The translations under genes were made by a program, and so were the position numbers. Under the pieces are notes generated by a model. It did no database searches. It was not told the DNA's origin and saw only the letters and a list, made by a program, of their open reading frames with translations. A stretch of DNA of 45,879 nucleotides from Tyzzerella sp. (lineage in GTDB: Bacteria; Bacillota; Clostridia; Lachnospirales; Lachnospiraceae): NCBI GenBank assembly GCA_017465565.1, contig JAFTWA010000056.1:1-45879 (forward strand), read 5' to 3'. Positions 1 through 45,879 of the stretch are shown here, piece by piece; the stretch's first letter is position 1, and each line of letters begins with the position of its first letter.

Positions 1-220
1 CGACGCAGAAAATGAGAAAAAGACGACAGATAAATGTAAATTTTTTTAGGAATCTAGGCGTTTTTTGGGGTTAAATAGGTCTTAGCCTTCACAAATCAAC
101 TCAATTTTCAACCCAAACATATCCTCAAATACAAATTTGCAGACCACGCAACAAAGAAGTCAACACACAGGATGCAACTGAAAAATTTTGATTATGTTTT
201 GGTGACAGTATTATTCTTTA
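1..220. other. Upstream region without a recognised gene
   Basis: No convincing coding sequence, RNA gene or terminator was seen. The stretch is A/T-rich with several T-runs (around 43-50 and 60-68). It could be the downstream region of a gene outside the window. An open frame starting at 172 runs into the pseudouridine synthase, but the promoter at 221-250 lies inside that extension, so the extension is not counted as coding. Confidence 0.5.
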
Positions 221-250
221 TTGGAACATCTTCGAGAGGTGTGTTATACT
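221..250 (+). promoter_or_regulatory. Sigma-A-type promoter of the RluA-family gene
   Basis: TTGGAA (221-226), an 18-bp spacer and TATACT (245-250) form a good vegetative promoter. It ends about 35 bp before the ATG at 286, which supports that start over the longer reading frame from 172. Confidence 0.6.
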
Positions 251-285
251 ATCAGCAGTTAGTAGATTTGAATGGAGAAGGATTC

Positions 286-948
286 ATGAATCTTAATATA
301 TTATATGAAGATGCCCATGTGATTGTCTGTTATAAACCAGCTGGTGTTCCGACACAGACCGCCAGACTTGGCGAGCAGGATATGGTGAGCCTTTTGAAAA
401 ATTATCTAAAGGGTGGCTATGTTGCAGTTGTTCATCGTCTGGACCAGCCAGTAGAGGGAGTGCTTGTATTTGCAAAGACTCCTTTTGCAGCAAAAGAATT
501 GAACAAAAGCATGCAGATGGATAATTTTGGGAAATATTATAAAGCAGTTCTTTGGGGAATCCCGAAAGAATCCAAAGCGATATTAGAGGATTATTTAGTG
601 AAAAATGGTCTCACCAATACTTCACGCGTGTGTGCACCAAGTGAGAAGGATGCAAAGAAGGCGGTCTTATCGTATGAAGTAACTGCAATTGGAAAAGATG
701 GTGAAAAAGATATTTCTTTGATAAAGGTTAAACTGAAAACAGGTCGTCACCATCAGATTCGTGTGCAGATGGCGAATATAGGATGCCCAATCTGGGGAGA
801 CTCGAAGTATAATACAGCAATGATACAGGATAGACGTTTTAGACAAATTGCACTTTGTGCATATAAGTTAGAGTTTATACATCCAAAGACAAAGAAAATG
901 ATGACTTTTGAGATTGAACCGCAGGGTGAAGGATTTCAAAAATTTTAA
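286..948 (+). CDS. RluA-family RNA pseudouridine synthase
   Basis: This 220-aa protein isomerises uridine to pseudouridine in structured RNA, in the cytoplasm. The catalytic motif HRLD is at residues 50-53, with Asp53 as the expected nucleophile. The second family signature, TGRxHQIRV, is at about 152-160, followed by GDSKY. It has no N-terminal S4 domain, so it is a short RluA-type enzyme, and the target site (rRNA or tRNA) cannot be told from sequence. The usual SG after the HRLD block is replaced by EG, a mild deviation. The start at 286 follows GGAGAAGG and lies just downstream of a promoter. The next gene begins 21 bp after the stop, so the two may be cotranscribed. Confidence 0.85.
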   Translation: MNLNILYEDAHVIVCYKPAGVPTQTARLGEQDMVSLLKNYLKGGYVAVVHRLDQPVEGVLVFAKTPFAAKELNKSMQMDNFGKYYKAVLWGIPKESKAILEDYLVKNGLTNTSRVCAPSEKDAKKAVLSYEVTAIGKDGEKDISLIKVKLKTGRHHQIRVQMANIGCPIWGDSKYNTAMIQDRRFRQIALCAYKLEFIHPKTKKMMTFEIEPQGEGFQKF

Positions 949-969
949 ATACAAAGGAGAGCGATAAGT

Positions 970-1383
970 ATGAAAAAAATAATTGGTTTGTTTGTGGCAG
1001 TGCTGCTTTCCATATCGATGGTGGTAATTACAGTGTCAGCCGATGAAAAATGCACTTTGGCGGCGAACGGTGCGGAAGGTGAATGTGAAATATGGTGGAT
1101 GTTCAATGCAGAAGGGCATTGGCGTGCATGCGTGGAACATCGGGATGCTTCTGGGAATGACACAGTTGTGACAGAAATGGAATCGCACGAGTTTGTGGAT
1201 GGCGTCTGTACAGTGTGTGAAATGAAAGAGATAAAGGGTGTAGGGATTTACAGCTATATATTTGTTTTTATTGTAGTGGTTGCACTTGGATTTCTGATTC
1301 CGTTTAAAAAGAATAGAAGTTTTAAGAAAAACAAATTTGATGAGCATCCTTTTGGACTTGACAAATTCAGAAAATTCCCATAA
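970..1383 (+). CDS. Small exported protein with HW/CxxC motifs and C-terminal membrane anchor
   Basis: No function is recognised for this 137-aa protein. It has an N-terminal signal peptide (Lys-Lys, hydrophobic core at residues 5-22, cleavage probably after VSA). A cysteine-containing extracellular part of about 70 residues follows, then a membrane segment near residues 92-111 and a basic tail. The extracellular part contains a HWxxC segment and then HEFVDGVCTVC. This pairing resembles the short HWxxC...CTVCG modules seen in many surface proteins of gut Clostridia, which may bind a metal or form disulfides (inference). The RBS AAAGGAGAG precedes the ATG. The gene lies between the pseudouridine synthase and the proS T-box and is probably cotranscribed with the former. 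Confidence 0.6.
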   Translation: MKKIIGLFVAVLLSISMVVITVSADEKCTLAANGAEGECEIWWMFNAEGHWRACVEHRDASGNDTVVTEMESHEFVDGVCTVCEMKEIKGVGIYSYIFVFIVVVALGFLIPFKKNRSFKKNKFDEHPFGLDKFRKFP

Positions 1384-1399
1384 AATTGTGGGTAATTAT

Positions 1400-1657
1400 T
1401 GAAAATATTGGCAGTGAAGAGGACTAGTATATACAGGACGCGCCCCAGAGAGAGAATCGCATGGTGAGAGATTCTTGCAAGAAGTGTATAGAACCTACCT
1501 TGGAGCCTCTGTGTGAAAACGCAGCGTGGAACCAGCGTTAATGGTGATAAAGAGAATTGTAGAAAAATCTGATAATGGATTACTACGATTAATTAGGGTG
1601 GTACCGCCGGAGCTTTTCGGTCCCTTTTTGGAGGGATGAAGAAGCCCGGCTTTTTTA
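1400..1657 (+). promoter_or_regulatory. T-box riboswitch leader of proS (proline specifier)
   Basis: The conserved T-box sequence AGGGTGGTACCGCC is at 1595-1608. Upstream, an AGTA...GAA-CCT-A arrangement, with GAACCTACC at 1491-1499, fits a Stem I specifier loop with the proline codon CCU at 1494-1496. Downstream, GCCGG (1606-1610) pairs with CCGGC (1646-1650) before a T-run, which is the terminator that competes with the antiterminator. Uncharged tRNA-Pro should stabilise the antiterminator and switch on the following prolyl-tRNA synthetase. This fills the 309-bp gap between genes. Confidence 0.93.
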
Positions 1658-1692
1658 TTCCTTATATAACAAAATAAAAGGAGAGAACAAAA

Positions 1693-3135
1693 ATGGCAAA
1701 GGACAAAAAAATGGTAAAAGCGATCACATCTCGTGATGTTGATTTCGCACAATGGTACACAGACGTTGTACGTGAAGCAAAATTATGTGATTATTCAAGC
1801 GTAAAAGGGTGCCTTAACTACTTACCAAATGGTTATGCAATTTGGGAAATGATTCAGGCAGACCTTGACAGACGCTTCAAAGAAACAGGAGTAGAAAACG
1901 TATATTTACCAACATTAATCCCAGAAAGCTTATTACAAAAAGAAGCAGACCACATTGATGGATTTGCTCCAGAAGTAGCTTGGGTTACACACGGTGGTAT
2001 GGAAAGACTTCAAGAAAGATTATGTATCCGTCCAACATCAGAAACATTATTCTGTGATTTATGGGCAAGAACAGTACAATCATACAGAGACCTTCCAAAG
2101 GTATGGAACCAATGGAACTCAGTTCTTCGTTGGGAAAAGACAACAAGACCTTTCTTACGTTCAAGAGAGTTCTTATGGCAAGAAGGACACACAATTCATG
2201 CAACATATGAAGAAGCTGAAGAAAGAACACTTCAAATGCTTAAAGTATACCAGGACTGCTACAGAGAAACGATGGCTATTCCATTCGTATCAGGTAGAAA
2301 AGCAGAACATGAAAAGTTTGCTGGTGCTCAGGATACTTACACAATCGAAGCATTAATGTATGATGGTAAAGCTCTTCAGTCAGCAACCAGCCACTTCTTC
2401 GGAAGCGGATTCCCAGATGCATTTGGCATCAAATACGTTGACAAGAACAATGAGCTTCAAAGCGTATACGAAACATCTTGGGGATGGTCAACAAGAAGTA
2501 TTGGTGGTCTTATCATGGTTCACAGTGATGACGACGGTCTTGTGCTTCCACCACGTGTTGCACCAACAGAAGTTATGATTATTCCAATCGCGCAACACAA
2601 AGAAGGTGTTCTTGACAGAGCTTATGATTTAATGGCTGAATTGAAGAAAGCTGGATACAGAGTGAAAATCGATGCTTCAGAAAAATCTCCAGGTTGGAAA
2701 TTCTCTGAACAAGAAATTCTTGGTATCCCAACACGTATCGAGATTGGACCAAAAGATATCGAAAACAACCAGGTTGTTGTTGTTCGTAGAGATAACCGTG
2801 AAAAGATTGTTGTTTCACTTGATGAAATCGCAACAAAATTACGCGACATCTTAGAAACAATGCAACAAGATATGTACAACAAAGCAAAAGACTTCTTAGA
2901 ATCACACATCTACGAAGCAAGAACATTAGACGAAATGGTTGAAAAGTTCAAAACAGACCGTGGTCTTATCAAAGCTTGCTGGTGTGGCGATGAAGAATGT
3001 GAAGGCGAAGTTAAATACAACACAGGTGGAGCAGCAACACGTTGCTTAATCGAAGATGAAGAAATGATTTCAGACAAATGTATTTACTGTGGAAAACCAG
3101 CTAAACACATGGCATACTGGGGAAAAGCATACTAG
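1693..3135 (+). CDS. proS: Prolyl-tRNA synthetase, archaeal/eukaryal type
   Basis: This 480-aa class II aminoacyl-tRNA synthetase charges tRNA-Pro with proline in the cytoplasm. The substrate-binding RPTSET block is at 113-118, class II motif 2 (RPFLRSREFLWQEGHT) at about 152-167, and motif 3 is the segment with GGLIMVHSDDDG. The C-terminal domain has a Cys-rich zinc site (CWCGDEEC...CIYCG) and ends in Tyr, as in the archaeal/eukaryal-type (ProS type 3) enzymes. It lacks the bacterial YbaK-like editing insertion. The length is normal for the family. The RBS AAAGGAGAG precedes the ATG. Expression is controlled by the T-box leader directly upstream. The CCA-adding enzyme gene starts 3 bp after the stop, giving a tRNA-focused operon. 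Confidence 0.96.
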   Translation: MAKDKKMVKAITSRDVDFAQWYTDVVREAKLCDYSSVKGCLNYLPNGYAIWEMIQADLDRRFKETGVENVYLPTLIPESLLQKEADHIDGFAPEVAWVTHGGMERLQERLCIRPTSETLFCDLWARTVQSYRDLPKVWNQWNSVLRWEKTTRPFLRSREFLWQEGHTIHATYEEAEERTLQMLKVYQDCYRETMAIPFVSGRKAEHEKFAGAQDTYTIEALMYDGKALQSATSHFFGSGFPDAFGIKYVDKNNELQSVYETSWGWSTRSIGGLIMVHSDDDGLVLPPRVAPTEVMIIPIAQHKEGVLDRAYDLMAELKKAGYRVKIDASEKSPGWKFSEQEILGIPTRIEIGPKDIENNQVVVVRRDNREKIVVSLDEIATKLRDILETMQQDMYNKAKDFLESHIYEARTLDEMVEKFKTDRGLIKACWCGDEECEGEVKYNTGGAATRCLIEDEEMISDKCIYCGKPAKHMAYWGKAY

Positions 3136-3138
3136 AAT

Positions 3139-4467
3139 ATGATGAAGATTCAATTGCCTGAGAAGGTACGCCAGATTATTAATACATTACAAGAACACGG
3201 TTACGAAGCTTATGCCGTGGGTGGCTGCGTTCGTGATTCTATTCTCGGAAGAATTCCGGATGACTGGGACATTACGACTTCGGCGACACCGCTAGAGACA
3301 AAAGCATTATTTCCTAGAACCTTTGACACAGGAATTGCACATGGAACAATTACCGTTTTAATCGATAAAGAAGCATTTGAAGTGACCACATACCGTGTGG
3401 ATGGCGAGTATGAAGACAGTAGACATCCGAAGGAAGTGACGTTTACAAGGAGCCTGAAGGAGGATTTGCTCCGCCGCGATTTCACAATTAACGCAATGGC
3501 ATATAATGATGCGGAAGGTTTGATTGATATTTTTGGTGGAATGAATGACCTCCATAATAAGACGATTCGCTGTGTTGGAAAAGCAAAAGAACGTTTTGGG
3601 GAGGATGCACTTCGTATTCTGCGTGCAGTCCGCTTCGCAGCCCAGCTTGGATTTAAGATTGAGGAGGAGACGCGAAAAGGAATTAGAGATCTCGCACCGA
3701 CGCTTGCAAACATCAGTGCTGAGCGTATTCAGGTTGAGCTTATTAAAATGATGATTTCTCCAAATCCTGGACTTCTTCAAACTGCTTATGAACTAGGGAT
3801 TACGAAAGTGATTTTGCCGGAATTCGATGAAATGATGAAGACAGAACAAGAGACTCCCCATCACATGTATTCTGTGGGAGAGCATACGTTAAAAGCAATT
3901 GAAAACGTACGCGCAGATAAAGTGTTGAGGCTTACCATGCTTTTTCATGACATTGCGAAGCCGCTTATGAAGACGATAGACGAAGATGGCGTTGCACATT
4001 TCAAAATCCATGATGTAAAAGGCGTTGAGATGACAAAACAGATTTTGAGACGTTTGAAATTCGATAATGATACAATGAATAAAGTAGTAAAACTAGTTCA
4101 GTATCATGATTATCGTATGCCGGCGGAACCAAAAAATGTCCGGAAAGCCATGAACAAAATTGGAGAAGAACTCTTTCCGTATTATCTGGAAGTGCGTGAG
4201 GCAGACACGCTTGCGCAGAGTGGGTATAAGCGGGAAGAAAAGCTGCAGAATATTTATGATGTAAGAAAATGTTACGAAGAAATTATGGCAAGGCAGGAAT
4301 GCGTATCTTTGAAAACATTGGCAGTTACAGGGACGGATTTGATTGCAAGTGGCATGCAGCCTGGAAAAGAGATTGGAAGAGTCTTGAATAAGCTTTTGGA
4401 AATCGTAATCGAAAATCCAGAATATAATAAAAAAGAATATTTATTAAAACTAAAAGACGAGATATAA
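3139..4467 (+). CDS. cca: CCA-adding tRNA nucleotidyltransferase
   Basis: This 442-aa class II nucleotidyltransferase adds or repairs the 3' CCA end of tRNAs. GGCVRD at residues 28-33 and the DxD acid pair at 42/44 form the catalytic head. RRDFTINA follows near residue 115, and later RILRAVRFAAQLGF matches the RNA-binding neck. A C-terminal HD domain has HD at 270-271, within MLFHDIAKP, so phosphohydrolase activity is possible. This matters here because the tRNA genes in the window do not encode CCA. The start is 3 bp after the proS stop with no clear independent RBS, and a second ATG is adjacent at 3142. Translational coupling to proS is likely. A terminator follows immediately. Confidence 0.94.
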   Translation: MMKIQLPEKVRQIINTLQEHGYEAYAVGGCVRDSILGRIPDDWDITTSATPLETKALFPRTFDTGIAHGTITVLIDKEAFEVTTYRVDGEYEDSRHPKEVTFTRSLKEDLLRRDFTINAMAYNDAEGLIDIFGGMNDLHNKTIRCVGKAKERFGEDALRILRAVRFAAQLGFKIEEETRKGIRDLAPTLANISAERIQVELIKMMISPNPGLLQTAYELGITKVILPEFDEMMKTEQETPHHMYSVGEHTLKAIENVRADKVLRLTMLFHDIAKPLMKTIDEDGVAHFKIHDVKGVEMTKQILRRLKFDNDTMNKVVKLVQYHDYRMPAEPKNVRKAMNKIGEELFPYYLEVREADTLAQSGYKREEKLQNIYDVRKCYEEIMARQECVSLKTLAVTGTDLIASGMQPGKEIGRVLNKLLEIVIENPEYNKKEYLLKLKDEI

Positions 4468-4472
4468 AAAAT

Positions 4473-4505
4473 GGATAGCCGAATCGAAAGGCTATCCTTT
4501 TTTTG
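4473..4505 (+). terminator. Rho-independent terminator after cca
   Basis: GGATAGCC (4473-4480) and GGCTATCC (4490-4497) form a perfect 8-bp stem with a 9-nt loop, followed by eight T. It ends the T-box-proS-cca operon. Confidence 0.95.
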
Positions 4506-4507
4506 TA

Positions 4508-4535
4508 ATACTTTCGGAATGCCTGTCATAGATTA
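4508..4535 (+). promoter_or_regulatory. Candidate mother-cell (sigma-E/K-like) promoter
   Basis: CATAGATTA at 4527-4535 matches the sigma-K -10 pattern CATAnnnTA. ATAC lies about 15-16 bp upstream at 4508-4511. It sits 35 bp before the start of the CotS-like coat gene, where a mother-cell promoter is expected. The -35 match is weak. Confidence 0.4.
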
Positions 4536-4569
4536 GATTGAAAACGGAAAAAAGGACGCAGGGGGACGT

Positions 4570-5571
4570 ATGAGAGAATGTGAACAGGACATTTTAGAAC
4601 AGTATGATATAGATGTAAAAAATATAAGAAGAGTCAGGGAGGCTTATCTTTGCGAAACTGACAGAGGCCCTTTTTTGCTAAAAGAACTGCGTGTCTCTGA
4701 AAAGCGTGTCCCAATGCTGTTTCGCTTGGGAGAACATTTACAGGAGCAAGGCGTGAGCGATGTGGACTGGATTCTGAAAAATAAAGACGGAGAATTGTTT
4801 TGCGTTTCTGAAGAGGGCACGAAGTTTTTCATGAAAAAATGGTTCACTGGAAAAGAATGTGATGTGAAAAAAGAGAATGAGCTTCTAAGTGCTGTGAAGA
4901 ATCTTACCAAAATTCACCAGGCACTAAGGGTGCCTGTTTCATGGGAAAGCGCAAAGCAGGTAGTGCACAGGGGAGAGGATTTGGAACAGGAATTCTTTCG
5001 CCATAACCGGGAGCTGAAGAAGGTGAGGGCGTTTATCAGAGAACGGGTTGGGAAAGGAAGCTTTGAGCAGGCGTTTTTGCAGAATTTTGATGCTATGTTT
5101 GAGTGGGCAGAATGCGCTGCGGAAAGATTGAAAGCGTCGAATTATAAAGTGTTATTAGAAGAGAGCAGGGAAAAGCATTTTCTAGTTCACGGGGATTATA
5201 ACTATCATAATGTTCTGATGCTGCATACAGGAGTTGCCACAACAAATTTTGAACATTTTCAGGAGAATGTTCAGGTCACAGACCTTTATTATTTTTTGCG
5301 TAAGACCATGGAAAAGCATCACTGGGATGTGGCGCTGGGTGACAAAATGTTAGAGTATTACCAGAGGTTTCTTTCTTTGAGTTCAGATGAGCTGGAGTAT
5401 ATTGGTATCTGTATCGCGTATCCGGAGAAGTTCTGGAAGGCTGCCAATTCCTATTATCGGTCTAAAAAAGTATGGATTCCAGCAAAAAATCTGGAGAAAT
5501 TAGAGCTTGTGATAAAGCAAACAGAAGAAAAAAGAATTTTTTTGGAAAAACTCTTCTCTTTTCATTTATAA
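4570..5571 (+). CDS. CotS-family spore coat protein (kinase-like fold)
   Basis: This 333-aa member of the CotS/YsxE/YutH group has the fold of small-molecule kinases such as aminoglycoside and choline phosphotransferases. The Brenner-type motif HGDYNYHNVL is present at about residues 213-222. The usual metal-binding Asp of the IDFD segment is replaced (TNFEHF), which is common in the CotS group and suggests a modified or absent kinase activity. In Bacillus, CotS is a coat protein deposited by the mother cell. No signal peptide or membrane segment is seen. The gene stands alone between a terminator and the HU promoter. The RBS GGGGG precedes the ATG, and a possible sporulation promoter lies upstream. 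Confidence 0.78.
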   Translation: MRECEQDILEQYDIDVKNIRRVREAYLCETDRGPFLLKELRVSEKRVPMLFRLGEHLQEQGVSDVDWILKNKDGELFCVSEEGTKFFMKKWFTGKECDVKKENELLSAVKNLTKIHQALRVPVSWESAKQVVHRGEDLEQEFFRHNRELKKVRAFIRERVGKGSFEQAFLQNFDAMFEWAECAAERLKASNYKVLLEESREKHFLVHGDYNYHNVLMLHTGVATTNFEHFQENVQVTDLYYFLRKTMEKHHWDVALGDKMLEYYQRFLSLSSDELEYIGICIAYPEKFWKAANSYYRSKKVWIPAKNLEKLELVIKQTEEKRIFLEKLFSFHL

Positions 5572-5574
5572 ATT

Positions 5575-5594
5575 GGCTAAAAATGGCTAAAAAT
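5575..5594. repeat. Two tandem copies of a 10-bp repeat
   Basis: GGCTAAAAAT occurs twice head to tail (5575-5584, 5585-5594), directly after the coat gene and just before the HU promoter. It could be a simple tandem duplication or a binding site upstream of the promoter. Confidence 0.5.
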
Positions 5595-5607
5595 AAGGAA
5601 AAAGTGC

Positions 5608-5636
5608 TTGCCATGATTCGTAAAATGATATAGAAT
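5608..5636 (+). promoter_or_regulatory. Promoter of the HU gene
   Basis: TTGCCA (5608-5613), a 17-bp spacer and TAGAAT (5631-5636) make a good vegetative promoter about 55 bp upstream of the HU start codon. Confidence 0.65.
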
Positions 5637-5691
5637 AGTCATTACGAATGAATTAGTTTATAATTTATAATAAATTAAGGAGGAAATATAA

Positions 5692-5967
5692 ATGAACAGA
5701 GCAGAATTAATCGTAGCTATGGCAGAAAAAGCTGAAATCTCTAAGAAAGATGCAGAAAAAGCATTAAAAGCTTTCACAGAAGTAGTAGCCGAAGAATTAG
5801 GAAAAGGCGAAAAAATTCAATTAGTAGGTTTTGGAACATTCGAAGTAAGCGAAAGAGCAGCTAGAGAAGGAAGAAATCCACGTTCTGGTGCAACAATGAC
5901 AATCGCAGCTTGCAAAGCTCCAAAATTCAAAGCTGGTAAAGCTTTAAAAGATGCTATCAACGCATAA
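5692..5967 (+). CDS. hup: HU-family histone-like DNA-binding protein
   Basis: This 91-aa protein has the full HU/IHF architecture. Two N-terminal helices start MNRAELIVAMAEKA. The VGFGTFEV beta signature is followed by the DNA-clamp arm carrying the GRNPRSG motif, and a C-terminal helix ends KDAINA. It binds and bends DNA as a homodimer and compacts the nucleoid. Such a protein is also the usual host factor for tyrosine-integrase reactions, which may matter for the integrated element in this window (inference). An AAGGAGG RBS, its own promoter and its own terminator make it a strong monocistronic unit. In Bacillus, the hbs gene is elsewhere; here it sits just before the yabO cluster. Confidence 0.97.
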   Translation: MNRAELIVAMAEKAEISKKDAEKALKAFTEVVAEELGKGEKIQLVGFGTFEVSERAAREGRNPRSGATMTIAACKAPKFKAGKALKDAINA

Positions 5968-5990
5968 TTTACTGGGAAGTAATCATAGAT

Positions 5991-6020
5991 AAAAAGAATG
6001 TGCCCTGCACATTCTTTTTT
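5991..6020 (+). terminator. Rho-independent terminator after HU
   Basis: A 13-bp perfect stem (5991-6003 with 6007-6019) around a 3-nt loop carries its own T-run. The A-rich left arm makes it work on both strands. Confidence 0.93.
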
Positions 6021-6063
6021 ATGTGAGAAAATTTCTTACCTAGAAATGGTCCAGGAGGATGAA

Positions 6064-6303
6064 ATGAGATTAGATAAGTTTTTAAAGGTATCACGTTTAA
6101 TCAAAAGAAGAACTGTTGCAAACGAAGCATGTGATGCAGGAAGAGTATTGGTGAATGGAACGGTTGCGAAGGCATCAGTGAAGGTAAAGGTTGGGGATGT
6201 GATTGAGATTCAGTTCGGTACGAAGACAGTGAAAGCAGAGGTTCTGGATATTCAGGAAACAACCAAGAAGGAAGAAGCCAAAGATTTGTTCCGTTATTTG
6301 TAA
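6064..6303 (+). CDS. rqcP: S4-domain RNA-binding protein RqcP (YabO)
   Basis: This 79-aa protein is a single S4 RNA-binding domain (RLDKFLKVSRLIKRRTVANEAC near the N-terminus, then GRVLVNG and KVGDVI). It matches B. subtilis YabO/RqcP, which helps RqcH extend stalled nascent chains with alanine tails on the 50S subunit. Gene order supports this: the yabO-yabP-yabQ-divIC-spoIIE-tilS-hpt-ftsH order of Bacillus is kept here. An upstream in-frame extension exists, but AGGAGGATGAA places the start at 6064. Hsp15-like proteins share the domain and would be the main alternative. Confidence 0.88.
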   Translation: MRLDKFLKVSRLIKRRTVANEACDAGRVLVNGTVAKASVKVKVGDVIEIQFGTKTVKAEVLDIQETTKKEEAKDLFRYL

Positions 6304-6317
6304 AAATAAATAGAATT

Positions 6318-6347
6318 GTCATAACGGTGGACAGCCTTTCATACAAT
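6318..6347 (+). promoter_or_regulatory. Sigma-E-type sporulation promoter of yabP
   Basis: GTCATAAC (6318-6325), a 14-bp gap and CATACAAT (6340-6347) closely fit the sigma-E consensus (ATA-containing -35, CATACAAT -10). It lies 25 bp before the yabP start. YabP and YabQ are sigma-E-dependent sporulation genes in B. subtilis. Confidence 0.75.
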
Positions 6348-6372
6348 AATTAAAAAGAAAGGTTGTGAATGT

Positions 6373-6657
6373 TTGGAAGAGAGACAGGTACCCAAAGCCC
6401 ACAAATTAGTAGTAAATAATAGAAAAACAAGTATGGTTACAGGAGTGCTGGATGTACTGGCATTTGATTTGAATGAGATTCTTCTGGAAACAGAGCAGGG
6501 AATGCTTATGGTAAAAGGAAAAGATTTGCATGTGAACCGTCTGAGTCTTGAAAAAGGAGAGGTGGACCTTGCCGGTCATATTGACAGCATCGCCTATTCG
6601 GATATACAACAAAGTGCGAAGAAGAATGAGAATCTATTTGCGAAGCTGTTCAAATAA
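6373..6657 (+). CDS. yabP: Sporulation protein YabP
   Basis: This 94-aa protein belongs to the YabP/YqfC family. It has a compact beta-rich domain with the family-like stretch HKLVVNNRKTSMVTGV followed by LLETEQGMLMVKGKDLHVNRL. In Bacillus, YabP is produced in the mother cell and is needed for spore cortex formation together with YabQ. The start appears to be TTG at 6373 behind AAAGG, since no in-frame ATG is better placed. The sigma-E-type promoter directly upstream and yabQ directly downstream (3-bp gap) both fit. It is likely transcribed separately from rqcP during sporulation. Confidence 0.86.
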   Translation: MEERQVPKAHKLVVNNRKTSMVTGVLDVLAFDLNEILLETEQGMLMVKGKDLHVNRLSLEKGEVDLAGHIDSIAYSDIQQSAKKNENLFAKLFK

Positions 6658-6660
6658 AGC

Positions 6661-6975
6661 ATGATTTTAGGAATTGAAAAAGAAGTGTCTGTTTTCCTGC
6701 AGGCAGTGTTGGCAGGAAATCTGGTATATCTGGTGTATAGCGCTATACGTGTTTTTCGGAGAATTGTAAAACACAACTTGTTTTTTATATCGGTGGAGGA
6801 CTTTATTTTCTGGATAGGTGCGGCCTTGTATTTGTTTGTTAAAATCGACCAGACGAGCAGTGGAAACATTCGCTGGTATTTTGTTCTGGGTGTTTTGGCG
6901 GGCGCACTTCTTACACACTATTTTATTTACAAAATTATGAAAAAATATATTGATAAATCGAAAAAAACGCGGTAA
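6661..6975 (+). CDS. yabQ: Sporulation membrane protein YabQ
   Basis: This 104-aa protein has three predicted membrane segments (about residues 10-30, 43-60 and 70-92) and a basic C-terminus, the layout of YabQ. In Bacillus, YabQ localises to the outer forespore membrane and is needed for cortex assembly. It follows yabP with a 3-bp gap, so the pair is translated from one sigma-E-driven message. The identification rests on size, topology and exact synteny more than on a catalytic motif. Confidence 0.82.
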   Translation: MILGIEKEVSVFLQAVLAGNLVYLVYSAIRVFRRIVKHNLFFISVEDFIFWIGAALYLFVKIDQTSSGNIRWYFVLGVLAGALLTHYFIYKIMKKYIDKSKKTR

Positions 6976-7022
6976 GATTATATTGCTATTACTAATAGTG
7001 GGGATTTAGGGTGAGTATAATA

Positions 7023-7343
7023 ATGAAAAATGTGAAAAAAGGTCGTGCACGTGCAAAACGTCGCGTTCTTCAGCATCGCATGAGTATTTTTTCAATTACA
7101 GCTGTGATAATAGTGCTTGCTGTTACACTTTCTGTTGCAAGTATTTCTTTGCATAAGAAGAACAATGAATACAAGGCACAGGAAGCAGAATTGGAAGCGC
7201 AATTAGAACAAGAGGCATTGCGGGCAGAAGAGATTGAAGAACTGGAAGAATATGTCGGTACAGATGAATATGTGGAAGATGTCGCAAAAGAAAAATTGGG
7301 ATTAGTGTATCCAAATGAAATTTTGTTTGAGGCAGAACCGTAA
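7023..7343 (+). CDS. divIC: FtsB/DivIC-family septum formation initiator
   Basis: This 106-aa single-pass membrane protein of the divisome has a basic cytoplasmic N-terminus and one membrane helix at about residues 23-45. An extracellular coiled coil rich in Glu/Ala (about 48-80) follows, then the family-typical ending with DEYVEDVAKEKLGLVYPNE. DivIC pairs with FtsL and recruits septal peptidoglycan synthesis. An in-frame GTG exists at 7011, but the GGGTGAG Shine-Dalgarno overlaps it and is placed for the ATG at 7023. It sits in its conserved place between yabQ and spoIIE and is followed by a terminator. Confidence 0.9.
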   Translation: MKNVKKGRARAKRRVLQHRMSIFSITAVIIVLAVTLSVASISLHKKNNEYKAQEAELEAQLEQEALRAEEIEELEEYVGTDEYVEDVAKEKLGLVYPNEILFEAEP

Positions 7344-7368
7344 ATAGAACTATATAAGAATACAAATG

Positions 7369-7408
7369 ATAGCTTTAGGAAATTTTGATTTTCTAAAGCT
7401 ATTTTTTT
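7369..7408 (+). terminator. Rho-independent terminator after divIC
   Basis: ATAGCTTTAG (7369-7378) pairs perfectly with CTAAAGCTAT (7393-7402), followed by a run of T. It separates divIC from spoIIE. Confidence 0.92.
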
Positions 7409-7436
7409 ACTTTGCTTTAGAAAGGAAGAAGGAACT

Positions 7437-8831
7437 ATGAAAGACCTGGAAATGAATCCATATGTGATTCAGATTGATAAGTTTGTGAATTCATTAGAGA
7501 AGCTGTCACATGTTTTTCTGAATTTGGAAGAGAGAAAAACGTTGTTTACCGAAGAAGAATATTTGGAAATGTGCGAGGACGTGAGCGATAAGGTTTGTAA
7601 AGGCTGTGGAAACCGGGATTTGTGCCTCGGAAGAGAACGTATGTCTACATACGGCATGATACAGGAAGTGCTGCAGACGGTGGAGAATTATGGCGCGGAA
7701 TTAAATGTGGAGGTAAAACGAAAAATTCAGAAGAAATGTACCTGTGCGCCCCAGTTTCTTCGGACAGTTCTGGAGGTTTGCCAGAACGAGAAGCAGAATC
7801 GGGTGTGGGAACAGAAAATGGCCCAAAGCCGGGAGGGCTGTGCGGTGCAGCTGGATACCTTCGCACAAATGATTCAGCATTCTACGCGGGAACTAAATGC
7901 CAGTATTTTTGAGGACGAGCATCTGGAAAAGAAGTTAAAGGGCAAACTCTCGAAAGCGGGATTGAAGCTTCTTAGCACTGTCTTTTTTGTGGCAGAAAAT
8001 GGACGCTATGAGATTCATGTGACAACGAAAGCGGGAAAAGGGCAGTGTATGGCAACAAAGGATCTGGCGAAAATTGTCTCTGACTGTGCAGGCAGACAGA
8101 TGATTCCGGAAAGAGATGAACGTACCACCGTTGGAAGTGAGTACTGTACCATCACATTTATAGAGGGACCGGGCTATCACACGCTGCAGGGTGTGGCAAA
8201 AATTGGGAAAGGCTGTGAGAAGATTTCCGGAGATAGTTTTTCGCTGCTGGAGCTTCCAGGTGGGAAGCAGGGCGTGATTCTGTCAGATGGAATGGGCGCA
8301 GGAGAGAAAGCTTTCCGCGAGAGTGCCATGGTCGTGGAAGTGCTGGAAGAACTTTTGACAGCAGGCTTTCCGAAAGAAACAGCATTACAGATGTTAAATA
8401 CTGCTTTGGTCATTGGACGGGAGGAGGTGCGTTTCTCCACAATTGATGTGTGTTTGTTTGATTTATACACGGGGAAATGTGAGCTTGCAAAGGCAGGTGC
8501 TTCCACCACATTTATCAAACGTGCAGACGGAGTGGAGAGCATAAAGTCAACGAGTCTTCCGATGGGCGTGGTGTCCAGATTGGAAGTGGACCAGGTCGAG
8601 AAGGAGCTTCAGGACGGTGATATGGTTATCATGGTTACGGATGGTGTCATGGATGCGCTTCCAGTTGGGGAACAGGACTTTCTAATGCAAATGATTATAG
8701 AGGGAACGAATTTCAATAACCCAAAAGAGATGGCACACCATATTTTGGAGCAGGTGCTGGAGTGCTCCGGGGAAATTCCGCTTGATGATATGACTGTGTT
8801 AGTAGTAGGGATGTGGAGTCTTGAAAAATAG
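7437..8831 (+). CDS. spoIIE: SpoIIE-type PP2C phosphatase lacking the membrane domain
   Basis: The C-terminal half of this 464-aa protein is a PP2C/SpoIIE serine phosphatase domain: SGDSFS near residue 263, the Asp-containing GVILSDGMGAG, VTDGVMDA, and a final DDMTVLVV. The N-terminal half carries the CxxC-rich region of SpoIIE (KVCKGCGNRDLC, then KKCTCAP). In Bacillus, SpoIIE dephosphorylates SpoIIAA to release sigma-F in the forespore and has about 820 residues with ten N-terminal membrane helices. Here no membrane helices precede the cytoplasmic part, and the divIC terminator 28 bp upstream rules out a hidden extension. It must therefore be soluble or recruited by a partner. Synteny with tilS-hpt-ftsH is exact. 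Confidence 0.88.
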   Translation: MKDLEMNPYVIQIDKFVNSLEKLSHVFLNLEERKTLFTEEEYLEMCEDVSDKVCKGCGNRDLCLGRERMSTYGMIQEVLQTVENYGAELNVEVKRKIQKKCTCAPQFLRTVLEVCQNEKQNRVWEQKMAQSREGCAVQLDTFAQMIQHSTRELNASIFEDEHLEKKLKGKLSKAGLKLLSTVFFVAENGRYEIHVTTKAGKGQCMATKDLAKIVSDCAGRQMIPERDERTTVGSEYCTITFIEGPGYHTLQGVAKIGKGCEKISGDSFSLLELPGGKQGVILSDGMGAGEKAFRESAMVVEVLEELLTAGFPKETALQMLNTALVIGREEVRFSTIDVCLFDLYTGKCELAKAGASTTFIKRADGVESIKSTSLPMGVVSRLEVDQVEKELQDGDMVIMVTDGVMDALPVGEQDFLMQMIIEGTNFNNPKEMAHHILEQVLECSGEIPLDDMTVLVVGMWSLEK

Positions 8832-8880
8832 GAAGGAATGATATAGAATTGATTTAGATTCACAAAGGAAAATTTAAACG

Positions 8881-10284
8881 ATGCTGGAAAAAGTAAAGAA
8901 ATATGTAGAAGAATGGCATATGTTGAAAAAAGAAGACCGTGTAATAGCAGGCATATCCGGAGGTGCAGATTCCATATGCCTTCTTTTTGTACTCTTAGAG
9001 CTGCAGCAAACGATAGGATTTGACGTAGTCGCAGTTCATGTAAATCACGGACTCCGGGGAGAGGAAGCTGACTGCGACGAAGCATATGTAAAGCAGATTT
9101 GCAGGGAGCATGGCATTTTATGTGTTTCTTATTTTGAAAATGTAGAATTAATTGCAAAAAATAGGAAACAATCTACAGAGGAAGCCGGCAGGGATGTGAG
9201 AAAATATTTCTTTGGAAAAGCCCTTCAGGAATATGATGGCACCAAAATCGCGCTGGCTCACCACAAGAATGATAGCGCAGAGACGTTTCTTATGAATCTT
9301 GCAAGAGGAACAGGACTGAAGGGACTCGGCGGAATTTATCCTGTGCAAGGCGATATTATCAGGCCGTTATTGTGCGTGGAGAGAAATGAAATCGAAGCAT
9401 ATCTGGACAAGCAGGGAATCAGGTACTGTGTTGACAAGACAAATGCAAGCGATGAATATACAAGAAACCGTGTGCGGAACCATATTTTACCTTATTTGGA
9501 AAAGGAGGTTAATGCAAAAACGGTTTCCCATATTGATGAGACGATGGCTTATATCAGACAGGTGCAGGCATTTTTGGAAGAACAGGTAGAACTGTATTTA
9601 AAAGCTTCTGTAGAGAAAAAACGAAATGGCTATCTGGTATTTGCCGAAAAGTATCAGGAGATTCCGGATGCAATAAAGCCGCTTCTACTGAAAAAACTGC
9701 TGGCGGATGTAGCTGGCTATGAAAAGGACCTGGAAGCATCGCATGTGAAAGGCGTGGAGGAGCTGTTTGCAAAACAGGTTGGCCGGAAAGTGGACTTGCC
9801 CTATCAGATGGAAGGGAAACGAATCTACGAGGGTGTTTTGATTTCGAAAAAAGAGCTGCCGGTAAGTGAAAAGCCAGAAGGGATACTGTTTTCGCCGCGG
9901 CAGACAGTATATTGTTTTGGAAAATACAAGATTACATGCCGTATTCTGGAACAAAAAGAAATAGCAGAGAAGTCTGTGGAAAATAGTGGCACGAAATGGT
10001 TTGATTATGATATAATAAAAAATGGGATAAGTTTTCGAACGAGAAGAGCAGGGGATTATATTACAATCCATGCAGACGGCCGCACCCAGAAGCTGAAATC
10101 TTATTTTATTAATGAAAAGATTCCGCAGGAGGAACGTGATGACATTCTGCTCATTGCAGATGGAAGTCATATTTTATGGATTGTGGGCTATCGTTTAAAC
10201 CCGGCTTATCAAATCAATAAGCATACAAAACATGTCTTAGAAATACAAATAGACGAAGGAGAAAGTTATGGCAGAGACAATTAG
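8881..10284 (+). CDS. tilS: tRNA(Ile)-lysidine synthetase
   Basis: This 467-aa PP-loop ATPase converts C34 of the CAU-anticodon tRNA-Ile to lysidine so that it reads AUA. The ATP-pyrophosphatase P-loop SGGADS is at residues 26-31. HVNHGLRGEEADCDE and the ARGTGLKGLGGI segment are typical of TilS. A substrate-binding C-terminal domain with a RRAGDYI/KLKSYFINEKIP signature completes the long form. The start at 8881 follows AAAGGA. The 3' end overlaps hpt by 17 bp, so the two are coupled. The protein is essential in most bacteria. Confidence 0.95.
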   Translation: MLEKVKKYVEEWHMLKKEDRVIAGISGGADSICLLFVLLELQQTIGFDVVAVHVNHGLRGEEADCDEAYVKQICREHGILCVSYFENVELIAKNRKQSTEEAGRDVRKYFFGKALQEYDGTKIALAHHKNDSAETFLMNLARGTGLKGLGGIYPVQGDIIRPLLCVERNEIEAYLDKQGIRYCVDKTNASDEYTRNRVRNHILPYLEKEVNAKTVSHIDETMAYIRQVQAFLEEQVELYLKASVEKKRNGYLVFAEKYQEIPDAIKPLLLKKLLADVAGYEKDLEASHVKGVEELFAKQVGRKVDLPYQMEGKRIYEGVLISKKELPVSEKPEGILFSPRQTVYCFGKYKITCRILEQKEIAEKSVENSGTKWFDYDIIKNGISFRTRRAGDYITIHADGRTQKLKSYFINEKIPQEERDDILLIADGSHILWIVGYRLNPAYQINKHTKHVLEIQIDEGESYGRDN

Positions 10285-10795
10285 AGTATTAGTATCAGAA
10301 GCGGATGTGGACGCAAGAATCGAAGAATTAGGAAGAAAAATTAGTGAAGATTACGCAGGAAAGCAGGTGCATTTAATTTGTATCTTAAAAGGCGGCGTGT
10401 TTTTTATGTGTGAGCTTGCAAAACGTATTACAGTACCAGTGTCTATGGACTTTATGAGTGTAAGCAGCTATGGGGATGGCACAGTATCAAGTGGTATCGT
10501 AAAGATTGCAAAAGACTTAGATGAATCTTTAGAAGGAAAGGATGTTCTTATTGTAGAAGATATTATTGATTCAGGAAGAACATTATACTATCTCATGGAA
10601 ATCCTTGAAAAAAGAAATCCAAACAGTATGAGACTTTGTACATTACTGGACAAACCAGAAAGACGTGTAAAAGACGTAAAGGTAGACTATGTAGGATTCA
10701 ATATTCCAGATGAATTCGTAGTGGGATACGGTCTTGACTATGCGCAAAAATATAGAAATCTACCATACATCGGAGTTGTGGAAGGTGTAGAGTAG
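10268..10795 (+). CDS. hpt: Hypoxanthine phosphoribosyltransferase
   Basis: This 175-aa type I phosphoribosyltransferase salvages hypoxanthine and guanine to IMP and GMP with PRPP. The PRPP loop VLIVEDIIDSGRTL is at about residues 95-108. LKGGVFF near residue 37 and the C-terminal VGYGLDYAQKYRNLPYIG match the family. The start is inside the end of tilS, with GAAGGAG about 8 bp before it. The tilS-hpt-ftsH order is conserved from Bacillus. The adenosine deaminase downstream of the integrated element belongs to the same purine salvage route. Confidence 0.96.
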   Translation: MAETIRVLVSEADVDARIEELGRKISEDYAGKQVHLICILKGGVFFMCELAKRITVPVSMDFMSVSSYGDGTVSSGIVKIAKDLDESLEGKDVLIVEDIIDSGRTLYYLMEILEKRNPNSMRLCTLLDKPERRVKDVKVDYVGFNIPDEFVVGYGLDYAQKYRNLPYIGVVEGVE

Positions 10796-10809
10796 GAAGG
10801 AGTAGGTAA

Positions 10810-12630
10810 TTGAATAAGAAAAGTAAGAATATAGGAAGTTTTTCGACGTTATTTGTCGTGCTGGGTGTCCTGATATTATATTTTTATCTTGGAAAAATGG
10901 TAAATCAGAGTTCGAGCTATACCTATCAGGAATTTGTAAGTGCTCTTCAGCAGAATCAAATCGAATCTGTTTTTATTGAACAAGATAAAGAAGTTCCAAC
11001 GGGGACATTAAAGATAGAATTGAAGGATGAAGAAGAAGGTACAAAATACCTGGAGGTGTCTGACGTTAATGAAATTCAGCAGGTGATGATAGAAGAGGGC
11101 TTCACATCTTTTGAAATTTCGGAGATTCCAGATGACTGGTTGATGGAGACCCTGATTCCAACGCTTCTGATGATAGGTGCATTTGTTTTGGTATTCATGA
11201 TGATGAACCGGCCAACAGGAGCAAATGCGAAAGCGATGAATTTTGGACGAAACCGTGCAAAGATGACGAATCCTTCAGATAAGCATATTACATTTGCCCA
11301 GGTAGCCGGACTTCAGGAAGAAAAAGAAGAACTGGAAGAGATTGTGGATTTTCTTAAGAGTCCTAAGAAATATATTCAGGTAGGAGCGAGAATTCCAAAA
11401 GGTGTTCTTTTGGTTGGACCTCCTGGAACTGGTAAAACACTTCTCGCAAAAGCGGTAGCCGGGGAAGCAGGGGTTCCGTTCTTTACAATCTCAGGTTCTG
11501 ATTTCGTAGAGATGTTTGTCGGTGTGGGTGCATCACGTGTAAGAGATTTATTCGAAGATGCAAAGAAAAATGCACCATGTATTATTTTTATCGATGAAAT
11601 TGACGCAGTGGCAAGACGCCGTGGTACGGGTCTTGGCGGTGGACACGATGAAAGAGAACAGACCTTGAACCAGCTTTTGGTTGAAATGGATGGTTTTGGT
11701 GTAAATGAAGGTATCATCGTGATGGCAGCGACGAACCGTGTTGACATTCTGGACCCTGCGATTTTAAGACCAGGACGTTTCGACAGAAAGGTTTCTGTGG
11801 GAAGACCAGATGTAAAAGGAAGAAAAGAGATTCTGGACGTGCATGCAAAAGGAAAACCACTCGGTGATGACGTTGACCTTATGCAGGTGGCTCAGACGAC
11901 AGCAGGATTTACAGGGGCAGACCTTGAGAACCTGTTAAATGAAGCGGCTATTTTGGCGGCGAAAGAAAATCGTGTATATATTCAGCAGAAGGATATCCAG
12001 CGTTCATTTGTGAAAGTAGGTATTGGAGCTGAAAAGAAAAGTAAAGTGGTTTCTGAAAAAGAAAAGAAAATCACAGCTTACCACGAGGCAGGGCATGCGA
12101 TTCTGTTCCATGTGCTTCCGGATGTGGGACCGGTTTACAGCGTTTCAATCATTCCTACCGGTGCTGGGGCAGCAGGCTATACAATGCCGCTCCCTGAAAA
12201 AGATGATATGTTTAATACAAGAGGAAAGATGCTTCAAGAGATTACAGTGTCACTTGGCGGCCGTGTGGCAGAAGAGCTTGTATTTGATGATATTACAACA
12301 GGTGCTTCTCAGGATATCAAACAGGCAACAGCCTTGGCAAAAGCTATGGTTACAAAGTTTGGTATGTCAGAAGCATTGGGCTTAATTAATTACGATAGTA
12401 ATAGTGAAGAAGTATTCGTTGGAAGAGATTTCGCGCAGGCAGGAAGAGGCTATGGAGAAGAAGTGGCTGGCAAGATTGACAGTGAAATAAAACGAATTAT
12501 TGATGAATGTTATAAGGAAGCGAAGAGAATTATTGAGGAACACAGAAATGTGTTAGAATCATGCGCCAAATTATTACTCGAAAAAGAAAAAATTACAGGC
12601 GAAGAATTTGGGACATTATTTTATGAATAA
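10810..12630 (+). CDS. ftsH: ATP-dependent zinc metalloprotease FtsH
   Basis: This 606-aa membrane AAA+ protease degrades membrane proteins and short-lived regulators. Two membrane helices (about residues 10-27 and 114-132) bracket a small extracytoplasmic domain. Walker A GPPGTGKT is at 203-210, Walker B is IIFIDEIDA, and the second region of homology is [19 protein letters not shown]. The zinc site HEAGH is at 425-429, followed by TTGASQDI. The start is TTG at 10810, preceded by GGAAGGAG at proper spacing. In Bacillus, FtsH is also required for sporulation, in keeping with the cluster. Its last codons overlap the following GH13 gene. Confidence 0.97.
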
Positions 12631-14674
12631 ACAAGCGTTATTTAGTGATGGGACCGGAAACTATCTGGTCCCATTTGAACCAGAAGAGTTTGAGGTTATT
12701 ACCATACGTTTTCGTACAGCGAAAAACGATATAAAGGAAGTGCGCGTCATTGTTGAATCACGCGCATTTGTTATGCAAAAGGCATATACAGAAGGTGTAT
12801 TTGATTATTACGAATTAAAATGGAAATTAAGTGAAAAACCACTGAAATATTATTTCGAAGTGCTTGGCCATAACGAATATGGGTATCAGGAAGTCTGCTA
12901 TTATGGACGCACAGGTGTGACAGATGAAATTATAGAAGAATTTGCATTCACTGTCGTTCCGGGATTCTCCACACCTGACTGGGCCAAGGGCGCGGTCATG
13001 TATCAGATTTTCGTGGACCGTTTTTATAACGGGGACAAGAACAACGACGTAGAGACAGGGGAATATATTTACATTAAGGAGCCATGCAATAAAGTAACTG
13101 ACTGGAATAAATATCCGGCATATATGGGTGTCCGCGAGTTCTATGGCGGAGATTTGCAGGGAGTGTGGGATAAACTGGATTACCTGCAGGACCTGGGCGT
13201 GGAAGTCATTTATTTTAATCCACTCTTTGTATCTCCATCGAACCACAAGTACGATATTCAGGACTATGACCACATTGACCCACATTTTGGAAAAATTGTC
13301 AAAGATGGGGGAGAGGTGCTGGCGGAAGGGCAGATGGACAACCGTTTTGCAACGAAATATAAGCAGCGCGTAACTGCGAAAGAGAATCTGGAAGCGAGCA
13401 ATAAATTTTTTGCGCAGCTGGTAGAAGAAATACATAGACGAGGCATGAAAGTAATTATTGATGGTGTATTCAACCACTGTGGCTCGTTTAACAAGTGGCT
13501 TGACCGCGAAAAGATTTACTCTGGCACAGAAGACTATGAAGACGGTGCCTTTGTTTCGGCAGATAGTCCGTATCATACATTTTTCAAGTTTTCACAAAAC
13601 GATGAAAGCAACTGGCCGGACAACGAAAGCTATGACGGATGGTGGGGACATAATACACTTCCGAAATTAAATTACGAAGAGTCGGTAAAATTAGAAAACT
13701 ATATTTTCAGTATTGGAAAGAAATGGGTGTCACCTCCATATAATGTAGATGGATGGAGATTAGATGTGGCAGCAGACCTTGGTCAGACAAATGCCTACAA
13801 TCATGATTTCTGGCGCAGATTCCGCAGGGCGGTAAAAACTGCAAATCCAAATGCAATTATTCTGGCAGAGCATTATGGCAATCCGACTGACTGGTTACAA
13901 GGTGACCAGTGGGATACAGTTATGAACTATGATGCATTTATGGAACCGCTTACCTGGTTTCTGACAGGCATGGAAAAGCATAGCGACGGTCAAAGAATCG
14001 ATTTATGTGGTAACGCTGATTGTTTCATTGGAGCGATGAAATACCATATGTCCCATATGCTTACGCCGTCTCTCATGGTTGCCATGAATGAGCTTTCAAA
14101 CCATGACCACTCTAGATTTTTAACGAGAACGAACCACATCGTAGGGCGAGTAGCAAATCTCGGACACCGTGCAGCTGAGGAAAATGTAAAAGAATCAGTT
14201 ATGAGGGAAGCAGTTGTGATGCAAATGACCTGGATTGGTGCGCCAACTCTCTATTACGGAGATGAAGCAGGCGTTTGTGGATTTACAGATCCAGATAACC
14301 GTAGAACCTATCCTTGGGGAAATGAAAACAAAGGCCTTATTGATTTCCATAAAGAGGCAATTCGCGTGCATAAAGAAAGCAGCGCTTTGAAATATGGCTC
14401 ATTGGAGATTCTTCATGGTGAATACGAAGTGGTTTCCTATGCAAGATTCGATGATAAAGAAAAGCTGGTCATCATTGTAAATAATGGGCATCAAAAAGAA
14501 GTGACTGTGCCAGTGTGGATGGCAGAGGTTCCGATGAATGCCAGTATGGAAAGAATTCTCTACACATACGGTGGAGGTTACTCTGTGAAAAGTGAATCGT
14601 ATGATGTGGTGGATGGAGATATTACTCTTCTTATGGATAAAAATTCTGCAATAATATTGCGGTATAAAATCTAA
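12623..14674 (+). CDS. GH13 alpha-glucan hydrolase (neopullulanase/cyclomaltodextrinase-like)
   Basis: This 683-aa cytoplasmic enzyme (no signal peptide) has an N-terminal beta-sandwich of CBM34 type (about residues 1-115) and a GH13 barrel starting at [14 protein letters not shown]. The conserved regions are [15 protein letters not shown] with nucleophile Asp381, ILAEHYG with acid/base Glu416, and NHDHSR with Asp495. A C-terminal beta-domain follows. It should hydrolyse alpha-1,4 (and possibly alpha-1,6) links in imported maltodextrins or cyclodextrins. The start ATG overlaps the ftsH stop region by 8 bp without a clean RBS, so translation is probably coupled. An MFS sugar-type transporter lies just downstream after two tRNAs. 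Confidence 0.88.
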
Positions 14675-14681
14675 AAAAGAG

Positions 14682-14710
14682 TTGCATTATAATATAAAAT
14701 ATGATATAAA
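14682..14710 (+). promoter_or_regulatory. Promoter of the tRNA-Tyr/tRNA-Leu unit
   Basis: TTGCAT (14682-14687), a 17-bp A/T-rich spacer and TATAAA (14705-14710) lie about 33 bp before tRNA-Tyr, immediately after the GH13 stop. Confidence 0.6.
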
Positions 14711-14743
14711 TATATCTTGTCAGGTTGAAAAAATCTGACACAT

Positions 14744-14825
14744 GGATGGGTTCCCGAGTGGCCAAAGGGGGCAGACTGTAAATCTGTTAGCAACGCTTTC
14801 GGTGGTTCGAATCCACCTCCATCCA
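14744..14825 (+). tRNA. tRNA-Tyr (GTA)
   Basis: This 82-nt class II tRNA has acceptor arms GGATGGG and TCCATCC, anticodon loop CTGTAAA with anticodon GTA, a long variable arm, and the T-loop TTCGAAT. No CCA is encoded; the cca product must add it. Confidence 0.95.
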
Positions 14826-14845
14826 TTCGCACGAAAGTGCAAGAT

Positions 14846-14932
14846 GCCGCAGTGGCGGAACTGGCAGACGCACAGGACTTAAAATCCTGCGGGACTTATA
14901 CTCCCGTACCGGTTCGATTCCGGTTTGCGGCA
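14846..14932 (+). tRNA. tRNA-Leu (TAA)
   Basis: This 87-nt class II tRNA has acceptor arms GCCGCAG and TTGCGGC, anticodon loop CTTAAAA with anticodon TAA, a long variable arm, and the T-loop TTCGATT. It is 20 bp after tRNA-Tyr and evidently cotranscribed. Confidence 0.95.
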
Positions 14933-14943
14933 TTAAAGGAATG

Positions 14944-14984
14944 AGAGTAAAGATTTTAAATTACAAAATCTTTGCTCTTTTTTT
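14944..14984 (+). terminator. Terminator of the tRNA-Tyr/Leu unit
   Basis: A 14-bp stem (14944-14957 with 14965-14978, one G-U pair) is followed by a T-run. Confidence 0.93.
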
Positions 14985-15051
14985 ATCTCTTTTTTACAAA
15001 CCTATGGTATACTGTGAGAAGTAACTAAAAAGTAAATATATGGAGGAAGTT

Positions 15052-16326
15052 ATGAAACTAAATTACAAAAGAACCTTCTTAATCGGGATGGCGTTCTTAT
15101 CGATCAGTGCCTTCTGGCAGATGTATGATAATGTTATTCCATTGATTCTGAAAAATACTTTTGGTATGGGTGAGACCGTGACGGGTGCTATTATGGCAGG
15201 CGATAATGTGCTTGCATTATTCTTGCTGCCGATTTTTGGTGCATTATCAGATAAGGTAAATACACCAATCGGAAGAAGAATGCCATTTATTCTGGTTGGT
15301 ACAGCTTTGGCATTTGTATTCCTTGTGATTCTTCCATTTGCAGATAATACCGTGAATCTGGTGTTGTTTGTAGGCGGCTTATTCCTGCTCTTAATCAGTA
15401 TGGGTCTTTATCGTTCACCAGCGGTTGCATTAATGCCAGACCTTACACCAAAGCCACTTCGCAGTAAAGCGAATGCGGTAATCAACTTGATGGGTGCTGT
15501 TGGTGCTGTTTATACGCTGATTATGATTAAAGTACTTGTGGGTGCTGGAGAACGCCCGAACTACTACCCGCTGTTTATGGCAGTAGGTCTTTTGATGATT
15601 GGAAGTGTTGTGCTTTTATTCTTCACGATTAAAGAGAATAAACTCCGCAAAGAGATTATGGGAGATGAAGAAGATGAAGTGGAAGTAGATACGAAGAAAA
15701 AATCAGAGCCACTTCCAAAAGATGTAAAAAAGAGCCTTGTTTTCATGTTGATGTCAGTTGCACTCTGGTTTATTGCCTACAACGCAGTGACAACCGCATT
15801 TTCTCGTTATGCAACACATGTATGGGGATTGGAAGGAGGCGGATATGCCGACTGTCTTATGATTGCGACAGTTGCAGCGATTATCAGTTATATTCCAATC
15901 GGTATGATTGCAAGCAAAATTGGTCGCAAGAAAACAATTCTTATCGGTATTGTTTTACTTGGCTCTTGTTTTGGTATTGCAGGACTCTATAATAACTACC
16001 ATGCAACCATGGTTATTTTCTTCGGTATCATCGGATTTGCATGGGCAGCAATCGGTGTAAACTCATACCCTATGGTAGTGGAAATTAGTTCTGCCGGAGA
16101 TGTTGGAAAATACACAGGATATTATTATACATTCTCAATGGCAGCACAGGTAATTACACCAATCCTTTCGGGATTCTTATTGGAACATGTTTCTTATAGA
16201 ACATTGTTCCCATATTCGGTGGTATTCTGTATTCTTGCATTTATTACAATGAGTCAGGTAAAACACGGAGACTCAAAACCAGTACAAAAGAAGGACATGT
16301 TGGAAAATTTTGATGTAGAGGATTAA
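15052..16326 (+). CDS. MFS transporter, SLC45/sugar-type
   Basis: This 424-aa integral membrane protein has about twelve hydrophobic segments. The loop after segment 2 has GALSDKVNTPIGRRMPF, a form typical of the SLC45/GPH-like sugar symporters. A charged central loop (DEEDEVEVDTKKK) splits the two six-helix halves, and GMIASKIGRKKT repeats the motif in the second half. The substrate is probably a di- or oligosaccharide; a maltodextrin role is inferred only from the GH13 gene upstream. An in-frame ATG lies at 15040, but GGAGG at 15042-15046 fits the ATG at 15052. A TATACT -10 is at 15008-15013. The next gene starts 2 bp after the stop. Confidence 0.8.
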   Translation: MKLNYKRTFLIGMAFLSISAFWQMYDNVIPLILKNTFGMGETVTGAIMAGDNVLALFLLPIFGALSDKVNTPIGRRMPFILVGTALAFVFLVILPFADNTVNLVLFVGGLFLLLISMGLYRSPAVALMPDLTPKPLRSKANAVINLMGAVGAVYTLIMIKVLVGAGERPNYYPLFMAVGLLMIGSVVLLFFTIKENKLRKEIMGDEEDEVEVDTKKKSEPLPKDVKKSLVFMLMSVALWFIAYNAVTTAFSRYATHVWGLEGGGYADCLMIATVAAIISYIPIGMIASKIGRKKTILIGIVLLGSCFGIAGLYNNYHATMVIFFGIIGFAWAAIGVNSYPMVVEISSAGDVGKYTGYYYTFSMAAQVITPILSGFLLEHVSYRTLFPYSVVFCILAFITMSQVKHGDSKPVQKKDMLENFDVED

Positions 16327-16327
16327 T

Positions 16328-17140
16328 ATGAGTATTGTAATTGTTTTGCTGATTATAGCAGCAATTTATCTGTTCTTGGTGAGCCCAAGAATATTTCACA
16401 AACCAGACAGAACGCCGTTTTATGGCGTACATTATGCGCATCGAGGACTATTTGATAATGCTTCAGATGCACCTGAAAATTCGCTAAAAGCGATTCGAAA
16501 GGCAGTAGAAGCAGGATATGGAATCGAATTTGATGTGCAGCTTAGTAAGGATGATGTTCCGGTGGTGTTCCATGATGCGAGTCTGAAAAGGATGTGTGGT
16601 GTTGATGGGAAGGTCTGGGAGTATACTTTGGAAGAATTACAGAAGATGAAGCTGGTGGATTCTGACGAGACAATTCCTACCTTTAAAAAGGTGTTGGAAA
16701 CGGTTGGCGGCAAAGTACCGCTTATCATCGAATACAAGATGGAGCGGGCAGGCACAAAAGTATGTGAACTTGGAAACGCACTTCTGGAAAAGTATGAGGG
16801 CCCATACTGTATTGAATCCTTCCATCCTTTTGCGGTGAAATGGTATCGTGACCATAAACCCGAAGTGATGCGAGGACAACTTTCGGAGAATTACTGGAAA
16901 CGTAGCGAAAGGTTTCGCGGAAAACCACTTTATCTGGTTTTAACTTATTTATTATTGAACTTCTTGACAAGACCAGATTTCATTGCGTATCATCATGGAG
17001 ATGCGAATAATTTTTCACGAAAAATTTGTAGTAAACTTGGTGCATTGTCGGTGGCGTATACAGTGCGAAGCCAGGATGAATATGAAAAGGCAAAGCCACA
17101 TTTTGAATTATTTATATTTGACAGTTTTATTTTGAAATAA
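16328..17140 (+). CDS. Membrane-anchored glycerophosphodiester phosphodiesterase
   Basis: This 270-aa protein has an N-terminal membrane helix (about residues 2-19) and a GDPD TIM-barrel domain. The catalytic HRG is near residues 38-40, PENS follows, and EFDVQLSKDDVPVVFHD carries the metal-binding acids and second His. It should cleave glycerophosphodiesters to an alcohol and glycerol 3-phosphate, from deacylated phospholipids or teichoic-acid material. It is translated directly after the MFS gene (2-bp gap), so the pair shares a message. A sugar-linked role beyond that is not shown. Confidence 0.87.
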   Translation: MSIVIVLLIIAAIYLFLVSPRIFHKPDRTPFYGVHYAHRGLFDNASDAPENSLKAIRKAVEAGYGIEFDVQLSKDDVPVVFHDASLKRMCGVDGKVWEYTLEELQKMKLVDSDETIPTFKKVLETVGGKVPLIIEYKMERAGTKVCELGNALLEKYEGPYCIESFHPFAVKWYRDHKPEVMRGQLSENYWKRSERFRGKPLYLVLTYLLLNFLTRPDFIAYHHGDANNFSRKICSKLGALSVAYTVRSQDEYEKAKPHFELFIFDSFILK

Positions 17141-17158
17141 TTACCAGCACTTTGTGTG

Positions 17159-17188
17159 TTGAATAGAAAACTGTGTATACTGTATAAT
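17159..17188 (+). promoter_or_regulatory. Promoter of fprA
   Basis: TTGAAT (17159-17164), an 18-bp spacer and a perfect TATAAT (17183-17188) lie about 25 bp upstream of the fprA start codon. Confidence 0.7.
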
Positions 17189-17212
17189 GTAGTGGTAAGT
17201 AGGAGGATGGAC

Positions 17213-18373
17213 ATGAAAGATATTAAAGTTACGGATTCAATTTTATATGTAGGAGCGGATGACAAAACACTGGATTTATTCGAAAGCCAGTATATTATCC
17301 CAAACGGCATTTCTTACAATGCATATGTAATCTTAGACGAGAAGATTGCGGTTATGGATACGGTAGATGCCAGAAAAACAGAGGAGTGGATGAAAAATCT
17401 GGATGAGGTGCTGGGAGATAAGGCGCCAGATTATCTGGTTGTTTCACACATGGAACCAGACCACGCAGCGAACATTAAACTTTTGATGGATAAATATCCA
17501 CAGATGAAGGTAGTTGGAAATGCGAAGACATTTGCAATGATTCCACAATTTTTCGATGTAGATTTGACAGACAGAACGGTTGTTGTAAAAGAAGGAGATA
17601 CATTAGGCCTTGGAAAACATACATTACAATTTTTTATGGCACCAATGGTTCACTGGCCAGAGGTTATGGTAACATACGAACAGTCTGAAAAGGTTCTGTT
17701 CTCAGCAGATGGATTCGGCAAATTTGGAGCACTGGATGCAGAAGAAGACTGGACTTGCGAAGCAAGACGCTATTATTTCAACATTGTTGGAAAATATGGT
17801 GCACAGGTACAGGCGCTGCTCAAAAAAGCTGCAACATTGGACATCCAGATTATCTGTCCACTTCACGGACCAATCTTAAAAGAGGACTTGGGATATTATA
17901 TTGGAAAATATGATATCTGGAGCAAGTATGAGCCAGAAGATGAAGGCGTATTTATTGCATATGCTTCTATTCATGGAAATACTGCAAAAGCAGCTAAGGA
18001 ACTGGCAGAGATGCTGAAAGAAAAGGGCGCAAAGAGAGTTGCCATTGCAGATTTATCACGTGATGATATGGCAGAGGCAGTGGAGGATGCGTTCCGCCAT
18101 GACAAATTGATTGTTGCCAGCTCAACATATGACGGCGGTTTATTCCCTTGCATGGAAGATTTCCTGGCACATTTGAAAGCGAAGAATTTCCAAAAACGAA
18201 AAGTGGGAATTATGGAGAACGGAAGCTGGGCTCCGCAGGCGGCAAGACATATGAAAGCTGCTTTTGAGGCTATGAAGGAAATTGAGATTTGTGATACGGT
18301 TGTGACAATCAAATCGACTATGACGGAAGAAAATAGAAAAACAATGGAAGAACTGGCAGAACAGTTTGTATAA
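17213..18373 (+). CDS. fprA: Flavodiiron protein (oxygen/NO reductase) FprA
   Basis: This 386-aa two-domain cytoplasmic enzyme detoxifies O2 (or NO) in anaerobes. The N-terminal metallo-beta-lactamase-like diiron domain has ligands HMEPDH at residues 79-84, a His at 147 in VHWPEV, SADGFG, and LHGPIL. The C-terminal flavodoxin domain starts near 250 with YASIHGNTAKAAKE for FMN binding. It has no rubredoxin extension. A longer frame begins upstream, but AGGAGG at 17201-17206 and a promoter inside the extension place the start at 17213. It is monocistronic, with its own promoter and terminator. Confidence 0.94.
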   Translation: MKDIKVTDSILYVGADDKTLDLFESQYIIPNGISYNAYVILDEKIAVMDTVDARKTEEWMKNLDEVLGDKAPDYLVVSHMEPDHAANIKLLMDKYPQMKVVGNAKTFAMIPQFFDVDLTDRTVVVKEGDTLGLGKHTLQFFMAPMVHWPEVMVTYEQSEKVLFSADGFGKFGALDAEEDWTCEARRYYFNIVGKYGAQVQALLKKAATLDIQIICPLHGPILKEDLGYYIGKYDIWSKYEPEDEGVFIAYASIHGNTAKAAKELAEMLKEKGAKRVAIADLSRDDMAEAVEDAFRHDKLIVASSTYDGGLFPCMEDFLAHLKAKNFQKRKVGIMENGSWAPQAARHMKAAFEAMKEIEICDTVVTIKSTMTEENRKTMEELAEQFV

Positions 18374-18392
18374 TTATAAGATAATATCATGA

Positions 18393-18425
18393 AGCGGGAG
18401 TGTTCGAGAGAATGCTCCCGCTTTG
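18393..18425 (+). terminator. Terminator after fprA
   Basis: AGCGGGAG (18393-18400) pairs with CTCCCGCT (18415-18422), followed by TTTG. The stem is strong but the T-tail is short. Confidence 0.75.
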
Positions 18426-18453
18426 TGAGATTAAAAATTTTCTTAAAAAGTTG

Positions 18454-18482
18454 TTGACTTTTCTGAATTGACGTGATAATAT
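18454..18482 (+). promoter_or_regulatory. Strong promoter of the tRNA-Phe/tRNA-Gly unit
   Basis: GTTGTTGACT with TTGACT at 18454-18459, a 17-bp spacer and TAATAT (18477-18482). It resembles the rRNA-type promoter at 45711-45739, as expected for stable RNA genes. Confidence 0.75.
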
Positions 18483-18519
18483 AACTTTCGTGCTAAAGAA
18501 ACAGCTGAAAAGGATATAA

Positions 18520-18592
18520 GCCCAGATAGCTCAGTTGGTAGAGCAAGGGACTGAAAATCCCTGTGTCGCTGGTTCGATTCCGGCTCTGGGCA
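18520..18592 (+). tRNA. tRNA-Phe (GAA)
   Basis: This 73-nt tRNA has acceptor arms GCCCAGA and TCTGGGC, anticodon loop CTGAAAA (GAA), and T-loop TTCGATT. No CCA is encoded. Confidence 0.95.
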
Positions 18593-18636
18593 TACTTTTT
18601 AAAAGTTGCTTAAGCCGTTTATATATAAGATAACAT

Positions 18637-18707
18637 GCGGGTGTAGTTCAATGGTAGAACACCAGCCTTCCAAGCTGGATACGTGGGTTCGATTCCCATC
18701 ACCCGCT
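18637..18707 (+). tRNA. tRNA-Gly (TCC), attachment site of the element
   Basis: This 71-nt tRNA has acceptor arms GCGGGTG and CACCCGC, anticodon loop CTTCCAA (TCC), and T-arm ending GATTCCCATCACCCGC. The gene is intact, but its 3' end is the left copy of the direct repeat bounding the integrated element, so integration restored the tRNA. Confidence 0.96.
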
Positions 18708-18712
18708 TTTTT
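18688..18712. repeat. Left attachment repeat (25 bp, tRNA-Gly 3' end)
   Basis: The 25 bases here are identical to 27556-27580. The core includes GATTCCCATCACCCGC plus the following T-run. Confidence 0.93.
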
Positions 18713-18719
18713 TATTTGT

Positions 18720-18759
18720 TTAGGAAACCAAGTAAAATCAAGGTTTCCTAATTTTTTTT
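18720..18759 (+). terminator. Terminator just inside the element's left end
   Basis: TAGGAAACC and GGTTTCCTA (18721-18750) form a perfect 9-bp stem with a 12-nt loop, followed by ATTTTTTTT on the plus strand. It ends the host tRNA transcript before it can enter the integrase gene antisense. Confidence 0.9.
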
Positions 18760-18771
18760 ACTCATTTTCCG

Positions 18772-18788
18772 TCGGTACGTTCGGTACG
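18772..18788. repeat. Direct repeats near left end (probable integrase arm sites)
   Basis: TCGGTACG occurs at 18772-18779 and 18781-18788, followed by a partial copy TCGTAC. The same octamer pair is found near the right end at 27466 and 27477. This symmetry suggests arm-type binding sites of the integrase. Confidence 0.65.
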
Positions 18789-18801
18789 ATTCGTACTGAT
18801 T

Positions 18802-20049
18802 CTATAAAGACAAGGCTTGGCTGATTGCATCTGCTTGTTCTTCTTTTGTCCGTCGCTCGTAACTATAATATGAAAAGGTGGTGTTTAGATTTTGGTGTCC
18901 AGCGAATCTCATAATTGTACGATTGTTTACGCAATTTGAGTCAAGGAGCGTGGAGATGCATGTTTTCCTACATTTATGCGGACTTTTTTTGATTGTGTCT
19001 AACCTAGCACATAATTTTCTTAGTTTTCTGTCGGCAGAATTATAACTTAATCGGTAATCATATTTTGGATTTGTACTTTGGAATATCCATTCAGCAGTCA
19101 AATTATGTTCTCGATTATATTCAGCTACTTGTTCAAGAATTTTCTGTGCTTCTGTGGTTAAAGGAATATCACGATAACCAGCAGATGATTTTGTCCATTC
19201 TTTTACACCATCATTATCAGCTTGTCTCTGTATGTATAGTCGATTGTTGCGTACATCACTCCATTGCAATCCTGTGGCTTCTCCTATACGCAATCCAGTC
19301 TCAAAGAGGAATAATATTTGTAGTCCAGCACTTGTCGGCTGTTTTTTGTATTTCTGTAAATCCTCTTGCACCATGATTTTTAATTGTCTGCGTTCATCAT
19401 CTGTAAATACTTGTGATTCATCAGACGGAGTGGGATTTGTAACAAAAAGGTCTTTGTTGATTTTTTTACGAGCTTTCTGCCATGTATTCTCCGATACGAT
19501 TGCTATGTCCTCATCTGAGGCATATTCAAAGCATTGGTTAATAATCGTAAAAATGCGACTGAATTTCTTTTTGTCTACTGGATAATGTTTTTTCATTAAA
19601 TCCTCAGCCCATGTACGAAGCTCCAAAGATGTTAATTTAGCCATAGGCTTTCGTATAATCTCTTTGGATGAAGATTCACCCTCATAATATGCTTTCCATG
19701 AGGCTTCAATTCGTTTAATGTTTTCAGCGTTTTTTGGTGTGCGTTTCCATGCTAACCATTTTACATATAGATTTTCTAGTGAGATATTTCTATCTGATTT
19801 GTCAATGTACCATTCAGCAAGTGCCTCCCATAGACTTTCCTCGCTACAACGTCTGATTTTCCGTTTGCCACTAGGTTGAGTAATGTCTTCTACGTTGGTA
19901 AACCAGCCACTTTTCTCTGTATGGTGTATTTCGTATGGGTGCATTTGTTTTACTTGTTGGATTCGTTTCTTCATAGCTATTATATCCAACATCTCATCTA
20001 TCTGGATTGTATCATCATTTATCAAATTTGTTAAGCTAAATTTTCCCAT
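18802..20049 (-). CDS. int: Tyrosine recombinase (integrase)
   Basis: This 415-aa phage/ICE-type integrase should catalyse integration at, and excision from, the tRNA-Gly site. The N-terminal third is an arm-binding region; a core-binding SAM-like domain spans about 85-190. The catalytic domain from about 215 has Arg254 in TGLRIGEATGLQW, Lys288, the box HKCR at 358-361, His385 in FAGHQNLNT, and nucleophile Tyr394. The chosen ATG at 20049 lacks a clear Shine-Dalgarno, so the true start could be at Met20 or Met26, or expression may be deliberately low. The gene ends about 90 bp from the attachment repeat, the usual arrangement. No excisionase was recognised. Confidence 0.95.
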   Translation of the reverse strand: MGKFSLTNLINDDTIQIDEMLDIIAMKKRIQQVKQMHPYEIHHTEKSGWFTNVEDITQPSGKRKIRRCSEESLWEALAEWYIDKSDRNISLENLYVKWLAWKRTPKNAENIKRIEASWKAYYEGESSSKEIIRKPMAKLTSLELRTWAEDLMKKHYPVDKKKFSRIFTIINQCFEYASDEDIAIVSENTWQKARKKINKDLFVTNPTPSDESQVFTDDERRQLKIMVQEDLQKYKKQPTSAGLQILFLFETGLRIGEATGLQWSDVRNNRLYIQRQADNDGVKEWTKSSAGYRDIPLTTEAQKILEQVAEYNREHNLTAEWIFQSTNPKYDYRLSYNSADRKLRKLCARLDTIKKSPHKCRKTCISTLLDSNCVNNRTIMRFAGHQNLNTTFSYYSYERRTKEEQADAISQALSL

Positions 20050-20156
20050 GGCTTATTACAAGAAATTTTATAAATTTTATATAACATTCTTGTGATAATA
20101 TGGTTTACTTTTTTGTGCATGATAATTTCTTTCTCCTTTCTTGCGTATTTTAAGGA

Positions 20157-20179
20157 GAGGCTGACAACACATCAGCCTC
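20157..20179 (-). terminator. Hairpin downstream of the 46-aa ORF
   Basis: GAGGCTGA (20157-20164) and TCAGCCTC (20172-20179) form a perfect 8-bp stem with a 7-nt loop between the small ORF and int. On the minus strand there is no clean T-run after it, so it may be a weak terminator or a processing structure. Confidence 0.5.
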
Positions 20180-20200
20180 AAAGCTCTCTTTCTATGAATA

Positions 20201-20341
20201 TTATTTTTGTTTTTTTACATAGATTTCTTTGTTTTCTGCAACAGATTCGTCTTGCTGTCCAACTGAAATTTTTGTGTATTCATTTTTAAGCAAATCTGCG
20301 TTTGAGAATGTCGGATTACCGATTATTACATCAAATTGCAT
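20201..20341 (-). CDS. Small protein, 46 aa, starting MQFDVIIGNP
   Basis: This is a short ORF with a strong RBS (AAAGGAGG about 8 bp before ATG) and its own upstream 31-bp-spaced box pair. The product begins with FDVIIGNP, which resembles the FDVIxGNPPY catalytic motif of N6-adenine DNA methyltransferases, but the Pro-Tyr is absent (NPTF) and no methyltransferase fold follows. It could be a relic of a methyltransferase 3' part, or an unrelated small accessory protein. It precedes int by about 150 bp and may be cotranscribed with it. Function unknown. Confidence 0.55.
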   Translation of the reverse strand: MQFDVIIGNPTFSNADLLKNEYTKISVGQQDESVAENKEIYVKKQK

Positions 20342-20403
20342 GAGTGCCACCTCCTTTGTTATTTTCTAAATTGATTTTACAACGAAATGTTTATATAAAC
20401 TAT

Positions 20404-20442
20404 CGGAGCAATTTCGAGTTTTTGCTATATTTTACGGAGCAA
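20404..20442 (-). promoter_or_regulatory. Box pair A (31-bp spacing) upstream of the 46-aa ORF
   Basis: CGGAGCAA occurs at 20404 and 20435 (plus-strand reading), starts 31 bp apart. On the coding strand, TATAAA follows the proximal TCCG after an 8-bp gap and may be a -10 element. This is one of five such pairs in the element. Confidence 0.65.
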
Positions 20443-20446
20443 TAAT

Positions 20447-21157
20447 TTATTGCAGTATTGGTTCGGCTAAAACAAGATATATGTTTCTGTCCTCGCCTAT
20501 ACGTCTGCAAGATTTGTCTCGACAACTGCGAATACAGTTTTTACAGATGGCAAGATTGCAGACAGCTACATTTCGTACAACGTCATAGTATTCTGTTTTA
20601 TATTTTTTTCCCTTGTACAGAACGACTGGGAGCTGTGTTGTTTCATCAATTGCAACGACAGGCAAATAACATTCACAATTGTTGTCGCTGATATATACTG
20701 AAGTATCATCTACGTGGTTCATACATATAATTGGTGCAGTGTAATATGTTTTTTCTTCATCAGAAAAGGACAAATTCTCAATGTCAATTACTGACAATCC
20801 AACACCATGCAGAGCAATCCCAGAGCTTTTATTAAAATTGTAGGTTAAAGCAACCAGTCTTTCAAAAGCTACTACAACTGGGATTCCTAGTATTAAATCA
20901 TTTCGGATTTTTTTGTAAATATCGACAACATCATCAAGATAACGAACGGATACTATTTTTGTCGCATTACCTCTGGTAAGAATTTTTAGTGTAATATTGT
21001 CGTAGGGATACTTTTTATTGTATCGAACAGTGCAGTCAACAACACGATAGCTATTTTGGGAATATGGATGTAACGCTTCTGGACTTAAATCCATGTACAT
21101 TGGGCGACCATCTTCAAAGTGTGTTTTATTGACTGCATAGATTTTCTTTGTACGCAT
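20447..21157 (-). CDS. Unknown protein, 236 aa, with C-terminal cysteine cluster
   Basis: Not recognised. A central part (about residues 50-135) reads LKILT...VxVRY...VVVAFERL...ALHGVGLSVIDIENLSF. It aligns by eye with the two small DUF961-like proteins of the element, suggesting a divergent paralogue. The C-terminus has five cysteines in a C-x4-C-x2-C-x3-C-x4-C layout followed by Arg, which could bind zinc. The RBS AAAAGGAGG is good. It is directly downstream of rep and has its own box pair B, so it may be transcribed both with rep and alone. DNA binding or regulation is possible but not demonstrated. Confidence 0.6.
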   Translation of the reverse strand: MRTKKIYAVNKTHFEDGRPMYMDLSPEALHPYSQNSYRVVDCTVRYNKKYPYDNITLKILTRGNATKIVSVRYLDDVVDIYKKIRNDLILGIPVVVAFERLVALTYNFNKSSGIALHGVGLSVIDIENLSFSDEEKTYYTAPIICMNHVDDTSVYISDNNCECYLPVVAIDETTQLPVVLYKGKKYKTEYYDVVRNVAVCNLAICKNCIRSCRDKSCRRIGEDRNIYLVLAEPILQ

Positions 21158-21220
21158 TGTAAATGCCTCCTTTTTTGCTTTTTTTCTTTAATGGTACACT
21201 ATTTTGAGACGTATGTCTGT

Positions 21221-21259
21221 CGGAGCAAATGGCTCGTTTTACACACATTTACGGAGGAG
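21221..21259 (-). promoter_or_regulatory. Box pair B upstream of the 236-aa gene
   Basis: CGGAGCAA at 21221 and CGGAGGAG at 21252 start 31 bp apart, with the 236-aa start codon 64 bp away. The distal box overlaps the outer arm of the hairpin after rep. Confidence 0.65.
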
Positions 21260-21287
21260 AGCAGAGAAGTAAATCTCTGCTGCCTCC
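21252..21287 (-). terminator. Hairpin after rep
   Basis: GCAGAGA (21261-21267) and TCTCTGC (21274-21280) form the inner stem; flanking GGAGG/CCTCC extends it. It lies between the rep stop and the next gene. It lacks a T-run on the minus strand, so it may only attenuate transcription. Confidence 0.55.
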
Positions 21288-21295
21288 ATATTTTA

Positions 21296-22360
21296 TTATT
21301 CCTCGAATGGAAGCTCGGTTTGTTCGGCTTCAAATGGAATAGGTTCTGTTACTGGATGAAACTGTTCGTCTCGTTTCAGATATTTGTCAACAGAATCGTA
21401 TGTTGTGATTGTTCCATCTTCTGAGTAGATTCTAACCTCATGGATTCGGCGTAAGAATGCTTTCCATGATTCTGGATTGCTTTTTTGTACGTCAGAGTAT
21501 TGTTCCTCTAGTGTCCAATTCGAGATTATATACAAAAAGTCGTAGCAAGCATAACGATTTGAATATCTCGCTGGTAATTGTATCGGATAAATATCGAGGT
21601 AATTTAGCATGTCTTGTAGTTTTAAACTGGAGCGAAATTCATCAAATGCAATTACCGGCTCGCAATTATAACTGTCAAATGGGTGCTGATAGTCTGAAAC
21701 ACGATAGACGTTTTCGTCGGAATGTGAATCCAGCACGCCTCTAGTTTTTCCAGTTCCAGTAGCGCCACTAATATACACGACTTTCAAATCCAGTCGGCGT
21801 GAGCTTTTATATTTGTCCATTAAATAAGTAAGACGGAGCTTTGCAATTTTATCTATATGCTTGATAGCTGTGTCACCACATATTTCTATGATTTCAGAAT
21901 CTTTCAAACCATCTTTAACTAACTGATAGAGGTGTTCCAAGTCTGTCCGTCGACCTTGATGAGAGACTGGAAGCTCACCCCATTCTTCAAATGTTTCTAT
22001 TAGATTTGTTTCTTTTTTTTCGGAATCAAGATATGCTCCCTCTTTACGAATATAGTCTCGGTTCTGCTGTGCTGTGCCTTGGGTTGCTTGAATATCCATA
22101 CTTGGAAACTTGTTTCGTAATGTGGAATGTCTAACGCCTTGCTGTTTCGTGTGAAAATATATGTGTGTATGTGGTGTTTGTGTTTCTAGTCCGATTTCAT
22201 CGCACAGACAAAAATAATCCATGCGAGGAATTGTATGTAGGCGTTTTATGATTTCCTCGTGAGTGTAGCCTTTTTCTGACGGATTGTTACAAGTCATTAT
22301 GTACGCTAATGCTTGTGTGTCTTTCTTTGGTTTCTGGTTTTTGTTTTCTTTTGTTTCCAT
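21296..22360 (-). CDS. rep: Replication initiator: HUH endonuclease-SF3 helicase (CRESS-type Rep)
   Basis: This 354-aa protein has the domain order of CRESS-DNA virus Reps. HUH domain: motif I YIMTCNNP at about 20-27, motif II PHTHIYFH with the His pair 64/66, motif III with Tyr103 and Lys106 (YIRK). Superfamily 3 helicase: Walker A GATGTGKT at 199-206, Walker B VIAFDEF at 236-242, motif C YIISN at 277-281. Tyr103 should nick the origin and start rolling-circle replication; the helicase would unwind. The acidic C-terminus ends ELPFEE. A longer frame opens with TTG, but GGAGG at 22366-22370 places the start at 22360. Related Reps are known from bacterial pCRESS plasmids, phytoplasma plasmids, geminiviruses and circoviruses. 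Confidence 0.93.
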   Translation of the reverse strand: METKENKNQKPKKDTQALAYIMTCNNPSEKGYTHEEIIKRLHTIPRMDYFCLCDEIGLETQTPHTHIYFHTKQQGVRHSTLRNKFPSMDIQATQGTAQQNRDYIRKEGAYLDSEKKETNLIETFEEWGELPVSHQGRRTDLEHLYQLVKDGLKDSEIIEICGDTAIKHIDKIAKLRLTYLMDKYKSSRRLDLKVVYISGATGTGKTRGVLDSHSDENVYRVSDYQHPFDSYNCEPVIAFDEFRSSLKLQDMLNYLDIYPIQLPARYSNRYACYDFLYIISNWTLEEQYSDVQKSNPESWKAFLRRIHEVRIYSEDGTITTYDSVDKYLKRDEQFHPVTEPIPFEAEQTELPFEE

Positions 22361-22381
22361 TTTTACCTCCTGTGTTTCAGA

Positions 22382-22395
22382 GGTTGTCGACAACC
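22382..22395. promoter_or_regulatory. 14-bp perfect palindrome upstream of rep
   Basis: GGTTGTCGACAACC is fully self-complementary and lies 22 bp before the rep start codon, between box pair C and the RBS. It is a probable operator for a dimeric regulator, perhaps Rep itself. A cruciform nick site is an alternative. Confidence 0.6.
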
Positions 22396-22446
22396 ATGTT
22401 TAGTAATTACATTAAAAGATTAGCATATTACAATAATATAATCAGT

Positions 22447-22485
22447 CGGACAAGAAACGTGGTTTTGCACAAATTTACGGAGCAA
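22447..22485 (-). promoter_or_regulatory. Box pair C upstream of rep
   Basis: CGGACAAG at 22447 and CGGAGCAA at 22478 start 31 bp apart. On the coding strand a TATTAT hexamer follows the proximal TCCG after 8 bp, the same offset as in pair A. Confidence 0.68.
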
Positions 22486-22981
22486 AAAGAGTAGCAACAT
22501 CAAAATGAATTTGCGAACCCACCAGCTTTATATTCATTATATATAGTCCAGCCATGATACAAGGATATAAATTCCAAGCTACATCATAGCCAAGATGTAA
22601 AATAGATTGTTGCTGGAACTGTGCTATGTGGCTGGCAAGTGTTTCTTTATACTGCAATAGCACAACTGTATTTGGTGGGTTGAGTGTAAGTATCTCGAAT
22701 GAGTACAAAAACCCACCATCCAAAATCCTGCAACCCACATATCTAAATTCTTCTGGGAAGTTCACGAGTAGAAAGGAATGAGGAAAACGTCGGAACACAT
22801 CATACATTTCTGATTGTATCTGCTGTGCAATTAGGAATGTGTTTTGTTCCACTTGATATTGTCTGGCAAGCGCTTTCTCTTGCTTCTTATAATTTTTATA
22901 CTTTTTAATGTAGCCACAAAGGGATTTTTTATATCCCTCTGTGATGCTACGAATTTTGTTCAAAATTATTTTCAAATTCAT
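22475..22981 (-). CDS. Unknown protein, 168 aa
   Basis: Not recognised. The N-terminal 50 residues are strongly basic (many Lys, Arg and Tyr) and probably helical. The rest is a mixed, moderately hydrophobic domain with no signal peptide. A basic helical arm could contact nucleic acid, but this is only inference. The start at 22981 has GGAGG 9 bp upstream, which overlaps the stop of the preceding gene. It is the last gene of a four-gene run (130-aa, 114-aa, 142-aa, 168-aa) leading to rep. Its 3' end overlaps box pair C. Confidence 0.6.
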   Translation of the reverse strand: MNLKIILNKIRSITEGYKKSLCGYIKKYKNYKKQEKALARQYQVEQNTFLIAQQIQSEMYDVFRRFPHSFLLVNFPEEFRYVGCRILDGGFLYSFEILTLNPPNTVVLLQYKETLASHIAQFQQQSILHLGYDVAWNLYPCIMAGLYIMNIKLVGSQIHFDVATLFAP

Positions 22982-22994
22982 AGCTAATTACCTC

Positions 22995-23423
22995 CTAGAT
23001 TCTTGGCGCTAGAATGATTTTGCGAGCTGTTTCGTATGCTAACGGATTGTCTACATGGATAGCAGTTACAACAATATTGTTTTGTTGTTCTTGTATATCA
23101 GCAATCACCACAGCTTGCATGGAATCTTGAATACAATCACCCTCTTTATATGGGCGTATATTTGCATCGTACAAATAGATGTTTAAATGCTTGTTGAACA
23201 CATCAACCATTTCCTCGAATGTAAAATTGAATTTTCTCTCAGCTATTTTAGGAAATGAATAATCTATTTTTGTAATTCCTTTTTCAGTATATAAATTCAC
23301 ATCTGTATGAGCTGGAATTTCTGGAACTGTATAACCCAATACGTGTTGATAATATTCTGCGACCAACCAGATGAGATAGATTAGCTCATGGAACAGCCGA
23401 GATTTTAAGTTAAATTTAACCAT
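22995..23423 (-). CDS. Unknown protein, 142 aa
   Basis: Not recognised. It begins with a hydrophobic, Tyr/Trp-rich helix (LFHELIYLIWLVAEYY) that looks amphipathic rather than membrane-spanning, then a mixed alpha/beta domain. An upstream extension overlaps the previous gene, but AATTGTGGAGG sits just before the ATG at 23423, giving this shorter start, 4 bp after the previous stop. Tight packing with its neighbours implies one operon and probably a shared process with Rep. Confidence 0.6.
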   Translation of the reverse strand: MVKFNLKSRLFHELIYLIWLVAEYYQHVLGYTVPEIPAHTDVNLYTEKGITKIDYSFPKIAERKFNFTFEEMVDVFNKHLNIYLYDANIRPYKEGDCIQDSMQAVVIADIQEQQNNIVVTAIHVDNPLAYETARKIILAPRI

Positions 23424-23427
23424 TGTT

Positions 23428-23772
23428 TTATTCCTCCACAATTTCAAAGTTTTTTGCCGAAGCATTGTATCTGGTAATTGTGTGACCAGTTTTGATATCT
23501 CGATATGTGTAGCTGTCAATGTGCAAATCTGTGAATGAAATCTCGACCATGTTCACAGCCGAATCTATACATTTCTGTTTCAATATCAGCGCCTTGTTTT
23601 TTATGGTGTCTGATACTGGTAATTTCACATATAGATATTCAGATGGATTTTTAGTCAAGATTTTTAAAGCGTATGTGTATGGCTCGGTGTCTTTGTAATT
23701 ATGGTAAAAGTTTTTGCCACCGACACAGAGACCATTTTCATTTGATAATGGAGAGAGGTCTGATAGCTTCAT
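23428..23772 (-). CDS. DUF961-like small protein, 114 aa
   Basis: This appears to be a paralogue of the 130-aa protein encoded just upstream. Both share YALxI...LxVKxP, then VEISFTDL, then SAKNFEI near the C-terminus. The pattern resembles DUF961 (YdcP-type) proteins found next to replication and transfer genes in Tn916-like elements. Their exact function is not established. GGAGG at 23778-23782 fixes the start at 23772, even though the frame stays open further upstream. Confidence 0.6.
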   Translation of the reverse strand: MKLSDLSPLSNENGLCVGGKNFYHNYKDTEPYTYALKILTKNPSEYLYVKLPVSDTIKNKALILKQKCIDSAVNMVEISFTDLHIDSYTYRDIKTGHTITRYNASAKNFEIVEE

Positions 23773-23794
23773 AAATACCTCCAATTTGGGTTGC

Positions 23795-23821
23795 ATGGGG
23801 AGTGGTTTGTTTCTCCCCCAT
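23795..23821 (-). terminator. Hairpin between the two DUF961-like genes
   Basis: ATGGGGAG (23795-23802) and CTCCCCCAT (23813-23821) can pair with one bulge. No T-run follows on the minus strand, so it may tune expression of the downstream genes rather than end the transcript. Confidence 0.5.
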
Positions 23822-23858
23822 ACAATGTCCCATTTTTTTTCAATATTCAGTTTTAATT

Positions 23859-24251
23859 TTACAAGTCGATATCTACATCAACATCAAGTTCTTGTGTTGT
23901 GTACTCGAAATCATCAGCTTTTGCTGATACGCCAGATAGAACACTACCATCTTTGGTGAGCATTGCGTAAGGCGATAATTTGAGATTCGTGAAGCTTACC
24001 TCCACGAGCATATCGTCTTGTAAAAGAGCTGTAATTTTTTCAACTTTCTCTTTTACAGCTTCTGGGAATTTGACCTTAAGCGTATCGCCTCGGTACGCTG
24101 AGCAGTCCAAGGCGTAACCGATAACTTTATCGGTGTATGTTCCGTCAACAAGGCGCTCACGGATAACGCTCGTTCCTATCACCTCCATTTTCCTAGAATT
24201 TGTTGTTTTCGCCACATTGGCGAGAGTTAGTCTCACGTTTCTTAACTTCAT
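23859..24251 (-). CDS. DUF961-like protein, 130 aa
   Basis: The central region has GYALDCSAYRGDTLKVKFP, followed by VEVSFTNLKLSPYA and a terminal SAKADDFEY with an acidic tail. This fits the conserved outline of DUF961/YdcP-like proteins carried by Gram-positive conjugative and mobilizable elements (Y-L-S, V-x-x-P, V-x-N, ADDI). The fold looks beta-rich, so an OB-like or other nucleic-acid-binding role is possible but unproven. GGAGG at 24261-24265 supports the start. It is the first gene of the four-gene run before rep, behind box pair D. Confidence 0.62.
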   Translation of the reverse strand: MKLRNVRLTLANVAKTTNSRKMEVIGTSVIRERLVDGTYTDKVIGYALDCSAYRGDTLKVKFPEAVKEKVEKITALLQDDMLVEVSFTNLKLSPYAMLTKDGSVLSGVSAKADDFEYTTQELDVDVDIDL

Positions 24252-24327
24252 GAGCTTATACCTCCATTTCTTTTAAAATATTATATTTTATAATTTAATT
24301 ATTACATAAAATAAAAAGAGGAATTGT

Positions 24328-24366
24328 CGGATGATAAGGAAGATTCAAAGGGGAATCACGGAGTAG
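24328..24366 (-). promoter_or_regulatory. Box pair D upstream of the 130-aa gene
   Basis: CGGATGAT at 24328 and CGGAGTAG at 24359 start 31 bp apart. Between them, the coding strand has ATTCCCCTT, which is shared almost exactly with pair E (AATCCCCCTT). Confidence 0.62.
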
Positions 24367-24390
24367 AATTGAGTGATAAAAAGAAACAAT

Positions 24391-24422
24391 ATCCCCCAGT
24401 TCTGAGATTGAAGCTGGGGGAT
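24391..24422 (-). terminator. Terminator of the 356-aa gene
   Basis: ATCCCCCAG (24391-24399) and CTGGGGGAT (24414-24422) form a perfect 9-bp stem with a 14-nt loop. A T-rich tail (ATTGTTTCTTTTT) follows on the minus strand, 5 bp after the stop codon. Confidence 0.85.
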
Positions 24423-24427
24423 AAGTA

Positions 24428-25498
24428 CTATTCTGATTGAGAGAGTTTAAGCAGAAGTTGTGTTTGAGCTTCTTCATGCATTGCTTCTAGTGTATTATTA
24501 ACATTTAACATAGTGTCTGTAATTTGTTTCATCATTGCTATAAAGGTATCAGAGTTTATGTCATCAGCAGTAAGTTGTTTATTTAACTCATTTAATTTTA
24601 AATTAATTTCGTTCATTATGCTTCGAGCAGAAATATCAATACTGTTTTTTTTCTTCCTTTGCTGAATAAGATTATAAAAATCTGGAAATTCCTGTTCTAC
24701 AGCTATTACATTATCGGCTAATTGTACAAGATAATTAGTAAATTCTGTTGAATCGAACAGAATATCTTTTTCTTCTTCTGTGCCATTAAACAATTCATTT
24801 CCATGTATTACAGATTTTAGGGCTTCGGAGGTTTGAAATAATACATGTTCATCTGTTTTTATAAATCTTGTAATTAGTCTGAGACATACTGTAACAATTA
24901 AGAGCAAATCTTTGTCACCAGCCAAAAAATCTAATAAAAGGCGATTTGGTAAAACGTCAGATACATCTTTTTTACCCATAGGAGCTATGACACCTGTTGG
25001 AGCAAAATAGAAATTAACAAGGTCAGCTATACTATATTGTTTACTGCTTTCACCAATATTTGTGCTATAGTTTGTGCTGTTATTTATTTGAGTAGTTGCT
25101 TTATTACTTTTTAAGATATTAAAAAGTTTTATCTCGGATGCACAAATATATTCTTCTGGTAGTCCAGCATCAACAAATGCGGTAGCTAATTTGATGTAAT
25201 TTTCGTTTGAAGTGATTTTCTTGGAATTTAGCATATTACGGAAATTATCATTTGCTTGCTTGTTCTGAGTAGCAATTTTATCATCTTCCTCTGATTTTGA
25301 ATCACTCAATCCAGTAGCTGAATAAAACACATTCATGCTACTATCAATTCCTATGGCAGATGTTGTGAACACTGCTTTAAAAGTATCTCGTATTATGAGA
25401 ATATTGCGTTTCAGATTGTTCACATGGTAAGTATAATGTTTGTTTGAAGGATTTAAATTAATCACTATCAATTTTTGATTTTCTGAATTTCTAATCAT
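24428..25498 (-). CDS. Unknown protein, 356 aa
   Basis: Not recognised. It is soluble, largely alpha-helical in its C-terminal half (heptad-like stretches around IMNEINLKLNELNKQL and MLNVNNTLEAMHEEAQ), with a Ser/Asn-rich segment in the middle (about 130-160). No P-loop, HUH motif or catalytic signature is visible. The start at 25498 is chosen because AGGAGA lies 9 bp upstream. It stands as a single-gene unit with its own terminator and box pair E, next to the candidate origin. A structural or host-interaction protein is conceivable, but nothing shows it. Confidence 0.6.
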   Translation of the reverse strand: MIRNSENQKLIVINLNPSNKHYTYHVNNLKRNILIIRDTFKAVFTTSAIGIDSSMNVFYSATGLSDSKSEEDDKIATQNKQANDNFRNMLNSKKITSNENYIKLATAFVDAGLPEEYICASEIKLFNILKSNKATTQINNSTNYSTNIGESSKQYSIADLVNFYFAPTGVIAPMGKKDVSDVLPNRLLLDFLAGDKDLLLIVTVCLRLITRFIKTDEHVLFQTSEALKSVIHGNELFNGTEEEKDILFDSTEFTNYLVQLADNVIAVEQEFPDFYNLIQQRKKKNSIDISARSIMNEINLKLNELNKQLTADDINSDTFIAMMKQITDTMLNVNNTLEAMHEEAQTQLLLKLSQSE

Positions 25499-25569
25499 TT
25501 GTAAATTTCTCCTTTGCATATTTTTCGCTTTACATATACATTATATCATATCATAAAAAATGTGTTTTA

Positions 25570-25609
25570 CGGATAAATTGTAAAAAGTAAGGGGGATTCT
25601 CGGAGCGAA
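25570..25609 (-). promoter_or_regulatory. Box pair E upstream of the 356-aa gene
   Basis: CGGATAAA at 25570 and CGGAGCGA at 25601 start 31 bp apart. A TATAAT hexamer lies on the coding strand at about 25543-25548, closer to the gene. Confidence 0.62.
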
Positions 25610-25724
25610 AGATTGTTCTAGGAATGTGAGTGTTTGACAAGTTGAGAGAGTAGTAAAACAGAGGGGAGAGGTTCTAAAGCATTGTAAATGGAGAAGTTGT
25701 TCAAGAACTGTTTGATGTTTGATA

Positions 25725-25766
25725 AGTGCGTGGCAATGATAAGCACGCACTAGCCACTTGCGTGGC
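25725..25766. repeat. Two adjacent perfect hairpins in the candidate origin
   Basis: Hairpin 1: AGTGCGTG (25725-25732) pairs with CACGCACT (25744-25751) around an 11-nt loop. Hairpin 2: GCCAC (25753-25757) pairs with GTGGC (25762-25766) around TTGC. The octamer TGCGTGGC is also directly repeated at 25727 and 25759, 32 bp apart. Confidence 0.75.
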
Positions 25767-25777
25767 GTGTGCCATAG

Positions 25778-25856
25778 CCCCATGACAGCTCCGTAACGTA
25801 CTCCAGCTACTCCGTCTGCACTTCGTAGCTTTCTTACGTTACTGCTGTCTGTGGGG
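25778..25856. repeat. Long nested hairpin, candidate replication or transfer origin
   Basis: Four arms nest in order: CCCCA (25778-25782) with TGGGG (25852-25856); GACAGC (25784-25789) with GCTGTC (25844-25849); GTAACGTA (25793-25800) with TACGTTAC (25835-25842); AGCTAC (25805-25810) with GTAGCT (25825-25830). The apical loop is 14 nt (TCCGTCTGCACTTC). All arms pair perfectly and are separated by small internal loops. No gene covers this region (25,499-25,945). Such an extended imperfect palindrome fits a double- or single-strand origin, or an oriT. A structured RNA is the alternative. Confidence 0.72.
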
Positions 25857-25945
25857 GCGTGGGCAAGATTCGGATGTTATAGTGTCCAAGTTTGATATAC
25901 CTCTTTAATTAAATTTGTTTTATGGGATGACCCAGTCTCCTAGCT

Positions 25946-26740
25946 CTAATTGTGGATTTCAAAGCCTGGTATTTCTTCTCCCTGATTGTCCTCTGGGTTG
26001 CCTTCGACTTTTCCTACTTCCCAACCGTCTGCTGAACCAAAACCACTTGATGAGCCAGAGCCTTCGTCGGAGTTGTCTGCTGGTGGGGTGCTTGATTGAT
26101 TGTTACTGCTACTGTTGTTTTTGTTTGAGGATGAACTGTTGTTATTATTTTTATTTGATGAAGATTGATTAGTTTGTTGCTGTGGTTGAGTTGGTTCTGG
26201 TTCAAACTCTATTAAACCTTGTAAGACATCTGTGCCTTCTCCAGTAACAGCTGCTGACCTATTTACAACCTCTGAATAATCACATAAAGCATCATATACT
26301 TCTTTGCCTGTTGCGTTATCTGGTAGGTCTGAAAGTGCTACTGCTAGTATACTGCCTAAGTCCTCTTTTGAAACTCCTTGAAACCATCCATCATTGATTA
26401 AGTATAAAGAATCTATAAATTCTACCGAGTATTCGTAACGTACACCACCACCCTCACTGATACGTTTTAAGTGGGTTGAACCTAGGGTTAAGCATTCTTG
26501 GTTTTCATTCATTGCTGCCCAGGCATCTTCCCATTTGTCTTGACTAGACTGCTCTCCACGGTCTAGGTTGAGTTCTGCACCTTGGTCGAGGTCTTGTTGA
26601 GCTTCCATCTCTTGCTTGATTTTGGTAGCTTCTTGTTTTTCTTTGTTCTTTTGATTGTTATATGTAGTTATAGCTACAATTACTATACCTATAATAAATA
26701 GCGCTGTAATACTTGAAATCATTATGCTTTTCTTTTTCAT
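25946..26740 (-). CDS. Membrane-anchored protein with Ser/Asn-rich tail, 264 aa
   Basis: The N-terminus is KKK followed by one hydrophobic helix (about residues 7-26), giving a signal anchor or uncleaved signal. A charged coiled-coil-like stretch (about 30-65) and a small globular region (about 75-175) follow. The remainder is low-complexity Ser/Asn/Gln/Gly, typical of an exposed linker. No LPXTG is seen. The start is ATG 26740, behind GGAAAGGG; a longer frame with GTG is less likely. It follows the 84-aa gene by 44 bp and shares its Xre-controlled promoter. It may be a surface protein of the element (exclusion, attachment or signalling are guesses). Confidence 0.6.
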   Translation of the reverse strand: MKKKSIMISSITALFIIGIVIVAITTYNNQKNKEKQEATKIKQEMEAQQDLDQGAELNLDRGEQSSQDKWEDAWAAMNENQECLTLGSTHLKRISEGGGVRYEYSVEFIDSLYLINDGWFQGVSKEDLGSILAVALSDLPDNATGKEVYDALCDYSEVVNRSAAVTGEGTDVLQGLIEFEPEPTQPQQQTNQSSSNKNNNNSSSSNKNNSSSNNQSSTPPADNSDEGSGSSSGFGSADGWEVGKVEGNPEDNQGEEIPGFEIHN

Positions 26741-26784
26741 TTCGATAACCCTTTCCACTTAAAAAATATATTATATAGATTATA

Positions 26785-27039
26785 TTACAGAAAAATCTTA
26801 TTTGTAAACCATATAAGATGTTTTACATTTTTAAATCGTTCATATTCTTGAATATCATGTACAATTCTATTCCATATTTCTTGACTTGTTTTTTTATCCA
26901 ATGTTACATCAAGATAGCTAATCTCTTTTAAAAACTGTTCTGTCCATTTGTTTGCAACTTTTGGATGTCTGTTAATAAAATCAATCAATTCTTTTCCATT
27001 TAATTCAGATGATATCCTATCAAATTCTTCAATTGTCAT
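26785..27039 (-). CDS. Unknown protein, 84 aa
   Basis: A small, mostly helical, charged protein without membrane segments. GGAGG lies 6 bp before the ATG. It is the first gene transcribed leftward from the divergent promoter shared with the Xre regulator, so it occupies the position of an early or lytic-side gene in phage-like switches. No family is recognised. Confidence 0.6.
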   Translation of the reverse strand: MTIEEFDRISSELNGKELIDFINRHPKVANKWTEQFLKEISYLDVTLDKKTSQEIWNRIVHDIQEYERFKNVKHLIWFTNKIFL

Positions 27040-27074
27040 GTTCTACCTCCATGCATAGCAAAGTTATTTTTTGA

Positions 27075-27133
27075 ATATTCTAACTCGTGGTGAGTTAAAA
27101 GTCAATATAACCACTTTGTTTATATTAGAATAT
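27075..27133. promoter_or_regulatory. Divergent operator/promoter between xre and the 84-aa gene
   Basis: On the minus strand TTGACT (27100-27105), a 17-bp spacer and TAGAAT (27077-27082) form a strong promoter. The palindrome TAACTC-GTGGT-GAGTTA (27081-27097) fills its spacer. A second inverted pair, ATATTCTAA (27075-27083) and TTAGAATAT (27125-27133), covers the minus -10 and the region in front of xre. This is what an Xre repressor operator should look like. Confidence 0.7.
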
Positions 27134-27149
27134 CCATGAGGTGAAAAAC

Positions 27150-27356
27150 ATGGTATATCCAGAGAGAATACGAGCATTGAGAGAAGATAAAGATTTATCA
27201 CAAAAGCAAATAGCTGATATGCTTGGTGTAGCACAAACAACATACTCACAATACGAGCTTTATAAACGCCCAATGCCGATAGAATATCTCGTGGCATTAT
27301 GTAAATACTACAATGTATCATCAGATTATATACTTGGTTTGTCTGATAAAAAATAG
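27150..27356 (+). CDS. Xre-family helix-turn-helix regulator
   Basis: This 68-aa protein is a single HTH_3 domain: IRALREDKDLSQKQIADMLGVAQTTYSQYE covers the helix-turn-helix, and the ending YYNVSSDYILGLSDK is typical of Cro/CI-type repressors in Firmicute elements. It probably represses its own gene and the divergent 84-aa/264-aa operon through the palindromes in the 110-bp intergenic region. GAGGTGA at 27136-27142 places the start at 27150 rather than at the upstream GTG. It is the only clear plus-strand gene in the element. Confidence 0.9.
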   Translation: MVYPERIRALREDKDLSQKQIADMLGVAQTTYSQYELYKRPMPIEYLVALCKYYNVSSDYILGLSDKK

Positions 27357-27358
27357 CT

Positions 27359-27406
27359 CCTATTAAATGATAAAATTTATTGTTTGATTGGAGTATTTTT
27401 TTGAAA
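27359..27406 (+). terminator. Terminator-like imperfect palindrome after xre
   Basis: CTCC...GGAG arms enclose an A/T-rich imperfect palindrome centred on ATAAAATTTAT and are followed by ATTTTTTT. Confidence 0.6.
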
Positions 27407-27412
27407 AAGTTG

Positions 27413-27441
27413 TTGACACTAAAAACAGTTTATGATATTAT
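27413..27441 (+). promoter_or_regulatory. Strong outward promoter at the element's right end
   Basis: TTGACA (27413-27418), a 17-bp spacer and TATTAT (27436-27441), preceded by AAAAAGTTG as in the stable-RNA promoters at 18454 and 45711. No ORF follows inside the element. The transcript would start with hairpin GTGCT-GAA-AGCAC (27449-27461) and cross the integrase repeats and attachment site. Confidence 0.65.
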
Positions 27442-27465
27442 ACGTCTTGTGCTGAAAGCACAGTA

Positions 27466-27484
27466 TCGGTACGATTTCGGTACG
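27466..27484. repeat. Direct repeats near right end (probable integrase arm sites)
   Basis: TCGGTACG occurs at 27466-27473 and 27477-27484. It is the same octamer as at 18772 and 18781 near the left end. Confidence 0.65.
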
Positions 27485-27555
27485 ATATAGAAAAATGAGT
27501 AGGATGAGATGTTGTTTTCCTCCTATTTATAATGTTTTTTCAAGCGGTTAGGGAA

Positions 27556-27580
27556 TTCGATTCCCATCACCCGCTTTTTT
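27556..27580. repeat. Right attachment repeat (25 bp)
   Basis: This is identical to 18688-18712. Only the 3' part of tRNA-Gly is present here, so this copy is not a functional tRNA gene. Confidence 0.93.
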
Positions 27581-27611
27581 GCTGCAAAAAAATATGTATA
27601 TATCAAACGAA

Positions 27612-27641
27612 GGTGTTATAATAAGTTATAACATCTTTTTT
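27612..27641 (+). terminator. Terminator right of the element, probably the original tRNA-Gly terminator
   Basis: GGTGTTATAA (27612-27621) pairs with TTATAACATC (27626-27635, one G-U pair), then six T. It lies 31 bp beyond the right attachment repeat, where the tRNA unit would have ended before insertion. It could also stop transcripts from the outward promoter at 27413. Confidence 0.75.
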
Positions 27642-27665
27642 ATTTGGAAAATGAGGATTACAAAT

Positions 27666-28634
27666 ATGATTAAAGTAGAATTGCATTGTCACTTGGATGG
27701 TTCTTTAAACATCGACTCCGTGCAAGAGATGTTAAAAGACCAGGGAATGATTTTCACAAAAGAAGAATTAAGGCAGAAACTAGAGGTCCGTCCAGACTGC
27801 ACCAGTTTGACGGAATATTTGGAAAAGTTTGATTTGCCATTATTATGTCTCCAGACAAAAGAAGGCTTGAAAAGAGCCGCCTATGAATTAGTGCGTGATG
27901 TGGCGGCGGAAGATGTGCGATACATTGAGGTGAGATTTGCACCGATGCTTTCGACAGACAAAGGCCTCACTTGTCAGGAAGTGATTGAAAGTGTGGCAGA
28001 AGGTCTTCGGGAAGCGGGACAGAAATATGGTGTATTTGCATCAGCGATTGTATGTGCAATGAGACATCACACTCCAGAGCAAAACATGGAAATGTTCCGC
28101 GTGGCGCGGGAATATCTTGGAAGTGGAGTCTGTGCCCTTGACCTTGCGGGTGACGAGTCAGCATTTCCAACAAGCAGCTTCCGCGAGCTTTTTAGAGAAG
28201 CAAAGAAATGCGGTATGCCATTTACAATCCACTCAGGAGAATGTGGAAGCGTGGAAAACGTTCGCGAAGCGATTGAACTTGGAGCCGGGCGGTTGGGACA
28301 CGGCATCGCTCTGGAGAAAAGCATTGAATTGCAGATGCTATGCAGAAAGCACCGCATTGGAATTGAGATGTGTCCAACCAGCAATCTCCAGACGAAAGCG
28401 GTCAATGATTTGAAGTATTATCCGTTGGAACAGTTTGTGAAAGCGGATATTCCGGTTTCGATTAATACGGATAACCGTACGGTAAGCGGAACGACGATGA
28501 CAAAAGAGATAGAATTGGTAAAAACCAGACTCCATCAGCCGAATGAAATTATCTTGCTGTGCACGAAGAATGCAATTGAGACGGCATTTGCAGAGGACGA
28601 CGTGAAGCATCAGCTATATAAAATGATAAAATAA
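27666..28634 (+). CDS. add: Adenosine deaminase
   Basis: This 322-aa metal-dependent TIM-barrel enzyme deaminates adenosine to inosine in purine salvage. The zinc motif HCH is at residues 7-9. TIHSGE carries the third His and catalytic Glu, RLGHGI the next His, and SINTDNR the metal-binding Asp. All key residues are present. The frame is open upstream across the attachment site, but the ATG at 27666 with GAGG 10 bp before it gives the normal family N-terminus (ELHCHLDGSL). It lies directly right of the integrated element and has no obvious promoter of its own. Confidence 0.93.
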   Translation: MIKVELHCHLDGSLNIDSVQEMLKDQGMIFTKEELRQKLEVRPDCTSLTEYLEKFDLPLLCLQTKEGLKRAAYELVRDVAAEDVRYIEVRFAPMLSTDKGLTCQEVIESVAEGLREAGQKYGVFASAIVCAMRHHTPEQNMEMFRVAREYLGSGVCALDLAGDESAFPTSSFRELFREAKKCGMPFTIHSGECGSVENVREAIELGAGRLGHGIALEKSIELQMLCRKHRIGIEMCPTSNLQTKAVNDLKYYPLEQFVKADIPVSINTDNRTVSGTTMTKEIELVKTRLHQPNEIILLCTKNAIETAFAEDDVKHQLYKMIK

Positions 28635-28661
28635 AAAAGTACTTTTGAGGAGGACTAAGGA

Positions 28662-29147
28662 ATGGAAAAGTTGTCAAAAAGAGCATTGGGGTGTATGTAT
28701 ACGGCGGCAATTATAGCCGGGATTTTTGAGGCGGCAGCAATTGCTGCTGTAAATGTAATCTGGCTAATACCGCATGATGTACAGATAGGAAAAGCTGTTT
28801 CGGTAGTTTTACTGATACTAATTGTACTGAATACGATTATCAGCCCGTATTTCCGTTTTCACAGATACCGCTATAGCATTAATGAGGAATTTATTGATAT
28901 CCGGGAAGGCTACATATTTGTGGAGAGAAACATTGTGCCGCTTGAACGTTTACACAAGATGCAGACACTCCGCGGACCAATCGACCGTATATTCAAGGTT
29001 GCGAAGGTAATAGTAACGACAGCAGGTGGAGATGTGACCTTGCGTTTCCTTGATGAGGAGAAAGCGGATTTTATTGCAGAAAGTTTAGGAAGACGTATCA
29101 ATCAGATTGTAGTGGAACAGAGGGAAGAAAATGCAGAAGAACGTTAG
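28662..29147 (+). CDS. Bacterial PH-domain membrane protein (YdbS-like)
   Basis: This 161-aa protein has two membrane helices (about residues 10-32 and 42-62), followed by a bPH2 domain with YSINEEFIDIREGYIFVERNIVPLERLHKMQTL. It matches YdbS. In Bacillus, ydbS and ydbT form an operon reported to contribute to resistance to the lantibiotic amylolysin. The GAGGAGG RBS is strong. The 3' end overlaps the next gene by 17 bp, so the two proteins are made together and probably form a complex. Confidence 0.82.
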   Translation: MEKLSKRALGCMYTAAIIAGIFEAAAIAAVNVIWLIPHDVQIGKAVSVVLLILIVLNTIISPYFRFHRYRYSINEEFIDIREGYIFVERNIVPLERLHKMQTLRGPIDRIFKVAKVIVTTAGGDVTLRFLDEEKADFIAESLGRRINQIVVEQREENAEER

Positions 29148-30576
29148 ATTTAGAAATCATATTTCGGTTATATTTGAAAATACAATCCGCTCAATTGGTG
29201 TTATTGTCTTTATTTTCATAGGAAATTTCATTACAAGTATGGATGAGATGGAAGATATGGGAGAACACACAACGTACTTAGTCTTAGTGCTTGTTGGATT
29301 TCTTGCAGTTCTTTTAATATGGCAGATTTTCGTCTGGGCGAAGACGTATATAAGCATTCAGGAAAATACACTTATTGTAGAGCGCAATACCCTGAATAAG
29401 AAAAGGAATACAATAGGACTAAAAAATATTTCCAACGTAAATCTGGAGCAGAATCTCTTAGAGATGATTCTTGGAACCTGCAAGGTGAAGCTGGATACCA
29501 ACAGCTTGTCGACGGCGGACCAGACGGATGTAAATATTATTCTGAAGAAAAAAGATGCAGAAGCTTTCAGACAGTTGATTTTGCATGAAACAAATCCAGA
29601 GGCAGAAGCGGAGGAGCAGGCTGCACAAGGGGAACAGAGGAAATTTGTATCAGGAATGGATGATATTGTAATCCATGGGCTCTTCTCGATAAATTTCTTT
29701 TCTTTAATCGTGCTTGTCGGTGTTGTGGCCGGTGCAATAGGAACATTTTCGGAATTGACACTGGAAGATGTGGAAGGAGGCCTTTTTGGAATGCTATTTA
29801 GCATTCTCGTTTCTATCTGGGTTCTGGGCGGCATGCTCTGGAGCGTTGTAAAAGGCTTTGTGAAATACATTGATTTTAAAATAGAGCGGAAGAAGGATAA
29901 GATTTCCCTGAGCTATGGGCTCTTTAAGAAGGTTGCATATTCTATCCCGGTTGACAAGATTAATGCGGTGCGTTTTACACAGACAATGCTTGCGCGTATT
30001 GGGAAACGCTATATGGTAGAGATTATCAATGTTGGAATTGATGATGATGAGAACGAAGCGCAGTTTTTCTTCCTTCCATATGCAAAAAAATCCAAAATAG
30101 AAGAACAAATCAGGATGCTCCTTCCAGAATTTGACGGATGTCTTGAACTTGGGGAAGAAAAGCAGCCGAAATCAATCTGGCTTATCTGGATTCCAAAAGT
30201 AGTGCTTTATTTTGCAGTTATGGGCGTGGTATTTGGAATTATGATGGAATTTATTCCAGAGGCAAAGCTTGTGCTGCTTGCCGCAATTGGAATAATAAGT
30301 GTGCTGGCTCTGATATCGAAAATAGCAGCATTTCTCACGATTGGGACTGCGGTACATAAGCAATTTCTGGAAATTGTAGATGGTTCAATTGGAAGACGTA
30401 TTCTTTTTGTAAAATACGATAAAATACAATATGTCACAGCAAAACAGAATGTACTTGCAAAGAATTTTCGCGTGCAAAAGGGTGAGATATATTTGCTGGC
30501 GGCTATCAAGAATCAGGTGCATAGTCTGCCGTATTTTAGAGAGGAAGAAATGGAGCGGCTGAAAGACTCTCTTTAA
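29131..30576 (+). CDS. Multi-PH-domain membrane protein (YdbT-like)
   Basis: This 481-aa protein pairs with the YdbS-like one. It has three sets of membrane helices, each followed by a bPH2 module. The modules show recurring patterns: ISIQENTLIVERNTLNKKRNTIGLKNISNV, then ISLSYGLFKKVAYSIPVDKINAVRFTQ, then VDGSIGRRILFVKYDKIQYVTAKQN. The repeated architecture is diagnostic of YdbT. The biochemical role is unknown; a membrane-stress or bacteriocin-tolerance role is inferred from Bacillus. Confidence 0.82.
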   Translation: MQKNVRFRNHISVIFENTIRSIGVIVFIFIGNFITSMDEMEDMGEHTTYLVLVLVGFLAVLLIWQIFVWAKTYISIQENTLIVERNTLNKKRNTIGLKNISNVNLEQNLLEMILGTCKVKLDTNSLSTADQTDVNIILKKKDAEAFRQLILHETNPEAEAEEQAAQGEQRKFVSGMDDIVIHGLFSINFFSLIVLVGVVAGAIGTFSELTLEDVEGGLFGMLFSILVSIWVLGGMLWSVVKGFVKYIDFKIERKKDKISLSYGLFKKVAYSIPVDKINAVRFTQTMLARIGKRYMVEIINVGIDDDENEAQFFFLPYAKKSKIEEQIRMLLPEFDGCLELGEEKQPKSIWLIWIPKVVLYFAVMGVVFGIMMEFIPEAKLVLLAAIGIISVLALISKIAAFLTIGTAVHKQFLEIVDGSIGRRILFVKYDKIQYVTAKQNVLAKNFRVQKGEIYLLAAIKNQVHSLPYFREEEMERLKDSL

Positions 30577-30719
30577 TGTCAAAATTTGGTGAAAATTTAG
30601 GCAAAGTATAATTATTGGAAAAAATTTTACGATAAATAACAAAAAAACTACTCGCTTAAGAGGTGCTAACATGGTAGAATAAGAACAGTGTCAAGATAAT
30701 CGTGAAGGGAGATTTATTT
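30577..30719. promoter_or_regulatory. Intergenic region before the GH2 gene with candidate -10 elements
   Basis: A TATAAT at about 30607-30612 and a TAGAAT at 30675-30680 are the best -10 candidates. Neither has a good -35 at 17 bp, which suggests an activator-dependent sugar promoter. No cre-like site was recognised by eye. Confidence 0.35.
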
Positions 30720-32939
30720 ATGAGACAAATTGTAAATTTTAACAAGAAATGGGCATTTACAAAAAATGCAGATCACGTGCCAGCTACAATGCCACAAAGA
30801 TGGGATTTTGTAACACTTCCACATTCTTGGAATACTATTGATGGACAAGATGGAGACAACGATTTCTATCGTGGTACATGCTATTATGCAAAAGAATTAT
30901 TAAAATCAAGCTTGCCAGAAGCTGATCAATATTACTTAGAGTTTAACGGTGCTAACTCTTCTGCTGATGTTTATGTAAACGGAAAACATTTAGCACACCA
31001 TGATGGTGGATACTCTACATGGAGAGTGAATATTACAGAAGCTTTAGAAATGCAAAACTTAATCGTAGTTGCAGTGGACAACTCAGCAAACGAAACTGTT
31101 TATCCGCAAATGGCTGACTTTACATTCTATGGTGGTTTATACCGTAATGTAAACATCATCGCAGTTGCAGATTCGCATTTTGATTTGGATTACTATGGAG
31201 GTCCTGGTATTCAAGTGACACCTGTAATCGAAGGTGCGAATGCTAAAGTTGAGATAGAAGTTTATGTAACAAACAAAAAAGAAGAACAAACACTTGTATA
31301 TACAGTAAAAGATGCAGAAGGTAACGTTGTTGCTAACGTATCCTCAGACGATACAAAAGTAGAAGTTGAAATCGAAAATGTACACTTATGGCATGGTAGA
31401 AAGGACCCATACCTCTACAGGGCAGAGGTTGCATTGGTAGAAGGAACAGAAGTAATCGATGGTGTCTGCACACGCTTCGGCTGCCGTACATTTGAAATTC
31501 ATCCAGACAATGGATTTATCTTAAACGGCGAAGAATATCCACTCCGCGGTGTATCCCGCCACCAAGACAGATGGGGATTTGGTAATGCACTGCTCCCAGA
31601 GCACCATGAAGAAGATATGGACTTAATCTGCGAAATGGGTGCGACAACCATCCGTCTTGCACACTATCAACATGACCAATACTTCTATGATTTATGTGAT
31701 GAAAGAGGTCTTGTAATCTGGGCTGAAATTCCATATATTTCAAAACACATGCCTACAGGCCGTGAAAACACAATTTCACAGATGAGAGAATTAGTAGTTC
31801 AAAACTACAACCATCCATCAATCGTAGTTTGGGGATTATCAAACGAAATCACAATCAACGGTTCAGATGATGACTTAATCGAAAACCACAAGATCTTAAA
31901 TGATATGTGCCATGAAATGGACCCAACAAGACTCACAACAATCGCTTGTGTATCTATGTGTGACCTGAATGACCCATACGTACAGATTCCAGACGTTGTT
32001 TCATACAACCACTACTTTGGATGGTACGGCGGAGATACTTCTATGAATGGACCATGGTTCGATAATTTCCACAAGACATTCCCTAACATTCCAATCGGAT
32101 GCAGCGAATATGGATGTGAAGCTCTCAACTGGCATTCATCAGAACCATTCCAGGGTGACTACACAGAAGAATATCAGGCGTACTACCATGAAGAGTTAAT
32201 CAAACAACTCTTTTCAAGAAAATATATGTGGGCAACACATGTGTGGAACATGTTTGACTTCGGTGCAGATGCCCGTAATGAGGGCGGTGAAAATGGACAA
32301 AACCATAAGGGTCTTGTAACATTCGACCGTAAATATAAGAAAGATTCATTCTATGCATATAAAGCATGGTTATCAGATGAACCATTCGTACACATCTGTG
32401 GAAAACGCTATGTTGACCGTGTAGAAGATGTAACAAAAGTAACTGTTTACTCTAACCAGCCACAGGTTGAATTATTTGCGAATGGGGAAAGCCTTGGCGT
32501 GAAAGAAGCAGCAGACCACTTCTTCTACTTTGAAGTGCCAAACGCAGGAGTAACAGAATTAGTAGCCATAGCAGGCGATTGCAAAGACGAAAGCGTTATC
32601 CGTAAAGTGGAAGAATTCAATGAAGCTTACCGCTTGAAAGAAGAGGGCGCAATCCTGAACTGGTTCGATATTACAGCTCCAGAAGGATACTTCTCATTAA
32701 ATGACAAATTGGGCGATATCCTTGCAAATCCAGCGGGCGCAGCATTGTTCGCAGGTATTATGGGAAATGTTGCAGGTAAACAGGCTGCTGGATTCGAAAT
32801 GAACGAAGGCATGATGCAGATGATGGGTGGCTTTACCGTACTCCGTCTCTTAACTCTGATGGGCGGAATGATGGATATGAAGTTCACAAAAGAACAGCTT
32901 TTAGCATTAAATGACCAATTAAATCAAATTAAAAAATAG
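30720..32939 (+). CDS. GH2 beta-galactosidase (or related GH2 glycosidase)
   Basis: This 739-aa cytoplasmic enzyme has the GH2 sugar-binding N-terminal domain (NSSADVYVNGKHLAHHDGGYSTW), an immunoglobulin-like domain and a TIM barrel starting near LRGVSRHQDRWG. Acid/base Glu376 lies in GLSNEI and nucleophile Glu463 in CSEYG. FDFGADARNEG and GLVTFDRKYKKDSFY match beta-galactosidases of gut Firmicutes. The GVSRHQD signature favours galactose over glucuronate. The C-terminal ~85 residues form an unusual Gly/Met-rich tail. GAAGGGAGA precedes the ATG at 30720; the longer frame uses a GTG. It is a single-gene unit with a terminator. Confidence 0.87.
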   Translation: MRQIVNFNKKWAFTKNADHVPATMPQRWDFVTLPHSWNTIDGQDGDNDFYRGTCYYAKELLKSSLPEADQYYLEFNGANSSADVYVNGKHLAHHDGGYSTWRVNITEALEMQNLIVVAVDNSANETVYPQMADFTFYGGLYRNVNIIAVADSHFDLDYYGGPGIQVTPVIEGANAKVEIEVYVTNKKEEQTLVYTVKDAEGNVVANVSSDDTKVEVEIENVHLWHGRKDPYLYRAEVALVEGTEVIDGVCTRFGCRTFEIHPDNGFILNGEEYPLRGVSRHQDRWGFGNALLPEHHEEDMDLICEMGATTIRLAHYQHDQYFYDLCDERGLVIWAEIPYISKHMPTGRENTISQMRELVVQNYNHPSIVVWGLSNEITINGSDDDLIENHKILNDMCHEMDPTRLTTIACVSMCDLNDPYVQIPDVVSYNHYFGWYGGDTSMNGPWFDNFHKTFPNIPIGCSEYGCEALNWHSSEPFQGDYTEEYQAYYHEELIKQLFSRKYMWATHVWNMFDFGADARNEGGENGQNHKGLVTFDRKYKKDSFYAYKAWLSDEPFVHICGKRYVDRVEDVTKVTVYSNQPQVELFANGESLGVKEAADHFFYFEVPNAGVTELVAIAGDCKDESVIRKVEEFNEAYRLKEEGAILNWFDITAPEGYFSLNDKLGDILANPAGAALFAGIMGNVAGKQAAGFEMNEGMMQMMGGFTVLRLLTLMGGMMDMKFTKEQLLALNDQLNQIKK

Positions 32940-32956
32940 TTACTAAACTCAATTGG

Positions 32957-32992
32957 GGCGTAGTCAAGTGAATTTGACTACGCCTTGTTGTT
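32957..32992 (+). terminator. Terminator after the GH2 gene
   Basis: GGCGTAGTCAA (32957-32967) and TTGACTACGCC (32974-32984) form a perfect 11-bp stem, followed by TTGTTGTTGCTTT. Confidence 0.88.
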
Positions 32993-33163
32993 GCTTTCGC
33001 TGGTTATGGTTTTTAAAGTCTCATTGATGGAAAAGTTTTTTGTTGATAAGGCAATTAACGCCTGTTGTTTATTTAATCCAGATAGTGAAGCAATATATTT
33101 TTGAACCAGTGTGTTATCAGTAAACTTGCGAGTTGCGCCATTAGCAGCTGTTCCAAGCCTTTG
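32978..33163 (-). pseudogene. Relic resembling a phage tail tape-measure protein
   Basis: A minus-strand open frame of 61 codons has no start codon and is preceded by an in-frame stop at 33164-33166. It reads VQKYIASLSGLNKQQALIALS and continues TKNFSINETLKTI. This wording recalls the repeated helical units of tape-measure proteins from Clostridial prophages. It has no RBS and its end is embedded in the GH2 terminator. It looks like a decayed fragment. The similarity is judged by eye only. Confidence 0.35.
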
Positions 33164-33263
33164 TTATCTGAATTTTTCTATGGACAGTTTAACTGTCAAA
33201 TCTATACGGCAAATAGTCGTAAATCCCTTAAATAGTGTAAAAGAGAATAGCTTCGGAAGTTTG

Positions 33264-33292
33264 TTGACTGGAATATTGCGTTTTGTTATACT
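33264..33292 (+). promoter_or_regulatory. Promoter of the Rpn-like gene
   Basis: TTGACT (33264-33269), a 17-bp spacer and TATACT (33287-33292) lie about 50 bp before the start codon. A small palindrome GACAGTT-T-AACTGTC lies upstream at 33183-33197. Confidence 0.72.
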
Positions 33293-33340
33293 TTTTTTAT
33301 ATTTCATTCTTTGAATATTTCTGAAAAGAAAGGAGAAAGA

Positions 33341-34324
33341 ATGAAAAAAGACATTGCAGAGAAGAGATTAGAAGATTACAATGACGTATTTGCAGACATT
33401 TTTAATAATTTAGTGTTTCATGGGGAAAAGGTTCTGGAGGAGGACCGACTGGTCCCGCTGCCTACGGAAGCATTTACCAGACAAATGGATGGAGATTTAC
33501 GTCAAGGAAACCGTGATATTCGTAAGGCGGATGGAGAACATGGGAAATATCGCTTAATATGTGGTACAGAAAATCAAACAGGATATGATAATACTATGCC
33601 TCAAAGAGTGATGGGATATGAGTATGCAGGTTATGAAGAACAGATAGGCAACATTGTGGAGGAGAATAGAAAGAATGACAATCCTGCTTACAGTAAAAGG
33701 ATTCATGATGACCAGCGATTGGTGCCAATCGTTACGGCAGTTTTATACTGGGGATCTAGACCATGGCAAGGGCCGTCGTGCTTGCATGACATGTTGGAAT
33801 TTCCAGAAGATAAGAAAGAGGTCATCAAGCCATATGTAGCGAATTACCCAATGAATTTGATAGATTTATCAAATGTGCCAAAAGAAACAAGGGAGCTTAT
33901 GACATCTGATTTTCGTCTAGTGCTTGATTATTTAGCTTGCCGAAACAATCCGGAGAAAATGAAAGCATTTATGGCAGACAAGGAGCGAATTATCTGCCAT
34001 CCGGAAGAATTTTTAGATACTATGAGTGAAGTGGCTAGTGATGGGCGGTATAAGATGATAAAAGAGCAGATGCGGGCAAGAGCAGAAATAGGTGAAAAGG
34101 AGGACGTGACAATGTGGAAAATCGAAGATGAGATTGAAAATAGAGGGGAGTTATTAAAAATAATTACTCTGATAAGAAAGAAGTATCAAAAAGGGAAGGA
34201 TGTAGTACAAATAGCTGATGAATTGGAAGAAGAGCTTTCTGTTATTCAGACAATGTATGATTTGATCGGAAAGAATCCAGATAAAGATGATAGGTATATT
34301 GTGGAACAGTATCAGAAATTGTAA
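33341..34324 (+). CDS. Rpn-family nuclease/putative transposase-like protein
   Basis: This 327-aa protein resembles the Rpn/PD-(D/E)XK putative transposase group, which is multicopy in Lachnospiraceae. The N-terminal part has DVFADIFNNLVFHGEKVL. The likely nuclease core is RKADGEHGKYRLICGTENQTGYD, with the Glu-x-Gln in place of the classical ExK. The C-terminal third is a charged helical region. Rpn proteins in E. coli are DNA endonucleases that promote RecA-independent recombination and can act in phage defence. Here it sits between a phage-like relic and an ATPase-nuclease. The start at 33341 has AAAGGAGA, and the gene has its own promoter. Confidence 0.7.
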   Translation: MKKDIAEKRLEDYNDVFADIFNNLVFHGEKVLEEDRLVPLPTEAFTRQMDGDLRQGNRDIRKADGEHGKYRLICGTENQTGYDNTMPQRVMGYEYAGYEEQIGNIVEENRKNDNPAYSKRIHDDQRLVPIVTAVLYWGSRPWQGPSCLHDMLEFPEDKKEVIKPYVANYPMNLIDLSNVPKETRELMTSDFRLVLDYLACRNNPEKMKAFMADKERIICHPEEFLDTMSEVASDGRYKMIKEQMRARAEIGEKEDVTMWKIEDEIENRGELLKIITLIRKKYQKGKDVVQIADELEEELSVIQTMYDLIGKNPDKDDRYIVEQYQKL

Positions 34325-34348
34325 TGCACTAAGCAATGTGAATAGCGA

Positions 34349-34384
34349 GACAGTAGGGGGAGCGGAGATGCTTCCCCTTAGTCT
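34349..34384. terminator. Hairpin between convergent Rpn-like and ATPase genes
   Basis: TAGGGGGAGC and GCTTCCCCTTA pair with a small loop and extend outward with GAC/GTC. It can serve both converging genes, though T-runs are poor. Confidence 0.55.
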
Positions 34385-34407
34385 ATTTTAGAGCCCTTTA
34401 TCTTTAG

Positions 34408-35796
34408 TTACTCCAACATCTCCTCATAACCCACTAAAACTACATTCCCCATCTCATGTGCTTTATCTTGACACCCTTTAGTGAATCCAGTCTTGGCAAA
34501 GAGATAATAATGTTTATTCTGATAATGGAACAATTCACTTTTTTTAACTAAGCCTTCCAATACGCTTAGGTCAACTTTTTCATTTGTCCATTTACATTCT
34601 CCGAAAAGAGCCGTGTTTTTATCAGCAGTTCCCATAATATCAATTTCGATTTGCTGTCTTGTTTTGGGGTTTGTTCCCCACCATCTGCCAATGTTGGTAA
34701 AATCAATCACGCATTTTCCGTTTAATAGTAATGTCCACAGGTACTGTTTACAGATTTCCTCAAACACACCGCCCATATAAGTAGATAAATGTGGTTTGAT
34801 TCGGTTATATGCAAGTTCTGTCGCACCACGAGAGATAATAGAAGTATTCTCCGGAACAAAACGATACCAGAAACGGAACATATTGTCTTCAATGGAATAA
34901 ATCGTCTTTCTTGTAGAATCTTCTCCAAAAGGAGTTTCTTTTTTTACAATTCCAAGTGAAACCAGATTCTTAATATAAGTCGCACACACGCTGGTATCTT
35001 CGCCGACTTTCGTTGATATCTCTGACATCTTCGTATAGCCGGTGGCAATTGCAGCAATGATAGCATTGTAAATTGCTGGCTCACGCACTTCTTGCTTTAA
35101 CAAGTTTTGTGGTTCTTCATAAATCGAAGAGGCGGGATTAAGGTACGTATTCTTAATGTTATCTTCAATGGACAATTTGTCCTTTAACTGCAATAAATAT
35201 TGTGGAGTTCCACCCACAATACCATAAGCCAATGCTTTGTCTTCATTAGGTAACTTGTTGAAATATTTACAAGCTTCTTGGAATTCAAATGGTTGTACTT
35301 TAAATTGTGCAGTTCTGCGTCCGTAGAGTGGGGCTTTGTATGCCAATACTTGATCTTCCATGTAAGACATAGAGGAACCGCAGAGGATAAGGAATAGTTT
35401 GGTAGTATCTTTATATTTATCAATTAAAAGCTGTAATGTGGAGGCGAGACTTTTTGATGCTCTTGCAACATATGGGTATTCATCAATTGCCAATAAAATT
35501 CTTTCTTCTTCTGCAAGCTCAAAGACATATTCTAATGCTGCCTGAAAAGATGGAAATGAAGTATTTGCAGGCTTTTTTGTGACAAATTCAAAAATACATT
35601 TACTGAAATTTTCTAAGTTCTGTTTTTCGTTCGTTTCTACTCCGGTAAAGCAGATTGCAGGCTTATCGTTAGCAAATTCATTGATGATAGCTGTTTTTCC
35701 TACACGTCTGCGACCGTATATAACTGTAAATTCAAATTTATCTGAAGCATATAGTCTGTTTAAAGTTGAAAGTTCTTTTTCTCTGCCAATAAACAT
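34408..35796 (-). CDS. AAA-type ATPase with C-terminal nuclease-like DUF234 domain
   Basis: This 462-aa protein of the archaeal ATPase/DUF234 family has Walker A GRRRVGKT at residues 28-35, Walker B LLAIDEYPY near 100, and sensor LILCGSS. A winged-helix region (MSEISTKVGEDTSVCATYIKNL) follows. The C-terminal domain has EIDIMGTADKNTALFGECKW, a D...ExK pattern of PD-(D/E)XK nucleases. Members are widespread, often lone genes; their biological role is poorly known, with proposals of mobile-element or defence functions. GGAGGT precedes the start. The promoter is covered by repeated operator-like motifs. Confidence 0.8.
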   Translation of the reverse strand: MFIGREKELSTLNRLYASDKFEFTVIYGRRRVGKTAIINEFANDKPAICFTGVETNEKQNLENFSKCIFEFVTKKPANTSFPSFQAALEYVFELAEEERILLAIDEYPYVARASKSLASTLQLLIDKYKDTTKLFLILCGSSMSYMEDQVLAYKAPLYGRRTAQFKVQPFEFQEACKYFNKLPNEDKALAYGIVGGTPQYLLQLKDKLSIEDNIKNTYLNPASSIYEEPQNLLKQEVREPAIYNAIIAAIATGYTKMSEISTKVGEDTSVCATYIKNLVSLGIVKKETPFGEDSTRKTIYSIEDNMFRFWYRFVPENTSIISRGATELAYNRIKPHLSTYMGGVFEEICKQYLWTLLLNGKCVIDFTNIGRWWGTNPKTRQQIEIDIMGTADKNTALFGECKWTNEKVDLSVLEGLVKKSELFHYQNKHYYLFAKTGFTKGCQDKAHEMGNVVLVGYEEMLE

Positions 35797-35804
35797 ATCG
35801 AGAC

Positions 35805-35862
35805 CTCCAGTTTAGTTGATTACGATTTAGTTAATTATAATTTACTAAAATGTCGAAGTCAA
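35805..35862 (-). promoter_or_regulatory. Promoter and operator-like repeats of the ATPase gene
   Basis: On the minus strand TTGACT (35857-35862), a 17-bp spacer and TATAAT (35834-35839) form a near-consensus promoter. TTTAGTAAAT in the spacer mirrors ATTAACTAAA, and AATCAACTAAA follows downstream. Three related AACTAAA-type motifs thus surround the -10, as in an autoregulated promoter. Confidence 0.65.
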
Positions 35863-35882
35863 TACATAAATTTTATCCTTAG

Positions 35883-36746
35883 TTATTTTGTCAAAACTTC
35901 TACCCCTGTCTCTGTGACAAGTACCATATATTCAATCTGTGCCGACAATCCATCATCCTCCGTGTAAACCGTCCATCCATTATCTTCGTCCACAAAGAAA
36001 TCAGGACTTCCTTCATTAATCATTGGTTCGATGGTAAACATCATGCCAGGAACCAGAACCATTTCTGTTCCTTTTGGAGTAACGTAACTTACAAATGGTT
36101 CTTCATGGAATTCCAGTCCAATTCCGTGTCCTCCAATATCCTCTACAACGGAATAGCCGTTAGCCTGTGCATGGCTATTGATTGCATCTGCAATATCTCC
36201 AAGATGTCCCCAAGGCTTTGCTGCTGCAAGCCCTCGTTCCACACATTCTTCTGTGACTTTTAAAAGCCTCTTCGCTCTTTCTGAAATTTCACCGATGGCA
36301 AACATACGGGAAGCATCAGAATAGTATCCGTTAAGAATTGTAGAAACATCTACATTAATAATATCGCCTTCTTGGAGAATAATATTTTCATCAGGGATTC
36401 CGTGGCATACTTCATTGTTGAGGGAAGTACAGACGCTTTTCGGAAATCCTTCGTATCCAAGTGGGGCAGGAATACCGCCGTGTGCCGTCGTGAAATCGTA
36501 TACTAATTTATCAATGTCGGCTGTGCTCATTCCAGCATGAATGTGAGCAGCGACATGGTCCAGAACAGCAGTGTTGAGTGCTGCACTCTTTTTGATTTCC
36601 TCAATCTGGGCAGGTGTTTTAAGAAGTTCCCTGTCGGGTGTGATATGTCCTTGGATTGTTAGTAACAAAATTTTATCATCGATTGCCATATGGCATTTTT
36701 TGTATTTCTTTCCACTTCCGCACCAGCAGAGTTCATTTCGTTCCAT
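35883..36746 (-). CDS. map: Type I methionine aminopeptidase with SEC-C zinc motif
   Basis: This 287-aa enzyme removes the initiator methionine from nascent proteins. The N-terminal SEC-C motif CWCGSGKKYKKCH (about residues 7-19) binds zinc and may help ribosome association. The pita-bread catalytic domain has metal ligands in NVDVST, YYSDASRMF, GHGIGLEFHEEP, FTIEPMI and QIEYMVLV, all present. The frame is open upstream, but AAGGAGA and the SEC-C start place the ATG at 36746. A TATAAT -10 on the minus strand lies at about 36784-36789, back to back with the pfk promoter. Confidence 0.93.
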   Translation of the reverse strand: MERNELCWCGSGKKYKKCHMAIDDKILLLTIQGHITPDRELLKTPAQIEEIKKSAALNTAVLDHVAAHIHAGMSTADIDKLVYDFTTAHGGIPAPLGYEGFPKSVCTSLNNEVCHGIPDENIILQEGDIINVDVSTILNGYYSDASRMFAIGEISERAKRLLKVTEECVERGLAAAKPWGHLGDIADAINSHAQANGYSVVEDIGGHGIGLEFHEEPFVSYVTPKGTEMVLVPGMMFTIEPMINEGSPDFFVDEDNGWTVYTEDDGLSAQIEYMVLVTETGVEVLTK

Positions 36747-36802
36747 AGTTGAAATCTCCTTCGTTAACAAATCATTCCTACATATTATAACGCATTTTTC
36801 AG

Positions 36803-36831
36803 TTGTTAGCACCTGTAAAATACGATATAAT
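36803..36831 (+). promoter_or_regulatory. Promoter of the pfk-dnaX-ybaB-recR operon
   Basis: TTGTTA (36803-36808), a 17-bp spacer and a perfect TATAAT (36826-36831) lie 38 bp before the start codon. Confidence 0.7.
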
Positions 36832-36869
36832 GGAAAAGAAGGTTAAAAATAATGGAGGGATGTGGCCTT

Positions 36870-37946
36870 ATGTTAAGAATCGGTATGCTGACCAGCGGTG
36901 GCGACTGCCAGGCACTCAACGCAGCAATGCGCGGCGTAGTAAAGGGACTTGCTTCAGATAACAGAGAAGTCCAGATTTACGGATTTAAAGATGGATACAA
37001 AGGATTAATCTATAATAATTTTTCTATGCTGACATCGAAGGATTTTTCGGGAATTCTAACAGTAGGCGGAACGATTCTGGGAACATCCAGACAGCCATTT
37101 AAAACCATGAAAGAACCGGACAAAAATGGACTGAATAAAGTGGAAGCGATGAAGCGCAATTATTACAAGCTGAATTTGGATTGTCTCGTGATTTTGGGTG
37201 GGAATGGTACACATAAGACTGCGAATTTACTAAAGGAAGAAGGGCTCAATATTATTACCCTTCCAAAAACAATTGATAATGACCTTTGGGGAACGGATAT
37301 GACATTCGGTTTCCAGAGCGCAGTGGATATCGCAACGAACACGATTGACTGCATTCACACAACGGCAACCTCACACAGCCGTGTATTTATTATAGAAGTA
37401 ATGGGACATAAAGTGGGATGGGTGACACTCCATGCAGGTATTGCGGGCGGAGCAGATATCATTCTCATTCCAGAGATTCCATACGATTTGAATGTTATTT
37501 CTGAGGCGATTAAGAAGCGCACAAGGGCAGGAAAGCATTTTACAATTATTGCGGTAGCAGAGGGTGCAATTTCGAAAGAAGACGCGCAGCTTTCAAAGAA
37601 GGAATACAAGCAGAAATTAGCCAAGAGAAAATATGCTTCTATTGCCTACGAGCTTGCGGAGCAGATTCAAGAAAAGACAGATCAGGAAGTTCGTATTACA
37701 ATACCAGGGCATACACAGCGCGGTGGTTCACCGTGTGCATACGACCGTGTGCTTTCAACCAGACTTGGAGCGGCAGCGGCCCAGCTTATTCTGAACAAAG
37801 AGTTTGGTTACATGGTTGGTGTAAAAGCAGGGGAAACTATAAAGGTGCCGCTAGAGGAAGTGGCTGGCAAGCTGAAGGTGGTAGACCCGAATGCAAGGAT
37901 TATTAAAGAAGCGAAATTAACAGGAATTAGTTTTGGAGATAAATAA
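36870..37946 (+). CDS. Phosphofructokinase-family protein with atypical GGNG/PKTIDND site
   Basis: This 358-aa protein has the PFK fold: TSGGDCQALNAAMRG, then ILGGNGTHKTA with N112 where ATP-PFKs have the Mg-binding Asp of GGDG. PKTIDND at 132-138 has Lys133 as in PPi-dependent enzymes and catalytic Asp136. MGHKVGW replaces the usual MGR, and PGHTQRGGSP is kept. It probably phosphorylates fructose 6-phosphate (or a related sugar phosphate), but the mix of motifs leaves phosphate donor and activity uncertain. GGAGGGA at 36854-36860 sets the start. dnaX begins 2 bp after its stop, an uncommon operon pairing. Confidence 0.82.
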   Translation: MLRIGMLTSGGDCQALNAAMRGVVKGLASDNREVQIYGFKDGYKGLIYNNFSMLTSKDFSGILTVGGTILGTSRQPFKTMKEPDKNGLNKVEAMKRNYYKLNLDCLVILGGNGTHKTANLLKEEGLNIITLPKTIDNDLWGTDMTFGFQSAVDIATNTIDCIHTTATSHSRVFIIEVMGHKVGWVTLHAGIAGGADIILIPEIPYDLNVISEAIKKRTRAGKHFTIIAVAEGAISKEDAQLSKKEYKQKLAKRKYASIAYELAEQIQEKTDQEVRITIPGHTQRGGSPCAYDRVLSTRLGAAAAQLILNKEFGYMVGVKAGETIKVPLEEVAGKLKVVDPNARIIKEAKLTGISFGDK

Positions 37947-37948
37947 AC

Positions 37949-39511
37949 ATGTCATATACAGCGTTATACCGTAAATTTCGTCCCGGTGAATTTGAGGACG
38001 TAAAGGGACAAGACCATATAAGCAAAACATTACAAAATCAAATAAAGGCAGGACGTATCGGACATGCATATCTTTTCTGTGGGACGAGAGGAACCGGAAA
38101 GACATCAGTTGCCAAGATATTTGCAAAGGCAGTAAACTGCCTGAGTCCGGTAAATGGAAGTCCATGCGGCGAATGCGAAATGTGTAAGGCAATCAGTAAC
38201 GGCACATCCATGAATGTGATTGAGATAGATGCGGCATCGAATAACGGTGTAGATAACATTCGTGAGATTCGGGAAGAGGTAGCCTACCGTCCAACTGAAG
38301 GAAAGTACAAAGTCTACATTATTGATGAGGTTCATATGCTCTCTATAGGAGCGTTTAATGCGCTGTTAAAAACCTTGGAAGAGCCGCCGGAATATGTTAT
38401 TTTCATTCTGGCAACCACGGAGGCGCACAAGATTCCGATTACGATTTTATCCAGATGTCAGAGGTACGATTTTAAACGTATTACAATCGATACAATTGCT
38501 GCCCGTCTTACGGATTTGATGCAGCAGGAAGGCATTGAGGTTGAGGAACGTGCAATCCGCTATATTTCAAAGGTGGCAGATGGCTCTATGAGAGATGCCT
38601 TAAGTCTTCTTGACCAGTGTATTGCGTTCTATCTTGGACAGAAATTAACTTATGAAAATGTGTTGGAGGTGCTGGGGGCGGTAGACACAGAAGTGTTTAG
38701 CAGACTTCTTCGTGAAATACTAGAGAAGAATGTTTCCAAAGTACTTCGCAGTCTGGAAGAGCTCATTATGCAGGGGCGTGAGCTTGGACAGCTTGCAACA
38801 GATTTCACTTGGTATCTGAGAAACTTGCTTCTTGCAAAAAGTTCTGATAATATGGAGGACGTGCTGGATGTTTCCAGTGAGAATCTGGCCCAGTTAAAAG
38901 AAGAAGCACAGATGATAGAATATGACACCTTGATTCGTTATATTCGTATCTTTTCGGAATTATCGAATCAGTTGAAATACGCAACACAAAAGAGAGTTCT
39001 CCTGGAAGTGGCGCTTATTAAGCTTTGCAAACCAGAGATGGAAGTAAACCAAGATAGCGTGCTCGCGCGGATCCGTGCGGTGGAAGAGAAATTGGAAGCG
39101 GGCATTCCGGCTGCCAGACAGGAAGTAGTTTATGTAAACCGCGCCGAAGAACCACAGGAAGAGCTGCCGAAGGTGGAGCTTTCAAAGGCACTTCATGAGG
39201 ATGTGAAGGCGGTTGTAAAGGATTTCCGTATGATTGCAAATCAGGCTGCCGGCATGACGAAGGTGTATTTGAAACAGGCGCATTTGAGTGTTGGTAATCA
39301 GGACCAGCTGCTTTTGGTATTTGATGATGAAGTGGCAGCAGGTTTTATCGGCAGTGATTCTCATAAAGAAGAAATTAAGCGTCTGATTGAAGAGAGAATC
39401 GGCAAAACAGTCGACATAGAGGTGCGTCATGTGGAAGAGGGACGCAGGTTTGAAGACAGTTTTGTGGATATAGAAAAATTGGTTCACATGGACATTACAA
39501 TAGAAGAGTAG
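37949..39511 (+). CDS. dnaX: DNA polymerase III gamma/tau subunit
   Basis: This 520-aa clamp-loader ATPase has Walker A GTRGTGKT at residues 45-52, zinc cysteines C64, C73, C76 and C79 (SPCGECEMC), Walker B YIIDEVHML, and the SRC arginine finger in ILSRCQRYDF. The tau-specific C-terminal part (beyond about 370) is present but short, so helicase and polymerase contacts may be reduced compared with Bacillus. No obvious slippery A-run for a programmed frameshift was noticed. It starts 2 bp after the PFK stop with GGAGAT in the PFK end as RBS. It is followed by ybaB and recR, the conserved cluster. Confidence 0.96.
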   Translation: MSYTALYRKFRPGEFEDVKGQDHISKTLQNQIKAGRIGHAYLFCGTRGTGKTSVAKIFAKAVNCLSPVNGSPCGECEMCKAISNGTSMNVIEIDAASNNGVDNIREIREEVAYRPTEGKYKVYIIDEVHMLSIGAFNALLKTLEEPPEYVIFILATTEAHKIPITILSRCQRYDFKRITIDTIAARLTDLMQQEGIEVEERAIRYISKVADGSMRDALSLLDQCIAFYLGQKLTYENVLEVLGAVDTEVFSRLLREILEKNVSKVLRSLEELIMQGRELGQLATDFTWYLRNLLLAKSSDNMEDVLDVSSENLAQLKEEAQMIEYDTLIRYIRIFSELSNQLKYATQKRVLLEVALIKLCKPEMEVNQDSVLARIRAVEEKLEAGIPAARQEVVYVNRAEEPQEELPKVELSKALHEDVKAVVKDFRMIANQAAGMTKVYLKQAHLSVGNQDQLLLVFDDEVAAGFIGSDSHKEEIKRLIEERIGKTVDIEVRHVEEGRRFEDSFVDIEKLVHMDITIEE

Positions 39512-39523
39512 GAGGAAAGAAAG

Positions 39524-39877
39524 ATGGCAAAACGTGGAGGATTTCCAGGCGGAGCAATGCCAGGGAACATGGCAAATTTAATGAAACAGGCTCAGAAAAT
39601 GCAAAGACAGATGGAAGAGCAGCAAAAGGAAATGGAAACAAAGGAATTTACTGCAACAGCAGGCGGCGGAGCCGTAGAGATTACTGTTTCTGGTAAAAGA
39701 GAAGTGACAAAGGTAAAATTAGCAGAAGAAGTAGTAGACCCAGACGATATCGAAATGTTAGAAGATTTGATTGTGGCTGCAACAAATGAAGCACTTCGCA
39801 AGGTGGAGGAAGCATCTGCATCTGCAATGTCTAAGTTGACAGGCGGCCTTGGCGGCGGAATGGGAATGCCATTTTAG
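39524..39877 (+). CDS. ebfC: YbaB/EbfC nucleoid-associated protein
   Basis: This 117-aa DNA-binding protein of the YbaB/EbfC family has a Gly/Met-rich start ([23 protein letters not shown]), a core of [32 protein letters not shown], and the conserved [20 protein letters not shown]. It forms dimers that bind DNA as a nucleoid or repair-linked factor. GGAGGAAAG precedes the ATG. Its position between dnaX and recR is nearly universal in Firmicutes. Confidence 0.95.
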
Positions 39878-39893
39878 GCAGGAGTGTAGATGA

Positions 39894-40490
39894 ATGGATT
39901 ACTACAGCAGTCAGATAAGTAAATTGATTGAAGAATTATCAAGACTCCCGGGTATCGGTGCGAAGACGGCACAGAGACTCGCATTTCATATTATTAATAT
40001 GCCGGAGGAACAGGTAGAGCAGCTTGCGCATACCATGACAGAAGCGAGAAGCAATGTTCGTTACTGCAGGCAGTGTTTCACATTGACAGACCAGGAAATT
40101 TGTCCTATCTGCAGCAACAGCAAGCGTGATGCAAAGACGATTATGGTAGTTGAGAATACCAGAGACCTGGCAGCATATGAAAAAACGGGAAAATACGGCG
40201 GAGTCTATCATGTGCTTCACGGAGCGATTTCCCCGATGTTGGGAATCGGGCCTGGAGACATCAAGTTAAAAGAACTCATGGAACGTCTCAGAGGCGATGT
40301 GGATGAGGTGATTGTCGCTACGAATTCCAGTCTGGAGGGCGAGACAACAGCGATGTACATTAGCAAGCTGATTAAACCGACAGGAATCAAAGTCAGCAGA
40401 ATTGCCAGTGGAGTTCCCGTGGGCGGAGACCTGGAATGTATTGATGAAGTCACACTTCTCAGGGCTCTTGAAGGAAGAACGGAGATATAA
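39894..40490 (+). CDS. recR: Recombination mediator protein RecR
   Basis: This 198-aa protein has an N-terminal HhH motif ([19 protein letters not shown]), a C4 zinc finger with C58, C61, C70 and C73, a Toprim domain starting [10 protein letters not shown] with the SLEGE acids, and a C-terminal Walker-like stretch [14 protein letters not shown]. With RecO and RecF it loads RecA on gapped DNA. AGGAGTG precedes the start. It is the last gene of the operon; no clear terminator follows within 60 bp. Confidence 0.96.
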
Positions 40491-40534
40491 GTAGAGATTT
40501 AGTACAAAATGAGCATTTATTATAGAAGAAACGC

Positions 40535-40563
40535 TTGCATATTTCCAATATCAACCATATAAT
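40535..40563 (+). promoter_or_regulatory. Promoter of the split transketolase operon
   Basis: TTGCAT (40535-40540), a 17-bp spacer and TATAAT (40558-40563) lie about 38 bp upstream of the first transketolase gene. Confidence 0.75.
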
Positions 40564-40601
40564 GAGGTTGCAAACTTAAATAGCAAACATAGGAGGACAC
40601 T

Positions 40602-41438
40602 ATGAACAAGTTAGAATTAATGAAAACAGCAAACGAAGTCCGCAAGGGTGTTATTGTAGGAACTTACAATGCAAAATCTGGACATCCAGGCGGATCATTA
40701 TCAGCAGCGGACATCTACACATACCTATTCTTTGAAGAAATGAATGTTGATCCAAAGAATCCTGACAAGGCTGACAGAGACCGTTTCGTATTATCAAAGG
40801 GTCACACAGCACCAGGCTATTATTCCACATTGGCTAACAGAGGTTTCTTCCCAGTAGAAGATTTAGCTACACTCCGTAAAGTGGGTTCTTATTTGCAGGG
40901 ACATCCTTGTATGCAGCATATCCCAGGTGTAGATATGTCATCAGGTTCTTTAGGACAGGGAATCTCAGCGGCAGTTGGTATGGCTATTTCAGGAAAATTA
41001 TCAAACGACGATTATCGTGTATACACTTTATTGGGTGATGGTGAAATTCAAGAAGGCCAGGTTTGGGAAGCAGCAATGCTTGCAGGCCACAGAAACCTGG
41101 ACAACCTTGTTGTAATCGTAGATAACAATGGTTTACAAATTGATGGAAATATTGCAGATGTATGTTCTCCATATCCAATCGATAAGAAATTCGAAGCATT
41201 TAATTTCCATGTAATCAATATTGATGGACATGATTTCGACCAGATTGCTGCAGCTTTCAAAGAAGCAAGAGAAACAAAGGGACAGCCAACAGCAATCATC
41301 GCTAAGACAGTTAAGGGTAAAAATGTATCATTCATGGAAAACCAGGCATCATGGCATGGCGTAGCACCAAATGCAGAACAATACGCGCAGGCTATGCAAG
41401 AATTAGAGGAAGTAGGTGAAGCTTTATGTCAGATGTAA
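40602..41438 (+). CDS. tktA: Transketolase, N-terminal subunit
   Basis: This 278-aa thiamine-diphosphate-binding half of transketolase has SGHPGGSLSAADIYTYLFF near the N-terminus, SKGHTAPGYY, SSGSLGQGISAAVGMA, and the ThDP motif GDGEIQEGQ followed about 30 residues later by NN. It works only with the C-terminal subunit encoded next, transferring two-carbon units between sugar phosphates in the pentose phosphate pathway. AGGAGGACACT precedes the start. The 3' end overlaps the next gene by 13 bp, coupling translation for equal amounts. Split transketolases are common in Clostridia and archaea. Confidence 0.94.
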   Translation: MNKLELMKTANEVRKGVIVGTYNAKSGHPGGSLSAADIYTYLFFEEMNVDPKNPDKADRDRFVLSKGHTAPGYYSTLANRGFFPVEDLATLRKVGSYLQGHPCMQHIPGVDMSSGSLGQGISAAVGMAISGKLSNDDYRVYTLLGDGEIQEGQVWEAAMLAGHRNLDNLVVIVDNNGLQIDGNIADVCSPYPIDKKFEAFNFHVINIDGHDFDQIAAAFKEARETKGQPTAIIAKTVKGKNVSFMENQASWHGVAPNAEQYAQAMQELEEVGEALCQM

Positions 41439-42364
41439 AGAAAATTGCAACTCGTGAGAGTTATGGGAATGCCTTAGTAGAATTAGGAAAAGAATATGAC
41501 AACCTTGTTGTATTAGATGCCGATTTATCAGGCGCTACAAAGACAGGTACATTTAAAAAAGCTTTTCCAGAACGCCATATTAACTGTGGTATCGCAGAAG
41601 GAAATATGATGTCTGTTGCAGCAGGAATCGCTACAACAGGAAAAGTACCATTTGCAAGCTCATTTGCAATGTTTGCAGCTGGACGTGCATTTGAACAGGT
41701 TCGTAACTCTATTGGATACCCACACTTGAATGTGAAAATCGGTGCAACACATGCAGGTATCTCTGTAGGTGAAGACGGTGCAACACATCAATGTAATGAA
41801 GATATCGCTCTTATGAGAACAATCCCAGGAATGGTTGTAATCAATCCTTCGGATGACGTGGAAGCAAAAGCAGCAGTAAAGGCAGCTTACGAACACAACG
41901 GTCCTGTATACCTTCGTTTTGGAAGACTTGCAGTTCCTGTAATTAATGACAGAGAAGATTACAAATTCGAGCTTGGAAAAGGTATTGTGCTTCGCGAAGG
42001 TAAAGACGTGGCATTAATCGCTACAGGTCTTGAAGTAGCAGAGACAATGGCAGCGGCAGAAAAGCTTGCAGCAGATGGAATTGATGCAAAAGTAATCAAT
42101 ATCCACACAATCAAACCAATCGACGAAGAATTAATCATTGCAGCAGCAAAAGAGACAGGAAAAGTTGTGACAATCGAAGAACACTCCATAATCGGTGGAC
42201 TTGGAAGTGCAGTTTGTGATGTATTATCAGAAAAAGCACCTACAAAGGTTCTGAAGATTGGTGTGAACGACACATTTGGTGAATCAGGCCCAGCCGTAGA
42301 GTTAATCAAAAAATATGGATTAGATGCTGACAGCATTTACCAAAAAGTGAAAGCATTTATATAA
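41426..42364 (+). CDS. tktB: Transketolase, C-terminal subunit
   Basis: This 312-aa protein carries the Pyr and C-terminal domains of transketolase. Features are DADLSGATKT near the N-terminus, the conserved catalytic Glu in NCGIAEGNMMSVAAGIA, and FASSFAMFAAGRAFEQVRNSI. THAGISVGEDGATHQCNEDIALMRTIPGM gives the substrate-binding His and Asp, and TIEEHSIIGGLG lies in the last domain. DXS-type enzymes share this arrangement but are single chains. GGTGAAG overlaps the end of the first subunit. A terminator follows 16 bp after the stop. Confidence 0.94.
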   Translation: MSDVKKIATRESYGNALVELGKEYDNLVVLDADLSGATKTGTFKKAFPERHINCGIAEGNMMSVAAGIATTGKVPFASSFAMFAAGRAFEQVRNSIGYPHLNVKIGATHAGISVGEDGATHQCNEDIALMRTIPGMVVINPSDDVEAKAAVKAAYEHNGPVYLRFGRLAVPVINDREDYKFELGKGIVLREGKDVALIATGLEVAETMAAAEKLAADGIDAKVINIHTIKPIDEELIIAAAKETGKVVTIEEHSIIGGLGSAVCDVLSEKAPTKVLKIGVNDTFGESGPAVELIKKYGLDADSIYQKVKAFI

Positions 42365-42380
42365 GAAGACATAGAAAAAA

Positions 42381-42410
42381 GGAATCTCGTGTAAACGGGG
42401 TTCTTTTTTT
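42381..42410 (+). terminator. Terminator of the transketolase operon
   Basis: GAATCTCG (42382-42389) pairs with CGGGGTTC (42396-42403, two G-U pairs), followed by seven T. Confidence 0.9.
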
Positions 42411-42505
42411 GTCGAAGAGTTCTGGGAAGCTGCTGACATGAACTGCCAAAATCAGCGTTTTGCGTATGCTATCATGATAAAAAATATGCAGATGAGGTGA
42501 GGAAA

Positions 42506-43660
42506 ATGGCAAGACAACTTCCAAAAAATGTTCGACAAATAGGGAATGTAAGCGATAGCTCGAAAATTTACATAGAAGATTATGTAGATACTTTTTTTAA
42601 CCAGTTATGTGAGAAAGCAAATGAGGAAATGCTGGGCGCGTTTCTGATAGGTGAGATAGTACAAGAGGAAGAAAATGATTATATTTACGTTTGCGGCGCA
42701 ATTAAAATGCAAAGCTTGAGTGTGAAAGGGAAGGATTTTATTGTAGAAGAAAATGTCTGGAAGGACGCCTGCGAAACCTGTAAGGAGTACTTTGGAGATG
42801 CTGAAATATTGGGCTGGTTTATTACTGGCGGCGAGCATTCTCTGGAAGTAAATCATAATATACATAAAATACATCAAAAATATTTTCCGCGTGAGAAGAG
42901 TGTTTTCGTAACGAAAAATAGCAGAGACAGGGAAGAAAAGTTTTACGTTTACAAGTATCGCGACATGATGGAGTGCAAAGGCCATTTCATTTATTATGAG
43001 AGAAATGTGGAAATGCAGAATTACATGATTTCATGCCGAAAGAAAACGGGGATGACTCCCAGTGAGATTATTGAAGATCGAGCTGCAAAGAATTTTAGAA
43101 GTATAATTCAGGATAAACTAGAAAAGAATGAGCAGAAATCACACTCGCGTCTTGTGTATGCCATGAGTACGTTTTTGGTTCTGGTTGTTCTGGTAATCGG
43201 AGTTACCATGATTAATAATTACGATAAGATGCAAGATGTACAGGATTCCATGAATCAGATTGGAAAAGATGAGCCAAAGGATAACGATGGAGAAGGCATA
43301 GATGCAGAAGACAGCGTAGTTGTTTCGGGACAAGTTGTCGACTCGGAGCAGCCAGAAGGGGATACGCAGCCAGAAGGTGACGTCCAGCCAGAAGGGGATA
43401 TACAGCCAGAAGGCGATGCCCAGCCAGAGGGTGACGCCCAGCCAGAAGATGTCGCGAATCCGGAGGATGTTACACAGCAGGAGGCAGAGTCTTCGGGCGT
43501 GCAAATGGAAGAGGTTTATATTGTGGAAAAAGGAGATACCATCGCTAGTATTAGCAGAAAAATATATGGGGATATCAGCCACATTGATGCAATATGTGAA
43601 CTGAACGGTCTGGAAGATGGCAATTTAATTATGATTGGGCAAAAATTACTATTACCATAG
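42506..43660 (+). CDS. LysM membrane protein with JAB-like N-terminal domain and QPEGD repeats
   Basis: In this 384-aa protein, residues about 1-190 are cytoplasmic and resemble the JAB/MPN outline (MLGAFLIGEIVQ, YVCGAIKMQ, EILGWFITGGEHSLEVNHNIHKIHQKYF), but the HxHPx(n)D metal motif is not intact. A membrane helix follows at about 216-234. The extracellular linker has six-residue repeats of QPEGDx type, then a C-terminal LysM domain (YIVEKGDTIASISRKIYGD...GQKLLLP) for peptidoglycan binding. It probably bridges cytoplasm and wall. GAGGTGA sets the start at 42506. Function is unknown beyond wall binding. Confidence 0.72.
   Translation: MARQLPKNVRQIGNVSDSSKIYIEDYVDTFFNQLCEKANEEMLGAFLIGEIVQEEENDYIYVCGAIKMQSLSVKGKDFIVEENVWKDACETCKEYFGDAEILGWFITGGEHSLEVNHNIHKIHQKYFPREKSVFVTKNSRDREEKFYVYKYRDMMECKGHFIYYERNVEMQNYMISCRKKTGMTPSEIIEDRAAKNFRSIIQDKLEKNEQKSHSRLVYAMSTFLVLVVLVIGVTMINNYDKMQDVQDSMNQIGKDEPKDNDGEGIDAEDSVVVSGQVVDSEQPEGDTQPEGDVQPEGDIQPEGDAQPEGDAQPEDVANPEDVTQQEAESSGVQMEEVYIVEKGDTIASISRKIYGDISHIDAICELNGLEDGNLIMIGQKLLLP
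43349..43456 (+). repeat. 18-bp imperfect tandem repeats encoding QPEGDx
   Basis: About six in-frame copies of an 18-bp unit built on CAGCCAGAAGG encode Gln-Pro-Glu-Gly-Asp plus one variable residue. Copies differ at third positions, so selection keeps the protein sequence. They form a stiff acidic spacer before LysM, and copy number may vary between strains. Confidence 0.85.
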
Positions 43661-43679
43661 GAAAAAAGTATGTTATACT
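43652..43679 (+). promoter_or_regulatory. Candidate promoter of the DUF5711-like gene
   Basis: TTACCA (43652-43657), a 16-bp spacer and TATACT (43674-43679), overlapping the end of the LysM gene and 34 bp before the next start. Confidence 0.5.
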
Positions 43680-43712
43680 ATTGTACATGAAAAAGATAAA
43701 AGGACGCTTGCT

Positions 43713-44828
43713 ATGAAAAAAAGACACATATGGAAAGTACTGCTTGGGGCATTTGCGGTTGTAGCGGTGGTACTTGTTGGAATATATTTTCTATTGCAGA
43801 ATCAGACTTATAATACAGTTGATACATTGGAATTTTACGAAAATGTCAGCACAGACAATGCAGGTTACGTATCGTGTCTGGGCGGTATTTTAAAATATAG
43901 TAGGGATGGCGTATCGTTGCTTACCAGGGAAGGCGAAGAGGTGTGGAACCAGTCGTGCCAAATGAGCAACCCATCTGTTCAGATTCGTGAGAACATGATA
44001 GCAGTGAGTGACCGGGGTGGGACAAGCATTCTTGTCTTTGAAAAAAATGGCCTAAAGGGGGAGATAAAGACTACGCGCCCAATTGAAAAGGCTGCAGTTT
44101 CTGGGCAGGGAATTGTTGCGGCTGTTTTAAAGGATGAAACCACGCCTCTCATTATGTGCTACGATGCAGAGGGGAGTCCTCTGGTAGAGCAAAAGACTTC
44201 TTTGAGTAACACCGGATATCCAATAGATGTAGCGATATCTGAGGATGGAAATATGCTTCTTGTTTCTTACTTGTTTACCAAAGGAAATAGTATCGTATCG
44301 AAAGTAGTCTATTACGACTTCGGTGGGGAAGATATTGACAAGAAGGAATATCAGGTTCAGGAAAAAGAGTATGAAGGAATTGTGATACCGGCAACAGCGT
44401 TTCTGGATGAAAACACTTCATTATTAATAGCAGACGATTCCATCATTCTTTACGAAGGAAAAGAAAAGCCAGAAGAAGCTGTCAGAGTGGAAGTGAATGA
44501 AATTTGTAATGCGGCGTACAATGAAAAAATCATTGCGCTGGTAGTGAAAGACAGTGAATCATCAGAATATAAATTGATGGTGTATAACACAAAGGGTAAA
44601 CTGGTTTCAGAGACAAATGTGGATAAAGAGTATTCCGGCATAAAAGTTTGTGGAAAACAGATTATTTTATATGAAGGTGCTCTTTGCGGCATCTATACAG
44701 AAAAAGGTGTATGTAAATATGAAGGGAAAATGGATTTAGACATTTTGGAAATTTTCCCACTTACAGGACTCAATAAATACATGATGATAAATGCAAATGG
44801 ATTTTACGAAATCCGTCTTGCAAAATAG
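43713..44828 (+). CDS. Membrane-anchored DUF5711-like beta-propeller protein
   Basis: This 371-aa protein has a basic start (MKKRHIWK), one membrane helix (about residues 9-28) and an extracellular domain made of repeated beta-strand units. Examples are GGILKYSRDGVSLLTREGEEVWNQS, ISEDGNMLLVSYL and GGTSILVFEKNG, matching the seven-bladed-propeller-like DUF5711 family. It has no catalytic residues, so a scaffold or wall-linked role is likely. The frame is open upstream, but AAAGGACG and the typical signal anchor give the ATG at 43713. It lies between the LysM protein and CvpA, suggesting an envelope gene set. Confidence 0.68.
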   Translation: MKKRHIWKVLLGAFAVVAVVLVGIYFLLQNQTYNTVDTLEFYENVSTDNAGYVSCLGGILKYSRDGVSLLTREGEEVWNQSCQMSNPSVQIRENMIAVSDRGGTSILVFEKNGLKGEIKTTRPIEKAAVSGQGIVAAVLKDETTPLIMCYDAEGSPLVEQKTSLSNTGYPIDVAISEDGNMLLVSYLFTKGNSIVSKVVYYDFGGEDIDKKEYQVQEKEYEGIVIPATAFLDENTSLLIADDSIILYEGKEKPEEAVRVEVNEICNAAYNEKIIALVVKDSESSEYKLMVYNTKGKLVSETNVDKEYSGIKVCGKQIILYEGALCGIYTEKGVCKYEGKMDLDILEIFPLTGLNKYMMINANGFYEIRLAK

Positions 44829-44840
44829 GAGAGTGAGAAG

Positions 44841-45530
44841 ATGAATGAATTATTATTGGTTGTGGGAGGCATATTCTTAGTATGTATCTTTATGGGAGTG
44901 AAAAAAGGGTTTATCAAAATTGTGGCATCCCTTTGTGCAACTCTTGTGATTATTGTTTTGGTTGCGTTTGTAAGTCCGTATGTGAGCAACGTTATCCGAG
45001 CACACACTCCTCTGGAGAGCATGATGAAGGAAAAATGCGCTGAGATATTGATGCCGGAAGAGGGGGCGGGTTCCTCTCGGGAAGAACAGATTGTTTTGAT
45101 TGAACAATCAGAGCTTCCTCCAATGTTTAAAGAGTTGTTGCTTAAAAATAATAATAGCGAAGTTTATGAAAGTTTGGGAGTAGATACATTTATAGATTAT
45201 GCGGGAACGTATTTTGCTAAAATAATATCTGATATCGCCGCCTTCTTATTGACATTCTTAGTTGTGTCAATTATTGTGCGCACAGCATTGTACATACTCG
45301 GTGTTATTGGAGACCTTCCAGTGATTGGCGGAGTGAACCGTTTAGCTGGTGGTGCCGTGGGAATTGGAACAGGCCTTGTAATCGTTTGGATATTATTTAT
45401 TGTGATTACATTGTTTTATGATATGGCGATTAGCAAGATGTTTCTTCAAAATATCGAGGAGAGTAAAATTCTGCAGATATTATATGATAACAATATCCTG
45501 ATGAATTTCCTTACAAAGTTTAGAGGATAG
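44841..45530 (+). CDS. CvpA-family membrane protein
   Basis: This 229-aa integral membrane protein has four predicted helices (about residues 4-20, 28-50, 128-150 and 165-190). The family-type segments GVKKGFIKIVASL and GDLPVIGGVNRLAGGAVGIGTGLVIVWI are present. A charged extracellular loop of about 70 residues between helices 2 and 3 is larger than in E. coli CvpA. CvpA is linked to colicin V export and envelope stress; in Firmicutes the role is undefined. GGAGAGTGAGAAG precedes the start, 12 bp after the previous stop. Confidence 0.8.
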   Translation: MNELLLVVGGIFLVCIFMGVKKGFIKIVASLCATLVIIVLVAFVSPYVSNVIRAHTPLESMMKEKCAEILMPEEGAGSSREEQIVLIEQSELPPMFKELLLKNNNSEVYESLGVDTFIDYAGTYFAKIISDIAAFLLTFLVVSIIVRTALYILGVIGDLPVIGGVNRLAGGAVGIGTGLVIVWILFIVITLFYDMAISKMFLQNIEESKILQILYDNNILMNFLTKFRG

Positions 45531-45564
45531 GCAGTTATTGGTAAAATAGCACAAAAAGTATTGT

Positions 45565-45592
45565 AAAGGACGAAAATTTTCGTCCTTTATTT
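45565..45592 (+). terminator. Palindromic terminator after cvpA
   Basis: AAAGGACGAAAA joins its exact complement TTTTCGTCCTTT (45565-45588), followed by ATTTT. It is a 24-nt perfect palindrome without a separate loop. Confidence 0.85.
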
Positions 45593-45616
45593 TGTGTATA
45601 AAATACAAAGAAAATG

Positions 45617-45645
45617 TTGACATTAAAAAGGTAAGGTGTTAGAAT
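45617..45645 (+). promoter_or_regulatory. Upstream promoter (P1) of a probable rRNA operon
   Basis: Perfect TTGACA (45617-45622), a 17-bp spacer and TAGAAT (45640-45645). A hairpin GGCGCT-AATGA-AGCGCC (45653-45669) follows at the start of its transcript. Confidence 0.8.
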
Positions 45646-45710
45646 AACACTCGGCGCTAATGAAGCGCCAAATAAATTCAAAAAGAATTTAAAAAAATTT
45701 AAAAAAGTTG

Positions 45711-45739
45711 TTGACAGCGTCAAAAAGATGTGATAATAT
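45711..45739 (+). promoter_or_regulatory. Downstream promoter (P2) of a probable rRNA operon
   Basis: GTTG plus perfect TTGACA (45711-45716), a 17-bp spacer and TAATAT (45734-45739), preceded by an A/T-rich UP-like tract (45675-45708). The 130 bp that follow hold no ORF and run to the window end; they look like a 16S rRNA leader. Confidence 0.78.
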
Positions 45740-45879
45740 AAGAAAGCTGTCGCGAGACAACAAAAAGAACATTGATAATTAAACAATAGATGACAAGATA
45801 ATTCCTGAAAATTTCTAAGAGAAAAATTCAAGAACAGACATTAAATGTCAAACCTAAAAACAGTAAAGTAAGGAAAGAA
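45740..45879 (+). other. Probable rRNA operon leader, cut by the window end
   Basis: This is non-coding, A-rich DNA after the tandem promoters, without start codons behind an RBS. The spacing and style fit the leader before 16S rRNA in Clostridia. The rRNA gene itself is not in the window. Confidence 0.55.

Follow-up and report, generated by a model that had tools for sequence, protein, structure and literature searches.

The window analysed here, the whole stretch of 45,879 nucleotides, comes from a gut-type bacterium and carries a predicted tRNA-Gly(TCC) gene (18637-18707, plus strand) whose 3' end is overlapped by an att repeat (18688..18712, plus strand). An exact second copy of this 25-bp direct repeat marks the distal end of an element (27556..27580, plus strand), the two copies lying 8868 bp apart from start to start; ARAGORN called no tRNA at the right-hand copy. 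In another genome of the same genus (G302), tRNA-Phe and tRNA-Gly genes are followed by a single 25-mer and then by an adenosine deaminase gene 73% identical to the window's copy beyond att, with the element absent between them. Because this same-genus genome has an empty site, the repeat is beyond chance, and the integration of ~8.87 kb at tRNA-Gly described in the first-pass annotation is confirmed, including by the comparison with a related genome lacking the element that it had proposed. A second genome of the genus (G301) has a different island bounded by two att copies, and all five kin of the element's clade are bounded by exact tRNA 3'-end repeats of 18-25 bp, 7.0-8.6 kb apart. The 41-base pattern of the excised junction had no exact match in viral_contigs, a weak test for one strain.

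The genes of the element lie on the minus strand except for one. At one end is the expected tyrosine integrase of 415 aa (18802..20049; PF00589 E=2.2e-21, phrog_1 integrase E=8e-39), and its DNA has a homologue in L059 (70% over 1340 nt) at the same tRNA type. Integrase and Rep form one compact module with two small genes between them: a 46-aa ORF with a GGAGG ribosome-binding site, read from the sequence (20199..20339), and a 236-aa protein (20447..21157) to which Pfam, PHROGs, NCBIfam and profile searches assigned no family and for which a profile search of the fetched relatives yielded no homologue. By eye, L050 has a similar-looking ORF of 58 aa at the position matching the 46-aa ORF. Farther along are a ~356-aa protein (24428..25498; no family in Pfam, PHROGs, NCBIfam or profile searches), an exported or membrane-anchored protein of ~264 aa with one N-terminal hydrophobic segment and a low-complexity S/N/Q/G-rich tail (25946..26740), and an 84-aa protein (26785..27039; no family in Pfam or PHROGs). 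Five clade kin have exported or lipoprotein-like ORFs placed like the 25946..26740 protein, with no homology to it by profile search. The exception in strand is a 71-aa Xre/RstR-like repressor (27141..27356, plus strand), oriented divergently from the other genes of the element; it matches NCBIfam RstR (E=5.2e-12, 46 bits against a cut-off of 80), in agreement with the Xre switch proposed earlier, and relatives carry similar Xre genes.

Four minus-strand copies of TCCGTRA-N24-TCCGA, each upstream of a gene (20403-20438, 21220-21255, 22446-22481 and 24327-24362), were found against 0.02 expected, and these repeats, spanning 20403..24362, appear operator- or iteron-like. No T4SS family and no capsid or structural family was found among the Pfam, PHROGs and NCBIfam matches of the element's proteins, which upholds the earlier statement that no capsid is recognisable, with unrecognisable capsids being conceivable. 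No excisionase was identified in the element.

The Rep gene (21296..22360, minus strand) encodes a CRESS-type protein of ~354 aa from the ATG after AGGAGG, with an HUH endonuclease and an SF3 helicase; the longest ORF starts at 22393 (21296-22393, minus strand). The assignment was made from profiles, alignment and tree. The HMM check proposed for Rep gave matches to both PF02407 (E=1.8e-4, 22.1 bits, gathering score 26) and PF00910 (E=1.6e-3, 19.3 bits, gathering score 21.5), each under its gathering score. A profile of Rep and 16 relatives matched the solved 'ATP-dependent helicase Rep' 7lar, which we take to be that of porcine circovirus 2, with E=1.2e-23 and both domains covered, and residues H75, H77, Y114, K117, G210, G215, K216 and N292 are invariant in 17/17 aligned Reps. 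These results bear out the CRESS-like Rep with HUH and SF3 domains. As regards a place among the groups pCRESS1-9, motif III is YIRK, not YLxH, and the best plasmid match is RepA of p4M, 32% over 67%. The closest phage Reps, 41-47% identical, are those of bajarodino viruses (filed under Inoviridae), which nest in two places of the Rep tree; the nearest sisters in the tree are integrated elements, not inoviruses.

The 'possible structured origin' proved to be real. A candidate origin hairpin at 25725..25751 (minus strand), detected by a hairpin scan and with counterparts in 5/5 clade kin, has an 8-bp stem and the loop CT-TATCATTGC, which ends in the nonamer TATCATTGC at 25733-25741 (minus strand). 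On its 5' side, a structured flank (25750..25860, minus strand) holds another small hairpin (GCCACGCAAGTGGC) together with CGGAG motifs; the fold z is -2.86 for 25560-25930, and the flank matches L050/L030 by nhmmer (E=6.4e-6) and is partly conserved in L050. We then have 106 Rep loci for comparison, the set minus six duplicates (L030, L032-L036) and minus two loci whose Rep ORFs fall below 280 aa; the relatives used were the best 80 of 193. A hairpin with a stem of 7 bp or more whose loop ends in NANNATTRC was present in 80 of these loci against 0.55 expected, a strict test that 26 of the 106 failed, 18 of them with a free TAGTATTAC and 8 without any. The hairpin with TAGTATTAC in its strict form occurred in 60/106 loci, and 40 permuted nonamers gave 0. 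When stems of at least 6 bp were counted, 66 of 80 occurrences of TAGTATTAC were in hairpins, compared with 4 of 841 for 60 permutations. The hairpin matches lie on the Rep strand in 82 of 83 cases and have 65 distinct 7-bp stems. The window's nonamer TATCATTGC differs from TAGTATTAC at three places and is also found in L101, and bajarodino viruses carry the same origin type. In a cyclovirus, PMC6723397 places TAGTATTAC where a hairpin loop ends. We regard the structured region as a candidate origin of the CRESS-virus type, mostly with the circovirus nonamer TAGTATTAC among relatives.

By fold and remote sequence comparison, p130 (23859..24251, minus strand) is an OB-fold protein of the ssDNA-binding type, with an OB fold like that of 2k5d, and its neighbour p122 (23428..23772, minus strand; ~114 aa from the ATG after GGAGG) is a paralogue in the same profile family. 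At E<=0.001 the DUF961 HMM (PF06125) matched nothing in the genome, and p130 is probably a remote HelP/DUF961 homologue with its paralogue alongside. Next to Rep, p168 (22475..22981, minus strand) has no transmembrane segments and is homologous to the soluble domain of a membrane protein that partners an FtsK/HerA-like ATPase in related elements. This homology comes from profile comparison of a family assembled by gene position (14-20% identity); profile search alone found no kin of p168. The adjoining p174/p142 (22995..23423, minus strand; start from a GGAGG site) has a hydrophobic N-terminus and profile matches in L059 and L095/L036, and with an hhalign E=0.0066 and a probability of 5.7% against the ATPase partner it might possibly be the same domain as p168.

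An FtsK/HerA/Zot-type ATPase is encoded upstream of 71 of the 97 Reps that were judged, nine of the 106 loci having less than 2 kb upstream and being left out. Six related elements, the window's included, are without such an ATPase and retain the motorless p168, and each of the six has one Walker A motif, within Rep. A TcpA/FtsK-like coupling protein is present in relatives and absent from the window's element, in which the structural match to TcpA was no better than unrelated rows. The comparison reveals a clade in which the coupling motor was lost and the partner domain retained.

Most probably the element belongs among the integrated pCRESS-type (p4M-like) plasmids and acts like an integrative mobilizable element (IME). 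In the portions of PMC6668415 that concern such elements, which are named integrated plasmids there, 97.5% of Reps outside pCRESS7 and 9 belong to elements that entered bacterial chromosomes by site-specific integration, and integrated pCRESS elements have no homologues of known viral structural proteins. Since integrated pCRESS plasmids were already known to integrate site-specifically, the idea of an uncharacterised element type is at most partly supported, and the element fits a known class, that of integrated CRESS-Rep plasmids (PMC6668415) and IMEs (PMC5357655). The p4M-like cluster (pCRESS1-3) shares with the element an HUH+SF3 Rep, direct-repeat integration and the lack of a recognised viral structural gene. 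In contrast, the circovirus-type hairpin, absent from plasmid p4M in the same origin scan, and the OB-fold HelP-like genes are found in the element, whereas the FtsK/SpoIIIE gene annotated just upstream of p4M RepA is missing from the window's clade.

PMC5357655 describes IMEs that carry tyrosine integrases and in part sit in tRNA genes, the targets of one integrase family; their relaxases are kin of rolling-circle initiators, with a Viral_Rep (PF02407) class among them. TcpA is often upstream and is missing in some elements, e.g. 11/15 of one class. The streptococcal IMEs there (Rel_PF02407, Rel_PF01719-PF00910) resemble the element in having a tyrosine integrase adjoining the Rep/relaxase gene, but the element has no identified excisionase, keeps a fragment of a TcpA-like partner and scores under the PF02407 cut-off. 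The statement that the element has no relaxase overlooked Rep itself as a relaxase candidate, and our results suggest that CRESS-type Reps can serve as relaxases of mobilisable elements. As in helP-conQ-nicK of Tn916/ICEBs1, a HelP-like OB-fold gene pair is upstream of a coupling locus and relaxase, and such pairs occur in 56 ICEs (PMC3542172); unlike Tn916/ICEBs1, the element has an HUH+SF3 Rep in place of MobT, lacks the coupling ATPase, and has in p130 only a remote homologue of HelP/DUF961. Circoviruses and other CRESS-DNA viruses share the Rep domains with the element and TAGTATTAC at the loop end with most of its relatives, whereas the element has a bacterial host, an integrase, no recognised capsid gene and a size 3-4 times larger. 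Bajarodino viruses (Inoviridae records PQ006121 and kin) have a related Rep and origin hairpin but encode Zot and are not integrated as deposited. Three features of the element are unusual: an origin of the circovirus type, an OB-fold protein resembling HelP, and a coupling motor that was lost while one of its domains was kept.

In the most likely cycle the element would be excised, replicate as a rolling circle from the hairpin, and be mobilised by conjugation with the aid of a helper, Rep serving as its relaxase. The anatomy gives good support for replication, and we infer mobilisation. The Xre-type protein would keep the minus-strand genes silent. Upon induction, the integrase would excise a ~8.87 kb circle at the 25-bp att sites, and Rep would open the hairpin at 25725-25751, use Tyr114 to nick TATCATTGC in the loop, and power rolling-circle replication with its SF3 helicase, while p130 and p122 may coat the displaced strand or hold it open. 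Across the wider family, the membrane protein and the FtsK/HerA-like ATPase would link Rep-bound ssDNA to a conjugation pore. The window's element would probably use a helper's pump, with p168 (perhaps also p174) as the remaining docking piece, before the circle reinserts at tRNA-Gly. The host genome has two PF03432 (MobP) relaxases outside the element, which are only possible helpers, and no match to MobT; no oriT is shown in the element besides the hairpin.

A more far-reaching reading, with a probability of about 0.3, is that the origin as well as Rep is common to CRESS elements of bacteria and CRESS viruses of eukaryotes, that in the bacteria the hairpin is both replication and transfer origin with Rep as relaxase, and that the window's clade is a motorless hitchhiker which kept p168 as a docking domain (with p174 perhaps its duplicate) and uses an FtsK-family pump of a helper or the host. 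It is also conceivable, if tentatively, that the element is a vertically inherited integrative plasmid which excises and replicates by rolling circle without conjugation, p168 and p174 being relics or having replication roles. The absence of the ATPase and of any recognised T4SS or excisionase, as well as the name integrated plasmids in the relevant portions of PMC6668415, would agree with this, but p168 is kept in 6/6 clade elements across different hosts and tRNA sites, more than would be expected of a relic, and the ATPase-bearing sister lineages fit a mobilisable ancestry.

RS1 of CTXphi is the model of a filamentous-phage satellite, and the first-pass suggestion of a satellite virus would make the element an inovirus satellite of this kind, its repressor, Rep and ssDNA-binding protein carried in helper particles. 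The RstR-like repressor fits, as do the bajarodino viruses, which have the closest phage Reps, the same origin type and a Zot domain over the cut-off in 5/5 scanned. We nevertheless consider it very improbable: Zot (PF05707) has no match in the host genome (assembly 88.6% complete), no coat-like or other structural gene is recognised, p168 is related to the FtsK/HerA-like ATPase partner, p130 is closer in sequence to HelP/DUF961, and the nearest Rep sisters are not inoviruses. An immobile, decayed remnant of a larger element, to which the missing coupling ATPase and several genes without a detectable relative might point, is unlikely given the intact identical att repeats, the open Rep and integrase genes with conserved motifs, the intact hairpin, and five similar complete elements without the same gene.

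These results touch on the derivation of circoviruses, nanoviruses and relatives from bacterial plasmids, which PMC6668415 argues, in the portions concerned, from Rep proteins; 'nonanucleotide' and 'stem-loop' do not occur in its main text. The TAGTATTAC hairpin, which lies next to Reps both in bacterial integrative elements and in two inovirus groups, supplies a cis-acting counterpart to that argument. Because the origin is shared by bacterial elements and CRESS viruses, including the circovirus type, the proposed plasmid-to-virus link becomes testable, the test posed being a bacterial Rep cutting a circovirus-type loop. The loop-nonamer rule also gives a one-line criterion for spotting origins in such elements; among four new loci from a phylum-wide search, three had the hairpin, and the fourth is a Rep fragment.

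The first-pass annotation had suspected a structured origin in the element, and we found a candidate: a hairpin with a nonamer in its loop lies at 25725-25751 (minus strand), with counterparts in all of its clade kin and in 80 of 106 Rep loci, against 0.55 expected from first-order shuffles when 7 or more stem base pairs and NANNATTRC were required. Because the scan itself demanded stem pairing, the argument is carried by the shuffles, by permutations and by a conditional test. The strict hairpin with TAGTATTAC, the circovirus nonamer, which PMC6723397 also lists for a cyclovirus, was present in 60 of the 106 loci, while 40 permuted nonamers gave none; 66 of the 80 TAGTATTAC occurrences come with a stem of 6 bp or more, compared with 4 of 841 for 60 permutations. 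The Rep strand carries 82 of the 83 hairpin matches, two or three of which seem chance-like or belong to a second Rep (the second matches of L062 and L091, and an opposite-strand match in L069), and 65 distinct 7-bp stems occur among them. Of these matches, 66 fall between -450 and +45 from the Rep ORF start; the hairpin in the window's clade lies 1.8-3.3 kb upstream. The 26 loci without a match comprise 18 with a free TAGTATTAC and eight with none, including the plasmid p4M. Three of the four new loci from a phylum-wide search have the hairpin, the remaining one being a broken Rep fragment. A literature search, confined to main texts and few subscription papers, found no report of the nonamer in bacterial elements. 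The proposal of an uncharacterised element type is not supported, since both integrated pCRESS plasmids and IMEs carrying relaxases of this kind have been described before; the widest interest lies in an origin shared by bacterial elements and CRESS viruses.

In a tree of 106 Reps, for which the best 80 of 193 species-genome relatives were retained, the window Rep clusters with those of L060, L050, L062, L059 and L095 (support 99/87). These six elements are complete, span 7.0-8.9 kb and are each bounded by an exact tRNA 3'-end repeat (25 bp in the window, L062 and L060, 23 in L059, 22 in L050 and 18 in L095); the tRNA adjoining the integrase is Gly-TCC in three, and Gly-GCC, Lys and Ser in the others. 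L059 is closest to the window, with integrase-region DNA 70% identical and a similar far end. In all six, the hairpin lies between an exported-protein gene and the operon of p130 (probably HelP-like) or its equivalent, and its loop terminates in the nonamer directly against the right stem. The nonamers are TATCATTGC in the window, found in L101 as well, and TAGCATTGC, TAACATTGC, TAGTATTAC (twice) and AAGTATTAC in its kin; the six stems all differ from one another.

All six lack the upstream ATPase, and the single Walker A motif of each is in Rep. They are nested in a 50-row clade (99/98) in which 40 of 47 judged rows have the ATPase; overall, an FtsK/HerA- or Zot-like ATPase lies within 3.5 kb upstream in 71 of 97 judged loci, window counted. 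Absence requires 13 changes on the tree and thus arose more than once. The ATPases of L101, L103, L108 and L114 have 411-494 residues versus about 250 usually, apparently through fusion with the membrane partner of the kind seen in TcpA.

The direct repeat reported for the tRNA-Gly(TCC) 3' end is exact over 25 bp (18688-18712 and 27556-27580), and comparison with a relative lacking the element revealed an empty site: in the congener G302 the same adenosine deaminase gene comes immediately after a tRNA-Phe/tRNA-Gly pair, and a single copy of the 25-mer is present. In G301, also of this genus, a different island lies between two att copies, so this site serves more than one element. That island (L173, 1219-7659) has an integrase 28% identical and, by eye, methyltransferase-like, acetyltransferase-like and HD-like ORFs. 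Skew also sets the element apart: the plus strand of the flanking genes is biased towards G and A, a bias absent from the element.

All element genes except the RstR-like repressor read on the minus strand. The integrase matches PF00589 (E=2.2e-21), and Rep matches PF02407 (E=1.8e-4) and PF00910 (E=1.6e-3), both under the cut-off; the remaining proteins had no convincing family match in Pfam, PHROGs or NCBIfam. Judged from the sequence and Met positions, a start with a ribosome-binding site shortens Rep to 354 aa; such starts give 142 aa for p174, 114 for p122, 356 for the 363-aa protein and 264 for the 270-aa protein. An 84-aa protein (26785-27039) weakly matches PtuA in PADLOC (E=2e-4). Every clade element begins with an exported or lipoprotein-like gene (25946-26740 in the window), often with a Q/N/S-rich tail and without mutual sequence similarity, perhaps for surface exclusion or attachment. 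TCCGTRA-N24-TCCGA occurs four times in the window (20403-20438, 21220-21255, 22446-22481 and 24327-24362, minus strand; 0.02 expected), every copy preceding a gene by about 50-75 nt, and CGGAG is present 5' of the origin hairpin as well; these may be operator or Rep-binding sites. L050 has four repeat copies with TACACTWAGTGTA ahead of its genes (8365-8482, 11128-11171, 11415-11458), and L095 a tandem 19-bp repeat in front of its p130 homologue (7645-7758); placement is similar, and the sequences differ.

We propose that the element would replicate by rolling circle from the hairpin origin, driven by Rep, because Rep is catalytically complete and the origin is conserved. Its putative mobilisation is proposed by analogy with IMEs (PMC5357655) and the helP-conQ-nicK module (PMC3542172), together with the presence of the ATPase in relatives. 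The host genome assembly (88.6% complete) has two PF03432 relaxases, and neither PF02486 nor Zot was found in it.

Rep relatives turned up in 23 of the 299 host-family genomes and in 6 of 398 sampled from the phylum; both counts include the element's own genome. IMG/VR gave seven, plasmids two (p4M the better match) and phage records six, every one a bajarodino virus filed under Inoviridae. L032/L091 carries two CRESS-type Reps and two integrases in tandem on a single 13.7-kb contig, with one hairpin per Rep. In L037 (genome G111), Rep is sister to that of bajarodino virus 56 and a Zot match (PF05707, E=1e-18) lies about 7 kb away on the same contig; this locus looks like an integrated inovirus.
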